A DNA stretch of 47,944 nucleotides, from contig JASMLG010000045.1 in assembly GCA_030748805.1 (NCBI GenBank), forward strand, positions 1 through 47,944, given 5' to 3'. This document shows, piece after piece, positions 1-47,944 of the stretch (position 1 is the stretch's first letter; each line of letters opens with the position of its first letter). Source of the DNA: Phycisphaerales bacterium. Its GTDB lineage: Bacteria > Planctomycetota > Phycisphaerae > Phycisphaerales > SM1A02. Under the pieces are notes generated by a model. It was not told where the DNA came from. It did not search any database and worked only from the letters and a program-made list of their open reading frames with translations. The position numbers were made by a program, and so were the translations under genes.

Positions 1-217
1 GGTGATGGGGTTAGATAGATTTATTTTTTGCATCTTTATTTCCAAGATGTTTGAGGTGTATACAGAATCATATTGCATGGCAGGAAGAGTACGCAAGCGT
101 TGCAGTAGGTAGCGGACATAGGGGTAAATGGGTGGAAACTACGAACAGACCAAATGATGTATTGCCTGTAGGTGCAAGTAGTTGCGAGAATGTAACTACT
201 TGCTGCAACTCGACTAA

Positions 218-291
218 TGGGCCATACAGGACTCGAACCTGTGACTTCTTCGGTGTAAACGAAGCGCTCTAGCCAACTGAGCTAATGGCCC
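218..291 (-). tRNA. tRNA-Val (anticodon UAC)
   Basis: Read on the minus strand, a full cloverleaf is visible. The 7-bp acceptor GGGCCAT pairs with ATGGCCC, U8-A9 follow, and the D arm GCTC...GAGC is present. The anticodon stem CTTCG/CGAAG encloses the loop TTTACAC, and the T arm carries GGTTCGAGTCC. The anticodon is TAC, so it decodes GUA and probably other valine codons. The discriminator base is A. The CCA end is not encoded, because the next bases are TTAG, so CCA must be added by a nucleotidyltransferase. Bases 1-217 hold no gene I can support. Confidence 0.95.
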
Positions 292-344
292 ATGTTTTTC
301 AGACCTTAGATTCTTCGATTTGCTTTTGGAAATAGCAGTTGCTG

Positions 345-398
345 ATTTCTGAGGTCAAATTTCTGAGGTCTAATTTCCGGTGCCAATTTCCGGGGTAA
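345..398. repeat. Four-copy degenerate tandem repeat
   Basis: Four consecutive units lie between the tRNA and the FtsK-like gene: ATTTCTGAGGTCAA, ATTTCTGAGGTCTA, ATTTCCGGTGCCA and ATTTCCGGGGTAA (14, 14, 13 and 13 nt). The last unit abuts the stop codon of the FtsK-like gene. No function is apparent. Confidence 0.6.
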
Positions 399-399
399 A

Positions 400-3300
400 T
401 TACGGAGGGGCATAAGGTCTGAAGGGCTCTATTGTACCACTTTCTTCGCTGTAGAGCAGAGCGCGATGCATGCCAAGTCGAGATGCTTCTGGCGTATCTA
501 TAAGATTTGTAGAATCGTTTGCTCCCATCTGCAAGAGCACTCTAATATCAAATTCTCTTAGCGTTTGACGGTCGAATGATCGATTCAGATTTGCAAGTGT
601 GTCGGTAGAGATAATCACATGCATACCAAGGGTTGACCCCTCTTTTAATAATTCGGCAAAAATTTGAGCAGGGGTTTTTGGTTTATCTTCATCGCCCATA
701 GAAAAACCATAATCATCTTCGTCACGTCTTAGTGACCTAAATCTATGAAGTGCATTAATTACAAAAAACATAGTTGGGGAATTTTCTGATCCATTTTCAA
801 GACGAATTTGCAACTCCTCATTTACTTTAGACATTGCATCGACAATTTCTCTTGTTCCAATTTTATTGACGGTGTTTCTCATGGACTTGGCCACATTTGG
901 TAGAAGTGGTGCATGAGTTGAATCAGCTGGTGTCCCATCTAGAAGAATAAATTTTACTGACTCGTCTTCGTTTGGTGTTAGTTGTTTGTCAAGAGACAAA
1001 AGTGAATTTGCAATCATTCCAGAAGTAGTTTCATCTTGTTGCCCAACGATTAAGAGATTGCTCCCTGTTGCTTGACGGAAAGTTGCTGATGTATCTTCCT
1101 TAATTGCCATTGCGCCACCAAGCCACGCTTTAACTGACACAGGTTTGACACTTTCTTTAGTTGACTGGTATGCGGAATTGGATTGGAGATGAAGTGGTTT
1201 GTTCCCTTCGTAAACAACCATTTCTCTTTTTTGACCATTATCTCTTTGATTTAAGTTTTCAAGTAGAACTTCTCTCTCATTGTCGTCTAGCCAGACAACT
1301 TGGAATGGACTGTTCCCCTCGACATTTCCAGCTGCATCGTTGTAAATTGCCTCACCTGGTCTTGAAAGAAGTCGTGCGGCTGCATTATCCTCATTAAGAA
1401 TAATGTAACTATCTTGTTCTGAACATTGCAAGGCAATGCGTACTGCCATCTGACCCATTGTTGATCGGCTTAATGTGTACGCGCCGTCAAGTGTTTGAGA
1501 ACCCATGATTGCATGAATACCAAAAGCACGACCTTGTCTGACAAGACGATCAAGAAGAAGATTTGCTTCTTGTGCAACTTTGTCATCATCAATGAAGAAC
1601 TCTTGGAATTCATCAATGATTAGTAAGATTCTTGGCATAGGATCTTGGCATTTTTCTCTGAAGCCAGCAATGTCTTGAACACCTAATTCACGGAACAATT
1701 CTCCTCTTCGCTTAAGCTCTGAATCAATTTTTTGCAGAACGCTAATGCCAAATTCTCTGTCGCTTTCTACAGCAACAACTCTTGCATGAGGCAATTTGTT
1801 AGTTGCATACGTCTTAAATTCAACCCCTTTCTTAAAGTCAACTAAGTAAAATTCGATTTCTTCAGGCCTATACCAAAGTGCAAGATTTGTAATTAATACG
1901 TGTAACAAGGTGGACTTACCGGAACCGGTCTTGCCAGCAATTAGTGCGTGTTGTGCTGTTCCTCTTCCAAGTGTTAGATTTTGCATTTTTGTTGCACCAG
2001 ATCGTCCTAGTGGTACAACAATTTTTTGTGAAGTGTTTTTAGACCAAAAGCTGTCTTTCTTTGGTGCAATCACACTAAAAGGAACCTCAACCCTGTGTGT
2101 GTCTTCAGCAGTGTCTCCAACTCTTTTGACAATAATCGTAGTAGTGTTTTCATCAGGAGGATCTTCCAAGAGGAGTGGTAGATCTGAGAGTTCCTCTGAA
2201 TCTATTTTGAAAGTACCGTCATCTTCAACAAAGCGTATTGGGATTCTTTTTAATGTGTCGTCATCTATTCCGTTTGGTAATGCTATTGAAGAATCGCGAT
2301 GAATAATCACATGTACACCACAACGTTCGCCACTAGTAATAATACTTGACAATCGTTTTGCTGCATTGTCTGAAAAGTTGTTTGGCAAATCGGCTATAAC
2401 AAGGAATCGATATGGTTCTGCAATCTCGCCTGCCTGTTCGTTGTAGGCATCGATAGATTCAAATTCGTTTCGTAAATATTTTTGAATCACCGTTTCCATG
2501 TGTTCAGTGAGTCGTGCAAGTTGTGTTTCGATATGTTTTGGTTCGGTCCAAGCACGGTCTAACAGTTGAGATTCCTCATAGTCAGCAAGATGTAAGACGC
2601 CAGCAAAACTCTGACCTAGTCCAATTGGATCAAGAAGGGTGAACTTGGCTTTACCTGGTGGAATTGAAGTAAGAACCCTTAGCATTGCGTTTTGTAAAAA
2701 ACGGATACTTTTTACTCTGTTTTTACCTGAAGATGAAATTAATAGAGACGCATCGCTCGGCAAGCTTGAGCAGATTGGCAAAGCAAGTTCTTCGCTGCCG
2801 TGAAGTTTGTAAGCGCTGCCACTTGGCAAATCGCCAGCAATTTTGGAGAAATCAACTATGAATTTGCCAACCGGGATGTGTCTGAATGCAACTGTACATG
2901 GTTCCCATTTTGACCATTTTGTATCCCAAGATGGATGGTCTAAGTTATTTGAAGCATTTTGTTCGTCTACGTCTGTCCTAAAAGAAGTCAACTCCTTGTC
3001 CCAGCGATTGACAAGTTCATCTCTTGTACTTTTTTCATCTTCATTAATTGATTTAATTGTCTTTTTGTATGTTGACTCAATACGTTTGTTTTCTTCTTTT
3101 TCATCATTGTCGATTTGAGTCATAGATGTTCTGAAAGTGATTTCGGAATCGTCTAAATCTTGTTGGAGTTTTGCTGTTAGTTTTTTTGCGACCGTCTTAA
3201 ATCTAGTTTTTTCTTTATCTATATCTTTTTTGTAAAGCCGCTCTACTTCTGCAAGCCGTGGTTTATATTTGTCTTCGGCTTTCTTAATCTCAGAATCGCG

Positions 3301-4200
3301 AGTTGAGATTAACTTTTTTTCCTTTGCTCTTCTTTTTGCTTCAATTGTTTCCAAAGAGGAATTGTATGATTTTCTCGCAGATGAAACGTTATGCACGAAC
3401 TCCGAAAGTTTATTGCGCACAGAATTTCTGCCGGAAACGAACGTAACCCTTAGCGAAAGAATAGAAATGCACATGGCACCAATCGGAATTACAAACAAAG
3501 GAATAGATGGTGCCCATCCATAATATGTACCAGAAGTAAATGTTGCAGCAACCGTTACTATGAAGACAATAACTGCTGGTTTGATTCCGACAAACCACCT
3601 AGCCTTGGGATCAGACTTAATTGCTTCAAGAGCGTTTCTTGCACCAGCAACATAATCAGCCATGGATTTTGTGTCTTCTGCTGTACCACCATCAGCGTTT
3701 GACTCTTGGGATTGTCTAAGACGTGAAAGTGCTTTTGGCGCTTCTTCGCAAAGTTCATCTAAAACTTCTTGTGTTTCTGATAATTCTTCACGTGCTTCAC
3801 TTGCTTTCTCTCTAGGTTTAGAGACAGCGCCCTCAAAAACTGACTCTGCTAACCAAATGGCCTCATTTAATTTAGTTTCTGTCCTTTCGATTAAGTCCTC
3901 AGCCCTTGTCTTAATTACATTTACGTGCTCTTCATGTTTTTCTTTTAGGACTATTGGCTCAAGAGTGCGTCTTTGGTCTACATCCTCGACAACCTTTTCT
4001 TTTTTATCTTTTGCTTGATCTCTGGCACTGGCATATTTGTCTTCACATGATTGCAAGTCAGCAGTGCGTTTTCTTTCAGCAGAATTACGGCTGTTTGTAA
4101 TACGTTCACGCAATGCATCCTCACCGGAAGAGGTTTCTCGTATGAGAGACCTAATTGTTTGAGTTTGTATTTTTTGTTTTTGTATTAACGTTCTAGTCAT
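400..4200 (-). CDS. FtsK/SpoIIIE-type ATPase, EssC/EccC-like
   Basis: This large membrane-anchored ATPase (1266 aa) resembles the motor ATPases of type VII (ESX/Ess) secretion. Residues 1-190 are charged coiled coil. Two membrane segments lie at about 205-225 and 233-255, followed by more coiled coil to about 430. Three FtsK-like modules then follow. The first, near residue 488, has a degenerate P-loop (SSSGKNRVKS). The second is intact, with Walker A GKTGSGKS at 756-763 and Walker B ILLIIDEF with Asp863-Glu864. The third, near 1047, is degenerate (GQQDETTSG). I chose the ATG at 4200. A GTG at 4278 would add 26 residues and overlap the gene upstream. It is the last gene of a four-gene locus with a WXG100-like protein. 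DNA translocation is less likely because no C-terminal gamma domain is visible. The family is sure; the secretion role is inferred from context. Confidence 0.85.
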   Translation of the reverse strand: MTRTLIQKQKIQTQTIRSLIRETSSGEDALRERITNSRNSAERKRTADLQSCEDKYASARDQAKDKKEKVVEDVDQRRTLEPIVLKEKHEEHVNVIKTRAEDLIERTETKLNEAIWLAESVFEGAVSKPREKASEAREELSETQEVLDELCEEAPKALSRLRQSQESNADGGTAEDTKSMADYVAGARNALEAIKSDPKARWFVGIKPAVIVFIVTVAATFTSGTYYGWAPSIPLFVIPIGAMCISILSLRVTFVSGRNSVRNKLSEFVHNVSSARKSYNSSLETIEAKRRAKEKKLISTRDSEIKKAEDKYKPRLAEVERLYKKDIDKEKTRFKTVAKKLTAKLQQDLDDSEITFRTSMTQIDNDEKEENKRIESTYKKTIKSINEDEKSTRDELVNRWDKELTSFRTDVDEQNASNNLDHPSWDTKWSKWEPCTVAFRHIPVGKFIVDFSKIAGDLPSGSAYKLHGSEELALPICSSLPSDASLLISSSGKNRVKSIRFLQNAMLRVLTSIPPGKAKFTLLDPIGLGQSFAGVLHLADYEESQLLDRAWTEPKHIETQLARLTEHMETVIQKYLRNEFESIDAYNEQAGEIAEPYRFLVIADLPNNFSDNAAKRLSSIITSGERCGVHVIIHRDSSIALPNGIDDDTLKRIPIRFVEDDGTFKIDSEELSDLPLLLEDPPDENTTTIIVKRVGDTAEDTHRVEVPFSVIAPKKDSFWSKNTSQKIVVPLGRSGATKMQNLTLGRGTAQHALIAGKTGSGKSTLLHVLITNLALWYRPEEIEFYLVDFKKGVEFKTYATNKLPHARVVAVESDREFGISVLQKIDSELKRRGELFRELGVQDIAGFREKCQDPMPRILLIIDEFQEFFIDDDKVAQEANLLLDRLVRQGRAFGIHAIMGSQTLDGAYTLSRSTMGQMAVRIALQCSEQDSYIILNEDNAAARLLSRPGEAIYNDAAGNVEGNSPFQVVWLDDNEREVLLENLNQRDNGQKREMVVYEGNKPLHLQSNSAYQSTKESVKPVSVKAWLGGAMAIKEDTSATFRQATGSNLLIVGQQDETTSGMIANSLLSLDKQLTPNEDESVKFILLDGTPADSTHAPLLPNVAKSMRNTVNKIGTREIVDAMSKVNEELQIRLENGSENSPTMFFVINALHRFRSLRRDEDDYGFSMGDEDKPKTPAQIFAELLKEGSTLGMHVIISTDTLANLNRSFDRQTLREFDIRVLLQMGANDSTNLIDTPEASRLGMHRALLYSEESGTIEPFRPYAPP

Positions 4201-4240
4201 GGAAGTGTCATTATTAATTATCGCAATGTACAGTGTATTC

Positions 4241-4453
4241 TTAAGAGCAGTCGTTATTTGCCCTAATAATAACCTCACTTATGGCTTCCATGGCACCAAT
4301 TGCCATATTCACAGATGTGACAAGTGGTTCGATATGCTTGTTCTCTATTCGCTTACTTACTGGGTCGTTCCAATATTCATTCGCTTGATCCCAATGTTGC
4401 ATCAATATCTTTGTCGCCTTTGTCAGTTGGGCTGTCGCTGTCTGCATGCTCAT
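4241..4453 (-). CDS. Small Trp-containing protein of the ESX-like locus
   Basis: This 70-aa protein of unknown function has the core HWDQANEYWNDPVSKRIENK followed by HIEPL, then a helical segment. A short protein with spaced Trp residues and an H/Y-x-x-P-L ending is, from memory, a recurring companion of WXG100-like and FtsK genes in planctomycetes. It could be a second helical-hairpin substrate or a chaperone. The first 77 bases overlap, in another frame, the acidic tail of the upstream coiled-coil gene. A start at Met18 (4402) would shorten the overlap to 26 bases and keep the whole conserved core. The ATG at 4200 of the ATPase gene follows after 40 bases. That the ORF is real is likely; its role is a guess. 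Confidence 0.7.
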   Translation of the reverse strand: MSMQTATAQLTKATKILMQHWDQANEYWNDPVSKRIENKHIEPLVTSVNMAIGAMEAISEVIIRANNDCS

Positions 4454-5018
4454 TGTCTGTGTCCTCTTTTATATCATCGCCGCTTCTTGCGATGGATTCA
4501 AGTTTTGTTTCTGTGGTAGGGCTTTCATCAAGACCTGGAGCCGATGTTGAAATGTACTTTTCAAGTGAATCAATAGAATTAGATAGAATGACTACTGCTT
4601 TATGTAAATTGCCGTCGAGAGAAGAGCTTAGTGGCGCCATAGCACCCTTATATTCACTCAATGCGTGTTCAAATTCTCTAGACCAATATTTGGTTTTTTT
4701 AATTTTATGAATTGTGTGTTTGACTTCATCTTCTCTTTTTTTAACTAGTCGAACTTCGTCAACCGGACCTCTTGGATTATCCGGTTGAGATATTGTTGCT
4801 CTAAATAATTCACTCTTTGCTTGTGCAAGCCGTTCTTCTGCTTTTCGTTTCTCGCTTGCCCAATGCATTTGTTGTATTGACCCAAGCCACATTGTTGTTC
4901 TGTTTGCTTCAGAGTCGGCTGTAGAGATGGCTCGTTTCGCTTTATCAATATATTTTAGAAGAGCTGTGCGAAATTCTATTAGTGCTTCTAGTGATCTAAC
5001 ATTTGCTGATTGAGACAT
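4377..5018 (-). CDS. Coiled-coil protein of the ESX-like locus
   Basis: This 213-aa soluble protein has no signal peptide or membrane segment. Residues 1-150 are helical and rich in Lys, Glu and Arg, with a Trp at about 45 and the pair YW near residue 111, consistent with a long coiled-coil hairpin. The last 50 residues are acidic low-complexity sequence (Asp, Glu, Ser). It starts 2 bases after the stop of the WXG100-like gene and overlaps the next gene, so the four genes are almost certainly cotranscribed and translationally coupled. Its position suggests a substrate-binding or scaffold partner of the secretion ATPase. I know of no characterised homologue. Confidence 0.8.
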   Translation of the reverse strand: MSQSANVRSLEALIEFRTALLKYIDKAKRAISTADSEANRTTMWLGSIQQMHWASEKRKAEERLAQAKSELFRATISQPDNPRGPVDEVRLVKKREDEVKHTIHKIKKTKYWSREFEHALSEYKGAMAPLSSSLDGNLHKAVVILSNSIDSLEKYISTSAPGLDESPTTETKLESIARSGDDIKEDTDNEHADSDSPTDKGDKDIDATLGSSE

Positions 5019-5020
5019 AG

Positions 5021-5293
5021 TTATTTTTGTTGTAAGTAGTCCTCAATCCGTTGTGCTTTTCTAAGTAAAAATGGGATTTGTTCATTTGTGACTTTAGCGA
5101 ACTTGTTGATAGATTTTATTGTGGTATCGAATTCTTCTTCAAACTTACGTTGCTCTTGGTCTCGCCAGCTTTGAGAAAGAGAACTCATTCTTGATCTCAT
5201 AAGTTGAATTTGATGTGTCAAATCATCATTAAACCGCTTTAGGTCATGGGCGAAACGACGGATTTCTTCTGGGTCTGCAATTGCTTTTGCCAT
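5021..5293 (-). CDS. WXG100-like (ESAT-6 superfamily) protein
   Basis: This 90-aa all-helical protein has the size of an EsxA/ESAT-6 protein. The central turn reads SQSWRDQEQRKFEEEF: the usual W-x-G becomes Trp43-Arg44-Asp45, followed by the characteristic downstream Phe. WXG100 proteins are secreted as helical hairpins by FtsK-family ATPases, and one is encoded downstream in the same operon. It is the first gene of the locus. A purine-rich TAAGGA sits about 10 bases before the ATG and may be a weak ribosome-binding site. The 97-bp gap to the upstream dehydrogenase gene should hold the promoter. There is no clear C-terminal YxxxD/E secretion signal; the tail ends RIEDYLQQK. Confidence 0.8.
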   Translation of the reverse strand: MAKAIADPEEIRRFAHDLKRFNDDLTHQIQLMRSRMSSLSQSWRDQEQRKFEEEFDTTIKSINKFAKVTNEQIPFLLRKAQRIEDYLQQK

Positions 5294-5390
5294 AATAAAG
5301 TTTCCTTAATGTAAGGATACACTCATGGGGTATAAATGTCGCGGTTTTATGCCTTTTCAGGGCAATAACAAGCAAAAAATACTCTATTGT

Positions 5391-6719
5391 CTAGGTTCTA
5401 GAGTGAGAATCACATTTATTCACAGTAGGTCTGCCTACCGAATAATAATTAATCCCAAGTTCTTCCATTTGAGTTTGTGAGTAAATATTACGCCCATCAA
5501 AAATGACGTAATCGTTCATCATTCCTTTTAACTTCACAAAATCAGGTGACTGAAACTCTTGCCATTCAGTACAAATGACAAGAGCATCCGATTTTTCCAA
5601 TGCAGAATACATGTCATCAGATATGGTGATTGCTGGAACTTCCATGGCGAAGTTAGATGAACCCTCAGGGTCGTAGCCAACTACTTTCGCGCCTGCATCT
5701 AATAGTTTCTTCGCAATATCGATTGATGGAGCATCTCGAACATCATCTGTACGTGGTTTAAAAGACAGCCCCCACATTGTGATAGTTTTGCCCTCTAGAT
5801 TTCCATTAAAATGATCAATTATTCTTCCTGAGAACCAGTCACGTTGTCTTTGGTTAATCTCGTGAACAGCAGTGTTTAAAAGGCAGGGAGCGTTTGTATT
5901 TTCACCCATTTCAACTACTGCTAGCGTGTCTTTAGGGAAACATGAACCGCCATAACCGATTCCTGGCTTAAAAAACTCAGTTCCGATTCTGCTATCAGCA
6001 CACATTCCTGTTCTTACATTTTCAATATTTGCGCCATTTCTCTCACAAAGTGATGCAATTTCATTTATGAAACTTATTTTGCATGCAAGCATTGCATTGC
6101 TTGCGTATTTGATCATTTCTGATGACTCAATATCGAAAAATAGTATTGGTCTTCCTTGACCAACAAAAGGAGAGTAAAGTTTTTCTAAAAGTCGTCTGGC
6201 GTTGTCGTCTTCTACTCCACATACAACTCTATCTGGTCTCATAAAGTCATCAAGAGCGTTTCCTTCTCTAAGGAATTCGGGGTTATTTGCAATTGAGAAA
6301 TTGCCTTCAATCGAGGACTCAATCTGTTTAGTTGTACCAACTGGAACAGTAGATTTTAGAATAACAACAGGCTGTTTTTCGCAGTTATGGATATGGTTTG
6401 AAATGTCACCTGCAACTTGGTAAATATGAGATAAGTCGCAGTTCCCATGGTTGTCTGTTGGAGTTCCAACGCAGATAAATATCGCGTTAGAAAATTCATA
6501 AGCGTCCTTTTGGTTGGATGTAAAACTTAGACGTCCTGCCTCGATAGACCTTGACATTAATTCAGAAAGTCCGGGTTCATAAAAAGGTGCAATGCCTTTG
6601 TTGAGTGTATCAATCTTGTTTGGATCAACATCAAGGCATGTAACATTGTTGCCAGAATTAGCAAAACATGTTCCTGTGACAAGCCCAACGTATCCAGTTC
6701 CAACGATTGTGATATTCAT
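5391..6719 (-). CDS. ugd: UDP-glucose 6-dehydrogenase
   Basis: It oxidises UDP-glucose to UDP-glucuronate with two NAD+, supplying precursors for surface polysaccharide. The 442-aa length is normal. Visible are the N-terminal dinucleotide-binding GTGYVG at residues 7-12, the substrate motif VGTPTD, and the catalytic Cys260 in GGSCFPKDT. The C-terminal domain includes WGLSFKPRTDDVRDAPS. The start overlaps the stop of the methyltransferase gene as ATGA, so it is the last gene of a three-gene operon. GDP-mannose dehydrogenase is a close alternative in the same superfamily, but the overall motif pattern fits the UDP-glucose enzyme best. Confidence 0.92.
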   Translation of the reverse strand: MNITIVGTGYVGLVTGTCFANSGNNVTCLDVDPNKIDTLNKGIAPFYEPGLSELMSRSIEAGRLSFTSNQKDAYEFSNAIFICVGTPTDNHGNCDLSHIYQVAGDISNHIHNCEKQPVVILKSTVPVGTTKQIESSIEGNFSIANNPEFLREGNALDDFMRPDRVVCGVEDDNARRLLEKLYSPFVGQGRPILFFDIESSEMIKYASNAMLACKISFINEIASLCERNGANIENVRTGMCADSRIGTEFFKPGIGYGGSCFPKDTLAVVEMGENTNAPCLLNTAVHEINQRQRDWFSGRIIDHFNGNLEGKTITMWGLSFKPRTDDVRDAPSIDIAKKLLDAGAKVVGYDPEGSSNFAMEVPAITISDDMYSALEKSDALVICTEWQEFQSPDFVKLKGMMNDYVIFDGRNIYSQTQMEELGINYYSVGRPTVNKCDSHSRT

Positions 6720-7174
6720 ATACCCATTGTACTTTGTTCTAAGTTAAGGAGATACTGTTTTCTCATCAGTTCCGTACTGTTTTGATTAGTTGATCCAGAA
6801 TACCCATGTAATGAACCAGTAGATGAGATAACTCGGTGACAAGGGGTAATTATTGTAAGTGGATTGTTCCTCATGGCTTGCCCAGCAGCACGCATTGCTT
6901 TTGGAGATCCAGCACGCTTGGCAAGTTCCTTGTAAGAAATTGTTTTTCCGTATGGTATTTCTCTGCACACTTGCCAACACTTTTCAACAAATGGAGTTGA
7001 GCAAGGCAATGGAGCATCAAATTTTTTTATTTTCTTGCCCTCAAAATAATCGGTTAATTGCTTGGATAATTTTTTTGAAGGTTCTTTTTCAACATTGTGT
7101 TTCCCAAAATCACAAATAAGAAACCCGTCTTTATAGCCAAGAGTTATTGTTCCAATTTTGGTCTCTAAAATCAT
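6716..7174 (-). CDS. ogt: Methylated-DNA--protein-cysteine methyltransferase
   Basis: This suicide repair enzyme transfers O6-alkyl groups from guanine to its own cysteine. The 152-aa length matches the single-domain Ogt/MGMT type. The active site is PCHRV with Cys112. The helix-turn-helix recognition region around IPYGKTISYKELAKRAG and the segment AVGQAMRNNP-like (here AAGQAMRNNP) are typical. Start and stop both overlap neighbouring genes as ATGA, so its expression is coupled to the exonuclease-like gene before it and ugd after it. Confidence 0.93.
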   Translation of the reverse strand: MILETKIGTITLGYKDGFLICDFGKHNVEKEPSKKLSKQLTDYFEGKKIKKFDAPLPCSTPFVEKCWQVCREIPYGKTISYKELAKRAGSPKAMRAAGQAMRNNPLTIITPCHRVISSTGSLHGYSGSTNQNSTELMRKQYLLNLEQSTMGI

Positions 7175-8304
7175 TTGATAAATACGAAATCAGCTACAAG
7201 AGGTAGGTGGTCCGAGAGTTCTGCAGTATCCTCTACGCTCAGGTTTTTGTTATTTAATGTATTTGTATCAAGGTCAGCTGTGTCAAGGACAAAACAGTTG
7301 ACAACTTTTAGAGTTTTGGGCGAATACAACATCCAGTCCAATCTTCCGGGAGTAAATGAACTTGTTACATCAGACCAAGTAGCGTTTAGTAACCCATCAG
7401 GTTGATAGGCGTTAACAACTGCTAATTCATCTGTTTTGACAATATCAATTGGTTCAGTTGTGCCAACAAGGTTCCAATCCCCTGCAACAATTAGGTGTGT
7501 AGGATTTTGATTCTCAATCGAAGTTTTTATTTTTTTTGCTTCTTCTACTCTTTGTTTTTCTGCGTCACTATCTGGTCCTCCACAACATCTCAAGTGCAAA
7601 GAATAGAAGTTTATTTTTTCTTCTTCTAACTCAGTAAAGCATGAAATGGCTTTTAAGTTTTCTATTGTGGAAACATTGCTTATGTTAAGAGAAGTTGCGA
7701 TGGCTGATCTAAGTTGACGGTGACGTTTTGTGCCGTGAACAGGAGTCATTATTGCATGCCAAGTGCCTTCGAGTGACTCATTTAGGAATTCCTCAAATTC
7801 ATCAACCGTATCATTGCTACCAAGTTCCTGTATGAGTAAAACATCAGGTTTAATAGCTCTTAATATTCGAGTTCCTCTTTCGATATCATCAAGGAGGTTG
7901 CCAAACTGGACATTCCAACTGACAACACGAAAATCTCCTTTTGTTACGCATGAAAAAGGTTTTTTTGGATTAGAATTTTGTTTGTTGACACGAAGTTCGA
8001 ATTTCGTCGATGCCGTAGTTGGCGCAAAAACAACACCTGCTTCATAAGGTGAGATCCACTTATCATCTAATTTGCAGGAAACTCCATATCCCTTCCCCTT
8101 AGGTGAGAAGAAAACGGTGTAGTCGCCAATTTCTACTACTTTCTGTTCTGGCAATTGTTGTAAACATGACTTGGTTGTAACTTCGATAATTTTATAGATG
8201 TAGGATTCGTCTTCATGATGTAATTCTCCTTCAGCCCAGTCAGTGAAAGAACCATCAATTTGAATCGTCGAAAGTGTGATTATTAGGAGTGGAAGAAGCG
8301 TCAT
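7171..8304 (-). CDS. Secreted endonuclease/exonuclease/phosphatase family protein
   Basis: This 377-aa protein starts with a hydrophobic stretch (MTLLPLLIITLSTIQIDG) that looks like a signal peptide. The first 120 residues do not match a family I recognise. The rest is an EEP domain with WNVQFGNLLDD, the metal-binding Glu in LLIQELG, GDWNLVGT, and the C-terminal SDHLPLVADF with the catalytic Asp-His pair. Members cleave phosphodiesters in nucleic acids or phospho-substrates using Mg2+; the substrate here cannot be told. It is the first gene of the ogt-ugd operon and diverges from glyA with only 18 bases between. Confidence 0.8.
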   Translation of the reverse strand: MTLLPLLIITLSTIQIDGSFTDWAEGELHHEDESYIYKIIEVTTKSCLQQLPEQKVVEIGDYTVFFSPKGKGYGVSCKLDDKWISPYEAGVVFAPTTASTKFELRVNKQNSNPKKPFSCVTKGDFRVVSWNVQFGNLLDDIERGTRILRAIKPDVLLIQELGSNDTVDEFEEFLNESLEGTWHAIMTPVHGTKRHRQLRSAIATSLNISNVSTIENLKAISCFTELEEEKINFYSLHLRCCGGPDSDAEKQRVEEAKKIKTSIENQNPTHLIVAGDWNLVGTTEPIDIVKTDELAVVNAYQPDGLLNATWSDVTSSFTPGRLDWMLYSPKTLKVVNCFVLDTADLDTNTLNNKNLSVEDTAELSDHLPLVADFVFIK

Positions 8305-8322
8305 TGTGTGTAGAATACCATC
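8305..8322. promoter_or_regulatory. Overlapping divergent promoters, EEP gene / glyA
   Basis: Only 18 bases separate the two start codons. Rightward, TAGAAT (8311-8316) ends 6 nt before the glyA ATG. Leftward, TATTCT (complement of 8312-8317) ends 7 nt before the ATG of the EEP gene. The two -10-like hexamers overlap by five bases. Transcription from either would begin at or next to the start codon, so both mRNAs would be leaderless or nearly so. The -35 regions would lie inside the opposite gene. Confidence 0.55.
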
Positions 8323-9621
8323 ATGAACAAGACAACAGAAACCACAATGCTTGACCCAATGTCTCTTGAATTATTGGCAATGCTTGATTCTGTAGATCCA
8401 GAAATCTCAAAAAGCATGTCAGATGAGGCAAATAGGCAACAAAACACACTTGAATTAATTGCTTCTGAAAACCATGTTTCACCTGCTGTTATGCACACAA
8501 TGGGTTCATGGCTTACTAACAAATATGCAGAAGGATATCCAAGTAAAAGATATTACGGTGGTTGTGAACATCACGACAAAATTGAGGATTTAGCGAGGGA
8601 ACGAGCAAAAAAATTGTTTGGTTGTAAATATGCGAACGTGCAACCTCATAGTGGAGCGAATGCGAACGTTGCAACGTTTATGGCATTGTGCAAGCCAGGT
8701 GATACTATTCTCTCTTTACCAATTAGTTCTGGTGGGCATTTGAGTCATGGCTTGAAGCCAAACTTTTCTGGCACCTTCTACAACATCGAAAGTTACGAAT
8801 TAGATAGTGAAACCGAACAGTTAGATTACGACCATATTGCAAAGAGAGCAGAAGAAACGAAACCAAAAATGATTATTTGTGGGTACAGCGCATACTCAAG
8901 AACAATTGATTTTAAACGATTCAGAGAAATAGCAGATTCCGTAGGTGCATATTTGATGGCAGATATTGCTCACATTGCAGGATTAGTAGCTGGTAATCAA
9001 CACCCCTCACCATTTCCACATGCCCATGTTGTAACAACTACTACTCACAAAACTCTTCGGGGTCCTCGAGGTGGTTTAATATTAAGTGATGACGAGGAAA
9101 TTTCAAAACTTGTTGACAGAAAAGTATTCCCAGGAAGTCAAGGCGGTCCTCTTATGCACATTATTGCCGCCAAAGCGGTTGCATTTGGAGAAGCACTCAA
9201 ACCATCATTCAATAATTATGCAGCAAATATAGTTGAGAATGCAAGTGCACTAGCAGACGCCCTCGTAAGCCATGGATATAGATTATGTAGCGGCGGAACA
9301 GATAATCATCTAATGCTTGTTGACTTGCGACCACGCGATGAAAATTTAACAGGAGCAGATGCAGAGGATTGGCTTGGTTCTGCAGGTATTGTTGTTAACA
9401 AGAATGGCATACCAAATGATCCTAGAAAACCTATGGTTACAAGTGGGCTTCGCCTTGGAACTGCTGCATTGACAACTCGCGGTTTGAACTCTAACGATAT
9501 GAGAGAGGTTGCATTGATGATTGATAGAGTTCTATCTTCAGGTGGTGATGAGCAAACATGCAATGAAGTAAAGCAAGAGGTAGTTGAAATGTGCAACCGT
9601 TATCCACTTTATGGGCATTAA
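8323..9621 (+). CDS. glyA: Serine hydroxymethyltransferase
   Basis: This PLP enzyme interconverts serine and glycine while charging tetrahydrofolate with a one-carbon unit. The 432-aa length is normal. Signature segments are LIASENHVSPAV near the N-terminus, KRYYGGCEHHD, and the PLP lysine Lys243 in TTTTHKTLRGPRGG. I kept the ATG at 8323 because a -10-like TAGAAT ends 6 nt before it. An ATG at 8347 would remove eight residues that are not conserved. The stop overlaps the trmL start as TAATG. Confidence 0.95.
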   Translation: MNKTTETTMLDPMSLELLAMLDSVDPEISKSMSDEANRQQNTLELIASENHVSPAVMHTMGSWLTNKYAEGYPSKRYYGGCEHHDKIEDLARERAKKLFGCKYANVQPHSGANANVATFMALCKPGDTILSLPISSGGHLSHGLKPNFSGTFYNIESYELDSETEQLDYDHIAKRAEETKPKMIICGYSAYSRTIDFKRFREIADSVGAYLMADIAHIAGLVAGNQHPSPFPHAHVVTTTTHKTLRGPRGGLILSDDEEISKLVDRKVFPGSQGGPLMHIIAAKAVAFGEALKPSFNNYAANIVENASALADALVSHGYRLCSGGTDNHLMLVDLRPRDENLTGADAEDWLGSAGIVVNKNGIPNDPRKPMVTSGLRLGTAALTTRGLNSNDMREVALMIDRVLSSGGDEQTCNEVKQEVVEMCNRYPLYGH

Positions 9622-10088
9622 TGTCAGAATCAGTTTTCAACATAGTGCTTTTATCTCCTCAGATTCCTAACAACACAGGCAATATTGGTCGAACCGCAAT
9701 GGCAACCGGTTGTCGCCTGCACATTATTCATCCAATTGCATTTGATATGGATGAAAAGGCAGTTAGAAGAGCGGGGCTTGATTATTGGCACTTACTTGAT
9801 TTAGTAGAACATGGGTCGTGGGATTCGTTTTTGGCATCAGAAAAACCAGATCGGATATGGCTCTACACTACAAAATCAACAAAACCACATTGGGAAATTA
9901 CGTTTTCAAAAGGTGACTATTTGCTATTTGGAAGTGAACAGCATGGTGTTCCTCAAGAAGTACATGATTATGTTGGAGAGGACGCATCTCTGACTTTGCC
10001 GATGATTAACAACGCTCGAAGTTTGAACCTCGCAACTGCGGTTTGCGCCTCTGTTTATGAAGGAATCCGCCAACTAGCAATTAAATGA
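9621..10088 (+). CDS. trmL: tRNA (cytidine/uridine-34-2'-O)-methyltransferase
   Basis: This SPOUT-class methyltransferase modifies the wobble base of some tRNA-Leu species. It is 155 aa from the ATG at 9621, the usual TrmL size without an extra RNA-binding domain. Visible are the N-terminal PQIPNNTGNIGRTA, the SAM-binding knot LLFGSEQHGVP, and the C-terminal NNARSLNLATAVC. The start codon shares one base with the glyA stop (TAATG), so translation is probably coupled. An in-frame ATG at 9591 would overlap glyA by 31 bases and is less likely. Confidence 0.92.
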   Translation: MSESVFNIVLLSPQIPNNTGNIGRTAMATGCRLHIIHPIAFDMDEKAVRRAGLDYWHLLDLVEHGSWDSFLASEKPDRIWLYTTKSTKPHWEITFSKGDYLLFGSEQHGVPQEVHDYVGEDASLTLPMINNARSLNLATAVCASVYEGIRQLAIK

Positions 10089-10311
10089 ACGTGGGTTGCA
10101 TAATCTATTTATTAGCAGGGGGTTACGGGCATTAACGTTGAATGTTGGGATTGGCTTAAACCATAGTTCGTTGTTATGCAAATTGTACTTGAGGAACATT
10201 AATTGCTACTGTTAAATTTCGACTAACACAGGTATCCACTGTGGTGTTATAGTCATAGATTCGGAAAGATATAAACCCTAGTTTTACAGATATAAACGGA
10301 GATAACAAGAG
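10089..10311 (+). promoter_or_regulatory. Leader region before the EF-G-like gene
   Basis: This is one of the longer gaps in the window (223 bp) and holds no convincing ORF. Near its end are TTATAGT and later GATATAAA, either of which may be a -10 element. A purine-rich GGAG lies about 9 bases before the ATG. An inverted repeat CACAG-(7)-CTGTG at 10227-10243 could be an operator, but the arms are only 5 bp. Confidence 0.3.
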
Positions 10312-12369
10312 ATGGCTAACTACACAACGAAAGATATTCGCAACATTGAATTAACCGGCCCAGCTGGTGCCGGAAAAACAACCCTAGTTGAAATAATGCT
10401 GCATGAGGCAGGGGTGATTGGTCATGTTGGTACAGTAGAAAAAGGGGATACCGTATGTGACTTTGACGAACTCGAAAAGGAATATACACATGGAATTGAT
10501 AGTGCAGTTGTTCATTTTGATCATAACGGTGCTCATGTAAATATAATTGATATTCCTGGAAGTCCTGGTTTTTATGGTAAAGCAGTTGCGGCGTTACCTG
10601 CAGTTGAAACGCAAATTATTATGATTGATGCGAGTTCTGGTATTGATACGATGACTCGTCGGCTAGTTTCTGTTGGTCGTGAGCGCGACTTACCGCAAGT
10701 TATTTTAATAAACAAAATTGATCACGCTAAAGATCTTCCCGGTTTGCTTAAACAAATCCAAAGCACATTTGGAAGTGTTTGCCGCCCAGTAAACTTACCC
10801 GCAAATAACGGAACAGAAGTAATTGATTGTTTCAAAAATTCAACCGGTGAAAGTGATTTAGGTGATGTAGAAAGTTACCATACTGGAATTGTTGACCAAG
10901 TAGTAGAGATAGATGATGACTTGATGGAAACATATTTGGAGCAGGGTGAAGTTAGCCCAGAGCAATTACATGGTCCATTTGAGGCATCGCTTCGTCAACA
11001 ACATCTGGTTCCAGTGATGTTTATGTCTGCTAAGAACAAAGTGGGAGTTAAGGAGTTCATGGATTTTATCGCTGAGCTTTGCCCTAACCCACTTGAAGGT
11101 AATCCAAGAACTTTTATTATTAATGAGGGAGATGCCCAAGAAGAATGGCATGCAGCTGATGATTGTGACAACTTAGTTGCACATGTCTTTAAGGTGTCTT
11201 CTGATCCCTATGTTGGAAAATTGTGTGTATTTAGAGTTCATCAAGGAGTCATAACTCCTAGCGTTCAACCACGCATTGGAGATAGCAAGAAGCCACTTCG
11301 TCTTGGACACGTTTTCAAGTTGCAAGGCAAAGATCATGTTGAGACGAAGGAAGTAATTTCTGGTGACATAGGCGCTGTAGCAAAAGTAGATGAATTGCAC
11401 AATGGCAGTGTGATGCATGATGGTGCTATAAGTGAACAAATAAAAATTAAACCATTACCAATGCCAAAGCCAATGTATGGTTTAGCAATTGATGCTGCCA
11501 ATCGTAATGCTGAAACGAAATTAGGCGAAGCACTTGCCAAATTGCAAATCGAGGATCCAACTTTGGAAGTTGATCGTGTTGCCGCAACCGGTGATTTGGT
11601 TTTGCGAGGTTTAGGAGACATTCATCTTCGTGTAAAACTACGTTTAATGAAGGATCGCTACGGGGTTGAAGTTGACACTAGGACTCCAAAAGTTGCTTAC
11701 AAGGAGACAATCACAGCGAATGCTGAGGGACATCACCGTCATAAGAAGCAGTCAGGTGGCTCAGGTCAATTTGGTGAAGTTTATTTACGAGTTGAGCCGG
11801 CAGCCGGAGAAGAAGCGGAAGCGTCATCAGATGGTTTCGTGTTTGTTGACGATACATTTGGCGGATCAGTTCCTAAGCAATTTATGCCCGCAATAGAAAA
11901 AGGTGTTCGAGCAGTTATGTCTGATGGTGCAGTTGCGGGATACCCAATGTACAACATTAAGGTTACTGTTTACGATGGTAAGCATCACGCAGTTGATTCA
12001 AAAGAAATTGCATTTATGACTGCAGGTAAAAAGGCGTTTGTTGAGGCGGTTAAAAAGGCAAAACCAGTATTGCTAGAACCATTTGTAAAATTGCATATTT
12101 CAATACCTACAGATTTGATTGGAGATATTTCTTCAGATATATCAGGCCGTAGAGGTAGAATTCTTGGAACTGAGATGTTGCCGGGAGATCAAGCATTGCT
12201 TGAAGCAGAAGCACCATTAGCTGAAGTGATGAGTTATTCAAATCAGTTGAAATCAATTACTGCTGGAGCTGGATCATACGAAATGGAATATTCACACGAT
12301 GAACGTACCCCATCAAATGTTCAACAAGAAGTAGTGAAGGCATTTAAGCCAGAAGAGGATGGCGACTAG
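10312..12369 (+). CDS. EF-G-like translational GTPase (divergent EF-G paralogue)
   Basis: This 685-aa protein has the EF-G domain order: GTPase domain, beta-barrel domain II, and domains III-V with a clear domain IV. It does not look like the primary elongation factor. The P-loop is GPAGAGKT (16-23) instead of AHIDAGKT. The switch I motif RGIT is replaced by HGID, putting Asp63 at the usual Mg-ligand Thr. The DTPGH motif reads DIPGS, with Ser84 at the position of the catalytic His. NKID (134-137) is intact. It therefore resembles the EF-G-like/EF-G2 group, of uncertain role. It stands alone, without rpsL, rpsG or tuf beside it, and its stop overlaps that of the convergent MBL gene. Confidence 0.85.
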   Translation: MANYTTKDIRNIELTGPAGAGKTTLVEIMLHEAGVIGHVGTVEKGDTVCDFDELEKEYTHGIDSAVVHFDHNGAHVNIIDIPGSPGFYGKAVAALPAVETQIIMIDASSGIDTMTRRLVSVGRERDLPQVILINKIDHAKDLPGLLKQIQSTFGSVCRPVNLPANNGTEVIDCFKNSTGESDLGDVESYHTGIVDQVVEIDDDLMETYLEQGEVSPEQLHGPFEASLRQQHLVPVMFMSAKNKVGVKEFMDFIAELCPNPLEGNPRTFIINEGDAQEEWHAADDCDNLVAHVFKVSSDPYVGKLCVFRVHQGVITPSVQPRIGDSKKPLRLGHVFKLQGKDHVETKEVISGDIGAVAKVDELHNGSVMHDGAISEQIKIKPLPMPKPMYGLAIDAANRNAETKLGEALAKLQIEDPTLEVDRVAATGDLVLRGLGDIHLRVKLRLMKDRYGVEVDTRTPKVAYKETITANAEGHHRHKKQSGGSGQFGEVYLRVEPAAGEEAEASSDGFVFVDDTFGGSVPKQFMPAIEKGVRAVMSDGAVAGYPMYNIKVTVYDGKHHAVDSKEIAFMTAGKKAFVEAVKKAKPVLLEPFVKLHISIPTDLIGDISSDISGRRGRILGTEMLPGDQALLEAEAPLAEVMSYSNQLKSITAGAGSYEMEYSHDERTPSNVQQEVVKAFKPEEDGD

Positions 12370-13004
12370 AAGCCGTACAGTACAAAAGGATTGGTTTCTC
12401 GTTCTTTTCCAATAGTAGATGAAGGACCATGTCCAGGATGGATGTTCATTTCATCGGGCATTTTCATTAATACGTTTGTGATGGAATTGCGCAAATCCTC
12501 AACCTTGCTTGTAGGAAAATCATGTCTTCCGATTGATCCAGCGAACAAGGTGTCTCCAACAATTGCTTGATTCTCGTCGTTGTTAACGAAGCAGATGCTG
12601 CCAGGGCTATGTCCGGGAGTATGTATTACATTCCAAGTTGAATTGCCCAAAGTTAAAGAGTCCCCACCTTTTAACTCATTATCAGCCGGCTTGGCAGTAA
12701 CTGGAACACCAGCAAACCCAGATAAGTTGAGTGTGGGATTCATGTTCCATTCAAATTCGACTGGATGACAGTAAACAGGGATTTTACAAATGGCATTTCT
12801 TAATTGATCTAATCCAGCAATGTGATCCGCGTGGCAGTGAGTTAATAAGATCTTCGTGGGTTCTAATTGTTCATCATTTACAAATTTGATTAGTGGCTCA
12901 GGAGAATATCCACAATCAATAATCCAACACTCACCATCCGAAGTAACTACATAGCAATTTGTCTGAAAATCGCCTAAAACAAATGGTGTGATTTTGATTG
13001 ACAT
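12366..13004 (-). CDS. MBL-fold hydrolase, glyoxalase II-like
   Basis: This 212-aa single-domain metallo-beta-lactamase-fold enzyme has all metal-binding motifs: THCHADH (His56, His58, Asp60, His61), HTPGHSPGS, GDTLF and the terminal HPGHG. Short proteins of this type hydrolyse thioesters such as S-lactoylglutathione or related thiol conjugates; the true substrate is unknown. I place the start at the ATG at 13004 because AAGGAG lies 8 bases upstream; the longer ORF to 13061 adds a poor N-terminus. The stop uses the same CTAG tetranucleotide as the EF-G-like gene on the other strand. Confidence 0.88.
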   Translation of the reverse strand: MSIKITPFVLGDFQTNCYVVTSDGECWIIDCGYSPEPLIKFVNDEQLEPTKILLTHCHADHIAGLDQLRNAICKIPVYCHPVEFEWNMNPTLNLSGFAGVPVTAKPADNELKGGDSLTLGNSTWNVIHTPGHSPGSICFVNNDENQAIVGDTLFAGSIGRHDFPTSKVEDLRNSITNVLMKMPDEMNIHPGHGPSSTIGKERETNPFVLYGF

Positions 13005-13053
13005 GGAAGGTGCTCCTTGGGTATACAATGCGAAAAGTGGAAGCATACTCAAA
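13005..13053. promoter_or_regulatory. Divergent promoter region, MBL hydrolase / cupin
   Basis: The centre holds GTATACAAT (13021-13029), which reads as TACAAT rightward and as ATTGTATAC leftward, so one AT-rich palindromic core could serve both genes. A second rightward candidate, CATACT, ends 4 nt before the cupin ATG at 13054. The leftward gene has a Shine-Dalgarno-like AAGGAG. Confidence 0.4.
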
Positions 13054-13422
13054 ATGATCAAAAGAAGTATTCAAAAAATGGAATCAACAAAGATTGAAAA
13101 TGAAGAAGTCAAGGGTGTTTCTATGAAATTGTTGATTGGAAGAGACGACAAAGCACCTAATTTTGCGATGAGACATTTCACAGTTGAGTGTGATGGTTTT
13201 ACTCCAAAACATAAGCACCCATGGGAGCATGAAGTTCTTGTCTTATCAGGTAACGGTGAAGTTGAGTGCAATGGTGAGATGTCCGAAATAGTTGGAGGCG
13301 ATAGTTTGTTGATACTTTCAAACGAACTGCATCAATTTCGAAATAATGGTAATGAACCTCTAGAATTTCTGTGCATTGTTCCAGTTGACTCAGATTGCGG
13401 CAAACAAGTTCCAGGTAGTTAG
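13054..13422 (+). CDS. Cupin-domain protein
   Basis: This 122-aa single cupin barrel contains KLLIGRDDKAPNFAMRHFTV, then motif 1 with HKHPWEHEVLVLSGNGEVE (metal-ligand candidates His, His, Glu), and motif 2 near NELHQFRNNG. Such small cupins bind a divalent metal and may be enzymes or sensors; the substrate is unknown. The start is uncertain: ATG 13054 gives the typical spacing before the barrel, while ATG 13078 would drop eight residues. It is the first gene of a run continuing through 16856, with 1 base between its stop and the next ATG. Confidence 0.8.
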   Translation: MIKRSIQKMESTKIENEEVKGVSMKLLIGRDDKAPNFAMRHFTVECDGFTPKHKHPWEHEVLVLSGNGEVECNGEMSEIVGGDSLLILSNELHQFRNNGNEPLEFLCIVPVDSDCGKQVPGS

Positions 13423-13423
13423 T

Positions 13424-14491
13424 ATGAAAAATAGAAAAAAACTTACAGAATCGTGCTATGTTCTAACTCTGATTTCAGTAGTGATTATTTTATTGTCGCT
13501 CTTCAATAAGGATATATTTTGGATGCCATTATTTTGGGCATCGATTGTGACTATTGGACTGATTCTTGTTTCGTTTTGGATTTATGTGAGTTATGTGGAT
13601 TTTTATTGCTTGGCTCTTCTCTCTGTTGGTGGTATTGTTTCATCGTCAGTTGTTTCTGACAATGAAGGTGTACTCTCCTCATCAATAATAGTTTTGGGAC
13701 TTTCTGTTCTTGGATTAATGATTTATTCACGCTCAAATTACGCTGCAAGAGGAGATGACTCTTCCGGAGTGTCTCAATTGGACGAAATCCTTGAGTCTGT
13801 GCAGATGTCTGAAAACGCCAAGCGTGTTTTGTTTAGAGATCGCGAACTAAACTTGCTTAGGAGAACTGTTCAAGAGGATTTAACTAGAGGGGAGTTCCAT
13901 TCAGCTCTAGTTTTGTGTGATCAAATGGCTAATGTCTTTGGTGCTGTCGAAGAAGCAGAAGAGTTAAGAACTAAAGTCCAAGATACCATTCATGAGCAAC
14001 ATGAACATAGAATCAAGAACGAAATAGGTCAACTTAATGCGCTTCTTGAAGTTCATAAATGGGTTGAAGCATATCAACTTGCTTCTAAATTACGAAGACT
14101 ATTTCCAGAGTCACCGCTATTGCATGGGATAGAACAAAAGATAGCAGATGTACGAATGGAGTATCGCCATGGACTCGAAGAGCGTTTTCTTGTTGCTGCA
14201 AAGCAAGAAAATGTAGAACTTTCAATGAATCTACTCAGAGAACTTGATGGTTACTTAACCCCAGATGAGGCAAGGAAATTTAGAGATACTGCAACTGCAG
14301 TTATTACTACATATCGTGAATCTTTAAGTGCAAGGTTCAAGATGGCTGTAAGTGATCATAGGTGGCAGGAAGCAATTGAGTTCGGAATCGAAATAACAAA
14401 ACAATTCCCAAATACGAAAATGGCCGAAGAAGTACAGTCGATGCTGGAAACAATCCGTGTAAGAGCCGATGAGGACGAAACAACTATATGA
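13424..14491 (+). CDS. Membrane protein with cytoplasmic helical-repeat domain
   Basis: Residues 1-110 of this 355-aa protein hold about four hydrophobic segments. The rest is soluble and helical, with TPR-like units such as RDRELNLLRRTVQEDLTRGE, and repeats around HKWVEAYQLASKLRRLFPES and HRWQEAIEFGIEITKQFPN. No catalytic motif is visible. The helical domain is probably a protein-interaction platform on the cytoplasmic side of the membrane. Its stop overlaps the next ATG (ATGA), coupling it to a HEAT-repeat lipoprotein. The protein type is familiar from Phycisphaerae-like planctomycetes, but I know of no function. Confidence 0.8.
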   Translation: MKNRKKLTESCYVLTLISVVIILLSLFNKDIFWMPLFWASIVTIGLILVSFWIYVSYVDFYCLALLSVGGIVSSSVVSDNEGVLSSSIIVLGLSVLGLMIYSRSNYAARGDDSSGVSQLDEILESVQMSENAKRVLFRDRELNLLRRTVQEDLTRGEFHSALVLCDQMANVFGAVEEAEELRTKVQDTIHEQHEHRIKNEIGQLNALLEVHKWVEAYQLASKLRRLFPESPLLHGIEQKIADVRMEYRHGLEERFLVAAKQENVELSMNLLRELDGYLTPDEARKFRDTATAVITTYRESLSARFKMAVSDHRWQEAIEFGIEITKQFPNTKMAEEVQSMLETIRVRADEDETTI

Positions 14492-15321
14492 AGTGGCTAT
14501 GTTTAATAATTGTTGGGTTTGCAGTTGGATGTGTATCTGATGATTTTAATAATATGGCAGAGAGTTTTTCGATTCCAACACCTAGGGAAGCAGCAGATAT
14601 GGCAGAGAGGTGGGATAACCCAGAATTGTGCAGAAGGGGAATTATTTATCTCGCAAATTCCCCGTTTGGAGGTGCTCCTAGTTATTTGAATCAATACAGA
14701 GATTTTATTGGGGGAAAATATGTCCCGCCTGTAACACCTATTGTTAGAGCTGCTTCAATCAAGGCACTTGCAAGATTTGGTACTGGAGATGATGCGCTGA
14801 TTATTGAGCCATGGTTAAGTAGGAATAATACTGATAGCGAGCAAGTCAGGCGTGCTGCAGCGATTGCATTGCAGCGTCTACATAATACAAAAGTTGTTTT
14901 TTCACTTTTAAGATCATTAGAAGATATTGATGAGAGTCCACAAGTTCGTTCTGCTGTAGCAACTGCACTGGGACAATACCCAGAGAGGAAAGTTTTTGAT
15001 GGTCTAATTGCTGCTCTGATGTCAACTAATCTTTCAATTAACCTTTCAGCTGCTCAATCACTTCACAATCTAACTGGTCAGGTATTCGGGACTGACTGGG
15101 AAGAGTGGTATGAGTGGGGAGAACTGGTAAAAGAAGAGAACAATAATTTGTTCGCATTTCAATTAGAGTACAACTACCCGACTTATCAATATATAGATCG
15201 ATGGTGGGATAAACTTATTTTTTGGGAATATAGAATACATGAGAAACCTGGGATTCCGGCTGGATTAGAGGATCCATCGGCGCGAACTACTTATGAAGAA
15301 GATGTTGAAACTTCTAAGTGA
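14488..15321 (+). CDS. HEAT-repeat lipoprotein
   Basis: This 277-aa protein starts with a lipoprotein signal, MKWLCLIIVGFAVGCVSDD, whose lipobox VGC predicts acylation at Cys15. Residues about 85-190 form HEAT-like helical pairs, for example IVRAASIKALARFG, QVRRAAAIALQRL and QVRSAVATALGQYPE. The C-terminal third has many Trp and Tyr residues and no known domain. It probably acts as a scaffold at the cell envelope. It is coupled by ATGA to the preceding membrane helical-repeat protein and by GTGA to the MATE exporter. Confidence 0.82.
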   Translation: MKWLCLIIVGFAVGCVSDDFNNMAESFSIPTPREAADMAERWDNPELCRRGIIYLANSPFGGAPSYLNQYRDFIGGKYVPPVTPIVRAASIKALARFGTGDDALIIEPWLSRNNTDSEQVRRAAAIALQRLHNTKVVFSLLRSLEDIDESPQVRSAVATALGQYPERKVFDGLIAALMSTNLSINLSAAQSLHNLTGQVFGTDWEEWYEWGELVKEENNNLFAFQLEYNYPTYQYIDRWWDKLIFWEYRIHEKPGIPAGLEDPSARTTYEEDVETSK

Positions 15322-16856
15322 CCAAGAATAATTCTCCAAAGTCAAATCAAGATGAACGGAGGAGAATTGCTGCTATGCAGCCATCGCCTGAGGATTTGCC
15401 TGAAGCGATTTCAGAGCCAGTTGGATCTATTCGAAGTGGCTCTTTAGCCGGAAAAACAATGTGGTCTGCGATTTGGTTTCTTGCTATTCCAATTTTAGTG
15501 CAGCAGATACTAGTTGCTTGTGTAGGCTTGGCTGACAAAATTTTCGCTGGCGCCCTACCAGATGAAGTTGTCTTACCTGCAATGGATGCAATTGGAATCG
15601 GATCGTATATCGGTTGGTTTATTGCAATTGCGGTTTCTGGGATTGGAATTGGTGCGCAAGCGCTAATATCAAGAGCAATGGGAAGTGGCAATACAAAGCT
15701 TGGTCACAAGGTTTTAGGTCAATCAATTGTTCTTGCTTTTTTTTGGGGAATCGTTGTTGGAATAGCACTTTGGTGGTTTGCAAAACCTCTTGGTGATTTA
15801 TGCAATCTTTCAGAAGGTGCAAAAGAATACCTAATTCAATATATAAGAGTGTTAGCACTTGGGATGCCTGCGTGCAGTGTGATGACAACTGGATCAATGG
15901 CATTGCATGGAAGTGGAGACACTGTCAGACCTGCAGTTGTAACAGTAATAGTAAATATTGTCAACATTTTTGTATCTTGGTCATTGAGTGGAGCGAATGT
16001 TAGGTTAGGCGAATCCACTTTTATTAATCCTTTCACATGGGATTTACATGTTATTGGTATTGCAATCGGCACTGCAATTGCCTATTTAGTTGGTGCTCTA
16101 CTGATTGTTCTAGTTTTACTAAAGGGTGTAAAAGACCTTAAACTTGATGTTAGAGATCTTGCGCCAGATTTTTCTTTATTTTGGCGAATCGCAAAAATTG
16201 GAATTCCCAATTTCTTTGAAGGCCTATCAATGTGGGCAGCAAATTTATTTGTTTTACAGTTTATTGGTCAGATTGCTGCGAGGATGGCAATTGAAATTGA
16301 TGGAGATGAACCAGTTGTGCAAGGGTTGCAGGGCGCTCATGTAATAGGTGTGCAATGGGAGTCATTTAGTTTCTTGCCTGGTTTTGCAATTGGTGTAGCT
16401 GCAGGGACATTAACTGGACAGTATCTTGGCGCCAATAATGTTAAACAAGCAAGAAGAGCAATAGTCGCCTGCACTTTTTTAGCGATTTTGTTTATGGGAA
16501 CTCTTGGTCTCGTCATGATGTTTGCAGGACATGGTTTGACATCTGTTATTTCAAATGAGCCAATCCACCTCGAACTTGTTCCGCAACTGTTATTTATCGC
16601 CGGAATAACACAGGTAGGATTTGCAGTAATGATGGTAATTCGTCAAGCGCTCAAAGGTGCAGGTGATACTTTTTGGACAATGATTATCACATCAGTATCA
16701 AGTTGGGGAATAAGAATTCCTGCTGCTTGGTTCCTTGGTGTTTACCTAAACATGGGACTTGTTGGAATATGGTATGCCCTATGTGGTGAAATGATTGTTA
16801 GAGCCATAATGTTCTATACAAGATTTAAGTTCGGTGGCTGGGTTCGAAGTATTTGA
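15318..16856 (+). CDS. MATE family efflux transporter
   Basis: This 512-aa protein has about 12 hydrophobic segments in two similar halves, as in MATE exporters that extrude cationic drugs or metabolites using an Na+ or H+ gradient. The N-terminal half contains PILVQQILVACVGLADKIF and GSGIGAQALISRAMG-like sequence. The second half contains VGVAAGTLTGQYLGANN-like sequence and QALKGAGDTFWT. About 45 cytoplasmic residues precede the first membrane segment. The start is GTG, sharing GTGA with the upstream stop. Substrate unknown; it closes the cupin-to-MATE gene run. Confidence 0.88.
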   Translation: MTKNNSPKSNQDERRRIAAMQPSPEDLPEAISEPVGSIRSGSLAGKTMWSAIWFLAIPILVQQILVACVGLADKIFAGALPDEVVLPAMDAIGIGSYIGWFIAIAVSGIGIGAQALISRAMGSGNTKLGHKVLGQSIVLAFFWGIVVGIALWWFAKPLGDLCNLSEGAKEYLIQYIRVLALGMPACSVMTTGSMALHGSGDTVRPAVVTVIVNIVNIFVSWSLSGANVRLGESTFINPFTWDLHVIGIAIGTAIAYLVGALLIVLVLLKGVKDLKLDVRDLAPDFSLFWRIAKIGIPNFFEGLSMWAANLFVLQFIGQIAARMAIEIDGDEPVVQGLQGAHVIGVQWESFSFLPGFAIGVAAGTLTGQYLGANNVKQARRAIVACTFLAILFMGTLGLVMMFAGHGLTSVISNEPIHLELVPQLLFIAGITQVGFAVMMVIRQALKGAGDTFWTMIITSVSSWGIRIPAAWFLGVYLNMGLVGIWYALCGEMIVRAIMFYTRFKFGGWVRSI

Positions 16857-16863
16857 GATTGAT

Positions 16864-16881
16864 ACCTTGATCTTTCAAGGT
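16864..16881. terminator. Hairpin between convergent genes
   Basis: A perfect 7-bp inverted repeat ACCTTGA-TCTT-TCAAGGT lies in the 63-bp gap between the MATE and phosphoesterase genes. No U-run follows on either strand, so a terminator role is only suggested by position. Confidence 0.3.
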
Positions 16882-16919
16882 TGCAACCCCATTCATAGTC
16901 CACTGAGAAGTTTTAGGTT

Positions 16920-17681
16920 TTATGATCCCACCGTCAGTCGATCGGCTAGAATTGATGGAAGACCCGCTCGATGTGTTTCTTCCTGAACACCTTCGATGTC
17001 ATATTCAGTTCTGTAAAGCGTGAATTCCGCTTGAGCTTCAGGGCATGTGTATTCTAAAACTGCGAAACTTGCTCTAGGGTCAGAATCACGTGGCTGTCCA
17101 ACCGAACCGGGATTGCACAAATATCGGTCTTCGGGAAAGAGTGTAATTGTTTCGCCTTCTGTTGGTATTTGGACTGTCACCTCACAACCATTTTCTGTTT
17201 CGTGAGCACGAAATATTGTGGGCAAATGGGTGTGCCCATGTAAACATATACCTTCGTCAAGTCCATCGAAAGCTTCTATGGCTTGGGACAAATCAGTGAT
17301 ATAAGTTGTGTCATGTAGTAGAGGAGTATCATGTACAAGCAATAATGAGTCACCTAAGCGTATGCGAGTTTTCATGTGGCTTATTGCGTGCTTATGAAAT
17401 GGTCCAAGTTGCTCTCTTGTCCAATTTAAAGCTGCCAGTGCCGCATTATTAAAGTATTGTCCAAGATCAGGGTCAAGAACTGCCTCATCGTGATTTCCCT
17501 TTACTATCTCATGGCAATAACTTAGAACCAAATCCAAACATTTTGTAGGAGCAGGTCCGTATCCCACAATATCTCCAAGGCAAATAATTCTATCTACATC
17601 TATCTCACCTAGACGATCATAGACCGCGCGCAATGCGTGAGCGTTACCATGAATATCAGAAATGATTCCATATCTAGGCAT
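16920..17681 (-). CDS. Calcineurin-like metallophosphoesterase
   Basis: This 253-aa two-metal phosphoesterase is of the YfcE/diadenosine-tetraphosphatase-like group. Motifs in order: YGIISDIHGN at the N-terminus, CLGDIVGYGP, VKGNHDEA, LLVHDTP, CLHGHTHLP and CNPGSVGQPRD. Substrates in this family range from nucleotides to phosphodiesters, so none is assigned. I chose the ATG at 17681, where residue 1 directly precedes PRYGIISDIHGN. An in-frame TTG at 17696 overlaps the infC stop and would add five residues. It occupies the place after infC where rpmI-rplT usually stand. Confidence 0.85.
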   Translation of the reverse strand: MPRYGIISDIHGNAHALRAVYDRLGEIDVDRIICLGDIVGYGPAPTKCLDLVLSYCHEIVKGNHDEAVLDPDLGQYFNNAALAALNWTREQLGPFHKHAISHMKTRIRLGDSLLLVHDTPLLHDTTYITDLSQAIEAFDGLDEGICLHGHTHLPTIFRAHETENGCEVTVQIPTEGETITLFPEDRYLCNPGSVGQPRDSDPRASFAVLEYTCPEAQAEFTLYRTEYDIEGVQEETHRAGLPSILADRLTVGS

Positions 17682-17692
17682 AATAAAGTTTG

Positions 17693-18313
17693 TCAATCTG
17701 TTTCAGTTGAGTCCTCAGTTGTTTCCTTGGTTGACTGGGAAGCAAGATAAGATTGTATTTTCGTCTTGTCTGGTGCTATAACCATTGTTTGGCGACGACC
17801 TGCAAAGCGAGGTGGTGTTTCAACTTTTGAAATGTCTTCAAGTTTTGAAATTATTTCATTCATGCGTTCGTTACCTTTTGCTTTGTGCATAAACTCGCGT
17901 CCGCGAAAATTTTGAACAATAAGAACCTTGTGACCGTCAAGAAGAAACCTTCTTGCTTGATTAATTCGAATCTCAACATCATGTGGATCGATTTTCATCG
18001 ATCTACCTAGGCGAACCTCTTTTGTCTCAACCGTTTTGGTCTTGGCGCGGTTTGCTCTTTCCTTCTTAGATTGTTCGTATCTGTATTTGCCAAAGTCGAG
18101 GATTCGACATACAGGTGGTTCGGAGTTTGGCGAAACTTCAACGAGATCAAGCCCAGCGTCATTGGCTAATCGAAGCCCTTCGCTTTTTTCTACTACTCCG
18201 ATCATATTGTCGTTTTGATCTATTAGTCGTATCGTTTGTGAACGAATTCGATCATTTATGTTTGGGAGATTCCTAGCTTTTTCCCTTGGTTTGATAAAGC
18301 GTCTACGAGCGAT
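17693..18313 (-). CDS. infC: Translation initiation factor IF-3, ATC start
   Basis: It binds the 30S subunit, blocks premature 50S joining and proofreads the start codon. It is 206 aa from the proposed start. The N-domain contains INDRIRSQTIRLIDQN and ANDAGLDLVEVSPNSEPPVCRI; the C-domain contains KEVRLGRSMKIDPHD and NFRGREFMHK. I start it at ATC (18311-18313), giving M-ARRRFIKP, because GGAG lies exactly 6 nt upstream and this is where IF-3 N-termini of related bacteria begin. The nearest ATG (18352) has no ribosome-binding site. Rare start codons (AUU) are the classic basis of IF-3 autoregulation. The C-terminal 20 residues are a Thr/Glu-rich extension. Confidence 0.92.
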   Translation of the reverse strand: MARRRFIKPREKARNLPNINDRIRSQTIRLIDQNDNMIGVVEKSEGLRLANDAGLDLVEVSPNSEPPVCRILDFGKYRYEQSKKERANRAKTKTVETKEVRLGRSMKIDPHDVEIRINQARRFLLDGHKVLIVQNFRGREFMHKAKGNERMNEIISKLEDISKVETPPRFAGRRQTMVIAPDKTKIQSYLASQSTKETTEDSTETD

Positions 18314-18315
18314 AG

Positions 18316-18323
18316 CTGTCTCC
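18316..18323 (-). promoter_or_regulatory. Shine-Dalgarno of infC deciding the ATC start
   Basis: On the minus strand the sequence reads TTGGAGACAGCT-ATC, with GGAG at 18323-18320 and a 6-nt spacer. This is one of the few strong Shine-Dalgarno sites in the window and supports the non-canonical start. Confidence 0.65.
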
Positions 18324-18564
18324 AATTTGATAATATGTGACGGATAGGTCATTGACCATTCGATGTTCTGAAACAATATTCAATGAGATATAAGTGAGGA
18401 TTCTAGTCATTCTTTGTTGCTAGAAATATGTGCGCATACAACTCTCTCAAAGATTGGGTGAGAGTATTGGTATTTGTTGACAACGCAATTCATATTAATT
18501 TCCTGCACTATATATTCCCCGAGGAACGTACAGATGTTAAGGATAAGCAAAATAGTTGTTAATA

Positions 18565-20658
18565 TCAAGTAACTTCTGCAAATTCCACCTCAGGAAAACA
18601 AATATTAAGTGCAGAAGTTGATCCTCGAGTAGTTATTTCTTCTGAGATTGCATCGGTGAAAGTGCCTAATCCTACAGCACCCAGATCTTCCATAATTCCA
18701 CGCATTCGTATACTGACATTATTGGCTTGTGCATCTCGTGGTCCGACTACAAGAATCCAAGGGATTTTCATGTCGGTGGCATGTTTTATTTTTGATTGAA
18801 TTCGTTCGTCTCCCTTGTCTACAGTTGAACGGATTCCTCTCTTTAAAAGAGTTTGATGGACAATATCGGCATAGTCGTTTGTCTTTTCAGAAATGGCTAA
18901 AACTCGGACTTGTTCTGGTGCTAGCCAAGTTGGGAAGGAACCAGCAAAATGTTCAATCAGAACTCCAATGAATCTCTCCATTGAACCAAATGGTGCTCTG
19001 TGAATCATTATTGGTCTATGTCGTTGCCCATCAGCGCCTATATAGGACAAATCAAATCTTTGTGGTAAGTTGTAATCAACTTGAACAGTTCCAAGTTGCC
19101 AAGGCCTACCAATAACATCTTTGACTATGAAGTCAATCTTTGGTCCATAAAAAGCGGCTTCTCCCTGTTCTTCATTCCATTGCACTCCAAGGGTATCGGC
19201 AGCATTTCTGCAAGCAGCTTCTGCTTTATCCCAATTTGTTGGCTCTCCAACATACTTATCAGAATCAGAATCTCTTAGTCCGACACGAACAGAGAAGTTT
19301 TTCATACCTAAAGTATCAAAAATAATATTGACAAGTTCAAGGCATCCAATAAGTTCCTTTTCAACTTGATCTTCTGTGCAGAATAAGTGTGCGTCATCTT
19401 GGGTAAATCCACGAACTCTTGTCATCCCGCTTACTTCTCCGGACTGTTCCCAGCGATATACCGTACCAAACTCTGCCAATCGAATCGGTAAGTCACGATA
19501 ACTGTGCTGTGAACTTGCATAGATACGAATGTGATGAGGACAGTTCATTGGTTTTAAGAGATACCCTTCAATTTCTCCCTCCTTCATCATATTTGCAAGA
19601 TCACTACAAGAGCAACCTTCATCTGCTAGGTTCTGTAATTGGTCTGGGTCAATAAGAGGTGGATATTGGCTGTCTTGGTAATAAGGATAATGTCCGGATG
19701 TTCTATACAAGTCAAGTTTGCCAATATGTGGTGTGAATACTTGGCTATATTGTTGCCTACTCAATTGTTCAGAAATAAAGTTTTGTAACTCTTGCCTAAC
19801 GATGGCTCCTTTTGGAGTCCAGAGTAGCAGTCCTTGCCCAACCATCTCATCTATATAAAAAAGTCCAAGTTTCTTCCCAATAATGCGGTGGTCACGTTTT
19901 TTTGCTTCTTCAAGTAATTTGAGATGATTCTTCAACTGCTTTTTGTGAACGAATGCAATTCCATAGACGCGTGTGAGTCGATCAGAATCAGAATCTCCAT
20001 GCCAATAACTACTTGCGATACTTAATATTTTGAAAGCACCGATCTTCCCAGTTGATGGAACATGGGGTCCTCTGCATAGATCTTCCCAGTTTTTATTTGG
20101 TTCACCTGTTGCATACCATGTCAGGGTTGTAGAACCACTTTCTATTGCTCGTTCTGCATTATCTATTTTGTACTTGCTTCCTTCCTCAGACAGTTTATTT
20201 GTTCCTTCTTCAGCAGTAAGTTCGTACTTTGTAAATGGTCTGTCTTCTTTGATGATTGATTCCATTACAGTTTCAATTTCTTGGAACTCTTCGCTGCTAA
20301 TGGGTTTATCATCATCAAAAGATATGTCGTAGTAAAAACCATTGTCTAATGCTGGACCATAAACAAGTTTTGCTTCTGGATGAAGCCGTTGAATTGCCTC
20401 CGCCATTACATGTGCACAACTGTGTCTAATTAGCATTAGCGCGTCAGGGTCACTTTCCTTTTCGCCCTTTCTTGCAGTGACAATTTTGAGTTCTGCATCT
20501 TCTGTAATAGGTGTGTTTACGTCAGAAAGTTCACCGTCTATTCGCGCGCCTATAGCACAACTTGCTAGCCCCTCTGAAATATCAAGGGCAATTTTATATG
20601 GTGTGGTGGTATCTTCAAAGGATCGTGTTGACCCATCTGGTAGTGTAATAGTTGGCAT
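18565..20658 (-). CDS. thrS: Threonine--tRNA ligase
   Basis: It charges tRNA-Thr. The 697-aa length is slightly above average. Domains in order: an N-terminal TGS domain (1-65), the second additional domain with the editing motif HSCAH near residue 80 and CRGPHVPSTG, then the class II catalytic core with LKPMNCPHH, YRWEQSGEVSGMTRVRGFTQDDAH and HRAPFGSMERF, and the C-terminal anticodon-binding domain with VRVLAISEK. A short insert (SQYPPLIDPD...CSCSDLANM) lies in the catalytic domain before MNCP. It starts 3 bases after the nrdR stop and precedes infC, keeping the common thrS-infC order. Confidence 0.96.
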   Translation of the reverse strand: MPTITLPDGSTRSFEDTTTPYKIALDISEGLASCAIGARIDGELSDVNTPITEDAELKIVTARKGEKESDPDALMLIRHSCAHVMAEAIQRLHPEAKLVYGPALDNGFYYDISFDDDKPISSEEFQEIETVMESIIKEDRPFTKYELTAEEGTNKLSEEGSKYKIDNAERAIESGSTTLTWYATGEPNKNWEDLCRGPHVPSTGKIGAFKILSIASSYWHGDSDSDRLTRVYGIAFVHKKQLKNHLKLLEEAKKRDHRIIGKKLGLFYIDEMVGQGLLLWTPKGAIVRQELQNFISEQLSRQQYSQVFTPHIGKLDLYRTSGHYPYYQDSQYPPLIDPDQLQNLADEGCSCSDLANMMKEGEIEGYLLKPMNCPHHIRIYASSQHSYRDLPIRLAEFGTVYRWEQSGEVSGMTRVRGFTQDDAHLFCTEDQVEKELIGCLELVNIIFDTLGMKNFSVRVGLRDSDSDKYVGEPTNWDKAEAACRNAADTLGVQWNEEQGEAAFYGPKIDFIVKDVIGRPWQLGTVQVDYNLPQRFDLSYIGADGQRHRPIMIHRAPFGSMERFIGVLIEHFAGSFPTWLAPEQVRVLAISEKTNDYADIVHQTLLKRGIRSTVDKGDERIQSKIKHATDMKIPWILVVGPRDAQANNVSIRMRGIMEDLGAVGLGTFTDAISEEITTRGSTSALNICFPEVEFAEVT

Positions 20659-20661
20659 GGT

Positions 20662-21156
20662 TTATTTATTAAACAAATCGGATTGTGTTGGGATTATAGG
20701 CGGTTCTTCTTGAAGGTCAGAAACCTCTCTTGAAAGATCTTCTAAGTCCTTGAAGTTGAAGTACTCGCTGGCATAACGAATATAAGCAATATGATCAACC
20801 ATCTTTAGTTGGTTTGCAACTCTGATGCCAACTTCCAAACTTGGAACCTCGAGTTCAAATTGTTGCATGAGTTCTTCCTCTACCTCGCGAATTATAGTTA
20901 TTTTTGTGTCTTCAGGGATTGGTCTCTTACCTGATGCTGCTTGAAGTCCTCTAAGAACTTTCTCTGGATCGAAAGGAACTCTGGTGCCATCTCGTTTTAT
21001 TACCATAAGGCGGGAAGTTTTTTCAATTCGTTCAAAAGTTGTAAACCTGCGACTGCACTTTTGGCATTCCCTACGTCTACGAATGGATTTTCCACCGTCA
21101 GAACCTCGGCTATCAATAACCTTGTCATCATCTCGTTCGCAGTAAGGGCACAACAT
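20662..21156 (-). CDS. nrdR: Transcriptional repressor NrdR
   Basis: This nucleotide-sensing repressor of ribonucleotide reductase genes is 164 aa. An N-terminal zinc ribbon has Cys3, Cys6, Cys31 and Cys34, with RRRRECQKCSRRFTTFE. It is followed by an ATP-cone domain (VIKRDGTRVPFDPEKVLRGL). The acidic C-terminus is typical. It is the first gene of nrdR-thrS-infC-phosphoesterase. No nrd gene is in this window, so its targets lie elsewhere. Confidence 0.95.
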   Translation of the reverse strand: MLCPYCERDDDKVIDSRGSDGGKSIRRRRECQKCSRRFTTFERIEKTSRLMVIKRDGTRVPFDPEKVLRGLQAASGKRPIPEDTKITIIREVEEELMQQFELEVPSLEVGIRVANQLKMVDHIAYIRYASEYFNFKDLEDLSREVSDLQEEPPIIPTQSDLFNK

Positions 21157-21165
21157 CTTGAGAGT

Positions 21166-21171
21166 ATTGTA
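21166..21171 (-). promoter_or_regulatory. -10 element of nrdR
   Basis: TACAAT on the minus strand ends 9 nt before the nrdR ATG, with no Shine-Dalgarno sequence between, predicting a leader of only a few bases. Confidence 0.45.
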
Positions 21172-21437
21172 CTAGAGTAAGGCGAGTGCTGAATGCTACA
21201 TGTTTATGGAGTCCAGTCCTCGCTGTTAGACCTTGGTGCCCATCGTTTCATATCTGCAAGTTCTTTAAGGAGATAAATATGCTCCTCCATCGAGTCGACC
21301 CACTAGAGCATTGACTTCGTCAGCCATCCCCCTTAACAATATCCTAGTTGTGAATCATCTTCACTACCAACGGTGAATAGAAGGCGCAAAAACTAGTTGT
21401 TCTGTCCGGATTGTGTTGTAGAGGATGAAATTACTGT
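21172..21437. other. Intergenic stretch without a supported gene
   Basis: This 266-bp stretch separates two leftward gene groups. The only notable item is an 11-codon plus-strand ORF (21279-21314) preceded by AAGGAG with a 6-nt spacer; the GGAG could pair with CTCC just inside the ORF. Nothing lies downstream in that orientation to be regulated, so I do not call it a gene. Confidence 0.3.
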
Positions 21438-22196
21438 TTACTTTTCAGAAGGCGCCATTTCATCGCGTGTCTTTGCTTCAAGATAAAGAATTCGATCGCA
21501 TGAGACGCATTTGACAACGGTTTCTTTGTTACCGAGCATTGTAGTAATGGCATCTAGAGGTAAAGTCAAACTACATGATGTGCATGAGAATTCATTTCGC
21601 TTACGATCAATAACTTCAACAGCCGCCATTGCTTCTCCATCGTAATCATCTGCGATCTCATCGAAGTCACTGAGTACTTCTTCAGGAATTACTGCTGCAG
21701 CAGAAGTTCGTTCGCCTTCAAGTTCTGTAAGTTGTTCTGAAATTTCTGATTGACGTGTTTCAAGTTCCTTCTCTGCAACTTTGAGAACATTCTGTCGTTC
21801 TTGAATTCGCTGATTTATTTCTTCTGTAGTTGTATCTAGCTCCTCAACGCCAGACATTTCAACTAGTTCTTCGTCCTCGAACGCTTTGCGTCTTTCTTTT
21901 AATGTATTAACTTCAGCAAGTAGTGCAGAGTACTGTTTGTCATTAATCGCTTGTGATAATTCTTCACGAAGATGTTCAATTCGATTATCTATAGAACCAA
22001 TCTCTGTCTCTATGTTAGAAATAGTAACTTGTCTTTGTTTCCTCTGTTGGTCAATTTCTGCTTTCTCAATTTCTATATCCCCAAGTTGTTTCGTTTGATG
22101 ATTTAGATATATCTTTGCTGATTCAACACGCCCCCGAAGCCCGCGAACTTGTTTATCTACTTTGTAAAGAATTAATAGGTTGTCGATTAAAGGCAT
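21438..22196 (-). CDS. Coiled-coil protein with C4 zinc ribbon (COG1579-like)
   Basis: Of its 252 aa, residues about 10-185 form a long coiled coil rich in Glu, Gln and Arg. A C-terminal zinc ribbon has the pairs CTSC (with SLTLP following) and CVSC (before DRILYL). Homologues are widespread and thought to bind nucleic acid or act in RNA metabolism, but the function is not established. I start it at the ATG at 22196 because TAGAAT ends 8 nt upstream. The longer ORF to 22226 overlaps the cdsA stop by 8 bases. Confidence 0.85.
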   Translation of the reverse strand: MPLIDNLLILYKVDKQVRGLRGRVESAKIYLNHQTKQLGDIEIEKAEIDQQRKQRQVTISNIETEIGSIDNRIEHLREELSQAINDKQYSALLAEVNTLKERRKAFEDEELVEMSGVEELDTTTEEINQRIQERQNVLKVAEKELETRQSEISEQLTELEGERTSAAAVIPEEVLSDFDEIADDYDGEAMAAVEVIDRKRNEFSCTSCSLTLPLDAITTMLGNKETVVKCVSCDRILYLEAKTRDEMAPSEK

Positions 22197-22204
22197 GACC
22201 CTAG

Positions 22205-22210
22205 ATTCTA
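22205..22210 (-). promoter_or_regulatory. -10-like element of the zinc-ribbon gene
   Basis: TAGAAT on the minus strand ends 8 nt before the ATG at 22196, within the gap after cdsA. It matches the short-leader pattern seen at several other genes here. Confidence 0.4.
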
Positions 22211-22218
22211 TCAAAGTA

Positions 22219-23112
22219 TTACCCATTGGGTAGTAACCAAAATGCTGCTGGGCTCACTAATAAGAGAGAGTCGACGACATCGAGAACTCCACCTAGCCCA
22301 GGAAGTATTGATGATGAGTCTTTAATGCCACTATCTCGCTTGAATACGCTTATGACGAGATCGCCAAGTTGTCCTAGCAACCCAAATAATAATCCAAGGG
22401 CAGCAGCATAAATAAGTGGAATTGTTGGCTCATTGCTGAGCCATTGGTTATTTGCTGCAGCAAGCAAAACGGCTGTCAAAGCAGCAGTTGCAAGACCTCC
22501 AACTAATCCCTCCCAAGTTTTTGCTGGACTTACCCAGGGAATAAGTTTTCGTTTTCCTATATTACAACCGACGAAAAAGGCACCAGTGTCACACATTTTT
22601 ACAATTGCAATCACTCCTACTATCCACCATGCACTATGGTCTCTTCTAAGCAAAAGGAAAAGTCCGAACCCCATAGCAACATACGCCGCTGTTGCTACGG
22701 TGAATGTAGAGCCAGAGATGACCCCTTTAAGGTGTTTACCCCTTGATAAAGTAATAACGGACAAGCCAAAACTGCATACCATTATTGTGGTTAGGATTGC
22801 TACAATTTTTATAGTTGTGAATTCAGATGGCATGAGGTAAATAGCAGCAATCCAAGATTCCATTGAAATAACAAGCATTGGAACGCTGCATCTGATTCCA
22901 CTGTTCTGAGCAATTGCACTAAACTCTAAAGCAACAAGTGGTGCAACTAACATTGCAAGGACAGCAATTAACAAACCAGGTTGAAGAGCAGTTCCTAAAT
23001 TGCATGTGATGCAACCAAGTTGATCATCAAAGTAAATCAATACTATTAAAGCAATACTCAGTAGTGGGCCGGTAATAAGTCGGTGTTTTAACAAGTTGGA
23101 GAGTCCCCCCAT
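22219..23112 (-). CDS. cdsA: Phosphatidate cytidylyltransferase
   Basis: It makes CDP-diacylglycerol from phosphatidate and CTP, the branch point of phospholipid synthesis. The 297-aa integral membrane protein has about eight hydrophobic segments. The C-terminal CDP-diglyceride synthetase signature reads SVFKRDSGIKDSSSILPGLG followed by GVLDVVDS, and KTWEGLVGG precedes it. The start overlaps the end of the rhodanese gene by 25 bases. It sits in a leftward cluster TPR-recX-rhodanese-cdsA. Confidence 0.9.
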   Translation of the reverse strand: MGGLSNLLKHRLITGPLLSIALIVLIYFDDQLGCITCNLGTALQPGLLIAVLAMLVAPLVALEFSAIAQNSGIRCSVPMLVISMESWIAAIYLMPSEFTTIKIVAILTTIMVCSFGLSVITLSRGKHLKGVISGSTFTVATAAYVAMGFGLFLLLRRDHSAWWIVGVIAIVKMCDTGAFFVGCNIGKRKLIPWVSPAKTWEGLVGGLATAALTAVLLAAANNQWLSNEPTIPLIYAAALGLLFGLLGQLGDLVISVFKRDSGIKDSSSILPGLGGVLDVVDSLLLVSPAAFWLLPNG

Positions 23113-23411
23113 AATTCAAGCCCACCAGCAATGGATTGACATTTTAGAAAACCAAGTGATCGTAAGAAAGTAGCAAAAGTTCTTGAACGATTGCCTGAGT
23201 TGCAGTAAATGAAAAAAGTATCTTCCTTATTGAAGGGAAAGTTATCCACTTCAATGCTCAAGTGTTGAAGCGGGATGTTTATAGCTTCATTTAGGTGAGA
23301 TGATTCAAACTCTTGAGTTGATCTGCAATCAATAATATTGCATTCGCATGTGCTAGGCAAATCATCGAATTCAATTTCTAGTGGAAACTGTTGGTCAATG
23401 GATTGAATCAT
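23088..23411 (-). CDS. Rhodanese-domain protein
   Basis: This 107-aa single-domain sulfurtransferase has NIIDCRSTQEFESSHLNEAINIP and the active-site loop YCNSGNRSR with Cys70. Such proteins carry persulfide sulfur on the cysteine for donation to acceptors. No partner is apparent from the neighbours, recX and cdsA. The stop lies 25 bases inside cdsA. Confidence 0.88.
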   Translation of the reverse strand: MIQSIDQQFPLEIEFDDLPSTCECNIIDCRSTQEFESSHLNEAINIPLQHLSIEVDNFPFNKEDTFFIYCNSGNRSRTFATFLRSLGFLKCQSIAGGLELWGDSPTC

Positions 23412-23426
23412 TGTTGAATCTTACCA

Positions 23427-24065
23427 TCAAGTGTTGCTTTTCTGTGCCAGTTGAAAAGCTTCCGAAGCAACTTCAAAAGAGAACCCCTTACGGGTTAGAG
23501 CTAACATAATCTTGCGCCTAAGAGTAGAAACGTCAACAGATGTTGATTTTGAGATTCTAATTTTGGCTAGTTCAGTAGCCATCTCAAGTTCGCAAATGTC
23601 GACTAGTTCAGTTTCAACAACTTCGGTAGCAATTTCAGAAGGGATTTCTTTTTGGAGTAATTTGTGATGAATCCATTTTCTCCCTGCTGGTTCCTTTCGT
23701 AGCCACTCTTTGATAAGAGCTTTGGCGTACTTAGTATCATCTAGCCAGTCGTCTTCTACGAGTTGGTTAACTGTTTCGGTTGCGATGGGCTGGCTAATTC
23801 CTCTTTTAATTAACCTTGTTTTAAGTTCATTTGTTCCCCAAAGACGTCTTGATATAAGGTCAATTGATAATCTCCTTGCTTTTGTATGCTCGTGGTGTTC
23901 TGCAATCCGGTCTGCAAGTTCGTCTGTCCACTCGAGATCGGTTTTGATTTGTAAGGTTTCAACTACTGATGATGGTACGGTTACTGCAAGAGAATTATCT
24001 ACATACACATTTCGCAAGTTAGGATCGCGTTTTGAGGGTTGAATTGCGGTAATTGTATTTGTCAT
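23427..24065 (-). CDS. recX: Regulatory protein RecX
   Basis: RecX binds RecA filaments and modulates recombination. The protein is 212 aa, with the three-helix repeats typical of the family: RRLWGTNELKTRLIKRGIS, then VNQLVEDDWLDDTKYAKALIKEW and RKWIHHKLLQKEIPSEIATE. No recA is in this window. The start overlaps the stop of the TPR gene as ATGA. Confidence 0.88.
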   Translation of the reverse strand: MTNTITAIQPSKRDPNLRNVYVDNSLAVTVPSSVVETLQIKTDLEWTDELADRIAEHHEHTKARRLSIDLISRRLWGTNELKTRLIKRGISQPIATETVNQLVEDDWLDDTKYAKALIKEWLRKEPAGRKWIHHKLLQKEIPSEIATEVVETELVDICELEMATELAKIRISKSTSVDVSTLRRKIMLALTRKGFSFEVASEAFQLAQKSNT

Positions 24066-24385
24066 CTAATACTATTGAGATAGGAACTCATTTCCTCAGC
24101 TGCATGAAGATCACCCTGTTCGCGCGCTTGTTTTATTCCTTCTTCAAGAGTAGAGGATGCACTTTTTGAGTCATCGTTGTCATGTTGGCATTTTGCCTTG
24201 TGTAGCCAAGCGTAACAGTAAGTGGAATCAGTTTCGATTGTTTGATCAAACCAAGCAACTGCTTCATCAAATCGTCCATTTTTTGCGTGTTCCATCGCAA
24301 TTCCGTACATACAGAATGCGTCGTGAGGATCTTGGTCGAGTAGATTTCTTAATTTGCTAATTCGGTCTTCTGAAGATGCTGACAT
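24062..24385 (-). CDS. Small TPR protein
   Basis: This 107-aa soluble protein consists of tetratricopeptide repeats: DPHDAFCMYGIAMEHAKNGR then FDEAVAWFDQTIETDSTYCY, and a third helix pair ending in EEGIKQAREQGDLHAAEEMS. It is probably a protein-interaction adaptor. It is first in the leftward recX-cdsA cluster and diverges from a secreted protein across 18 bases. Confidence 0.85.
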   Translation of the reverse strand: MSASSEDRISKLRNLLDQDPHDAFCMYGIAMEHAKNGRFDEAVAWFDQTIETDSTYCYAWLHKAKCQHDNDDSKSASSTLEEGIKQAREQGDLHAAEEMSSYLNSIR

Positions 24386-24403
24386 GAGTGTATCATTACA
24401 CGA
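24386..24403. promoter_or_regulatory. Overlapping divergent promoters, TPR gene / secreted propeller gene
   Basis: The gap is 18 bases, as at 8305-8322. Rightward, TATCAT (24391-24396) ends 7 nt before ATG 24404. Leftward, TGTAAT (complement of 24395-24400) ends 9 nt before ATG 24385. No Shine-Dalgarno sequence fits in either direction, so both transcripts would be essentially leaderless. Confidence 0.5.
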
Positions 24404-25831
24404 ATGCGCTTGATTTGCTTATATTTATACTTTTTTTCTATCCTCTTTGCCCCATGTTTTTTACATGCAGATAAATTGCAAATACGCCATGTATGTGGTG
24501 GCAAAACTACTTCCTTAGAGATTTTCGGTGATTATTGGTATCAGTCTCTTGGCGACAGATTAGTTGTTCTTAACAAGCAAAGTGGGGCTCAAATTTCGAC
24601 AGTGATGTTAACAAATAGCCCTGCAGTGGCTACTTGCACCGATTTACTAATAGTTGAAGATACTTTATACGCCTTACTTAAGGAAAAAAAAGTTGTTGTT
24701 CTTGATCTCACGAACCCAATTGTTCCTAAGGTGATTGATCGGATGGATTTTTCTTCGTCTGGCTTTATCCCTCTAGGATTAACAAAAGTAGGTCCATGGC
24801 CAGTAGTAATTGGCGACGGGGGAGCAATTCGTTTAACGGATGGCGAGCTATTAATAGAATGTGAGGAAGTGATTACTGGAGTTGCATTGTCTTTAGGAAA
24901 GGGTGTTGTTTATGCTGCGAATAGGAGAATATATGACGCCGATACAGGTGATTTTTTGGGATCAGCAACTGAGTTAATGGAACTGAGTGAAGATGCAAAC
25001 GCGGATATAGGAACACTTATTTATACTCGCAATTTGGATGGGCAAACCGAAATTGGTTTGATGACAAGTGACATACGAGATATTGATATAAATAAGTGTA
25101 AAGTATCCTTAAATGGCGATGATGCGAATATTACTATCAGAGGAAGTCGGCTTATAGTATCTACTTCAATGGGTATTTATGTTCTGGGTATAGCCCCGAA
25201 GGAACTCAGGGTACTTCGTTCATTCGATTTACATGGAGTCCAAGACGTAGGTGTCATCGCATCAAATTATTTAGCGGTATGCGGCTCCTTTGGAAGGGGT
25301 ATGTTCCGTATTAACCAGGATAGTGGTGGATCGAGTGAAACACTTTTTAGATTGGTTAATGCAAGTGGTGCGATGTTTGCTGGCGAGTTTGATAGGAGAG
25401 GTGTGAATGTTCCAACAGAATCGGGTTCAGCATATTACAGTTTTGATGGTCATTTAGACAGATCAGAAACTTTAGTTAATTCGTTTGGTGTTCAAACCAG
25501 TGCAGTTGTGCTTGGTAGGGAAATTGTAATAGATTCAAATAGTGGAAAAGTTGCAACTATAAGTAGCGATGGAGAAAAGGAAGTATCTATTCCAAGTGGA
25601 GCGATTACGGTAGTACCAATTTCAGGAAACTTTTGGTTTGGAACTGAAGATGGTATTTACGTTTTTGAAGCTGGGGGCCATGGCGTAGTATCAGAAACAG
25701 ATTTTATAGAATTATCCGGACCAATTGTTCAACTTATTCCTTTGTATGATGGAGGCGTTTGTTTTATTTCTGAGTCAGGTTACGTTGGAATTGTTGATCG
25801 GGTTCAAACTTCTGTTGCATTAGAGCAGTAG
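24404..25831 (+). CDS. Secreted beta-propeller-like protein
   Basis: This 475-aa protein has a signal peptide (MRLICLYLYFFSILFAPCFLHA). The mature part is beta-rich, with repeated blocks of the kind SLGDRLVVLNKQSGA, VEDTLYALLKEKKVVVLDL and GSRLIVSTSMGIYVLGI, resembling LVIVD or PQQ-type propeller blades. No enzymatic motif is visible. It probably acts outside the cytoplasmic membrane. The last 28 bases overlap the convergent nth gene. Confidence 0.7.
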   Translation: MRLICLYLYFFSILFAPCFLHADKLQIRHVCGGKTTSLEIFGDYWYQSLGDRLVVLNKQSGAQISTVMLTNSPAVATCTDLLIVEDTLYALLKEKKVVVLDLTNPIVPKVIDRMDFSSSGFIPLGLTKVGPWPVVIGDGGAIRLTDGELLIECEEVITGVALSLGKGVVYAANRRIYDADTGDFLGSATELMELSEDANADIGTLIYTRNLDGQTEIGLMTSDIRDIDINKCKVSLNGDDANITIRGSRLIVSTSMGIYVLGIAPKELRVLRSFDLHGVQDVGVIASNYLAVCGSFGRGMFRINQDSGGSSETLFRLVNASGAMFAGEFDRRGVNVPTESGSAYYSFDGHLDRSETLVNSFGVQTSAVVLGREIVIDSNSGKVATISSDGEKEVSIPSGAITVVPISGNFWFGTEDGIYVFEAGGHGVVSETDFIELSGPIVQLIPLYDGGVCFISESGYVGIVDRVQTSVALEQ

Positions 25832-26448
25832 ATTGTGCAGATTGGATCTGTGTTACAGTTCCCCCCTCGTTTCTTGCATACTTCTCTTCCATGACGAACT
25901 AATAAATGACTAAGCATTGTCCACTGTTCCCTAGGGAATTGTTTCATAAGATCTTGTTCAATTAATACAGGAGAGGTTTCATTGGAGATAGCAAATCTCC
26001 TTGCTAACCGGCTTACATGAGTGTCTACAACGATCCCCTCATTTTTTTGAAAGGCGTTGCCTAGAACTACATTTGCAGTTTTTCTTGCAACCCCTTGAAG
26101 TTTTATGAGATCGGACATTGAGTCTGGAACTTTTCCACCAAAAATATCCTCAATCATTTTTGCAGATGACTGGATTGCTTTTGCTTTGTTACGAAATAGT
26201 CCAATCGATGATATATATGGCTCTATTTCTTTTGGTGTAACTTTTGCATAGTCATGTACAGTAGGAAATCTTTTGAACAATTCAGGTGTAGCTTTATTGA
26301 CACTAACATCGGTTGCTTGGGCAGACAAAATCGTCGCAAATAATAACTCAAGTGGCGATTTGTAATTAAGTGCGCAATGAGCATCAGGGTATCTCTCTAG
26401 CAATGCTGAATATATTTGCTGGCTGCGACTACATGTTCCCATCCCCAC
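25804..26448 (-). CDS. nth: Endonuclease III (DNA glycosylase/AP lyase)
   Basis: This base-excision enzyme for oxidised pyrimidines is 214 aa. The helix-hairpin-helix reads LIKLQGVARKTANVVLGNAF with catalytic Lys123, and Asp142 lies in VVDTHVSRL. The C-terminal iron-sulfur region is odd: Cys191, Cys198, Cys204 and Cys208 give C-x6-C-x5-C-x3-C instead of the usual C-x6-C-x2-C-x5-C. I checked the reading frame by hand and found no frameshift. The stop lies inside the convergent secreted-protein gene. Confidence 0.92.
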   Translation of the reverse strand: MGMGTCSRSQQIYSALLERYPDAHCALNYKSPLELLFATILSAQATDVSVNKATPELFKRFPTVHDYAKVTPKEIEPYISSIGLFRNKAKAIQSSAKMIEDIFGGKVPDSMSDLIKLQGVARKTANVVLGNAFQKNEGIVVDTHVSRLARRFAISNETSPVLIEQDLMKQFPREQWTMLSHLLVRHGREVCKKRGGNCNTDPICTIYCSNATEV

Positions 26449-26455
26449 ATAATAG

Positions 26456-26515
26456 GGTCTGACCCCAGGTCAAGCCAGGGGTCAGACCAGGGGTCTGACC
26501 CCCGACCTGGCACTG
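26456..26515. repeat. REP-like hairpin cluster, 3' side of the RAYT gene
   Basis: A perfect 11-bp inverted repeat, GGTCTGACCCC (26456-26466) and GGGGTCAGACC (26478-26488) with an 11-nt loop, is followed by a third copy (26492-26502) and the tail GACCTGGCACTG. The final 19 bases (26497-26515) match 18 of 19 bases on the other side of the transposase. Confidence 0.75.
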
Positions 26516-26562
26516 AAGCGAAAAAAGGTAACTGCCATTTATCGTCAAATAGAATAATTCAA

Positions 26563-27162
26563 TTAGTCCCAATCAATTCCAGCATCCCCAAGCTCCGATC
26601 TTTGGAGTGAACGTCGTACTGCATCCAGCATTTCAGGTTCCAGCAATTCTGTTGACCACCATTGCTTCATTAACTTGGTTCCCCACCATTCTGGTTCAAT
26701 TAAACAGGGTAATCTATGCTTAGAATTTCTCATATGAGCACTTGACCATTCCCACTGATTTGGGTTGTCAACAAGACAGGCTCTGACAGGATTTTGTTCA
26801 ACATATCTCCATACAGTTCCCAGATGTCTCCCTTCGCGAACTTCTTTTGAATAGAAGCGATCTTGCCACAAATGTCCAGTACGCTCATGTTTTTTATTAA
26901 ACGATTGTGCATAAACTCCAGTAAGCCACTTCATGCCTAAACTTACATTTTTACCAAGAACTGATTTTGAAAGAATGTGAAAGTGATTTGGCATTAATGT
27001 AACTGCAATAATTCGAACACCATACATATCACAACTTTTTGTTAATAAATTTAGAAATGATCTGTAGTCTTCTTTATCAAGAAAGGTTGGTTTTCTGTCC
27101 ACACCTCTATTTACAATGTGATAGTAACCGTCGTTTTTAATTTCTCTTATTAATCTTCCCAT
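26563..27162 (-). CDS. REP-associated tyrosine transposase (Y1/HUH family)
   Basis: This 199-aa single-strand transposase/endonuclease is of the RAYT (TnpA-REP) type, related to IS200/IS605 TnpA. The HUH motif is MPNHFHIL with His60 and His62. A Tyr at about 84 in GVYAQSFNKKHERTGHLWQD is the likely nucleophile, and WRYVEQNPVRACLV is characteristic. Such proteins cut REP-type hairpins, and hairpin clusters flank this gene on both sides. It looks intact. A -10-like TGTAAT (complement of 27171-27176) ends 8 nt before the ATG. The C-terminus continues some 25 residues past the core. Confidence 0.92.
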   Translation of the reverse strand: MGRLIREIKNDGYYHIVNRGVDRKPTFLDKEDYRSFLNLLTKSCDMYGVRIIAVTLMPNHFHILSKSVLGKNVSLGMKWLTGVYAQSFNKKHERTGHLWQDRFYSKEVREGRHLGTVWRYVEQNPVRACLVDNPNQWEWSSAHMRNSKHRLPCLIEPEWWGTKLMKQWWSTELLEPEMLDAVRRSLQRSELGDAGIDWD

Positions 27163-27244
27163 GTAGGAACATTACACTAGAGTTCTGGGGAGAATCGAAT
27201 AATCGGCTATTTAATTTATATTGCCCTTTTTCTTAAGTAAGAAA

Positions 27245-27304
27245 TGTCTGACCCCATGTCTGACCACTGGTCTGACCAATGGTCAGACCCCTGACCTGGC
27301 ACTG
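27245..27304. repeat. REP-like hairpin cluster, 5' side of the RAYT gene
   Basis: It contains TGTCTGACCCC, then TGTCTGACC, then a tight 9-bp hairpin GGTCTGACC-AAT-GGTCAGACC (27269-27289) and the tail CCTGACCTGGCACTG. Sequence and tail match the cluster at 26456-26515. Confidence 0.75.
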
Positions 27305-27334
27305 GGGTACTGGGGTGAAAAAGGGCAGAGGGGG
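27304..27334 (+). other. Putative G-quadruplex motif
   Basis: Four G-runs are spaced by short loops: GGGG-TACT-GGGG-TGAAAAA-GGG-CAGA-GGGGG. This fits the usual four-run rule with loops of up to 7 nt. It directly follows the RAYT repeat tail. Confidence 0.4.
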
Positions 27335-27376
27335 ACTTGTTTGCACAGTATATTTATGGAAGGTGTTTTTGGAATG

Positions 27377-27652
27377 TCAGGATAAGTTGTTAGGTTTTTT
27401 GATTCTAAATATCAGAAGGTAAGCTATGAAGGGGATAACAAAAATGAATCCAAGAATTGAAATGGTGACTTTCCAGTTTGAAAGGATTTTTGCTTCATTT
27501 TTGTAATTATTAGCTTCTTCGAATAAGCCAAGGGTGATTAAATTGTCCTTTTGATTCAGTAAAGATTGTATTTCAGGATTGAGCCAATAAATGTTAAATA
27601 AAAAGCTGCTTATTCCTAGAAGAGCAAGGACAATTACGACTGATTTAGTCAT
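27377..27652 (-). CDS. Small membrane protein
   Basis: This 91-aa protein has two predicted membrane segments, one at the N-terminus (KSVVIVLALLGISSFLFNIY) and one at about 60-82 (VTISILGFIFVIPFIAYLLIF). A 35-residue polar loop lies between. No family is recognised. Its ATG shares one base with the moaE stop (TAATG), which supports this start over the longer ORF to 27715 and suggests coupling to moaE. Confidence 0.65.
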   Translation of the reverse strand: MTKSVVIVLALLGISSFLFNIYWLNPEIQSLLNQKDNLITLGLFEEANNYKNEAKILSNWKVTISILGFIFVIPFIAYLLIFRIKKPNNLS

Positions 27653-28095
27653 TATGAATCCAGTAACACACCATCGCTCCAAGTTGTGCTGTCTGCCCAT
27701 TTTTCCTGTTTCCAAATTGGGATTCGTTGTTTAAGTAAATCAATCATGAATCGGCAAGCACTAAATGCAGTATCTCTGTGATTGCTGCTTACCGCTATAA
27801 CAACGCTTGCTTCGTTAATCGCCACTTTGCCAATGCTGTGAGTAACCCGAACGTAGCGAATTTGAAATCGGTCTATTGCTTCTTGGGCAAGAATATGCAA
27901 TTCTTTTTTTGCCATATCTTGATAACAATCATATTGAAGGGCTACTAGTTCCCCATGTTTTGGGTTGGTCTCTGGTCTGGTTCGTCCAATAAAGATGCAC
28001 TCACCCCCACAGCCAATTCTAGGAAGAACACTCGCATTATCAATATCAACAGCATCAGATACAAAATCTATTGAAATATTCGATGGCTTTGTCAT
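27652..28095 (-). CDS. moaE: Molybdopterin synthase catalytic subunit
   Basis: It inserts dithiolene sulfur into precursor Z to form molybdopterin, using MoaD thiocarboxylate. The 147-aa length is normal. Motifs: FIGRTRPET near residue 37, VTHSIGKVAINEASVVIAV, SNHRDTAF, and the C-terminal IPIWKQEKW with the conserved lysines. No moaD, moaA or moaC is visible nearby. It diverges from a TIM-barrel gene across 21 bases. Confidence 0.92.
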   Translation of the reverse strand: MTKPSNISIDFVSDAVDIDNASVLPRIGCGGECIFIGRTRPETNPKHGELVALQYDCYQDMAKKELHILAQEAIDRFQIRYVRVTHSIGKVAINEASVVIAVSSNHRDTAFSACRFMIDLLKQRIPIWKQEKWADSTTWSDGVLLDS

Positions 28096-28116
28096 TAATC
28101 TACTATCTTACCACTC
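28096..28116. promoter_or_regulatory. Overlapping divergent promoters, moaE / TIM-barrel gene
   Basis: The gap is 21 bases. Rightward, TACTAT (28101-28106) ends 10 nt before ATG 28117. Leftward, TAAGAT (complement of 28105-28110) ends 9 nt before ATG 28095. The hexamers overlap by two bases and no Shine-Dalgarno sequence is present. Confidence 0.45.
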
Positions 28117-28797
28117 ATGGAACCGGATATTTCTATTTCATTGAGATCAAACTCAGGTTCTGCTAGAACCATGCTTCAAGCAATCAGCGAAAGTGGTGTT
28201 CGAAGTGTACAAATAGATTATTTACACGAAGATTTTTCGGATATGTCAGTGTCTGCTTATCGAGATTTGGCTTCAACTCTACGCCGTCTAGGATTGAGGG
28301 CTTCAGGAGTAGATTTTTTAGTTCCAGCGACTCTTTGGGATGAAGAACCGGAAAGAACCCTACTATCCCTAAACTCTGTAGTCACAATGTCAACTGCCCT
28401 AGGAAATGTTCCAATTGGTACTTTGATACCTGAAGAGAGTGAACTTGCTTCATCAGCAAAAAAAATAACTCAACAATCTGGAGTTCTACTATCCGCACAT
28501 GGATCCACTCCTCCGGAAGATCCACAAGTTGGATGGCATCTACCGATATCCTTACTCGTAAAAGAAGGCCGACCAATCAAGAAATTGGTGTCCTCAAAGT
28601 GCGCTCCCATGGCAATTCGGCTTCGTGGTGAGATTGTTGGAGACTCGACCCTTGAATTAGGAGAATATCAAGTTGAACTAAGAGAATTAAGAGGTGTCCT
28701 CGATGCAATGCGTTGGAAACCGACTCCAATTATTGATTGCCATATTGAGGAATCATCAGCGATAGTTAGAGCGTGGCAAATTGCAGGTCCTTGGTAG
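28117..28797 (+). CDS. TIM-barrel sugar isomerase/epimerase-like protein
   Basis: This 226-aa soluble protein has the rhythm of a xylose-isomerase-like TIM barrel: ISLRSNSGSARTMLQAISES, GVRSVQIDYL, LRRLGLRASGVDFL, and a later VLLSAHGSTPPEDPQVGWHL. The metal-binding Glu/His set of true isomerases is not evident, so activity is doubtful. The segment from about 160 to 215 is less like the family. The position between moaE and moaB could link it to molybdenum-cofactor metabolism, but that is context only. Confidence 0.6.
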   Translation: MEPDISISLRSNSGSARTMLQAISESGVRSVQIDYLHEDFSDMSVSAYRDLASTLRRLGLRASGVDFLVPATLWDEEPERTLLSLNSVVTMSTALGNVPIGTLIPEESELASSAKKITQQSGVLLSAHGSTPPEDPQVGWHLPISLLVKEGRPIKKLVSSKCAPMAIRLRGEIVGDSTLELGEYQVELRELRGVLDAMRWKPTPIIDCHIEESSAIVRAWQIAGPW

Positions 28798-28800
28798 CAT
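28795..28800 (+). promoter_or_regulatory. -10-like element of moaB within the preceding stop
   Basis: TAGCAT contains the TAG stop of the TIM-barrel gene and ends 6 nt before the moaB ATG. It fits the leaderless spacing seen elsewhere, but moaB may equally be read through from upstream. Confidence 0.35.
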
Positions 28801-28806
28801 ACCAGT

Positions 28807-29322
28807 ATGAACCATGGCAAATCCAACATGCAAGCGTCTGTTGCAGTTCTCACAGTAAGCGATACTAGAACAATAGAAACAGATTTGAGTGGCCAATTAG
28901 TAGTTGATCAATTAACTGAGGGGGGTCATTTAGTTCAGGTTCGCAAACTTGTTCGTGATGTGCAAGAAGAAATTGCCCGGATGATAGAGAATTGGTCAAA
29001 TGACGAATCAATTAGTTTGATTATTGTAACTGGTGGGACTGGCGCTTCTCCTAGAGACGTTACACCAAACGCAATACTCCCTTTACTCTCATCTACGCTT
29101 CCCGGATTTGGGGAATTATTTAGGCAATTAAGTTTTGAAGAAATTGGTCCAGCATCCTTTCTAAGTCGTGCTGATGCTGGATGGATAGACACCTCAGAAA
29201 AACGAACTCCAATCTTCATTCTTCCTGGCTCACCAAATGCTGTTGCTCTTGCAATGGATAAAATAATTGTCCCTCAACTATGCCACCTACTAGATATTTG
29301 CAGTTTGGATGTAAAAAAATGA
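28807..29322 (+). CDS. moaB: Molybdenum cofactor biosynthesis protein MoaB/Mog
   Basis: This MPT adenylyltransferase-type protein activates molybdopterin before metal insertion. It is 171 aa. Motifs: AVLTVSDTRT near the N-terminus, IIVTGGTGASPRDVTP, and PIFILPGSPNAVALAMD. MoaB and Mog are paralogous and cannot be separated here with certainty. The start at 28807 fits the upstream TAGCAT spacing; Met8 is an alternative. It begins a rightward operon and overlaps acpS as ATGA. Confidence 0.88.
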   Translation: MNHGKSNMQASVAVLTVSDTRTIETDLSGQLVVDQLTEGGHLVQVRKLVRDVQEEIARMIENWSNDESISLIIVTGGTGASPRDVTPNAILPLLSSTLPGFGELFRQLSFEEIGPASFLSRADAGWIDTSEKRTPIFILPGSPNAVALAMDKIIVPQLCHLLDICSLDVKK

Positions 29323-29702
29323 TTATCACTCATGGCATAGATATTGTAGAAGTGCCACGCATCGCGTCGATGCTTGAATCACATGGTCAAAGGTTTCTGG
29401 ATCGATGTTTTACTGATGAAGAACAGAAGGTTGCTGACATTCAAGCAATAGATAAGTGTGCAGAAAGGCTTGCGGTGCGTTATGCTGCAAAAGAAGCAGT
29501 TCTGAAAGCCCTAGGAACAGGACTTGCTGGAGGAATTGAATGGGTTGAGATTGGAGTTATACGTGAAGACGGACCACCAATGATTAAACTAAAGGGACGA
29601 GCTGCAGAAATCGCCAAAAGTCAAGGCATAACTGATTGGCGTTTGAGTTTGTCTCATACGAACGGAATGGCAATTGCAAGTGTTATTGGACTAGGAGAAT
29701 AA
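29319..29702 (+). CDS. acpS: Holo-[acyl-carrier-protein] synthase
   Basis: It transfers 4'-phosphopantetheine from CoA to apo-ACP for fatty acid synthesis. The 127-aa length is standard. Motifs: GIDIVEVPRI with the Mg-binding Asp8, then RFLDRCFTDEE, and ERLAVRYAAKEAVLKALGTG with the catalytic Glu. The ATG overlaps the moaB stop (ATGA), fixing the start over the longer ORF from 29280. Confidence 0.94.
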   Translation: MIITHGIDIVEVPRIASMLESHGQRFLDRCFTDEEQKVADIQAIDKCAERLAVRYAAKEAVLKALGTGLAGGIEWVEIGVIREDGPPMIKLKGRAAEIAKSQGITDWRLSLSHTNGMAIASVIGLGE

Positions 29703-29704
29703 TT

Positions 29705-30373
29705 ATGACTCGAAAAAAAGGCCCTGCATTATATGAATTGATTTCAGCAAAACCAGAACAGCCGAAGGTTGTAAAAACTACCGAAGTTCAATACCACGAT
29801 GAAAATCTAGAACACAATGTCCTTACACCAGGTAGAAGTATTCGGGTGTCAGTTGGTTCAATTGGAGTAATCGCATCAATTTGTATAGCTTTAATTGTTA
29901 TTTCGTACACGATGGGTTATAAGAAAGGGACAGCTGTTTCTAGGGAAGATTATGGGAATCGGTTGTTTCAAGAATTACCTCAAGTTGCATTTTCAGAGGT
30001 AGAGCATCAAGGAAAAATCGCGGTAAACCCAAAAAATCAGGACTTATCTAATAATAATTCATCATGGGGTCCTGTAATTAGTGATCCTAGAGTCGCTGGG
30101 TACACTTATTACACTTTAATGCAGACCACAAGGGACGGTTCAGTGCAATTAGCTGACTTCTGTAGGGAAAAAGGACTTGAAGCATACGTCGTTTCCGGCA
30201 ATAATACGCGGCTCTACCGTGTGATTGCACTGCCAGGGTCAATTAATCGAAATGACGCAATTGCAATTGAAACAAGGTCCAAAATACTTGCCATTGGGCA
30301 ACAATGGGCCAAAACAAATGCTGGTCGCGGAAGCGACCTAAAGGATTCTTACTCGACTCTATTTAATGATTAG
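29705..30373 (+). CDS. Single-pass membrane protein with SPOR-like C-terminus
   Basis: This 222-aa protein has about 50 cytoplasmic residues, one membrane segment near 55-78 (VGSIGVIASICIALIVISYT), a linker, then a C-terminal domain of about 75 residues. That domain (YTYYTLMQTTRDGSVQLADF...GLEAYVVSGNNTRLYRVIAL) resembles a divergent SPOR fold, which binds denuded septal peptidoglycan. The assignment rests on fold-like pattern only. It starts 2 bases after the acpS stop. Confidence 0.7.
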   Translation: MTRKKGPALYELISAKPEQPKVVKTTEVQYHDENLEHNVLTPGRSIRVSVGSIGVIASICIALIVISYTMGYKKGTAVSREDYGNRLFQELPQVAFSEVEHQGKIAVNPKNQDLSNNNSSWGPVISDPRVAGYTYYTLMQTTRDGSVQLADFCREKGLEAYVVSGNNTRLYRVIALPGSINRNDAIAIETRSKILAIGQQWAKTNAGRGSDLKDSYSTLFND

Positions 30374-30401
30374 ATGTCGTTCTAGATTAGGAAACAGAAT
30401 T

Positions 30402-30635
30402 ATGAGTCTTCATAGAAGTTTGAAAACAAAACCAGCAGGCCTTAACCAACACAGGAATGTTTTAACTCGCGCTGAGCGTATAGAAAAACTTGCCGACGAC
30501 GATAAGTTTACTTTAGATGACGATTCTCCAATTGGGTTGCCAAAAGTCGCTAGCAGAAAAATTAAAATTGCTAGCAAGAAGAAGGAAACCGACGAGTCCG
30601 AAGATGAAACAACTGAAGAGACAAGTGAAGAATAG
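30402..30635 (+). CDS. PVC-type small basic protein (TIGR04137-like)
   Basis: The N-terminal half of this 77-aa protein, MSLHRSLKTKPAGLNQHRNV then LTRAERIEKL and SPIGLPKVASRKIKI, matches a short basic protein family I recall from Planctomycetes, Verrucomicrobia and Chlamydiae. Its function is not known to me; a ribosome or rRNA link has been suggested by the family name. The C-terminal 20 residues are acidic (Glu, Asp, Thr). AGGAAA lies about 9 bases before this ATG, supporting it over the longer ORF from 30366. It is the best single lineage marker in the window. Confidence 0.82.
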   Translation: MSLHRSLKTKPAGLNQHRNVLTRAERIEKLADDDKFTLDDDSPIGLPKVASRKIKIASKKKETDESEDETTEETSEE

Positions 30636-30637
30636 TT

Positions 30638-31786
30638 TTGTCTTCGCCGCTCGACATTGAGCGTCTTCTTGCAGATCGTGTAAGAGATATTAAGACCTCA
30701 GGCATTCGACGTGCTTGGTCGCTTGCTCAAACATGCAAGAATCCAATTAACTTGTCTATTGGACAACCTGATTTTTTTGTTGATGATTCACTGAAAAAAG
30801 CTGCGATAGATGCGATTAATCAAAATCATAATGGGTACACGCAGACGAACGGTATTCCAAGTTTACTGACAGTAATTCACAAACGTCTGAATAAACAGTT
30901 TGGTTGGGAGTTCAATGAATCATCAAATCACTCCGCGATGGTAACTTCAGGGACTGCTGGCGCCTTGACCCTTGCATGTCTGTCAATTCTAGGTCAAGGC
31001 GATGAAATTATTATCCCTGACCCCTATTTTGTTATTTATCCAACTCTAGCACGCATTTCTGAAGGAAAAGCTGTTCTTTGTGATACGTATCCAGACTTTA
31101 GGATGACTGCAGAACGAATTGAGCCATTGATAAATAATCGGACAAAAGCTGTACTGATCAATTCTCCTGCAAATCCTACTGGTGTTGTGTTGAATAAAAA
31201 TGAAATTCGGGACATAGCTTCACTTTGCAAGGAGCGTGGCCTATTGTTGATCTCAGATGAAATTTATGACGAGTTTGTGTATCCACCAACAGAACATACA
31301 ACACCATGTTCGTTTAGTGAAGATGTGCTTGTTATTCGTGGATATAGCAAAACATACGGTTGTACTGGATGGAGAATGGGTTATACCGCTGGTCCCAAAC
31401 GCCTTATAGAAGAAATGTCCAAATTGCAGCAGCAAACATTTGTTTGCGCGCCTTCAATTATGCAACATGCAATGGTTAATGCTTACAGTCACGATTTGAC
31501 CCCACTTATTGAACGGTTTAGCATTCGAAGAAATATGATTGTCGATTTGTTGAGCGATGTAATAGAACTTGTTATGCCAGATGGTGCGTTTTACGCCTTC
31601 CCAAAAGTGCCACCTCAACTTGGCTTAACTGGATCTGAGTTTATGAGAAAAGCTATAGATAATGACGTATTGCTGATTCAAGGAAAGGTTTTTTCTAATC
31701 GGGATTCTCATTTTAGAATCAGTTACGCAGTCGATGAAAAGTCCCTTGAAAAAGGTCTCAAAATAATCCGATCCATTCTTGGGTAA
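30638..31786 (+). CDS. Class I/II aminotransferase (aspartate aminotransferase family)
   Basis: This 382-aa PLP-dependent aminotransferase contains INLSIGQPDF near the N-terminus, SGTAGALTLA for cofactor binding, NSPANPTGVV, SDEIYDEF, and the PLP lysine in RGYSKTYGCTGWRMGY. The substrate may be aspartate, alanine or an aromatic amino acid and cannot be set from sequence. The start is TTG, 2 bases after the small-basic-protein stop. It is the last gene of the moaB-acpS operon and is followed by a hairpin. Confidence 0.9.
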   Translation: MSSPLDIERLLADRVRDIKTSGIRRAWSLAQTCKNPINLSIGQPDFFVDDSLKKAAIDAINQNHNGYTQTNGIPSLLTVIHKRLNKQFGWEFNESSNHSAMVTSGTAGALTLACLSILGQGDEIIIPDPYFVIYPTLARISEGKAVLCDTYPDFRMTAERIEPLINNRTKAVLINSPANPTGVVLNKNEIRDIASLCKERGLLLISDEIYDEFVYPPTEHTTPCSFSEDVLVIRGYSKTYGCTGWRMGYTAGPKRLIEEMSKLQQQTFVCAPSIMQHAMVNAYSHDLTPLIERFSIRRNMIVDLLSDVIELVMPDGAFYAFPKVPPQLGLTGSEFMRKAIDNDVLLIQGKVFSNRDSHFRISYAVDEKSLEKGLKIIRSILG

Positions 31787-31804
31787 ATCGCTTCTGTTCT
31801 TAGG

Positions 31805-31831
31805 TTATTTGACCTTTCGGTCAAATAATTT
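31805..31831 (+). terminator. Hairpin after the aminotransferase gene
   Basis: Perfect 10-bp stem TTATTTGACC-TTTC-GGTCAAATAA starting 19 bases after the stop. Only three T residues follow, so termination strength is uncertain. Confidence 0.55.
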
Positions 31832-31923
31832 CAAATACCAACTATATGTAAAAGACGAAATCCTAAGAGGTACAATTGTCCTTAGAGTAATTTACATTTT
31901 CGATTTATAAATGTGTTTACATT

Positions 31924-31967
31924 AAAAAAAGGCCCCGTCGGTGAGCAAAAAGCACCACCGACGAGGC
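31924..31967 (-). terminator. Rho-independent terminator of the glycosyltransferase gene
   Basis: On the minus strand a GC-rich stem (GCC, one mismatch, then the 8-bp CACCGACG/CGTCGGTG) with a 12-nt loop is followed by a run of seven T residues. It lies about 58 bases after the glycosyltransferase stop. Confidence 0.85.
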
Positions 31968-32024
31968 GGAGGGGAGAAAGATGTTGTTTACTCGACCGAT
32001 TTACTCTTACTACATGAATGAAAG

Positions 32025-33044
32025 TTAAATTAGAGAAGATGCAGCTTCAAAAGCGGCGATTTGAGTCGCTGAACCGTAGTGCTTTGATATTAAAGACGCT
32101 CCAGCCAACCCAATACTATTTGCGAAATCTCTGTCGTTAATCATTTTTTGAACTGGGCTCTCCCAGTCATCTACAGTAATTAGCGAGGTTTCTTCATCCA
32201 CAAGCATGTCGAAACCATCAATATTCGTTGCAACAACAGGAACTCCACTTTGCATCGACTCCAGCAATACTGTTCTAAGTGGCATAGTTTTCGAAGGAAG
32301 GATTACTAAATTAGTTTGTGTAATTAGAGAGCGAAGATCTCCTACGTCTCTTAAAAAAGTAACACGATCTAGCATCTTTAAATCCTTTACATCTCTCCAA
32401 ACTTTATGTTGTTTTTTTCCTACAAGTTCTATAAAAATATGGATTTCTCTGATTGCAGATAGTGCTTCTAAAATAGATCGAGTGTTTTTAATATTTCCTG
32501 TTGAGTCAAGAATGCAAACGCATTTTCTCTTTGTATTTTCAAAATCATCAACTCGTTTGGATGAAGTTACACCAAGCGGAACTAGTGACACTCGATCAGA
32601 TCCAACACGTTTTGAAATTGCTTGTTCAAAGGAAGGGGTTGTTGCTAACCACCTCCAGATGGGGGAGGAGGATTTAGTTCGTAACGCATCCTTCATCGAA
32701 ATAACTTCAGAAAGTAATTTTATGTCTAAAGTAGAAGATAAATCCAATGCAATTTTTTGAGCGTCCTTACCAAAGGAAACAACAGTGCTTACATTTGATT
32801 TTTCAAATTTTGATACTAAATCTTCTTTGCAATTTTTCTTGAGAGTCCATGGTGTTGGCATGGGTATACAAATCCGATTTGCAAGTGATATGTTTTTTTC
32901 ATAACTTGGTAAATCTTTTGATTGACTCGTTGGAATAACACGTAAAACACGATTCCCGTCGTTAATTAATCCAACAGTCAAGCGATTTAACATCGCATGC
33001 TCTTGCTCAAGACGATCTCTTGACATAATCATTGCGATTGTCAT
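32025..33044 (-). CDS. Glycosyltransferase (GT4-like)
   Basis: This 339-aa GT-B-fold protein has a weakly conserved N-terminal domain starting MTIAMIMSRDRLEQEHAMLN. The better-conserved C-terminal domain includes SLVPLGVTSSKR, FLRDVGDLRSLITQTNLVIL then PSKTMPLRTVLLESMQSGVP, VVATNIDGFDMLV. This is the retaining GT4 nucleotide-sugar site with its conserved Glu. Donor and acceptor are unknown. TAAAAT ends 6 nt before the ATG, predicting a leaderless mRNA. It is monocistronic, with a strong terminator. Confidence 0.82.
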   Translation of the reverse strand: MTIAMIMSRDRLEQEHAMLNRLTVGLINDGNRVLRVIPTSQSKDLPSYEKNISLANRICIPMPTPWTLKKNCKEDLVSKFEKSNVSTVVSFGKDAQKIALDLSSTLDIKLLSEVISMKDALRTKSSSPIWRWLATTPSFEQAISKRVGSDRVSLVPLGVTSSKRVDDFENTKRKCVCILDSTGNIKNTRSILEALSAIREIHIFIELVGKKQHKVWRDVKDLKMLDRVTFLRDVGDLRSLITQTNLVILPSKTMPLRTVLLESMQSGVPVVATNIDGFDMLVDEETSLITVDDWESPVQKMINDRDFANSIGLAGASLISKHYGSATQIAAFEAASSLI

Positions 33045-33050
33045 GGGTTG

Positions 33051-33056
33051 ATTTTA
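33051..33056 (-). promoter_or_regulatory. -10 element of the glycosyltransferase gene
   Basis: TAAAAT on the minus strand, 6-nt spacer, then ATG at 33044. The start codon would be base +1 of the mRNA. Confidence 0.5.
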
Positions 33057-33068
33057 CCTTGTGTTAAT

Positions 33069-33386
33069 TCAAACATCCTGTTGGGGTTTTAAATTAAAAA
33101 GATATTCCCATGAATAAATGCCAGCGGAGTGCCCATCAGAAAAAACAAATCTTACCGCATAGTTGCCAACGAGTTCTATATCTTCGATTGTAAGTGGACC
33201 ATTCCCATATATAGGAAGGACTGCAAGGGGATTATCTTTTAACTCTTCTAGAAGTTGTTTGGTATCTGCCGAAGGGGACATCTTCCTTAGAAAATCGACA
33301 GGGTAGAATGTTGATGTTCCATCGCCCCATTCGATATTTAGTCCAGTGTCGCGTTTAAGGTCAAGATGTTTTGGAGTTTGGCTCAC
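33069..33386 (-). CDS. DUF971 / GBBH-like N-terminal domain protein
   Basis: This 105-aa protein matches the short stand-alone DUF971 family, with LDLKRDTGLNIEWGDG, YPVDFLRKMSP and the C-terminal VRFVFSDGHSAGIYSWEYL. In eukaryotes this fold is the N-terminal domain of gamma-butyrobetaine hydroxylase; bacterial copies are often linked to Fe-S cluster assembly, but the role is unproven. I start at the GTG at 33386, giving M-SQTPKHLDL. TAGAAT ends 7 nt before it, and the longer ORF to 33503 runs through pyrF. Confidence 0.82.
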   Translation of the reverse strand: MSQTPKHLDLKRDTGLNIEWGDGTSTFYPVDFLRKMSPSADTKQLLEELKDNPLAVLPIYGNGPLTIEDIELVGNYAVRFVFSDGHSAGIYSWEYLFNLKPQQDV

Positions 33387-33413
33387 AGTACGGATTCTAC
33401 TATGATGCACTAT
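33387..33413. promoter_or_regulatory. Overlapping divergent promoters, DUF971 gene / pyrF
   Basis: The gap is 27 bases. Leftward, TAGAAT (complement of 33394-33399) ends 7 nt before the GTG at 33386. Rightward, TACTAT (33398-33403) ends 10 nt before ATG 33414. The hexamers overlap by two bases. Confidence 0.45.
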
Positions 33414-34262
33414 ATGACAACGTCTTCTCATCCTGCAGATCGACTTTCTTATGCAATCGACCGCGTTGACGCTCCTCTCTGCGTTGGAATTGACCCCGTC
33501 CAAGATAAATTGCCTTCCGAACTACAGGGGATGAAACAAATTGAAGGTATTGGTGAGTTTTGCAAGGGAATTATCGAAGCAGTTGCATCTATTGCTGCAG
33601 CAGTCAAATTTCAATCGGCATGTTTTGAGCGACTTGGTTCTAAGGGCATTGCATTGCTTGGTGACCTCCGGCAGTTGGCAAGTGATTCAGAGCTACAAAT
33701 TGTTCTCGATGCAAAGCGTGGTGATATTGGTATTAGCGCGGAACATTATGCAGCAGCAGCAACTGCTGACGGTCCATGTGATTGGATAACAGTAAATCCA
33801 TATTTGGGGATCGATGGAATTGTCCCATTTTTAGATGCAGGTCTGGGTGTCTTTTGCCTTGTGCGAACCTCAAATCCAAGTGGAGATGAAGTACAGAAAC
33901 AACTATTGCACGATTGCAGAACTGTATCGGATTCTATTGCTGACTTACTTGCAATAACTGGAAGCAACTATATTGGTAATTTAGGAATGAGCAGTTTGGG
34001 AGCAGTTGTTGGAGCAACGAAAACAGAAGAACTGATAGGTCTTCGTGATCGAATGCCTAAACAGATATTCTTAATGCCTGGCATAGGAGCTCAAGGAGCA
34101 ACTCCCAGTAGCGTGGAGTGTTGCTTTGGTGATGGATACGGCGCTCTAGTAACAGCTAGTCGCAGCGTAATTTACCCAGAATCAAATAAAGATTGGCAAT
34201 CAGATATATATGAAGCGGCAACTAAACTTGCAGGTGAACTAAAAGTAGTGGAAAATGAATAA
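33414..34262 (+). CDS. pyrF: Orotidine 5'-phosphate decarboxylase
   Basis: It makes UMP in the last step of de novo pyrimidine synthesis. The 282-aa enzyme belongs to the longer type (PyrF subfamily 2), with CVGIDPVQDKLP near the N-terminus and the catalytic motif VLDAKRGDIG. Later come DWITVNPYLGIDG and FLMPGIGAQGATP. I use the ATG at 33414; the ORF extends to 33366 but would overlap the DUF971 start. The last 8 bases overlap the start of the solute-binding protein gene. Confidence 0.93.
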   Translation: MTTSSHPADRLSYAIDRVDAPLCVGIDPVQDKLPSELQGMKQIEGIGEFCKGIIEAVASIAAAVKFQSACFERLGSKGIALLGDLRQLASDSELQIVLDAKRGDIGISAEHYAAAATADGPCDWITVNPYLGIDGIVPFLDAGLGVFCLVRTSNPSGDEVQKQLLHDCRTVSDSIADLLAITGSNYIGNLGMSSLGAVVGATKTEELIGLRDRMPKQIFLMPGIGAQGATPSSVECCFGDGYGALVTASRSVIYPESNKDWQSDIYEAATKLAGELKVVENE

Positions 34263-35799
34263 GACCGCTGTTTTTATTATAGGTTTTTGTTTAGCAGTTC
34301 TATTTGGTGTGCCGTTGTTGTTTCGTGGAGATAGTGATTCTCCTCCAAGTGATGCAGAGAAAGTTATTATTATTTCTCCACATAACGAACAAATACGACA
34401 CGAATTTGGACTAGGTTTTTCTAAGTGGCACCAAGAAAAGTTTGGACAACCAGCACAAGTTATTTGGTCAGTACCTGGTGGTACGAGCGAGATTAGACGT
34501 ATGTTGCAATCTCAATATACACATGCACTTGAAACTGGGAAAGAACCTGGTGGTGAAGCAGATTTAGTTTTTGGTGGTGGATCTTACGAGCATGGTGTTT
34601 TAAAAAAAACTATTAAGGTAAAACGCAAAGGCGAAGAAATTGCAACAACAATAAGCAAGCCCGCTATTTTTGAAAATGAACTTCTTGAAAAGGTTTATGG
34701 GGAAAATGTTATCGGTGATATAACGATTTATGACCCAGAAGGATATTGGTACGGTTTGGCGCTTTCGGGTTTTGGAATCGTCTATAACAATGAGGTTTTA
34801 GAGGACTTGCAGATTGAACAACCAACAACTTGGGATGAATTGTGTAATCCTAAACTTCTTGGAAAACTTGCACTCGTTAATCCAGCTCAGTCAGGGTCTG
34901 TTACAACAGCTTTTGAAGCAATACTAAAGAACTTAGGTTGGAAACGTGGGTGGCAGGTTTTACGTAGGGCTGCAGCAAACTCAAGATATTTTTCTGCAAG
35001 TAGTTTGAAGCCACCAGCTGACGTGAGTCAAGGTGATGCGGCTATGGGAATATGTATTGACTTCTATGGTCGTTATCAATCTCAGGCGGTTAAAAGTAGC
35101 GGTGGTGGTGAAAGGGTTGGTTATATCGATCCACCTAATGCAACAATGATTGACCCAGATCCGATTTCACTATTGAGGGGTGCTCCAAATGAAGAAATGG
35201 CATTGCGTTTTATTGAATATTGCATGACTAAGGAGGCACAGTCGCTTTGGCAATTTCAAGTTGATGATGGTATTGATGATGAACTTGGTCCAGATTCGTG
35301 GGAACTTAGAAGGATGCCAGTACGTCGTGAAATGTATTCTTTATATCTAAATAGAATGGTAGATAAAGTTAATCCATATAAAACTGCAAGACCCGCGCCG
35401 TTCCCTGACCGAAATATGAGGGCATTTATTGCACCTATTTTTAGTGCAATGGCTATGGATAATCATGAAGAACTTATTCGCGCTTGGAAAGCGATTATTT
35501 CTCATCCGTCATATCCAGACACTACTGAGTTAGTTACTGCTGAAGATGTTGATGACCAGGAACTAAAAGAAATGCTTGTTGCATTTGATTCAATGCCATT
35601 GATTCCTACAAACGAAGATGTAATGCTTTCTATGGATACACCAGAAGATCGAAAAACTTTGAAATACGGTTGGCTGCGTAACCAGTGGATTAATGAAGGG
35701 CTTTGGCATCTAGAAGATAATGGGAGTGCAGCCCTTAAGAGGAAAACTGCTGTATTCTTTAATCAGAATTATGAATCCATTATTAAAGAGAAACAATGA
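34255..35799 (+). CDS. Membrane-anchored extracellular solute-binding protein
   Basis: This 514-aa protein has an N-terminal membrane anchor (VFIIGFCLAVLFGVPLLF), then a type 2 periplasmic-binding fold of the AfuA/iron(III) or putrescine type. Visible are VIIISPHNEQIRHEFGLGFS, SGFGIVYNNEVLEDL, PTTWDELCNPKLLGKLALVN, and the sequence leading into FIEYCMTKEAQSLW. About 120 residues after that are an extra helical domain. No permease or ATPase gene is beside it. The ligand may be iron, polyamine or another small molecule. It overlaps pyrF and pncC (ATGA). Confidence 0.82.
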   Translation: MNKTAVFIIGFCLAVLFGVPLLFRGDSDSPPSDAEKVIIISPHNEQIRHEFGLGFSKWHQEKFGQPAQVIWSVPGGTSEIRRMLQSQYTHALETGKEPGGEADLVFGGGSYEHGVLKKTIKVKRKGEEIATTISKPAIFENELLEKVYGENVIGDITIYDPEGYWYGLALSGFGIVYNNEVLEDLQIEQPTTWDELCNPKLLGKLALVNPAQSGSVTTAFEAILKNLGWKRGWQVLRRAAANSRYFSASSLKPPADVSQGDAAMGICIDFYGRYQSQAVKSSGGGERVGYIDPPNATMIDPDPISLLRGAPNEEMALRFIEYCMTKEAQSLWQFQVDDGIDDELGPDSWELRRMPVRREMYSLYLNRMVDKVNPYKTARPAPFPDRNMRAFIAPIFSAMAMDNHEELIRAWKAIISHPSYPDTTELVTAEDVDDQELKEMLVAFDSMPLIPTNEDVMLSMDTPEDRKTLKYGWLRNQWINEGLWHLEDNGSAALKRKTAVFFNQNYESIIKEKQ

Positions 35800-36284
35800 T
35801 TCCATCAAATGCTAAGTTTGTAGGAGAATTGTTACAACGTTGTGGTGGAACTCTTGTGACGGCAGAGTCATGTACAGGCGGACTTATCGCTGAAAGTATT
35901 ACAACTATATCCGGCGCAAGTTCGTGGTATTTGGGTGGCTGGGTAACTTATTCCAATGAAATGAAAGTGTCTCAACTCAAAGTTTCAGAAGAGCTGTTGA
36001 AAGAGCATGGTGCTGTGTCATCACATGTAGCAAAAGCTATGTGTTTAGGAGCAAAGCAACAAAGTGACTCATTTGCTGCATTAAGCACAACAGGAATTGC
36101 TGGACCAACTGGGGGTACTTCTGAAAAGCCAGTAGGAACAGTTTATGTTGGATGTACTGTACAGAATGAAACTGAAGTCAGAAGTTTTTTGTTTAAAGGT
36201 AGTCGCAAAGAAGTTAAAGAGAAAACCGCCAACGCAGCATTTCAACTCTTGAGAGATATGCTATCGGATGACAATCATAGATGA
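35796..36284 (+). CDS. pncC: Nicotinamide-nucleotide amidohydrolase (CinA C-terminal)
   Basis: It deamidates nicotinamide mononucleotide to nicotinate mononucleotide in pyridine nucleotide salvage. The 162-aa stand-alone PncC domain has TAESCTGGLIAESITTISGA, GGWVTYSNEMK, and STTGIAGPTGGTSEKPVGTV. The N-terminal CinA pyrophosphatase domain is absent, which is common. Both ends overlap neighbours as ATGA. Confidence 0.92.
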   Translation: MIPSNAKFVGELLQRCGGTLVTAESCTGGLIAESITTISGASSWYLGGWVTYSNEMKVSQLKVSEELLKEHGAVSSHVAKAMCLGAKQQSDSFAALSTTGIAGPTGGTSEKPVGTVYVGCTVQNETEVRSFLFKGSRKEVKEKTANAAFQLLRDMLSDDNHR

Positions 36285-36742
36285 TGCAAGACAATGTATT
36301 TCTTGGTCTAGGAAGTAATCTAGATAATAGAAAGAGTTATTTAGAAAATGCGGTTTCACAACTTGATTCCAATGAATCAATTAATGTTTTAAAACGAAGT
36401 TCGATAATTCAGACAGAACCATTGGGCGATTTAGCACAACCTATGTTTTTAAATAGAGTGATAGAAATTGAAACTAGTTTATCTCCTAGTGCATTGCTTG
36501 ATGTTTGCCTAGAGATTGAGTTGTCTAATGATCGTGTGAGAGGTAAAAAGTGGGCACCGCGAACACTGGATGTTGATATCCTTTTTTATGGAAATGAAAT
36601 TGTAGATTCAGATGCTTTGAAAATTCCTCACCCTAGAGCACATCAACGACGTTTTGTACTTGAACCAATGGCAGAAATATCGCCTTTGTTTGAGCACCCA
36701 ATTATTAAAAAGACAATCTTTGCGATGCTACAACTTCTGTAG
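36281..36742 (+). CDS. folK: 6-hydroxymethyl-7,8-dihydropterin pyrophosphokinase
   Basis: It transfers pyrophosphate from ATP to the pterin in folate synthesis. It is 153 aa, with FLGLGSNLDNRKSYL, then EPLGDLAQPMFLNRV, the signature RGKKWAPRTLDVDILFYG and PHPRAHQRRFVLEPMAEI. The ATG overlaps the pncC stop (ATGA). No folP or folB is adjacent. It ends the pyrF operon. Confidence 0.94.
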   Translation: MMQDNVFLGLGSNLDNRKSYLENAVSQLDSNESINVLKRSSIIQTEPLGDLAQPMFLNRVIEIETSLSPSALLDVCLEIELSNDRVRGKKWAPRTLDVDILFYGNEIVDSDALKIPHPRAHQRRFVLEPMAEISPLFEHPIIKKTIFAMLQLL

Positions 36743-36799
36743 CATTCTCTGGTATTCTACGTAATCGTATTTAACAAAACTACATATATGGAGTCATAC

Positions 36800-38206
36800 A
36801 TGAAAATCCTCATTATTCTTACATCAATAGCACTTACACCATTCGCTATGGGGCATTCTGATTATTTCCCACCAGATCATCCTGATCACCCATCGGATCA
36901 CCCTGAACATCCAGCAGATCATCCTGATCACCCAGATCAATCTGGAGATGATTCTGACAATACAGAAAAAGCAGCAGAAGATAACACTGCAGCAACGGAA
37001 CAAGCGAAAGCGTTACTGACTAAGGTGCATGAAACCTATAAAAACGCTCCAATCTTAAAAGAAGAGGTTGCTCTTATGGTTCCAGCAATGATGCCAGGCG
37101 AAGAGCCAGAAACAATGAGATTGAGTTCATTATTTGGGAAAAAAAGCGGAACAATCAAAGCTGAAGATGAACTAGATGCTACATGGTTAGATGGCAACAT
37201 TTACCTCGTATTAGAAGGTAAGGACGAATCGTATGTAAAGTGTAAAGCAGAAACATTCAGTGTTGGATTAGATACAGCTTCAGGAGGTCGTGGTATGCCT
37301 GGGTTGTGGGCTCTTGCACTTAGAGAAAGTGATTCAATGGATGATTGGCTAGCATCCTTCTCCATGGGAATGCCAATGACATCAGTTGTTGGAGTTTCAA
37401 CCGAAAAGCAAGATGATGGCTCTTCATCAGAAATTATAGAATTGAAAACAATTATGGGTCCCGTACACATAACTGTTGACGAGAATAATACAGTTAGTCA
37501 TTTCTCAATTACTATGGTTAGACCTGGCATGCCAGAAATGAAAATCACTGCCACTGCTGATGTAACCTTTTTAGATGAAATGCCAAATATATCTTTTGAT
37601 GCTGGTGAAAGAAAAGAATATGGTTCAATGGAAGAATTGGCGACCGCTGGACAGGGTACGTTAGTTGGTTCCCCTGCGCCTGACTTTACTTTATCAAGAA
37701 TGGATGGATCGGGGGATGTGACGCTGTCTTCGCTCAAGGGCGAAGTTGTAGTTCTTGATTTCTGGGCAACATGGTGTGGTCCTTGCAAAAAAGGTCTGCC
37801 ATTTCTGGACGAATTTAATGATTGGGTTGAGGAGCAGGGACTAAAAGTTAATGTCTTTGCAGTAAACGTTTGGGAAGAAGGAAAAGACGATAAGGTTAAA
37901 AAGTTTTGGGCTGATAATGAATATAAGACAGCAGTATTAATGGGTAGTGATGATAAGAAGTTGACCGAGAACTACAAGATTACAGGTATCCCAACAACGG
38001 TTATAGTTGGAACTGATGGGAATGTGGTAAATCAACATAGCGGTTTTAGTGGTGGCGAATCTATGATTGCTGGACTTAAGGGTAGTGTTGGGAAAGCCCT
38101 TGGAATCCAAATCGAAGATAAGCCCACAAGCGATCACCCTGATCATCCTGACCATCCCGATCACCCTGACCATCCGGACCATCCCGATCATCCGGGGAAC
38201 AACTGA
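36800..38206 (+). CDS. Secreted thioredoxin-like (TlpA) protein with Asp-His-Pro tails
   Basis: This 468-aa protein has a signal peptide (MKILIILTSIALTPFAMG). Next comes an N-terminal tail rich in DHP/EHP triplets (about residues 19-47), then a lipoprotein-carrier-like beta domain (about 65-275), then a TlpA/AhpC-type thioredoxin domain with GSPAPDFTLSRMDG and the redox motif WCGPCKK. The last 25 residues contain seven uninterrupted DHP triplets. His/Asp-rich tails suggest binding of Zn, Cu or Ni in the periplasm. GGAG with a 6-nt spacer fixes the ATG at 36800 over 36788. It ends in a strong terminator. Confidence 0.85.
   Translation: MKILIILTSIALTPFAMGHSDYFPPDHPDHPSDHPEHPADHPDHPDQSGDDSDNTEKAAEDNTAATEQAKALLTKVHETYKNAPILKEEVALMVPAMMPGEEPETMRLSSLFGKKSGTIKAEDELDATWLDGNIYLVLEGKDESYVKCKAETFSVGLDTASGGRGMPGLWALALRESDSMDDWLASFSMGMPMTSVVGVSTEKQDDGSSSEIIELKTIMGPVHITVDENNTVSHFSITMVRPGMPEMKITATADVTFLDEMPNISFDAGERKEYGSMEELATAGQGTLVGSPAPDFTLSRMDGSGDVTLSSLKGEVVVLDFWATWCGPCKKGLPFLDEFNDWVEEQGLKVNVFAVNVWEEGKDDKVKKFWADNEYKTAVLMGSDDKKLTENYKITGIPTTVIVGTDGNVVNQHSGFSGGESMIAGLKGSVGKALGIQIEDKPTSDHPDHPDHPDHPDHPDHPDHPGNN
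36875..36934 (+). repeat. DHP/EHP codon repeat, N-terminal copy
   Basis: Imperfect repeats based on GAT-CAY-CCN encode PDHPDHPSDHPEHPADHPDH. The spacers (Ser, Ala) and codon choice vary, so the array is older or less regular than the C-terminal one. Confidence 0.7.
38132..38194 (+). repeat. (Asp-His-Pro)7 codon repeat, C-terminal copy
   Basis: Seven 9-bp units encode Asp-His-Pro in a row. Synonymous codons vary between units (GAT/GAC, CAC/CAT, CCT/CCC/CCG) while the amino acids do not, which suggests selection on the protein rather than fresh slippage. Confidence 0.8.
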
Positions 38207-38220
38207 TTCAGTTTAATGAA

Positions 38221-38253
38221 GATCTCGCAAGTATTTCTTGCGGGATCTTTTTT
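38221..38253 (+). terminator. Rho-independent terminator after the thioredoxin-like gene
   Basis: An 11-bp stem, GATCTCGCAAG and CTTGCGGGATC with one G-T wobble and a 5-nt loop, is followed by six T residues. The T-run includes the first bases of the dacB stop codon on the other strand. Confidence 0.9.
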
Positions 38254-39685
38254 AATTATTAATAGCTGCTTCTACAATTTCTTCCTGCATTTTTTTTACG
38301 CCTCTTACAGTTCCCTTTACACCGTTGGCAATAATGCAAAAAACTGTGGGTTTTTTGTTTTCAAAGAGAATGAATCCACTTAACGCACAGACACCTCTCA
38401 GGTATCCACTCTTTGCGTGAACAGTTGACCCGCTAAGATTAGTTTTCTTAAAACGATTGTCTAGGGTTCCATACCCTGGTGTTGCGAGGGATTTAACAAG
38501 GCGCTTTCCAACTGGATCTTCAACGTCGAAGGAAGCCAGCCATTTTGCTAAGGTTTGGGGATTGATTTTATTATCTCTACTCATTCCAGACCCATCGGCA
38601 ACAGTTAAAGTTGATCGGTTAACTCCAAGTCGTTGAAAAATTGCAGCTTCTACAACTTTTGCACCTTCGTCGAAAGTTCCTGATTGACCAGTTGTTGCGG
38701 CTGAAATTCTTTTTAATAATGCTTCAGAATACAGATTGTGACTGTCTGTGTTGCACCTTTTTAGCACAACTTCTAAAGGTGTGCTGTTCTCATAAATTAC
38801 ATGTCCAGTTACTTGTTTTGGTGATTCGTCAATGTGCCTAACTTTATTTACTTTAATCCCTTGATTACTTAAATGGCTTGCAAGTGTTTTTCCAAAGATT
38901 ATTGCAGGATCGTGAATGGCTACTTTTACGGGTTGCTTATGATTTGATTTTACGTTTCCTCTGGCTGTCATTTTGTTTGAGTTTGGGGTTCTAGCCACCC
39001 AGAAAGAAGATTTATTTGTTTTTCCAGTTTTTGAAGTTGTTTTGTTAATAAATGAAATCCAGTCCATCGGAGGAGCAATGTCTCCGAGATTGGCTGTTGT
39101 TCCGTTTCGTGGTGAGGGGAAGAAATGAACAACGTTTAAGTGATAATTTAGTCCAGAAACCTGCGCACAGTACCAATTGTTTATTTGGTCTGGTGGCCAT
39201 GAAGGATGTACAAAATTCCTATCAAAAATTCGATCATCGACAAATATAGTATCGATTTCCTTTATGTTTGAATTGATTACAGCATCAATCCATGGTTGAA
39301 ATTCTTGAGCAAGAATCGAGTTTTCGGTTGACCAGTCCGCTATTCCATTTAGTTCCGTGTCCCCAATTGTTGGGTCCCCGTCACCAATGACAATAAGATT
39401 ATTCCCATCAAGAACTAGTTTAGTTTTGAACTTAAACGATGGACCAAGAACATGTAATGCTGCTCCTGTGGTCAGCAATTTTTGGTTGCTTGCAGGGATC
39501 ATTATTCGAGAACCATCAATTGAAACCATCATTTCGTTTGTTTCAGTATCTATAATGCAAACCCCAACATGCCCACCATGAATTTCCGCTTTATCGACAA
39601 TTTCCTGTACATCTGACTGCAAGTCGCTGAGGACTGGGTTGGCGCAAGCCAAGAGTACGATAAGGGCAAATCGTAATAAAGTCAC
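38252..39685 (-). CDS. dacB: D-alanyl-D-alanine carboxypeptidase/endopeptidase (PBP4, S13)
   Basis: It trims or cleaves peptidoglycan cross-links. It is 477 aa from the GTG at 39685, which gives the clean signal MTLLRFALIVLLACANP. Active-site motifs: SxxK as SNQK (Ser66, Lys69), SxN as SHN in TDSHNLYSEALLKR, and KSG in VHAKSGYLRGV. The large insert between SxxK and SxN is typical of class C PBPs. An in-frame TTG at 39712 is an alternative start. LLAC could be a weak lipobox. It is divergent from ligA. Confidence 0.88.
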   Translation of the reverse strand: MTLLRFALIVLLACANPVLSDLQSDVQEIVDKAEIHGGHVGVCIIDTETNEMMVSIDGSRIMIPASNQKLLTTGAALHVLGPSFKFKTKLVLDGNNLIVIGDGDPTIGDTELNGIADWSTENSILAQEFQPWIDAVINSNIKEIDTIFVDDRIFDRNFVHPSWPPDQINNWYCAQVSGLNYHLNVVHFFPSPRNGTTANLGDIAPPMDWISFINKTTSKTGKTNKSSFWVARTPNSNKMTARGNVKSNHKQPVKVAIHDPAIIFGKTLASHLSNQGIKVNKVRHIDESPKQVTGHVIYENSTPLEVVLKRCNTDSHNLYSEALLKRISAATTGQSGTFDEGAKVVEAAIFQRLGVNRSTLTVADGSGMSRDNKINPQTLAKWLASFDVEDPVGKRLVKSLATPGYGTLDNRFKKTNLSGSTVHAKSGYLRGVCALSGFILFENKKPTVFCIIANGVKGTVRGVKKMQEEIVEAAINN

Positions 39686-39732
39686 AAGCGATTTATCGGC
39701 AGGGTGGCTCAATGGGCATTATCCTCTACGTA
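39686..39732. promoter_or_regulatory. Divergent promoter region, dacB / ligA
   Basis: The core GCATTATC reads CATTAT rightward (39717-39722, ending 10 nt before ligA ATG 39733) and GATAAT leftward (complement of 39718-39723). GATAAT ends 5 nt before the alternative TTG start of dacB. A second leftward candidate, GATAAA, ends 6 nt before the GTG at 39685. The rightward and leftward hexamers overlap by five bases. Confidence 0.4.
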
Positions 39733-41706
39733 ATGGAACCAGCCAAACGGATAAGGGATTTGCGTAGCATTTTGAATCAAGCGAACTACGCCTATTATGT
39801 AGATGCTCAGCCAACTATGGCTGATTCTGAATATGACAAACTGCTATCAGAACTCCAGCGTCTTGAACAACAGAATCCAAATTTGGTGGACTCAAGCAGC
39901 CCTACTCAGCGGGTTGGTGGAGAGCCAGTTGATGGTTTTGAAACGGTTAATCACAAAATTCCAATGCAATCAATTGATAATACTTACACACTTAGCGATT
40001 TGAAATCTTGGTATGTGAAACTGAGTGGTAATATTGTTTGTACTTGTGATCCAAAAATTGATGGAGTTGCGATTTCTCTCAGATATGAAAATGGGTTGTT
40101 GATTTCTGCAGTTACTAGAGGGGATGGAGAAAGAGGAGATGATGTGACAACTCAGGCAAAAACAATTCGTTCAATTCCATTGGAACTGCGTGGTAGTCCA
40201 CCTCCAATTTTAGAAGTACGAGGTGAAATTTTTATGCCAAATTCCAGTTTTGAAGAGGTTAATTTAAGGAGAGAAGAAGAAGGTGAACAACTTTTTGCAA
40301 ATGCAAGAAATGCGACTGCAGGCACACTGAAATCACTTGACCCAAAAACAGTTGCTAAAAGAAAACTGAACTTCCTCGCACATGGTAAAGGAGAAGTTCT
40401 TTGGGATAATTCACCAGAAAATTGGCTTGAATTTACTATGAAAATTCAAGAGTTCGGTATCCCTGTCTCTGGTAATCTGACGCTGTGCCATTGTCTTGAT
40501 GATATTGAAAAAACAATTAACGAGTTTTCTAATTCTCGCAACGGACTGGGATATGGAATAGATGGAATGGTTGTAAGAGTTAACTCTTTTGCCATTCAGG
40601 AAAAACTTGGCAGTACTTCAAAGTCACCAAAATGGTGTATTGCATTTAAGTATCCTGCAGAGCAAGGGAAAACTAAACTAACGAAAGTAGAATGGCAGGT
40701 TGGTAAAAATGGCACGTTGACCCCGCGAGCAACTATGGATCCAATTTTTCTTGCAGGAACTACCGTTCAACACGCAACACTTCACAATATTGAAGAAATA
40801 CACCGTAAGGATATTCGTGTTGGAGATATGGTTGTTGTGGAAAAGGCGGGAGAGATAATCCCACAAGTTGTAGGAATTGTTGACTCATATCGAAATGAGT
40901 TACAAATTCCAATTGAACCACCTTCAATTTGCCCTGAGTGTAAAGGATTAGTAGAACAAGAAGGTCCAAAACTTTATTGTGTTAATCCTGAGTGTCCCGC
41001 GCAGTTTCGCGAAAAAGTAAAATGGTTTGCTGCAAGAGATCAGATGGACATTGATGGTCTAGGAGATAAAGTTGTTGACCAATTAGTAGAAGCAGGGCTA
41101 GTTAAACACTTTGCCGACTTATATAAATTGAATGTAGAAGATCTTCTTCCACTTGATGGTTTTGCTAAAAAATCTGCTAAAGCATTAGTGAAATCAATCG
41201 ATGAAAGTAAGACACGAGGTTTTGCAAGAGTTCTGTCTGGTGTAGGTATTCGTTTAATAGGTAGAGCAACTTCAAGAACTATTGCAAAAAAATACGAGAG
41301 TTTCCATTCGTTAACAAAGGCCTCAGTTGAGGAGTTGCTTGAACTCGATGATTTCGGTCAGATAACTGCAGAAACGTTGCATAAAGCAATTCATTCCAAG
41401 CAGGGTGTAGAGTTATTTTCTCGACTGGTAGATGCAGGAGTGCAACTATCTAGTAAAGAGGTAATGCAAGAAGATTTTGTTTTTAATGGAAAAGTCATTG
41501 TTTTAACAGGCACCCTTTCTGAATGGGATAGAAAACAATTAACCGAGGAATTAGAGAAAAGAGGTGCTAAGGTAACTGGATCTGTTTCTAAAAAAACTGA
41601 CTTTGTAATTGCAGGTGAAAAATCAGGTTCTAAATTAAGGAAGGCACAAGAATTGGGAATTGAAGTTTGGGATGAAGAACAACTCACAAAGTCACTTTGT
41701 GTGTAA
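39733..41706 (+). CDS. ligA: NAD+-dependent DNA ligase
   Basis: It seals nicks in replication and repair. It is 657 aa. Domain Ia contains ANYAYYVDAQPTMADSEYD; the adenylated Lys108 is in PKIDGVAISL; NTDase motifs include VTRGDGERGDDVT. Then come the OB domain, a four-Cys zinc finger (CPEC and CVNPEC), helix-hairpin-helix repeats and a C-terminal BRCT domain (KVIVLTGTLSEWDR). I start at the ATG at 39733, seven residues into the ORF, where conserved sequence begins. Confidence 0.95.
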   Translation: MEPAKRIRDLRSILNQANYAYYVDAQPTMADSEYDKLLSELQRLEQQNPNLVDSSSPTQRVGGEPVDGFETVNHKIPMQSIDNTYTLSDLKSWYVKLSGNIVCTCDPKIDGVAISLRYENGLLISAVTRGDGERGDDVTTQAKTIRSIPLELRGSPPPILEVRGEIFMPNSSFEEVNLRREEEGEQLFANARNATAGTLKSLDPKTVAKRKLNFLAHGKGEVLWDNSPENWLEFTMKIQEFGIPVSGNLTLCHCLDDIEKTINEFSNSRNGLGYGIDGMVVRVNSFAIQEKLGSTSKSPKWCIAFKYPAEQGKTKLTKVEWQVGKNGTLTPRATMDPIFLAGTTVQHATLHNIEEIHRKDIRVGDMVVVEKAGEIIPQVVGIVDSYRNELQIPIEPPSICPECKGLVEQEGPKLYCVNPECPAQFREKVKWFAARDQMDIDGLGDKVVDQLVEAGLVKHFADLYKLNVEDLLPLDGFAKKSAKALVKSIDESKTRGFARVLSGVGIRLIGRATSRTIAKKYESFHSLTKASVEELLELDDFGQITAETLHKAIHSKQGVELFSRLVDAGVQLSSKEVMQEDFVFNGKVIVLTGTLSEWDRKQLTEELEKRGAKVTGSVSKKTDFVIAGEKSGSKLRKAQELGIEVWDEEQLTKSLCV

Positions 41707-41718
41707 AATTACAGAATC

Positions 41719-42111
41719 ATGGGACAGTTAGCACTAGGTTTTCGATCAATCCTCATTAAAGCAGCGATTTTTTTTGTGATGGCTGGTTTATTGGCATGGG
41801 CTCTTGGTGGAACTTTATTTCCCAAACCGACAATTGTGAATCTCCCGGGTGCGGGGGAAATTTATTGGCGTGTCTCTTCAGGCGGTGATATTAACGGATT
41901 GCAATGGTCGCTAATGCGCAATGATCAAGAAATCAAAACTGGTATGTGGCAATCAGTAGTTGGTCCTGTCATCGTCGATGGCACGACTTGGATTGCAATG
42001 GGGAATGCGGGGCAATGGTCATTTTCTAAAGTAACAGGCTCCGCTGTTGAAGAGGTAGTTTCTCCGCCATCTAACGTACTTCTGTCACTGTTTCCTTCAA
42101 GCGAAAAATAA
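41719..42111 (+). CDS. Small membrane-anchored protein
   Basis: This 130-aa protein has one N-terminal membrane segment (IKAAIFFVMAGLLAWALGGT) and a beta-rich outer part with GEIYWRVSSGGDINGLQWSL and TWIAMGNAGQWSF. No family is recognised. It begins 12 bases after ligA and is probably cotranscribed. Its last 187 bases are antisense to the 3' end of uppP, so the reality of one of the two reading frames in the overlap is open. Confidence 0.65.
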   Translation: MGQLALGFRSILIKAAIFFVMAGLLAWALGGTLFPKPTIVNLPGAGEIYWRVSSGGDINGLQWSLMRNDQEIKTGMWQSVVGPVIVDGTTWIAMGNAGQWSFSKVTGSAVEEVVSPPSNVLLSLFPSSEK

Positions 42112-42929
42112 CCTCCGTACAAACCAACAGCAACAATGGTAGCAAGTGCGATTCGGTACCATCCAAAAAGTGCAAGCCCGTGTTTGGAAAGGTACGCAAC
42201 GAGCCATTTAATTGCGAGTGCAGCAGCGATGAAAGCGAACACAACTCCTACGATTGCAGCATTCATGTCCATGCTTGCAAGCGCGTCGCTCGACTTATAC
42301 AGTTTGTAAATCGTAGCGCCTCCGAGTGTTGGCAAGCCAAGCAAGAAGCTAAATTCTGCAGCATGTTTTGGTTTCATGCCAACGGCCATTCCGCCAACGA
42401 TAGTCATCATAGAGCGACTGGTGCCTGGCCACATGGCTATGCACTGCAAAAGTCCAATTATGAGTGCTTTCTTCCAAGTGAGATGTTCGATGTCTATGAA
42501 ACTTTTAGAATCGTTGCCTTCGTGGAAGGCGCTTCTTTGCCAGCGTGCAGCAAAAAGCATAAGGACGCCGCCAATTGCTAGCGCGCTGATAACAGGAAGT
42601 GGTTTGAATAATGTTGCCTCTATTATGTCGTCGAACATCAAACCAAAAACAAGCGCGGGCAAAAAAGAAATGAAGAGATTGATTGCAAGTTTTAATCCTT
42701 TTTTATGTTTGCCTAAGAAACCAAGCAGCATGTTGCAAACTCGTTTTCTATAAAGACCAAGTACTGCAAGTATCGCACCGCCTTGGATGACAATAGCGTA
42801 TGCGTTGTCTGCAGTGCCTTGCAAACCCATCCACGCTTGGGCTAGGATGAGGTGACCTGTGGAACTTATGGGTAGATATTCAGTGATTCCCTCAATAATT
42901 CCAAGAATGATTGCTTGAAGAATATCCAT
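41925..42929 (-). CDS. uppP: Undecaprenyl-diphosphatase
   Basis: It recycles undecaprenyl diphosphate for peptidoglycan synthesis. It has several membrane segments, with LPISSTGHLILAQ near residue 20 and PGTSRSMMTIVGG near 170 as the two active-site motifs. It is 334 aa, about 60 longer than usual. The extra C-terminal part after LYGGYF (roughly residues 277-334) is polar, has no family match, and lies in the convergent overlap with the gene at 41719-42111. Loss of an original stop is a likely cause. It lies 6 bases after ilvC. Confidence 0.9.
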   Translation of the reverse strand: MDILQAIILGIIEGITEYLPISSTGHLILAQAWMGLQGTADNAYAIVIQGGAILAVLGLYRKRVCNMLLGFLGKHKKGLKLAINLFISFLPALVFGLMFDDIIEATLFKPLPVISALAIGGVLMLFAARWQRSAFHEGNDSKSFIDIEHLTWKKALIIGLLQCIAMWPGTSRSMMTIVGGMAVGMKPKHAAEFSFLLGLPTLGGATIYKLYKSSDALASMDMNAAIVGVVFAFIAAALAIKWLVAYLSKHGLALFGWYRIALATIVAVGLYGGYFSLEGNSDRSTLDGGETTSSTAEPVTLENDHCPAFPIAIQVVPSTMTGPTTDCHIPVLIS

Positions 42930-42935
42930 CAGCGA

Positions 42936-43910
42936 TCAATCGTCATCATGATGCATGATTCTTCGGATTTCTTTGCCAACTTCTTCGATTTCATGTTTTC
43001 CGAGTTCCTCTCTCTTGTTTTGAATCTCGTTTTGGACGAGTCGTTTTGCAAATGATCCATCTTGGACATTGTCTAAGAGAGTACGAAGGTGTGCACGTAG
43101 ATGTTCGTCATCGAGAAGTTGCATTGCCTCGTAAGCGCCCATCTCGGCTGTATTGCTAATCGCTCTCATCATTTCTGCGATACCTCGTTTGTGGACAATG
43201 TCTGCTACTTGTTTTACTTCATGGCAGCACTCGATGTAGGCAAGTTCGGGCGGGTAGCCGGCGTTTACAAGTGTTTCATAAGCCGAAGTAATGAGAGTCG
43301 TAAGTCCGCCTACGATTATTGATTGTTCTCCAAAAAGATCTGTCTCTGTTTCATCTTTAAATGTTGATTCAATAAGACCTGCTCGTCCAGAGCCAATGCC
43401 AGAGGCCCATCCTAAAGCTAGGTCCCTTGCTGTATTAGTTTCGTTTTCACGTTCAACTGCAATTAGTGCAAGTACGCCATCTCCTTTGAGGTACTTTTCC
43501 CGAACTGTAACACCTGGACCCTTTGGAGCAACCATAACTATGCCGATTCCTTTGGGTGGGTCGATGTGTCCAAAATGCACGGAAAAGCCATGGATGAACC
43601 CGAGTGTTGCTGTGGGGGATAGGTTTGGCTCGATTTCTGTCTTGAATATTTCGCCCTGAACCTCATCTGGTAGGGCGATGATGACAAGGTCTGAATTTGA
43701 CGCTTCGGAGATAGAGACCACCTTAAAACCATCATGAGTTGCGTTTTTAGGAGAACGAGCCCCGATGATGACGTTGATGCCACTATCTCGAAGATTTTGA
43801 GCATGTGCTTTACCTTGATTCCCATAGCCGATTACAGAGACCTGTTTGTCGATTAAACCACTAAGTGGTACTTGTTCATTTTTAATTATTGTGAGTGGGT
43901 TGGCAGACAT
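42936..43910 (-). CDS. ilvC: Ketol-acid reductoisomerase
   Basis: It is the second common step of branched-chain amino acid synthesis (Mg2+, NAD(P)H). It is 324 aa, class I size. N-terminal cofactor domain: VIGYGNQGKAHAQNLRDSG with NVIIGARS. Then MVAPKGPGVTVREKY and the knotted domain with ETETDLFGEQSIIVGG and ELAYIECCHEVK. I use the ATG at 43910 (M-SANPLTII); the ORF extension to 43955 runs into aroK. No ilvB or ilvD is nearby. Confidence 0.94.
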   Translation of the reverse strand: MSANPLTIIKNEQVPLSGLIDKQVSVIGYGNQGKAHAQNLRDSGINVIIGARSPKNATHDGFKVVSISEASNSDLVIIALPDEVQGEIFKTEIEPNLSPTATLGFIHGFSVHFGHIDPPKGIGIVMVAPKGPGVTVREKYLKGDGVLALIAVERENETNTARDLALGWASGIGSGRAGLIESTFKDETETDLFGEQSIIVGGLTTLITSAYETLVNAGYPPELAYIECCHEVKQVADIVHKRGIAEMMRAISNTAEMGAYEAMQLLDDEHLRAHLRTLLDNVQDGSFAKRLVQNEIQNKREELGKHEIEEVGKEIRRIMHHDDD

Positions 43911-43935
43911 TGTTATACGAGCATACCATGGAAGC
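43911..43935. promoter_or_regulatory. Overlapping divergent promoters, ilvC / aroK
   Basis: The gap is 25 bases. Rightward, TACCAT (43924-43929) ends 6 nt before ATG 43936. Leftward, TATGCT (complement of 43920-43925) ends 9 nt before ATG 43910. The hexamers overlap by two bases. No Shine-Dalgarno sequence is visible. Confidence 0.42.
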
Positions 43936-44448
43936 ATGCTTACGATTGCTTTCATCGGATTTCGCGGCTCTGGGAAGTCAACTCTTGGGAAGTGGCTCGC
44001 GGAAGAACTTGGAGTTCAATTCGTTGATACTGATGATGAGATACTAAAACATTTGGAATGCGAGTCGGTAACTCAGGCATGGGAAAAGGTTGGCGAGAAG
44101 GGGTGGAGGGAAGCTGAATTGCTCCTAATCCCTGAGTTACTTAATCGTAATGGGGTGATTGCTTTGGGAGGTGGGGCTCCGATGATTCCAGCAGTAAGCA
44201 AAGCATTATCTGGTGTTCCAGTTGTATTTAACTTGACTGCTGATACCGAATCGACGCAATCACGTATTTCTGAAGGTTCTGACCGCCCGAAACTCTCAGA
44301 GGGAGATCTTGATATTCGACTTAAACGTTTAGGCACCTACGCAATGCTTGGGACATTCGGGATTGATACTTCTGGAGATATTTCCGAATCAAAATCCAAA
44401 ATATTACATTTCCTCAATCATGGTAGTACACACATCCACAAAAAATGA
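43936..44448 (+). CDS. aroK: Shikimate kinase
   Basis: It phosphorylates shikimate in aromatic amino acid synthesis. It is 170 aa. The P-loop is GFRGSGKST; FVDTDDEI is the Asp-x-Asp substrate/metal motif; IALGGGAPM is the shikimate-binding Gly-rich loop; and the lid lies around RISEGSDRPKLSE. I start at 43936 (MLTIAFIGFRG); the upstream ORF extension overlaps ilvC. Confidence 0.93.
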   Translation: MLTIAFIGFRGSGKSTLGKWLAEELGVQFVDTDDEILKHLECESVTQAWEKVGEKGWREAELLLIPELLNRNGVIALGGGAPMIPAVSKALSGVPVVFNLTADTESTQSRISEGSDRPKLSEGDLDIRLKRLGTYAMLGTFGIDTSGDISESKSKILHFLNHGSTHIHKK

Positions 44449-44459
44449 CCGCGGGTCAA

Positions 44460-44594
44460 TTAACTGATTTTGCGGCCGATTCTTCGTTGGCGGGAGATAA
44501 TTTTGCGCCCATTTTTGGTCTTCATGCGTGCGCGAAACCCAATAGAGCGTGCTCGTTTAATTTTGCTTGTTCTTCTTGGATAATGGACTGCCAT
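44460..44594 (-). CDS. rpmH: 50S ribosomal protein bL34
   Basis: This 44-aa very basic protein contains KRARSIGFRARMKTKNGRKI and ISRQRRIGRK, a clear bL34 match. The N-terminus MAVHYPRRTSKI replaces the usual MKRTFQPS. AGGAG 5 bases upstream fixes the ATG at 44594; the longer ORF to 44660 is not needed. It is usually followed by rnpA, but here aroK ends convergently 11 bases downstream, so rpmH is monocistronic. Confidence 0.9.
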   Translation of the reverse strand: MAVHYPRRTSKIKRARSIGFRARMKTKNGRKIISRQRRIGRKIS

Positions 44595-44631
44595 AACTAC
44601 TCCTAATCCGGCTTTTTTAACCGAGCAACGC

Positions 44632-44660
44632 ATATTAACCGAAATGTCACAATTAAGCAA
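44632..44660 (-). promoter_or_regulatory. Sigma70-like promoter of rpmH
   Basis: On the minus strand TTGCTT (44660-44655), a 17-nt spacer, then TAATAT (44637-44632). This leaves a leader of about 30 nt containing the AGGAG site. Confidence 0.6.
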
Positions 44661-44663
44661 GCA

Positions 44664-44693
44664 TTGTACAATAAGCGAATCGTACCCTAGGAT
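44664..44693 (+). promoter_or_regulatory. Promoter of rnc
   Basis: TTGTAC (44664-44669), an 18-nt spacer, and TAGGAT (44688-44693) precede the rnc ATG at 44708, giving a leader of about 8 nt. It lies back to back with the rpmH promoter. Confidence 0.45.
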
Positions 44694-44707
44694 GGGGTAA
44701 TTAAGCC

Positions 44708-45436
44708 ATGGATAACGACTGGATTAACGCAGCAGAGAGCATTATTGGCTACGAGTTCAAGAATAAAACTCTCTTAGAACAAGCGTTGTCACATTCCTCA
44801 GCAGTTGATTCGAGAGAGGATTCAAACGAACGACTTGAATTTCTCGGCGATGCAGTCCTTGGTTTCGTTATCTGCAATGAAACATTCTCCAGATTTCCTG
44901 ACTTCGAAGAGGGTGAAATGACAAAAATAAAGTCAGCTGTAGTCAGTCGTCGTGTTTGTGCTGAAGTAGCTGAAAATCTTGATTTGGGAAGGATGTTGCG
45001 TGTCGGAAAGGGAATGAACGGAATAATTCTTCCTTCTTCTGTTACTGGTGCTGCATATGAAGCAGTCATTGGGGCTATTTATCTTGATGGTGGTTTTGCC
45101 CCAGCGATGGATTTTGTGTTACGTTCGATTGGAGATAGGATTGATGAAGCTGCTGCATCATCACACCAAGATAATTACAAATCAGTTCTGCAACAGGTCG
45201 GTCAAAAAATGTCTGGACTTACCCCAACTTACATAGTACTAGATGAAAAGGGTCCAGATCACGCAAAGTGTTTTGAAATTTGCGTCGAGCTCGCAGGATA
45301 TAGATATCTGCCAAGATGGGGACCGTCAAAAAAGCAAGCAGAACAACTTGCTGCTCTAGAGGCATTAAAGGAGTTGGAAATAGCAGATGAAAACTCTGAC
45401 GGTTCAGTGATAATTCATGATAATCATGGAGAATAA
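44708..45436 (+). CDS. rnc: Ribonuclease III
   Basis: This double-strand-specific RNase processes rRNA and mRNA. It is 242 aa. The catalytic domain has the signature NERLEFLGDAVLGF, with the second metal site in GAAYEAVIGAIYLDGG. The C-terminal dsRNA-binding domain includes NYKSVLQQVGQKM, GPDHAKCFEICVEL and SKKQAEQLAALEAL. The last 13 bases overlap the convergent gene at 45424. Confidence 0.95.
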   Translation: MDNDWINAAESIIGYEFKNKTLLEQALSHSSAVDSREDSNERLEFLGDAVLGFVICNETFSRFPDFEEGEMTKIKSAVVSRRVCAEVAENLDLGRMLRVGKGMNGIILPSSVTGAAYEAVIGAIYLDGGFAPAMDFVLRSIGDRIDEAAASSHQDNYKSVLQQVGQKMSGLTPTYIVLDEKGPDHAKCFEICVELAGYRYLPRWGPSKKQAEQLAALEALKELEIADENSDGSVIIHDNHGE

Positions 45437-46278
45437 CCTCGTAACGGTCTCATCCGTCTAACTCCATCACCGTCCTCATCCATAATCTCAATAATTCCAC
45501 GATGGTCTTCATCCGATTTTAAAACAACGACAGGAATTCCTCGTTGATTTGTCACACTGAAAGCACCTCCACCGGTTTCGCCAACAGTAGAAGCGACAAC
45601 AACAGGAACGCTGCGAGGATTCAATAAATTTAATGTGCCGCCATTCTCAGACGCAGCAAGCATCCCCATCATTTTGCCAGAGGCGTTGTTTACAACCATT
45701 CCACCTCCAATATCTGGGAGCATTTTCATTTCAGAAACAACATTTCCTGAGGCATCTGCAATTTGGAGTCGACCATTTGCCTTCGGGTCACTCGCAACAA
45801 CCGCGACGGGAACACCGTGTTCATTTTGAACATGTAGGGACGCGTTTGCCCCACTTAGGGTTAGAGCACCACTTGCAAACTGAGATAACTCTTCACCTTT
45901 TTCATTCCACAGTGAAAAAGAACCACCGTGGTCCGAAGACCAAAGACCCGCTACGTTTGTTCCAGCGTCATCCCAAATCGCAACGTCACCTCCGCTTGGC
46001 GTGCTCGAAACCCGAAGTAAGTTTACACCCGATTGGTTGTACAAATCGATTCGGCCGCCAACTTCCGTCTTTGCAATAGAAACAACCGGTGTTCCAGAGT
46101 CGCCAAGCACATCAATTCGGTTTACAACGAGATGATCTATGACAGTTGGTCCAACTGCATCTGCGGCAATCAATCCCGCGCCAATTAAAAGGGCAATGGA
46201 AGCCATGCGCCATCTTTTTACACTTTTGCGTAATGAGCCAAGTTCAAGTTCTATTTGAGTTAATCGTTCAGAGTTCAT
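45424..46278 (-). CDS. Membrane-anchored beta-repeat protein
   Basis: This 284-aa protein has a short coiled coil (residues 3-22) and one membrane segment near 27-42 (ASIALLIGAGLIAADAVG). The rest, about 235 residues, is built of about nine repeats of 22-28 residues of the form G-x-hydrophobic-x-hydrophobic-x-N-x-x-G-x-P-V-V-x-hydrophobic, such as GGRIDLYNQSGVNLLRV and GGAFSVTNQRGIPVVVL. This pattern suggests a beta-solenoid or stacked-sheet fibre outside the membrane. No family function is known to me. The ATG (46278, or the adjacent one at 46281) lies inside the end of the nitrilase gene, implying coupling. Confidence 0.78.
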   Translation of the reverse strand: MNSERLTQIELELGSLRKSVKRWRMASIALLIGAGLIAADAVGPTVIDHLVVNRIDVLGDSGTPVVSIAKTEVGGRIDLYNQSGVNLLRVSSTPSGGDVAIWDDAGTNVAGLWSSDHGGSFSLWNEKGEELSQFASGALTLSGANASLHVQNEHGVPVAVVASDPKANGRLQIADASGNVVSEMKMLPDIGGGMVVNNASGKMMGMLAASENGGTLNLLNPRSVPVVVASTVGETGGGAFSVTNQRGIPVVVLKSDEDHRGIIEIMDEDGDGVRRMRPLRGYSP

Positions 46279-47095
46279 CATTTCGTTCCTTAATTTCATC
46301 CCAGCATTTAGCGTATAAACTACTTCTGCAGGGTAAGTATCCTGGGTAATCAATCCTTGATTGTTGTATCGTACTTTGACGTGCTGTAAAGAGAGTTATT
46401 GCGTCACAACTTTCAACTAAAACTTCGCCATTTGGCGCAACTGCGATTGAAGATCCTCCGATTAGTACACCCTCCTCGGGTGATGGTCTGTTCACAGAAC
46501 ATACATAACATCCAGTTGTCAACGCATTTGCAACCCAAACAGGTCTCCATTTATCGTAAGTAGCGAGTTCTGTTGATCGTGGACCAACAATAACATCAGC
46601 CCCTTGAGCAGCTAGTAAGTGGGAACCCTGAGGTCTATTCATATCAGAACAAATTTGAATCCCAATATTGAACCCATGAAAATGAAATACTGGGAAGCCC
46701 TCTGTTCCTTGGGTGTAGTGACTCGTCTCCCAGAAGCCCTCTTCTTCGGGAATGTGGTGTTTTTGATAGGTGCCAAGAAGTTCACCTTGTTCATCCCAAA
46801 ACAAGCAGGTGTTGTACCGATTTTCGTCCTCTTTTAAAATTGCTGCTCCGACAAGCCCTATGCCTACTTCTTTTGCAGCATTCGATTGCATTTGGCATCG
46901 CTCTCCTCCCAAGTCCTCAGCATCTTCACCTCGCGACTCTTTTGTCGCAGGAGACCAAGGGTTGCACGCAATTTCTGGAAGCACAGCGAGGTCAGCACCT
47001 TGCCCTTTTGCATTCATCAAGCATGTGAGAAGACGATCTTTGGACTCTTCCCCAACGAATACGTCGCTAATCATTGCAATAGAAAGGTTATCCAT
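46268..47095 (-). CDS. Carbon-nitrogen hydrolase (nitrilase superfamily)
   Basis: This 275-aa enzyme has the Glu-Lys-Cys triad: Glu in LAVLPEIACNP, Lys in GTYQKHHIPEEEGF, and Cys in IGIQICSDMNRPQG. Members hydrolyse amides or nitriles, for example N-carbamoylputrescine or beta-ureidopropionate. KHHIPEEEGFWET resembles the carbamoylputrescine type, but the substrate is not certain. It overlaps the beta-repeat protein gene. Confidence 0.88.
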   Translation of the reverse strand: MDNLSIAMISDVFVGEESKDRLLTCLMNAKGQGADLAVLPEIACNPWSPATKESRGEDAEDLGGERCQMQSNAAKEVGIGLVGAAILKEDENRYNTCLFWDEQGELLGTYQKHHIPEEEGFWETSHYTQGTEGFPVFHFHGFNIGIQICSDMNRPQGSHLLAAQGADVIVGPRSTELATYDKWRPVWVANALTTGCYVCSVNRPSPEEGVLIGGSSIAVAPNGEVLVESCDAITLFTARQSTIQQSRIDYPGYLPCRSSLYAKCWDEIKERNDEL

Positions 47096-47111
47096 TGATA
47101 TAGGGTATCAG

Positions 47112-47117
47112 TATAAT
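47112..47117 (+). promoter_or_regulatory. Consensus -10 before the kinase gene group
   Basis: A perfect TATAAT on the plus strand stands upstream of two very short ORFs (47135-47212 and 47214-47345) and the kinase gene. No good -35 is seen at the expected distance. Confidence 0.4.
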
Positions 47118-47213
47118 GAAAAATCGGTACGATTATGGAAAGAGAGAGACCTGCAGACAGTTGCAAAACTCAGTATGCAATTGGCAAGAATAGCCAAGAG
47201 TTAGATTGCTAAG

Positions 47214-47345
47214 ATGAACGGTAATATAAAGGGACTAAATGAATTGCTTGAAAGTGAATTGCCTCAGTTTCAGTTGAATGACCAAGCACTGCTGCGTAAT
47301 TTGTTGTACAAATACTCCATGCATAAAGCGCAAGCAACCAATTAA
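47214..47345 (+). CDS. Possible 43-aa ORF preceding the kinase
   Basis: The ORF runs from ATG to TAA, with the product beginning MNGNIKGLNELLESELPQFQ and ending in KAQATN. It ends 3 bases before the kinase ATG and starts 1 base after the stop of a 25-codon ORF (47135-47212). The spacing is operon-like and the composition is plausible for a small helical protein, but I recognise no family, and it may be a leader or chance ORF. Confidence 0.35.
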   Translation: MNGNIKGLNELLESELPQFQLNDQALLRNLLYKYSMHKAQATN

Positions 47346-47348
47346 CGA

Positions 47349-47944
47349 ATGAATGTTGATCAGATAAAAATACAAATGCTATTTGACGCAGCGATTCAGA
47401 TGGAATCAGCAGAACGTGAACCGTTTTTAGACAAAGAATGTGGCGATGACGATGCGATGCGTGCTGAAGTGGAATCTCTTCTAGAACACCATTTCTCACA
47501 AGCAAAAACAATCGACTCATCGCAGCCAAGTTTTGCCCCACTTCCTGAAAATGCAATTTCACACATCCCAGAGAGATGGAAAGTAGGCGTTGGAAGAGAA
47601 AGCGGTGGAATGGGATCTGTCTACGATGCTCGTGACACCGTCCTTGATAGGCGCGTTGCTATAAAACTTCTTCACAAAAGTTCAGATGATCCTCAAACAA
47701 AAGAGAAGGTGCTAAGTGAAGCAAGAGCGATGGCTTCGTTGCAACATCCTTCTATTTGCCCAATCCATGAAGTCATGCTTGATACCGAAGTTCCGTTTCT
47801 TGTCATGCAATGGGTAGATGGTGTGGAGTTTCATCTTGGAATTAAACGAATTGATTTAAAAGATAAACTTTCAATACTCAAAAAACTTATCTCGGCAGTT
47901 GATGTTATGCACTTGCATAATATTATTCATGGTGACATCAAGCC
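47349..47944 (+). CDS. Serine/threonine protein kinase, N-terminal part (truncated by window)
   Basis: The first 198 residues are in the window and the gene runs off the right edge. Residues 10-50 (LFDAAIQMESAEREPFLDKE, then CGDDDAMRAEVESLLEHH) match the N-terminal segment typical of planctomycete Hanks-type kinases. The kinase domain starts near 77, with a Gly-rich loop GRESGGMGSVYDARD, the ATP-binding Lys106 in VAIKLL, and the catalytic loop beginning HGDIK at the edge (Gly replaces the Arg of HRD, a known variant). An ECF sigma factor gene, often found before such kinases, is not present. Confidence 0.88.
   Translation, partial: MNVDQIKIQMLFDAAIQMESAEREPFLDKECGDDDAMRAEVESLLEHHFSQAKTIDSSQPSFAPLPENAISHIPERWKVGVGRESGGMGSVYDARDTVLDRRVAIKLLHKSSDDPQTKEKVLSEARAMASLQHPSICPIHEVMLDTEVPFLVMQWVDGVEFHLGIKRIDLKDKLSILKKLISAVDVMHLHNIIHGDIK

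What the first reader, a model, noticed from the sequence alone, without database searches (positions are those of the whole stretch)
400..5293. Four-gene ESX/Ess-like secretion locus in a presumed planctomycete
A WXG100-like protein, a coiled-coil protein, a 70-aa Trp-containing protein and a three-module FtsK/EssC-like ATPase are packed in one operon with 2-base gaps and overlaps. Type VII secretion is described mainly in Actinobacteria and Firmicutes. This version lacks recognisable EccB, EccD, YukD or EsaA-like genes, and its ATPase replaces the FHA or EccC N-terminus with long coiled coils around two membrane helices. Only the middle ATPase module keeps a canonical Walker A, so the architecture differs from known EccC/EssC. 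It may be a minimal, undescribed secretion or envelope system.
Basis: partly seen in the sequence, partly recalled or inferred. Interest (0 to 1): 0.75.

Follow-up and report, generated by a model that had tools for sequence, protein, structure and literature searches.

The report
Minimal type VII-like motor in planctomycetes
A planctomycete carries a compact set of four genes (a membrane motor and three small helical partners) from a little-studied branch of the type VII protein-secretion family; some relatives elsewhere carry toxin parts that this version lacks, and nobody seems to have shown yet that it secretes anything.

Summary
The four-gene operon is real. The order WXG100 - long hairpin (CC) - 70-aa protein (p70) - ATPase holds in 61 of 65 testable loci (window included), and all four genes in 62; no other neighbour is shared by more than 6 of 81 loci. 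In the 3 exceptions the partners lie elsewhere in the same genome. Two genomes carry a second CC-p70-ATPase set with no WXG gene nearby. p70 is a second, shortened WXG100-like protein; the aligned small proteins carry WxD, not WxG. CC is a predicted two-helix hairpin. Of the ATPase's three FtsK-like modules only the middle one has a P-loop (81 of 81). It forms a branch beside EccC and EssC; a rooted tree weakly places it before their D1/D2 duplication. Relatives in other phyla have a long helical protein beside a p70-like gene, one with a nuclease end and an immunity gene, two with a weakly ParB-like end; planctomycete CC has no such end. The kind is known: Zhang 2012 (planctomycetes named), HP0062/HP0066 of Helicobacter, CoCoNuTs 2024. 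New here: the toxin-less, membrane-segment-bearing four-gene core and p70 as second WXG. Export is the best guess, untested.

The parts
5021..5293 (-). WXG100-family protein (90 aa), WxD instead of WxG at the turn, C-terminus ...EDYLQQK
   Evidence: Pfam PF06013 4.3e-08 over cut-off; profile best matches HP0062 3fx7 2e-13, then EsxB 8e-10; in 62 aligned rows WxD 62, WxG 0, end-motif Tyr and Leu 62 each
4377..5018 (-). CC: long two-helix hairpin (residues 7-77 and 86-159, one break at 136) with an acidic, low-confidence tail
   Evidence: AlphaFold2 block pLDDT 93-98 over residues 11-150; relatives in 67 of 81 loci
4241..4453 (-). p70: second, shortened WXG100-like protein with invariant WxD
   Evidence: W and D invariant in 66 aligned rows; profile best PDB hit EsxA E 0.009; Pfam WXG100 in 11 of 66 members at E<=0.1; hhalign to the WXG profile 68%; p70 profile also hits the WXG gene at E<=0.001 in 40 of 69 loci
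400..4200 (-). EccC/EssC-like FtsK-superfamily ATPase (1266 aa if it starts at ATG 4200; the ORF runs to GTG 4278)
   Evidence: PF01580 6e-38; EccCa/EssC/EccCb 1e-31 to 2e-33, all under their cut-offs
3604..4200 (-). N-terminal charged region of the ATPase, probably helical
   Evidence: composition read from the sequence; no coiled-coil predictor was run
3451..3594 (-). two hydrophobic (putative membrane) segments of the ATPase
   Evidence: hydropathy; 2 segments in 63 of 72 full-length proteins, 1 in 7, 3 in 1, 0 in 1
2959..3441 (-). second charged helical region of the ATPase
   Evidence: profile matches apolipoprotein-type helices within profile positions 243-444, which shows helical make-up only
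2074..2841 (-). module 1: FtsK-like without P-loop, possibly the counterpart of the EccC/EssC DUF domain
   Evidence: no P-loop pattern in modules 1 or 3 in 81 loci; its end is collinear with the stretch before the first ATPase domain of YukB
1309..2061 (-). module 2: the only module with a P-loop
   Evidence: GxTGSGKS and DEFQ in 81 of 81
1912..1935 (-). Walker A GKTGSGKS (residues 782-789)
409..1131 (-). module 3: FtsK-like without P-loop

Best explanation
A self-contained, membrane-anchored protein-export motor of the WXG100/EccC-EssC superfamily, on a branch of its own beside the ESX (EccC) and Ess (EssC) types. Shown by comparison: four genes that go together; an ATPase with a hydrophobic pair and one P-loop module between two modules without P-loops; a WXG100 protein with WxD; a second short WxD protein (p70); and a protein predicted as a long helical hairpin (CC). 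Inferred: the ATPase forms a hexamer on the inner membrane; CC and p70, side by side wherever both were found and usually with overlapping genes, form a complex dedicated to their own motor; the WXG protein is a separable partner that two motors can share. The motor would move the WXG protein and/or the CC-p70 complex across the inner membrane. CC is related to the helical part of the larger protein that stands beside the p70-like gene in relatives of other phyla, some of which end in toxin-like domains, so it is most likely a former carrier domain without its toxin that became an exported spacer, adaptor or structural part. The crossing of the outer membrane is unexplained.
For: Conserved block: all three partners in 62 of 65 loci with at least 2.2 kb upstream, 61 in strict order; no other flanking family in more than 6 of 81 loci. 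The 3 exceptions (L026, L040, L069) hold WXG and CC elsewhere in the same genome, with p70 directly after CC each time. G008 and G015 have a second CC-p70-ATPase set without WXG in the 12-kb region, and one WXG100 match each in the genome. CC-p70 genes overlap in 47 of 63 loci, 33 by exactly 4 bases. P-loop in module 2 only, 81 of 81. Module 2 of the group is a clade apart from all EccC/EssC modules (95/98; 92/90). CC resembles the helical part of the larger protein in Caballeronia, Rhodococcus, Deinococcus and Lentisphaerae clusters: 0 of 200 plain and 0 of 200 heptad-keeping shuffles reach the real score. The Helicobacter one carries a colicin-type/WHH nuclease and is followed by a SUKH gene. 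Hydrophobic pair in 63 of 72 ATPases. WXG and CC end helix 2 in a similar pattern, hydrophobic-acidic-x-Tyr (Tyr 62 of 62 and 57 of 57, acidic residue 60 of 62 and 51 of 57).
Against: No secretion has been shown for any member that I could find; a 2023 review says Gram-negative WXG100/FtsK pairs are unconfirmed as secretion systems (PMC10765036, passage). I identified no outer-membrane or other channel component; YukC/EssB 0 of 20 over cut-off. The Helicobacter protein shows no similarity to CC (33 of 200 and 38 of 200 shuffles reach its score). The window's CC matches no Pfam family; 10 of 67 CC proteins carry an Imm33-like end (8 over Pfam's cut-off), which fits immunity or regulation as well as export. 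CoCoNuT-linked relatives lack membrane segments and may work inside the cell. Patchy distribution: WXG protein in 39 of 244 Planctomycetota and 4 of 144 Verrucomicrobiota genomes.
Confidence: 0.55

Rival explanations
1. An intracellular conflict or defence module: the WXG/CC/p70 proteins are regulators or scaffolds of an ATPase that acts on nucleic acid or proteins inside the cell, as has been discussed for CoCoNuT and TerY-P linked relatives. The planctomycete form would be a domesticated stand-alone version.
For: The Caballeronia relative sits among VWA, PP2C, kinase, CARF and AAA genes; CoCoNuT relatives have a coiled-coil nuclease fusion and lack membrane segments; PADLOC SspH and mad8 models match the ATPase module.
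Against: No gene family is conserved around the planctomycete loci, and the ATPase has a hydrophobic pair in 63 of 72. The PADLOC matches cover the shared FtsK fold only.
Confidence: 0.2
2. A house-keeping envelope or cell-division device that uses an Esx-like motor to place structural hairpin proteins, not to secrete effectors.
For: One WXG100 match in 19 of 20 genomes and one CC match in 18 of 20; no toxin domain recognised in the CC proteins scanned.
Against: Found in a minority of sampled genomes, so not part of the group's basic cell plan; no conserved envelope or division neighbour.
Confidence: 0.15
3. A DNA translocase (FtsK/SpoIIIE or conjugative type).
Against: 20 of 20 genomes searched have an FtsK with the alpha domain besides; the NCBIfam FtsK score (42 bits) is below EccCa (116); FtsK motors are a separate clade (100/100); WXG partners are conserved.
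Confidence: 0.05

Closest known systems
'Mobile' T7SS with solo WXG and YueA-like ATPase, Zhang et al. 2012 (PMC3482391, table footnote, passages)
   Same: WXG protein plus three-module ATPase with only the middle module active; planctomycetes and verrucomicrobia named
   Different: The passages seen mention neither CC nor p70 nor a fixed four-gene order; I found no conserved mobile-element neighbours in the planctomycete loci
HP0062/HP0066 of Helicobacter pylori (PMC3397514, PMC4978471, passages)
   Same: WRD at the bend, small hairpin, FtsK/SpoIIIE gene in the cluster; HP0062 is the best PDB match of the WXG profile
   Different: The H. pylori genes between HP0062 and HP0066 were not read here
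EssC-like/WXG100 extension of Type III-A CoCoNuTs (PMC11090510, passages)
   Same: N-terminal coiled coil, three modules with only the central one active, two WXG100 proteins, one without WxG, and a coiled-coil protein
   Different: There the coiled coil is fused to a nuclease and the ATPase lacks membrane segments. The authors call the central module a D2 homologue; my rooted tree does not support that (13% of bootstrap trees) nor a D1 grouping (6%)
T7SSa EccC / T7SSb EssC
   Same: FtsK-like modules in tandem, P-loop module aligning best with D1, hydrophobic N-terminal segment in 3 of the 4 proteins compared
   Different: The two EccC proteins examined have three P-loops and the two EssC proteins two, against one here; EssB not found over cut-off
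LXG toxins of T7SSb (recalled, and PMC10765036 passages)
   Same: long helical N-terminal part in front of a toxin domain, like the larger protein of some relatives
   Different: Planctomycete CC is hairpin only, or hairpin plus Imm33-like domain; the window's CC matched no Pfam family at all

Membership tests
WXG100 protein family (window 90-aa protein) | match to Pfam PF06013 over its cut-off | tested here: met
   33.8 vs 27.3 bits; 62 of 62 aligned members match at E<=0.01
WXG100 protein family (window 90-aa protein) | W-x-G motif at the turn | tested here: not met
   WxD in 62 of 62 aligned rows, WxG in 0; HP0062 also has WRD
WXG100 protein family (window 90-aa protein) | helical hairpin fold | not tested
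   no model of this protein was made; nearest solved relative 3fx7 is a hairpin
T7SSb (Ess) | EssC-type ATPase over the curated cut-off TIGR03928 | tested here: not met
   112 vs 778 bits
T7SSb (Ess) | EssB/YukC | tested here: not met
   0 of 20 related genomes over cut-off, 1 weak match under it, B. subtilis control rings; the window's own genome is not held
T7SSb (Ess) | EsaB/YukD linked to the ATPase | tested here: not met
   3 of 20 genomes have a YukD domain over cut-off; no ATPase of this group in the 9-15 kb fetched around them
T7SSa (ESX) | EccC-type ATPase over cut-off TIGR03924/03925 | tested here: not met
   116 vs 509 and 110 vs 347 bits
T7SSa (ESX) | EccB | tested here: inconclusive
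   0 of 20, but no control genome rang
T7SSa (ESX) | EccD, EccE, mycosin | not tested
   no search was run for EccE or mycosin; PF08817 covers only the ubiquitin-like part of EccD (recalled)
T7SSb (Ess) | EssA, EsaA | not tested
   no search was run for these families
Zhang 2012 WXG/YueA-like type | three-module ATPase with only the middle one active, next to a WXG gene | tested here: met
   P-loop pattern 81 of 81; WXG in 62 of 65 loci; activity itself not tested
Zhang 2012 WXG/YueA-like type | mobile | tested here: inconclusive
   no conserved mobile-element neighbours, but patchy presence and Verrucomicrobia/Lentisphaerae rows nested among planctomycete rows
CoCoNuT-linked EssC-like operon | coiled coil fused to a nuclease | tested here: not met
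   no Pfam match for the window's CC; the ten long variants carry an Imm33-like domain
FtsK DNA translocase | FtsK equivalog score | tested here: not met
   NF007615 42 vs 1566 bits

The most novel reading that the evidence does not exclude
A third type of type VII secretion that works in bacteria with two membranes using only four genes, and that split off before the D1/D2 motor duplication of EccC/EssC, so that it keeps the older one-motor plan. A toxin-carrier hairpin has become a fixed machine part (CC with p70), each motor keeps its own CC-p70 pair, and one WXG protein serves more than one motor. WXG and CC share an end motif (hydrophobic-acidic-x-Tyr) that would act as the export signal in place of YxxxD/E.
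Probability: 0.25. Interest if true: 0.85.

Novelty: new variant of a known kind. Interest (0 to 1): 0.55.

Why it matters
Whether WXG100/FtsK pairs of Gram-negative bacteria are real secretion systems is an open question in the T7SS literature (PMC10765036, passage), and the 2016 secretion-system survey left ESX out as absent from diderm-LPS bacteria (PMC4793230, passage). A four-gene version, present also in a complete genome whose title does not say MAG (Planctomycetales bacterium 10988, L019), makes that question testable. It would also give the smallest EccC/EssC-type machine, a possible view of the stage before the D1/D2 duplication, and a case of a toxin-carrier domain becoming a machine part.

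Tried and rejected

CC against WXG by profile: 4% probability, so CC is not shown to be a WXG100 protein. Foldseek with the CC model gave nothing at E<=0.001. PDB hits of the CC profile (best E 0.005) are generic helices. IMG/VR scans with the ATPase profile and with the Caballeronia ATPase found no relative. PHROGs matches of the ATPase are general FtsK/terminase or unknown. Phage records: 110 with a match, none covering 80%. A search with the N-terminal part of the Helicobacter protein gave 5 proteins, all with the same nuclease end, so it shows no domain swapping. A promoter and terminator scan found fewer sites than shuffles. DNA-segregation role considered and rejected. I had first read the system as near-universal in planctomycetes; the surveys (39 of 244, 4 of 144) say patchy. 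The first is a lower bound, because in many genomes not all first-look candidates were scored.

Rows dropped: p70 alignment 66 of 67 (one 92-aa row out); WXG 62 of 65 (three cut-off proteins out); CC 57 of 67 (ten long Imm33 variants out); ATPase alignment 56 of 72 full-length of 81; tree used 15 of 56 planctomycete-group rows and left out short D3 hits; tree used 8 of 56 and left out the long-branched Deinococcus row; gene-order count used 65 of 81 loci (16 with less than 2.2 kb upstream out); only the best 80 of at least 486 relatives were read. Taxon labels were set by me from record titles.
Full report
What is there. The window comes from a Phycisphaerae-like planctomycete (the nearest ATPases in the tree are from Phycisphaerae/Phycisphaerales MAGs). 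On the minus strand lie, in transcription order, a 90-aa WXG100-like gene (5293-5021), a 213-aa helical gene here called CC (5018-4377), a 70-aa gene here called p70 (4453-4241) and an ATPase gene (to 400). The ATPase ORF opens at GTG 4278, but the closest full-length relatives align from residue 14-27, so the ATG at 4200 is the likelier start.

Gene neighbourhood. A genome scan with the ATPase returned at least 486 relatives; the best 80 were read. Window proteins find WXG, CC and p70 relatives in 65, 67 and 67 of 81 loci, the window included. With profiles, and counting only the 65 loci with at least 2.2 kb upstream, all three are present in 62, in strict order in 61. Clustering of the flanking ORFs finds no other family in more than 6 of 81 loci. 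In the three exceptions the genomes hold WXG and CC elsewhere, with p70 directly after CC each time; in one of them (G407) the pieces sit at contig ends, so the split may be an assembly break. CC and p70 overlap in 47 of 63 loci, 33 of them by exactly four bases. Two genomes (G008, G015) have a second CC-p70-ATPase set with no WXG gene in the 12-kb region, and one WXG100 match each in the genome. CC-p70 is therefore the tightest pair and WXG the separable part.

The small proteins. All 62 aligned WXG rows match Pfam WXG100, but every one has WxD and none WxG. The best solved relative is HP0062 of Helicobacter pylori (2e-13), ahead of EsxB (8e-10); HP0062 is a hairpin dimer with WRD at the bend and an FtsK/SpoIIIE gene in its cluster (PMC3397514, passages). 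p70 has invariant W and D of WxD in 66 aligned rows, its best PDB match is EsxA at E 0.009, 11 of 66 members hit Pfam WXG100 at E<=0.1, hhalign gives 68% to the WXG profile, and the p70 profile also hits the WXG gene itself at E<=0.001 in 40 of 69 loci. I read it as a second, shortened WXG100-like protein; each of these statistics is moderate. CC is predicted as a long two-helix hairpin (block pLDDT 93-98 over residues 11-150) with an acidic tail. Ten of 67 CC proteins are 341-357 aa and end in an Imm33-like domain, 8 of 10 over the Pfam cut-off. WXG and CC both end helix 2 with a hydrophobic-acidic-x-Tyr pattern (Tyr 62 of 62 and 57 of 57; acidic 60 of 62 and 51 of 57). Such a pattern can arise in helices for other reasons.

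The ATPase. GxTGSGKS and DEFQ are present in the middle module in 81 of 81, and no P-loop pattern lies in modules 1 or 3; 79 of 81 have exactly one match in the whole protein, and the two further matches (L045, L074) lie about 500 residues upstream, before module 1. EccC proteins of two Streptomyces plasmids have three P-loops and two EssC proteins have two; six of seven relatives of the present group from elsewhere have one, and the Deinococcus one has no canonical P-loop. Module 2 of the group forms a clade apart from EccC and EssC modules (15 planctomycete-group and 7 other rows, 95/98; 92/90 with FtsK added). With FtsK as outgroup, D1 and D2 of EccC/EssC fall together with the group outside in 69% of 200 bootstrap trees; group with D1 in 6%, with D2 in 13%. 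Taken at face value the group split before the D1/D2 duplication; the support is weak and several branches are long. Scores are higher against D1 than against D2, and the alignment with B. subtilis YukB runs from the end of module 1 through module 2 onto its first ATPase domain, so module 1 may correspond to the DUF domain. Two hydrophobic segments are present in 63 of 72 full-length proteins, one in 7, three in 1, none in 1. By the same measure Caballeronia, Deinococcus and gut-contig relatives show none in the first 600 residues, and Helicobacter, Lentisphaerae and two Rhodococcus relatives a single weak one.

Relatives elsewhere. Of 100 plasmid records with a match, the five best were read, four further ones only as EccC/EssC references, plus a gut contig filed as a phage and a second system in a Lentisphaerae genome. 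Helicobacter sp.: WXG, a 340-aa protein with a colicin-type/WHH nuclease end, SUKH, a 77-aa protein, ATPase. Caballeronia: WXG, a 436-aa protein, a 113-aa protein, a 76-aa protein, ATPase, then CARF/VWA/PP2C/kinase/AAA genes. In Rhodococcus sp. AH-ZY2, Deinococcus and Lentisphaerae the ATPase comes first, but the larger protein again stands directly before a short one (73, 144 and 79 aa). So in these five clusters the larger protein precedes a short one, with one gene between in two. The WXG profile hits all five (6e-27 to 8e-10 in the four plasmid clusters; Lentisphaerae 5e-12). The p70 profile hits the short protein in Deinococcus (1e-07) and Lentisphaerae (5e-05), weakly in Rhodococcus (0.006), and not significantly in Helicobacter (0.04) and Caballeronia (0.5). 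CC resembles the larger protein in four of five beyond every shuffle; the Helicobacter one fails. The Rhodococcus and Lentisphaerae ones share their ends (29% over 135 residues, 4e-08); the ParB label rests on one sub-cut-off match (E 0.005) and recall. The second Rhodococcus plasmid (L098) matched only the ATPase profile, and the gut contig (L099) the ATPase profile and, at 1e-04, the p70 profile within a 349-aa protein. Most of these larger proteins have no recognised end domain.

Distribution. 39 of 244 Planctomycetota and 4 of 144 Verrucomicrobiota genomes have the WXG protein. In a tree of 59 rows the four Verrucomicrobia form a clade (100), Lentisphaerae joins them (100), and both sit inside planctomycete rows; taxon labels need 12 changes against a shuffled mean of 25 and a least possible of 4. 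This looks like mostly inherited, with transfers and losses. In 20 carrier genomes: YukC/EssB 0 over cut-off, YukD 3 and not near the ATPase in the regions fetched, EccB 0 without a working control, FtsK 20.

What is known. Zhang 2012 noted the type, naming planctomycetes, in a table footnote (passages). Helicobacter papers noted HP0062/HP0066 (passages). The CoCoNuT paper describes a nuclease-bearing version without membrane segments and with two WXG100 proteins, and calls the central module a D2 homologue (passages). A WXG100 survey of 940 genomes found them almost only in Actinobacteria, Firmicutes and Chloroflexi, but asked for W-x-G (PMC3935865, passages). Searches of the held library listed no paper on the planctomycete operon; I saw the listings and, for twelve papers, passages. 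The library lacks most subscription journals; Sutcliffe 2011 and Unnikrishnan 2017, cited by the 2023 review, were not read.

Verdict. Real, conserved, known in kind but a distinct and, as far as I could see, unstudied variant. Export is the best explanation (0.55) and is not shown. The novel case was rewritten to include the early split and its probability lowered from 0.30 to 0.25.

Noticed in passing
L009, L018, L024, L028, L046, L049, L050, L060, L062, L080 (CC genes): Ten CC proteins of 341-357 aa carry an Imm33-like C-terminal domain (8 over cut-off), an immunity-type domain on what may be a former toxin carrier.
   Followed up: partly
L104 and L105: Second CC-p70-ATPase sets without a WXG gene nearby, in genomes G008 and G015.
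   Followed up: partly
L096 3789-8615: A Lentisphaerae genome (G019) carries both the planctomycete-type system and a second one with two WXG proteins and a larger protein with a ParB-like end.
   Followed up: partly
L099: A gut contig filed as a phage holds an ATPase of this group, a 349-aa protein with a WXG-like start and a metallopeptidase-like motif, a ThiF/E1-like gene and a recombinase; it looks more like an integrated element than a phage (motifs recalled, not confirmed by Pfam).
   Followed up: no
L004: Record titled Alphaproteobacteria, but its ATPase falls inside the Phycisphaerales rows: probably a mis-binned contig.
   Followed up: no
window 36788-38206: A 472-aa ORF with a thioredoxin-like part (recalled) and runs of DHP repeats at both ends.
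   Followed up: no
window 26563-27162: A 199-aa ORF that looks like a REP-associated tyrosine transposase (motif recalled, not searched).
   Followed up: no
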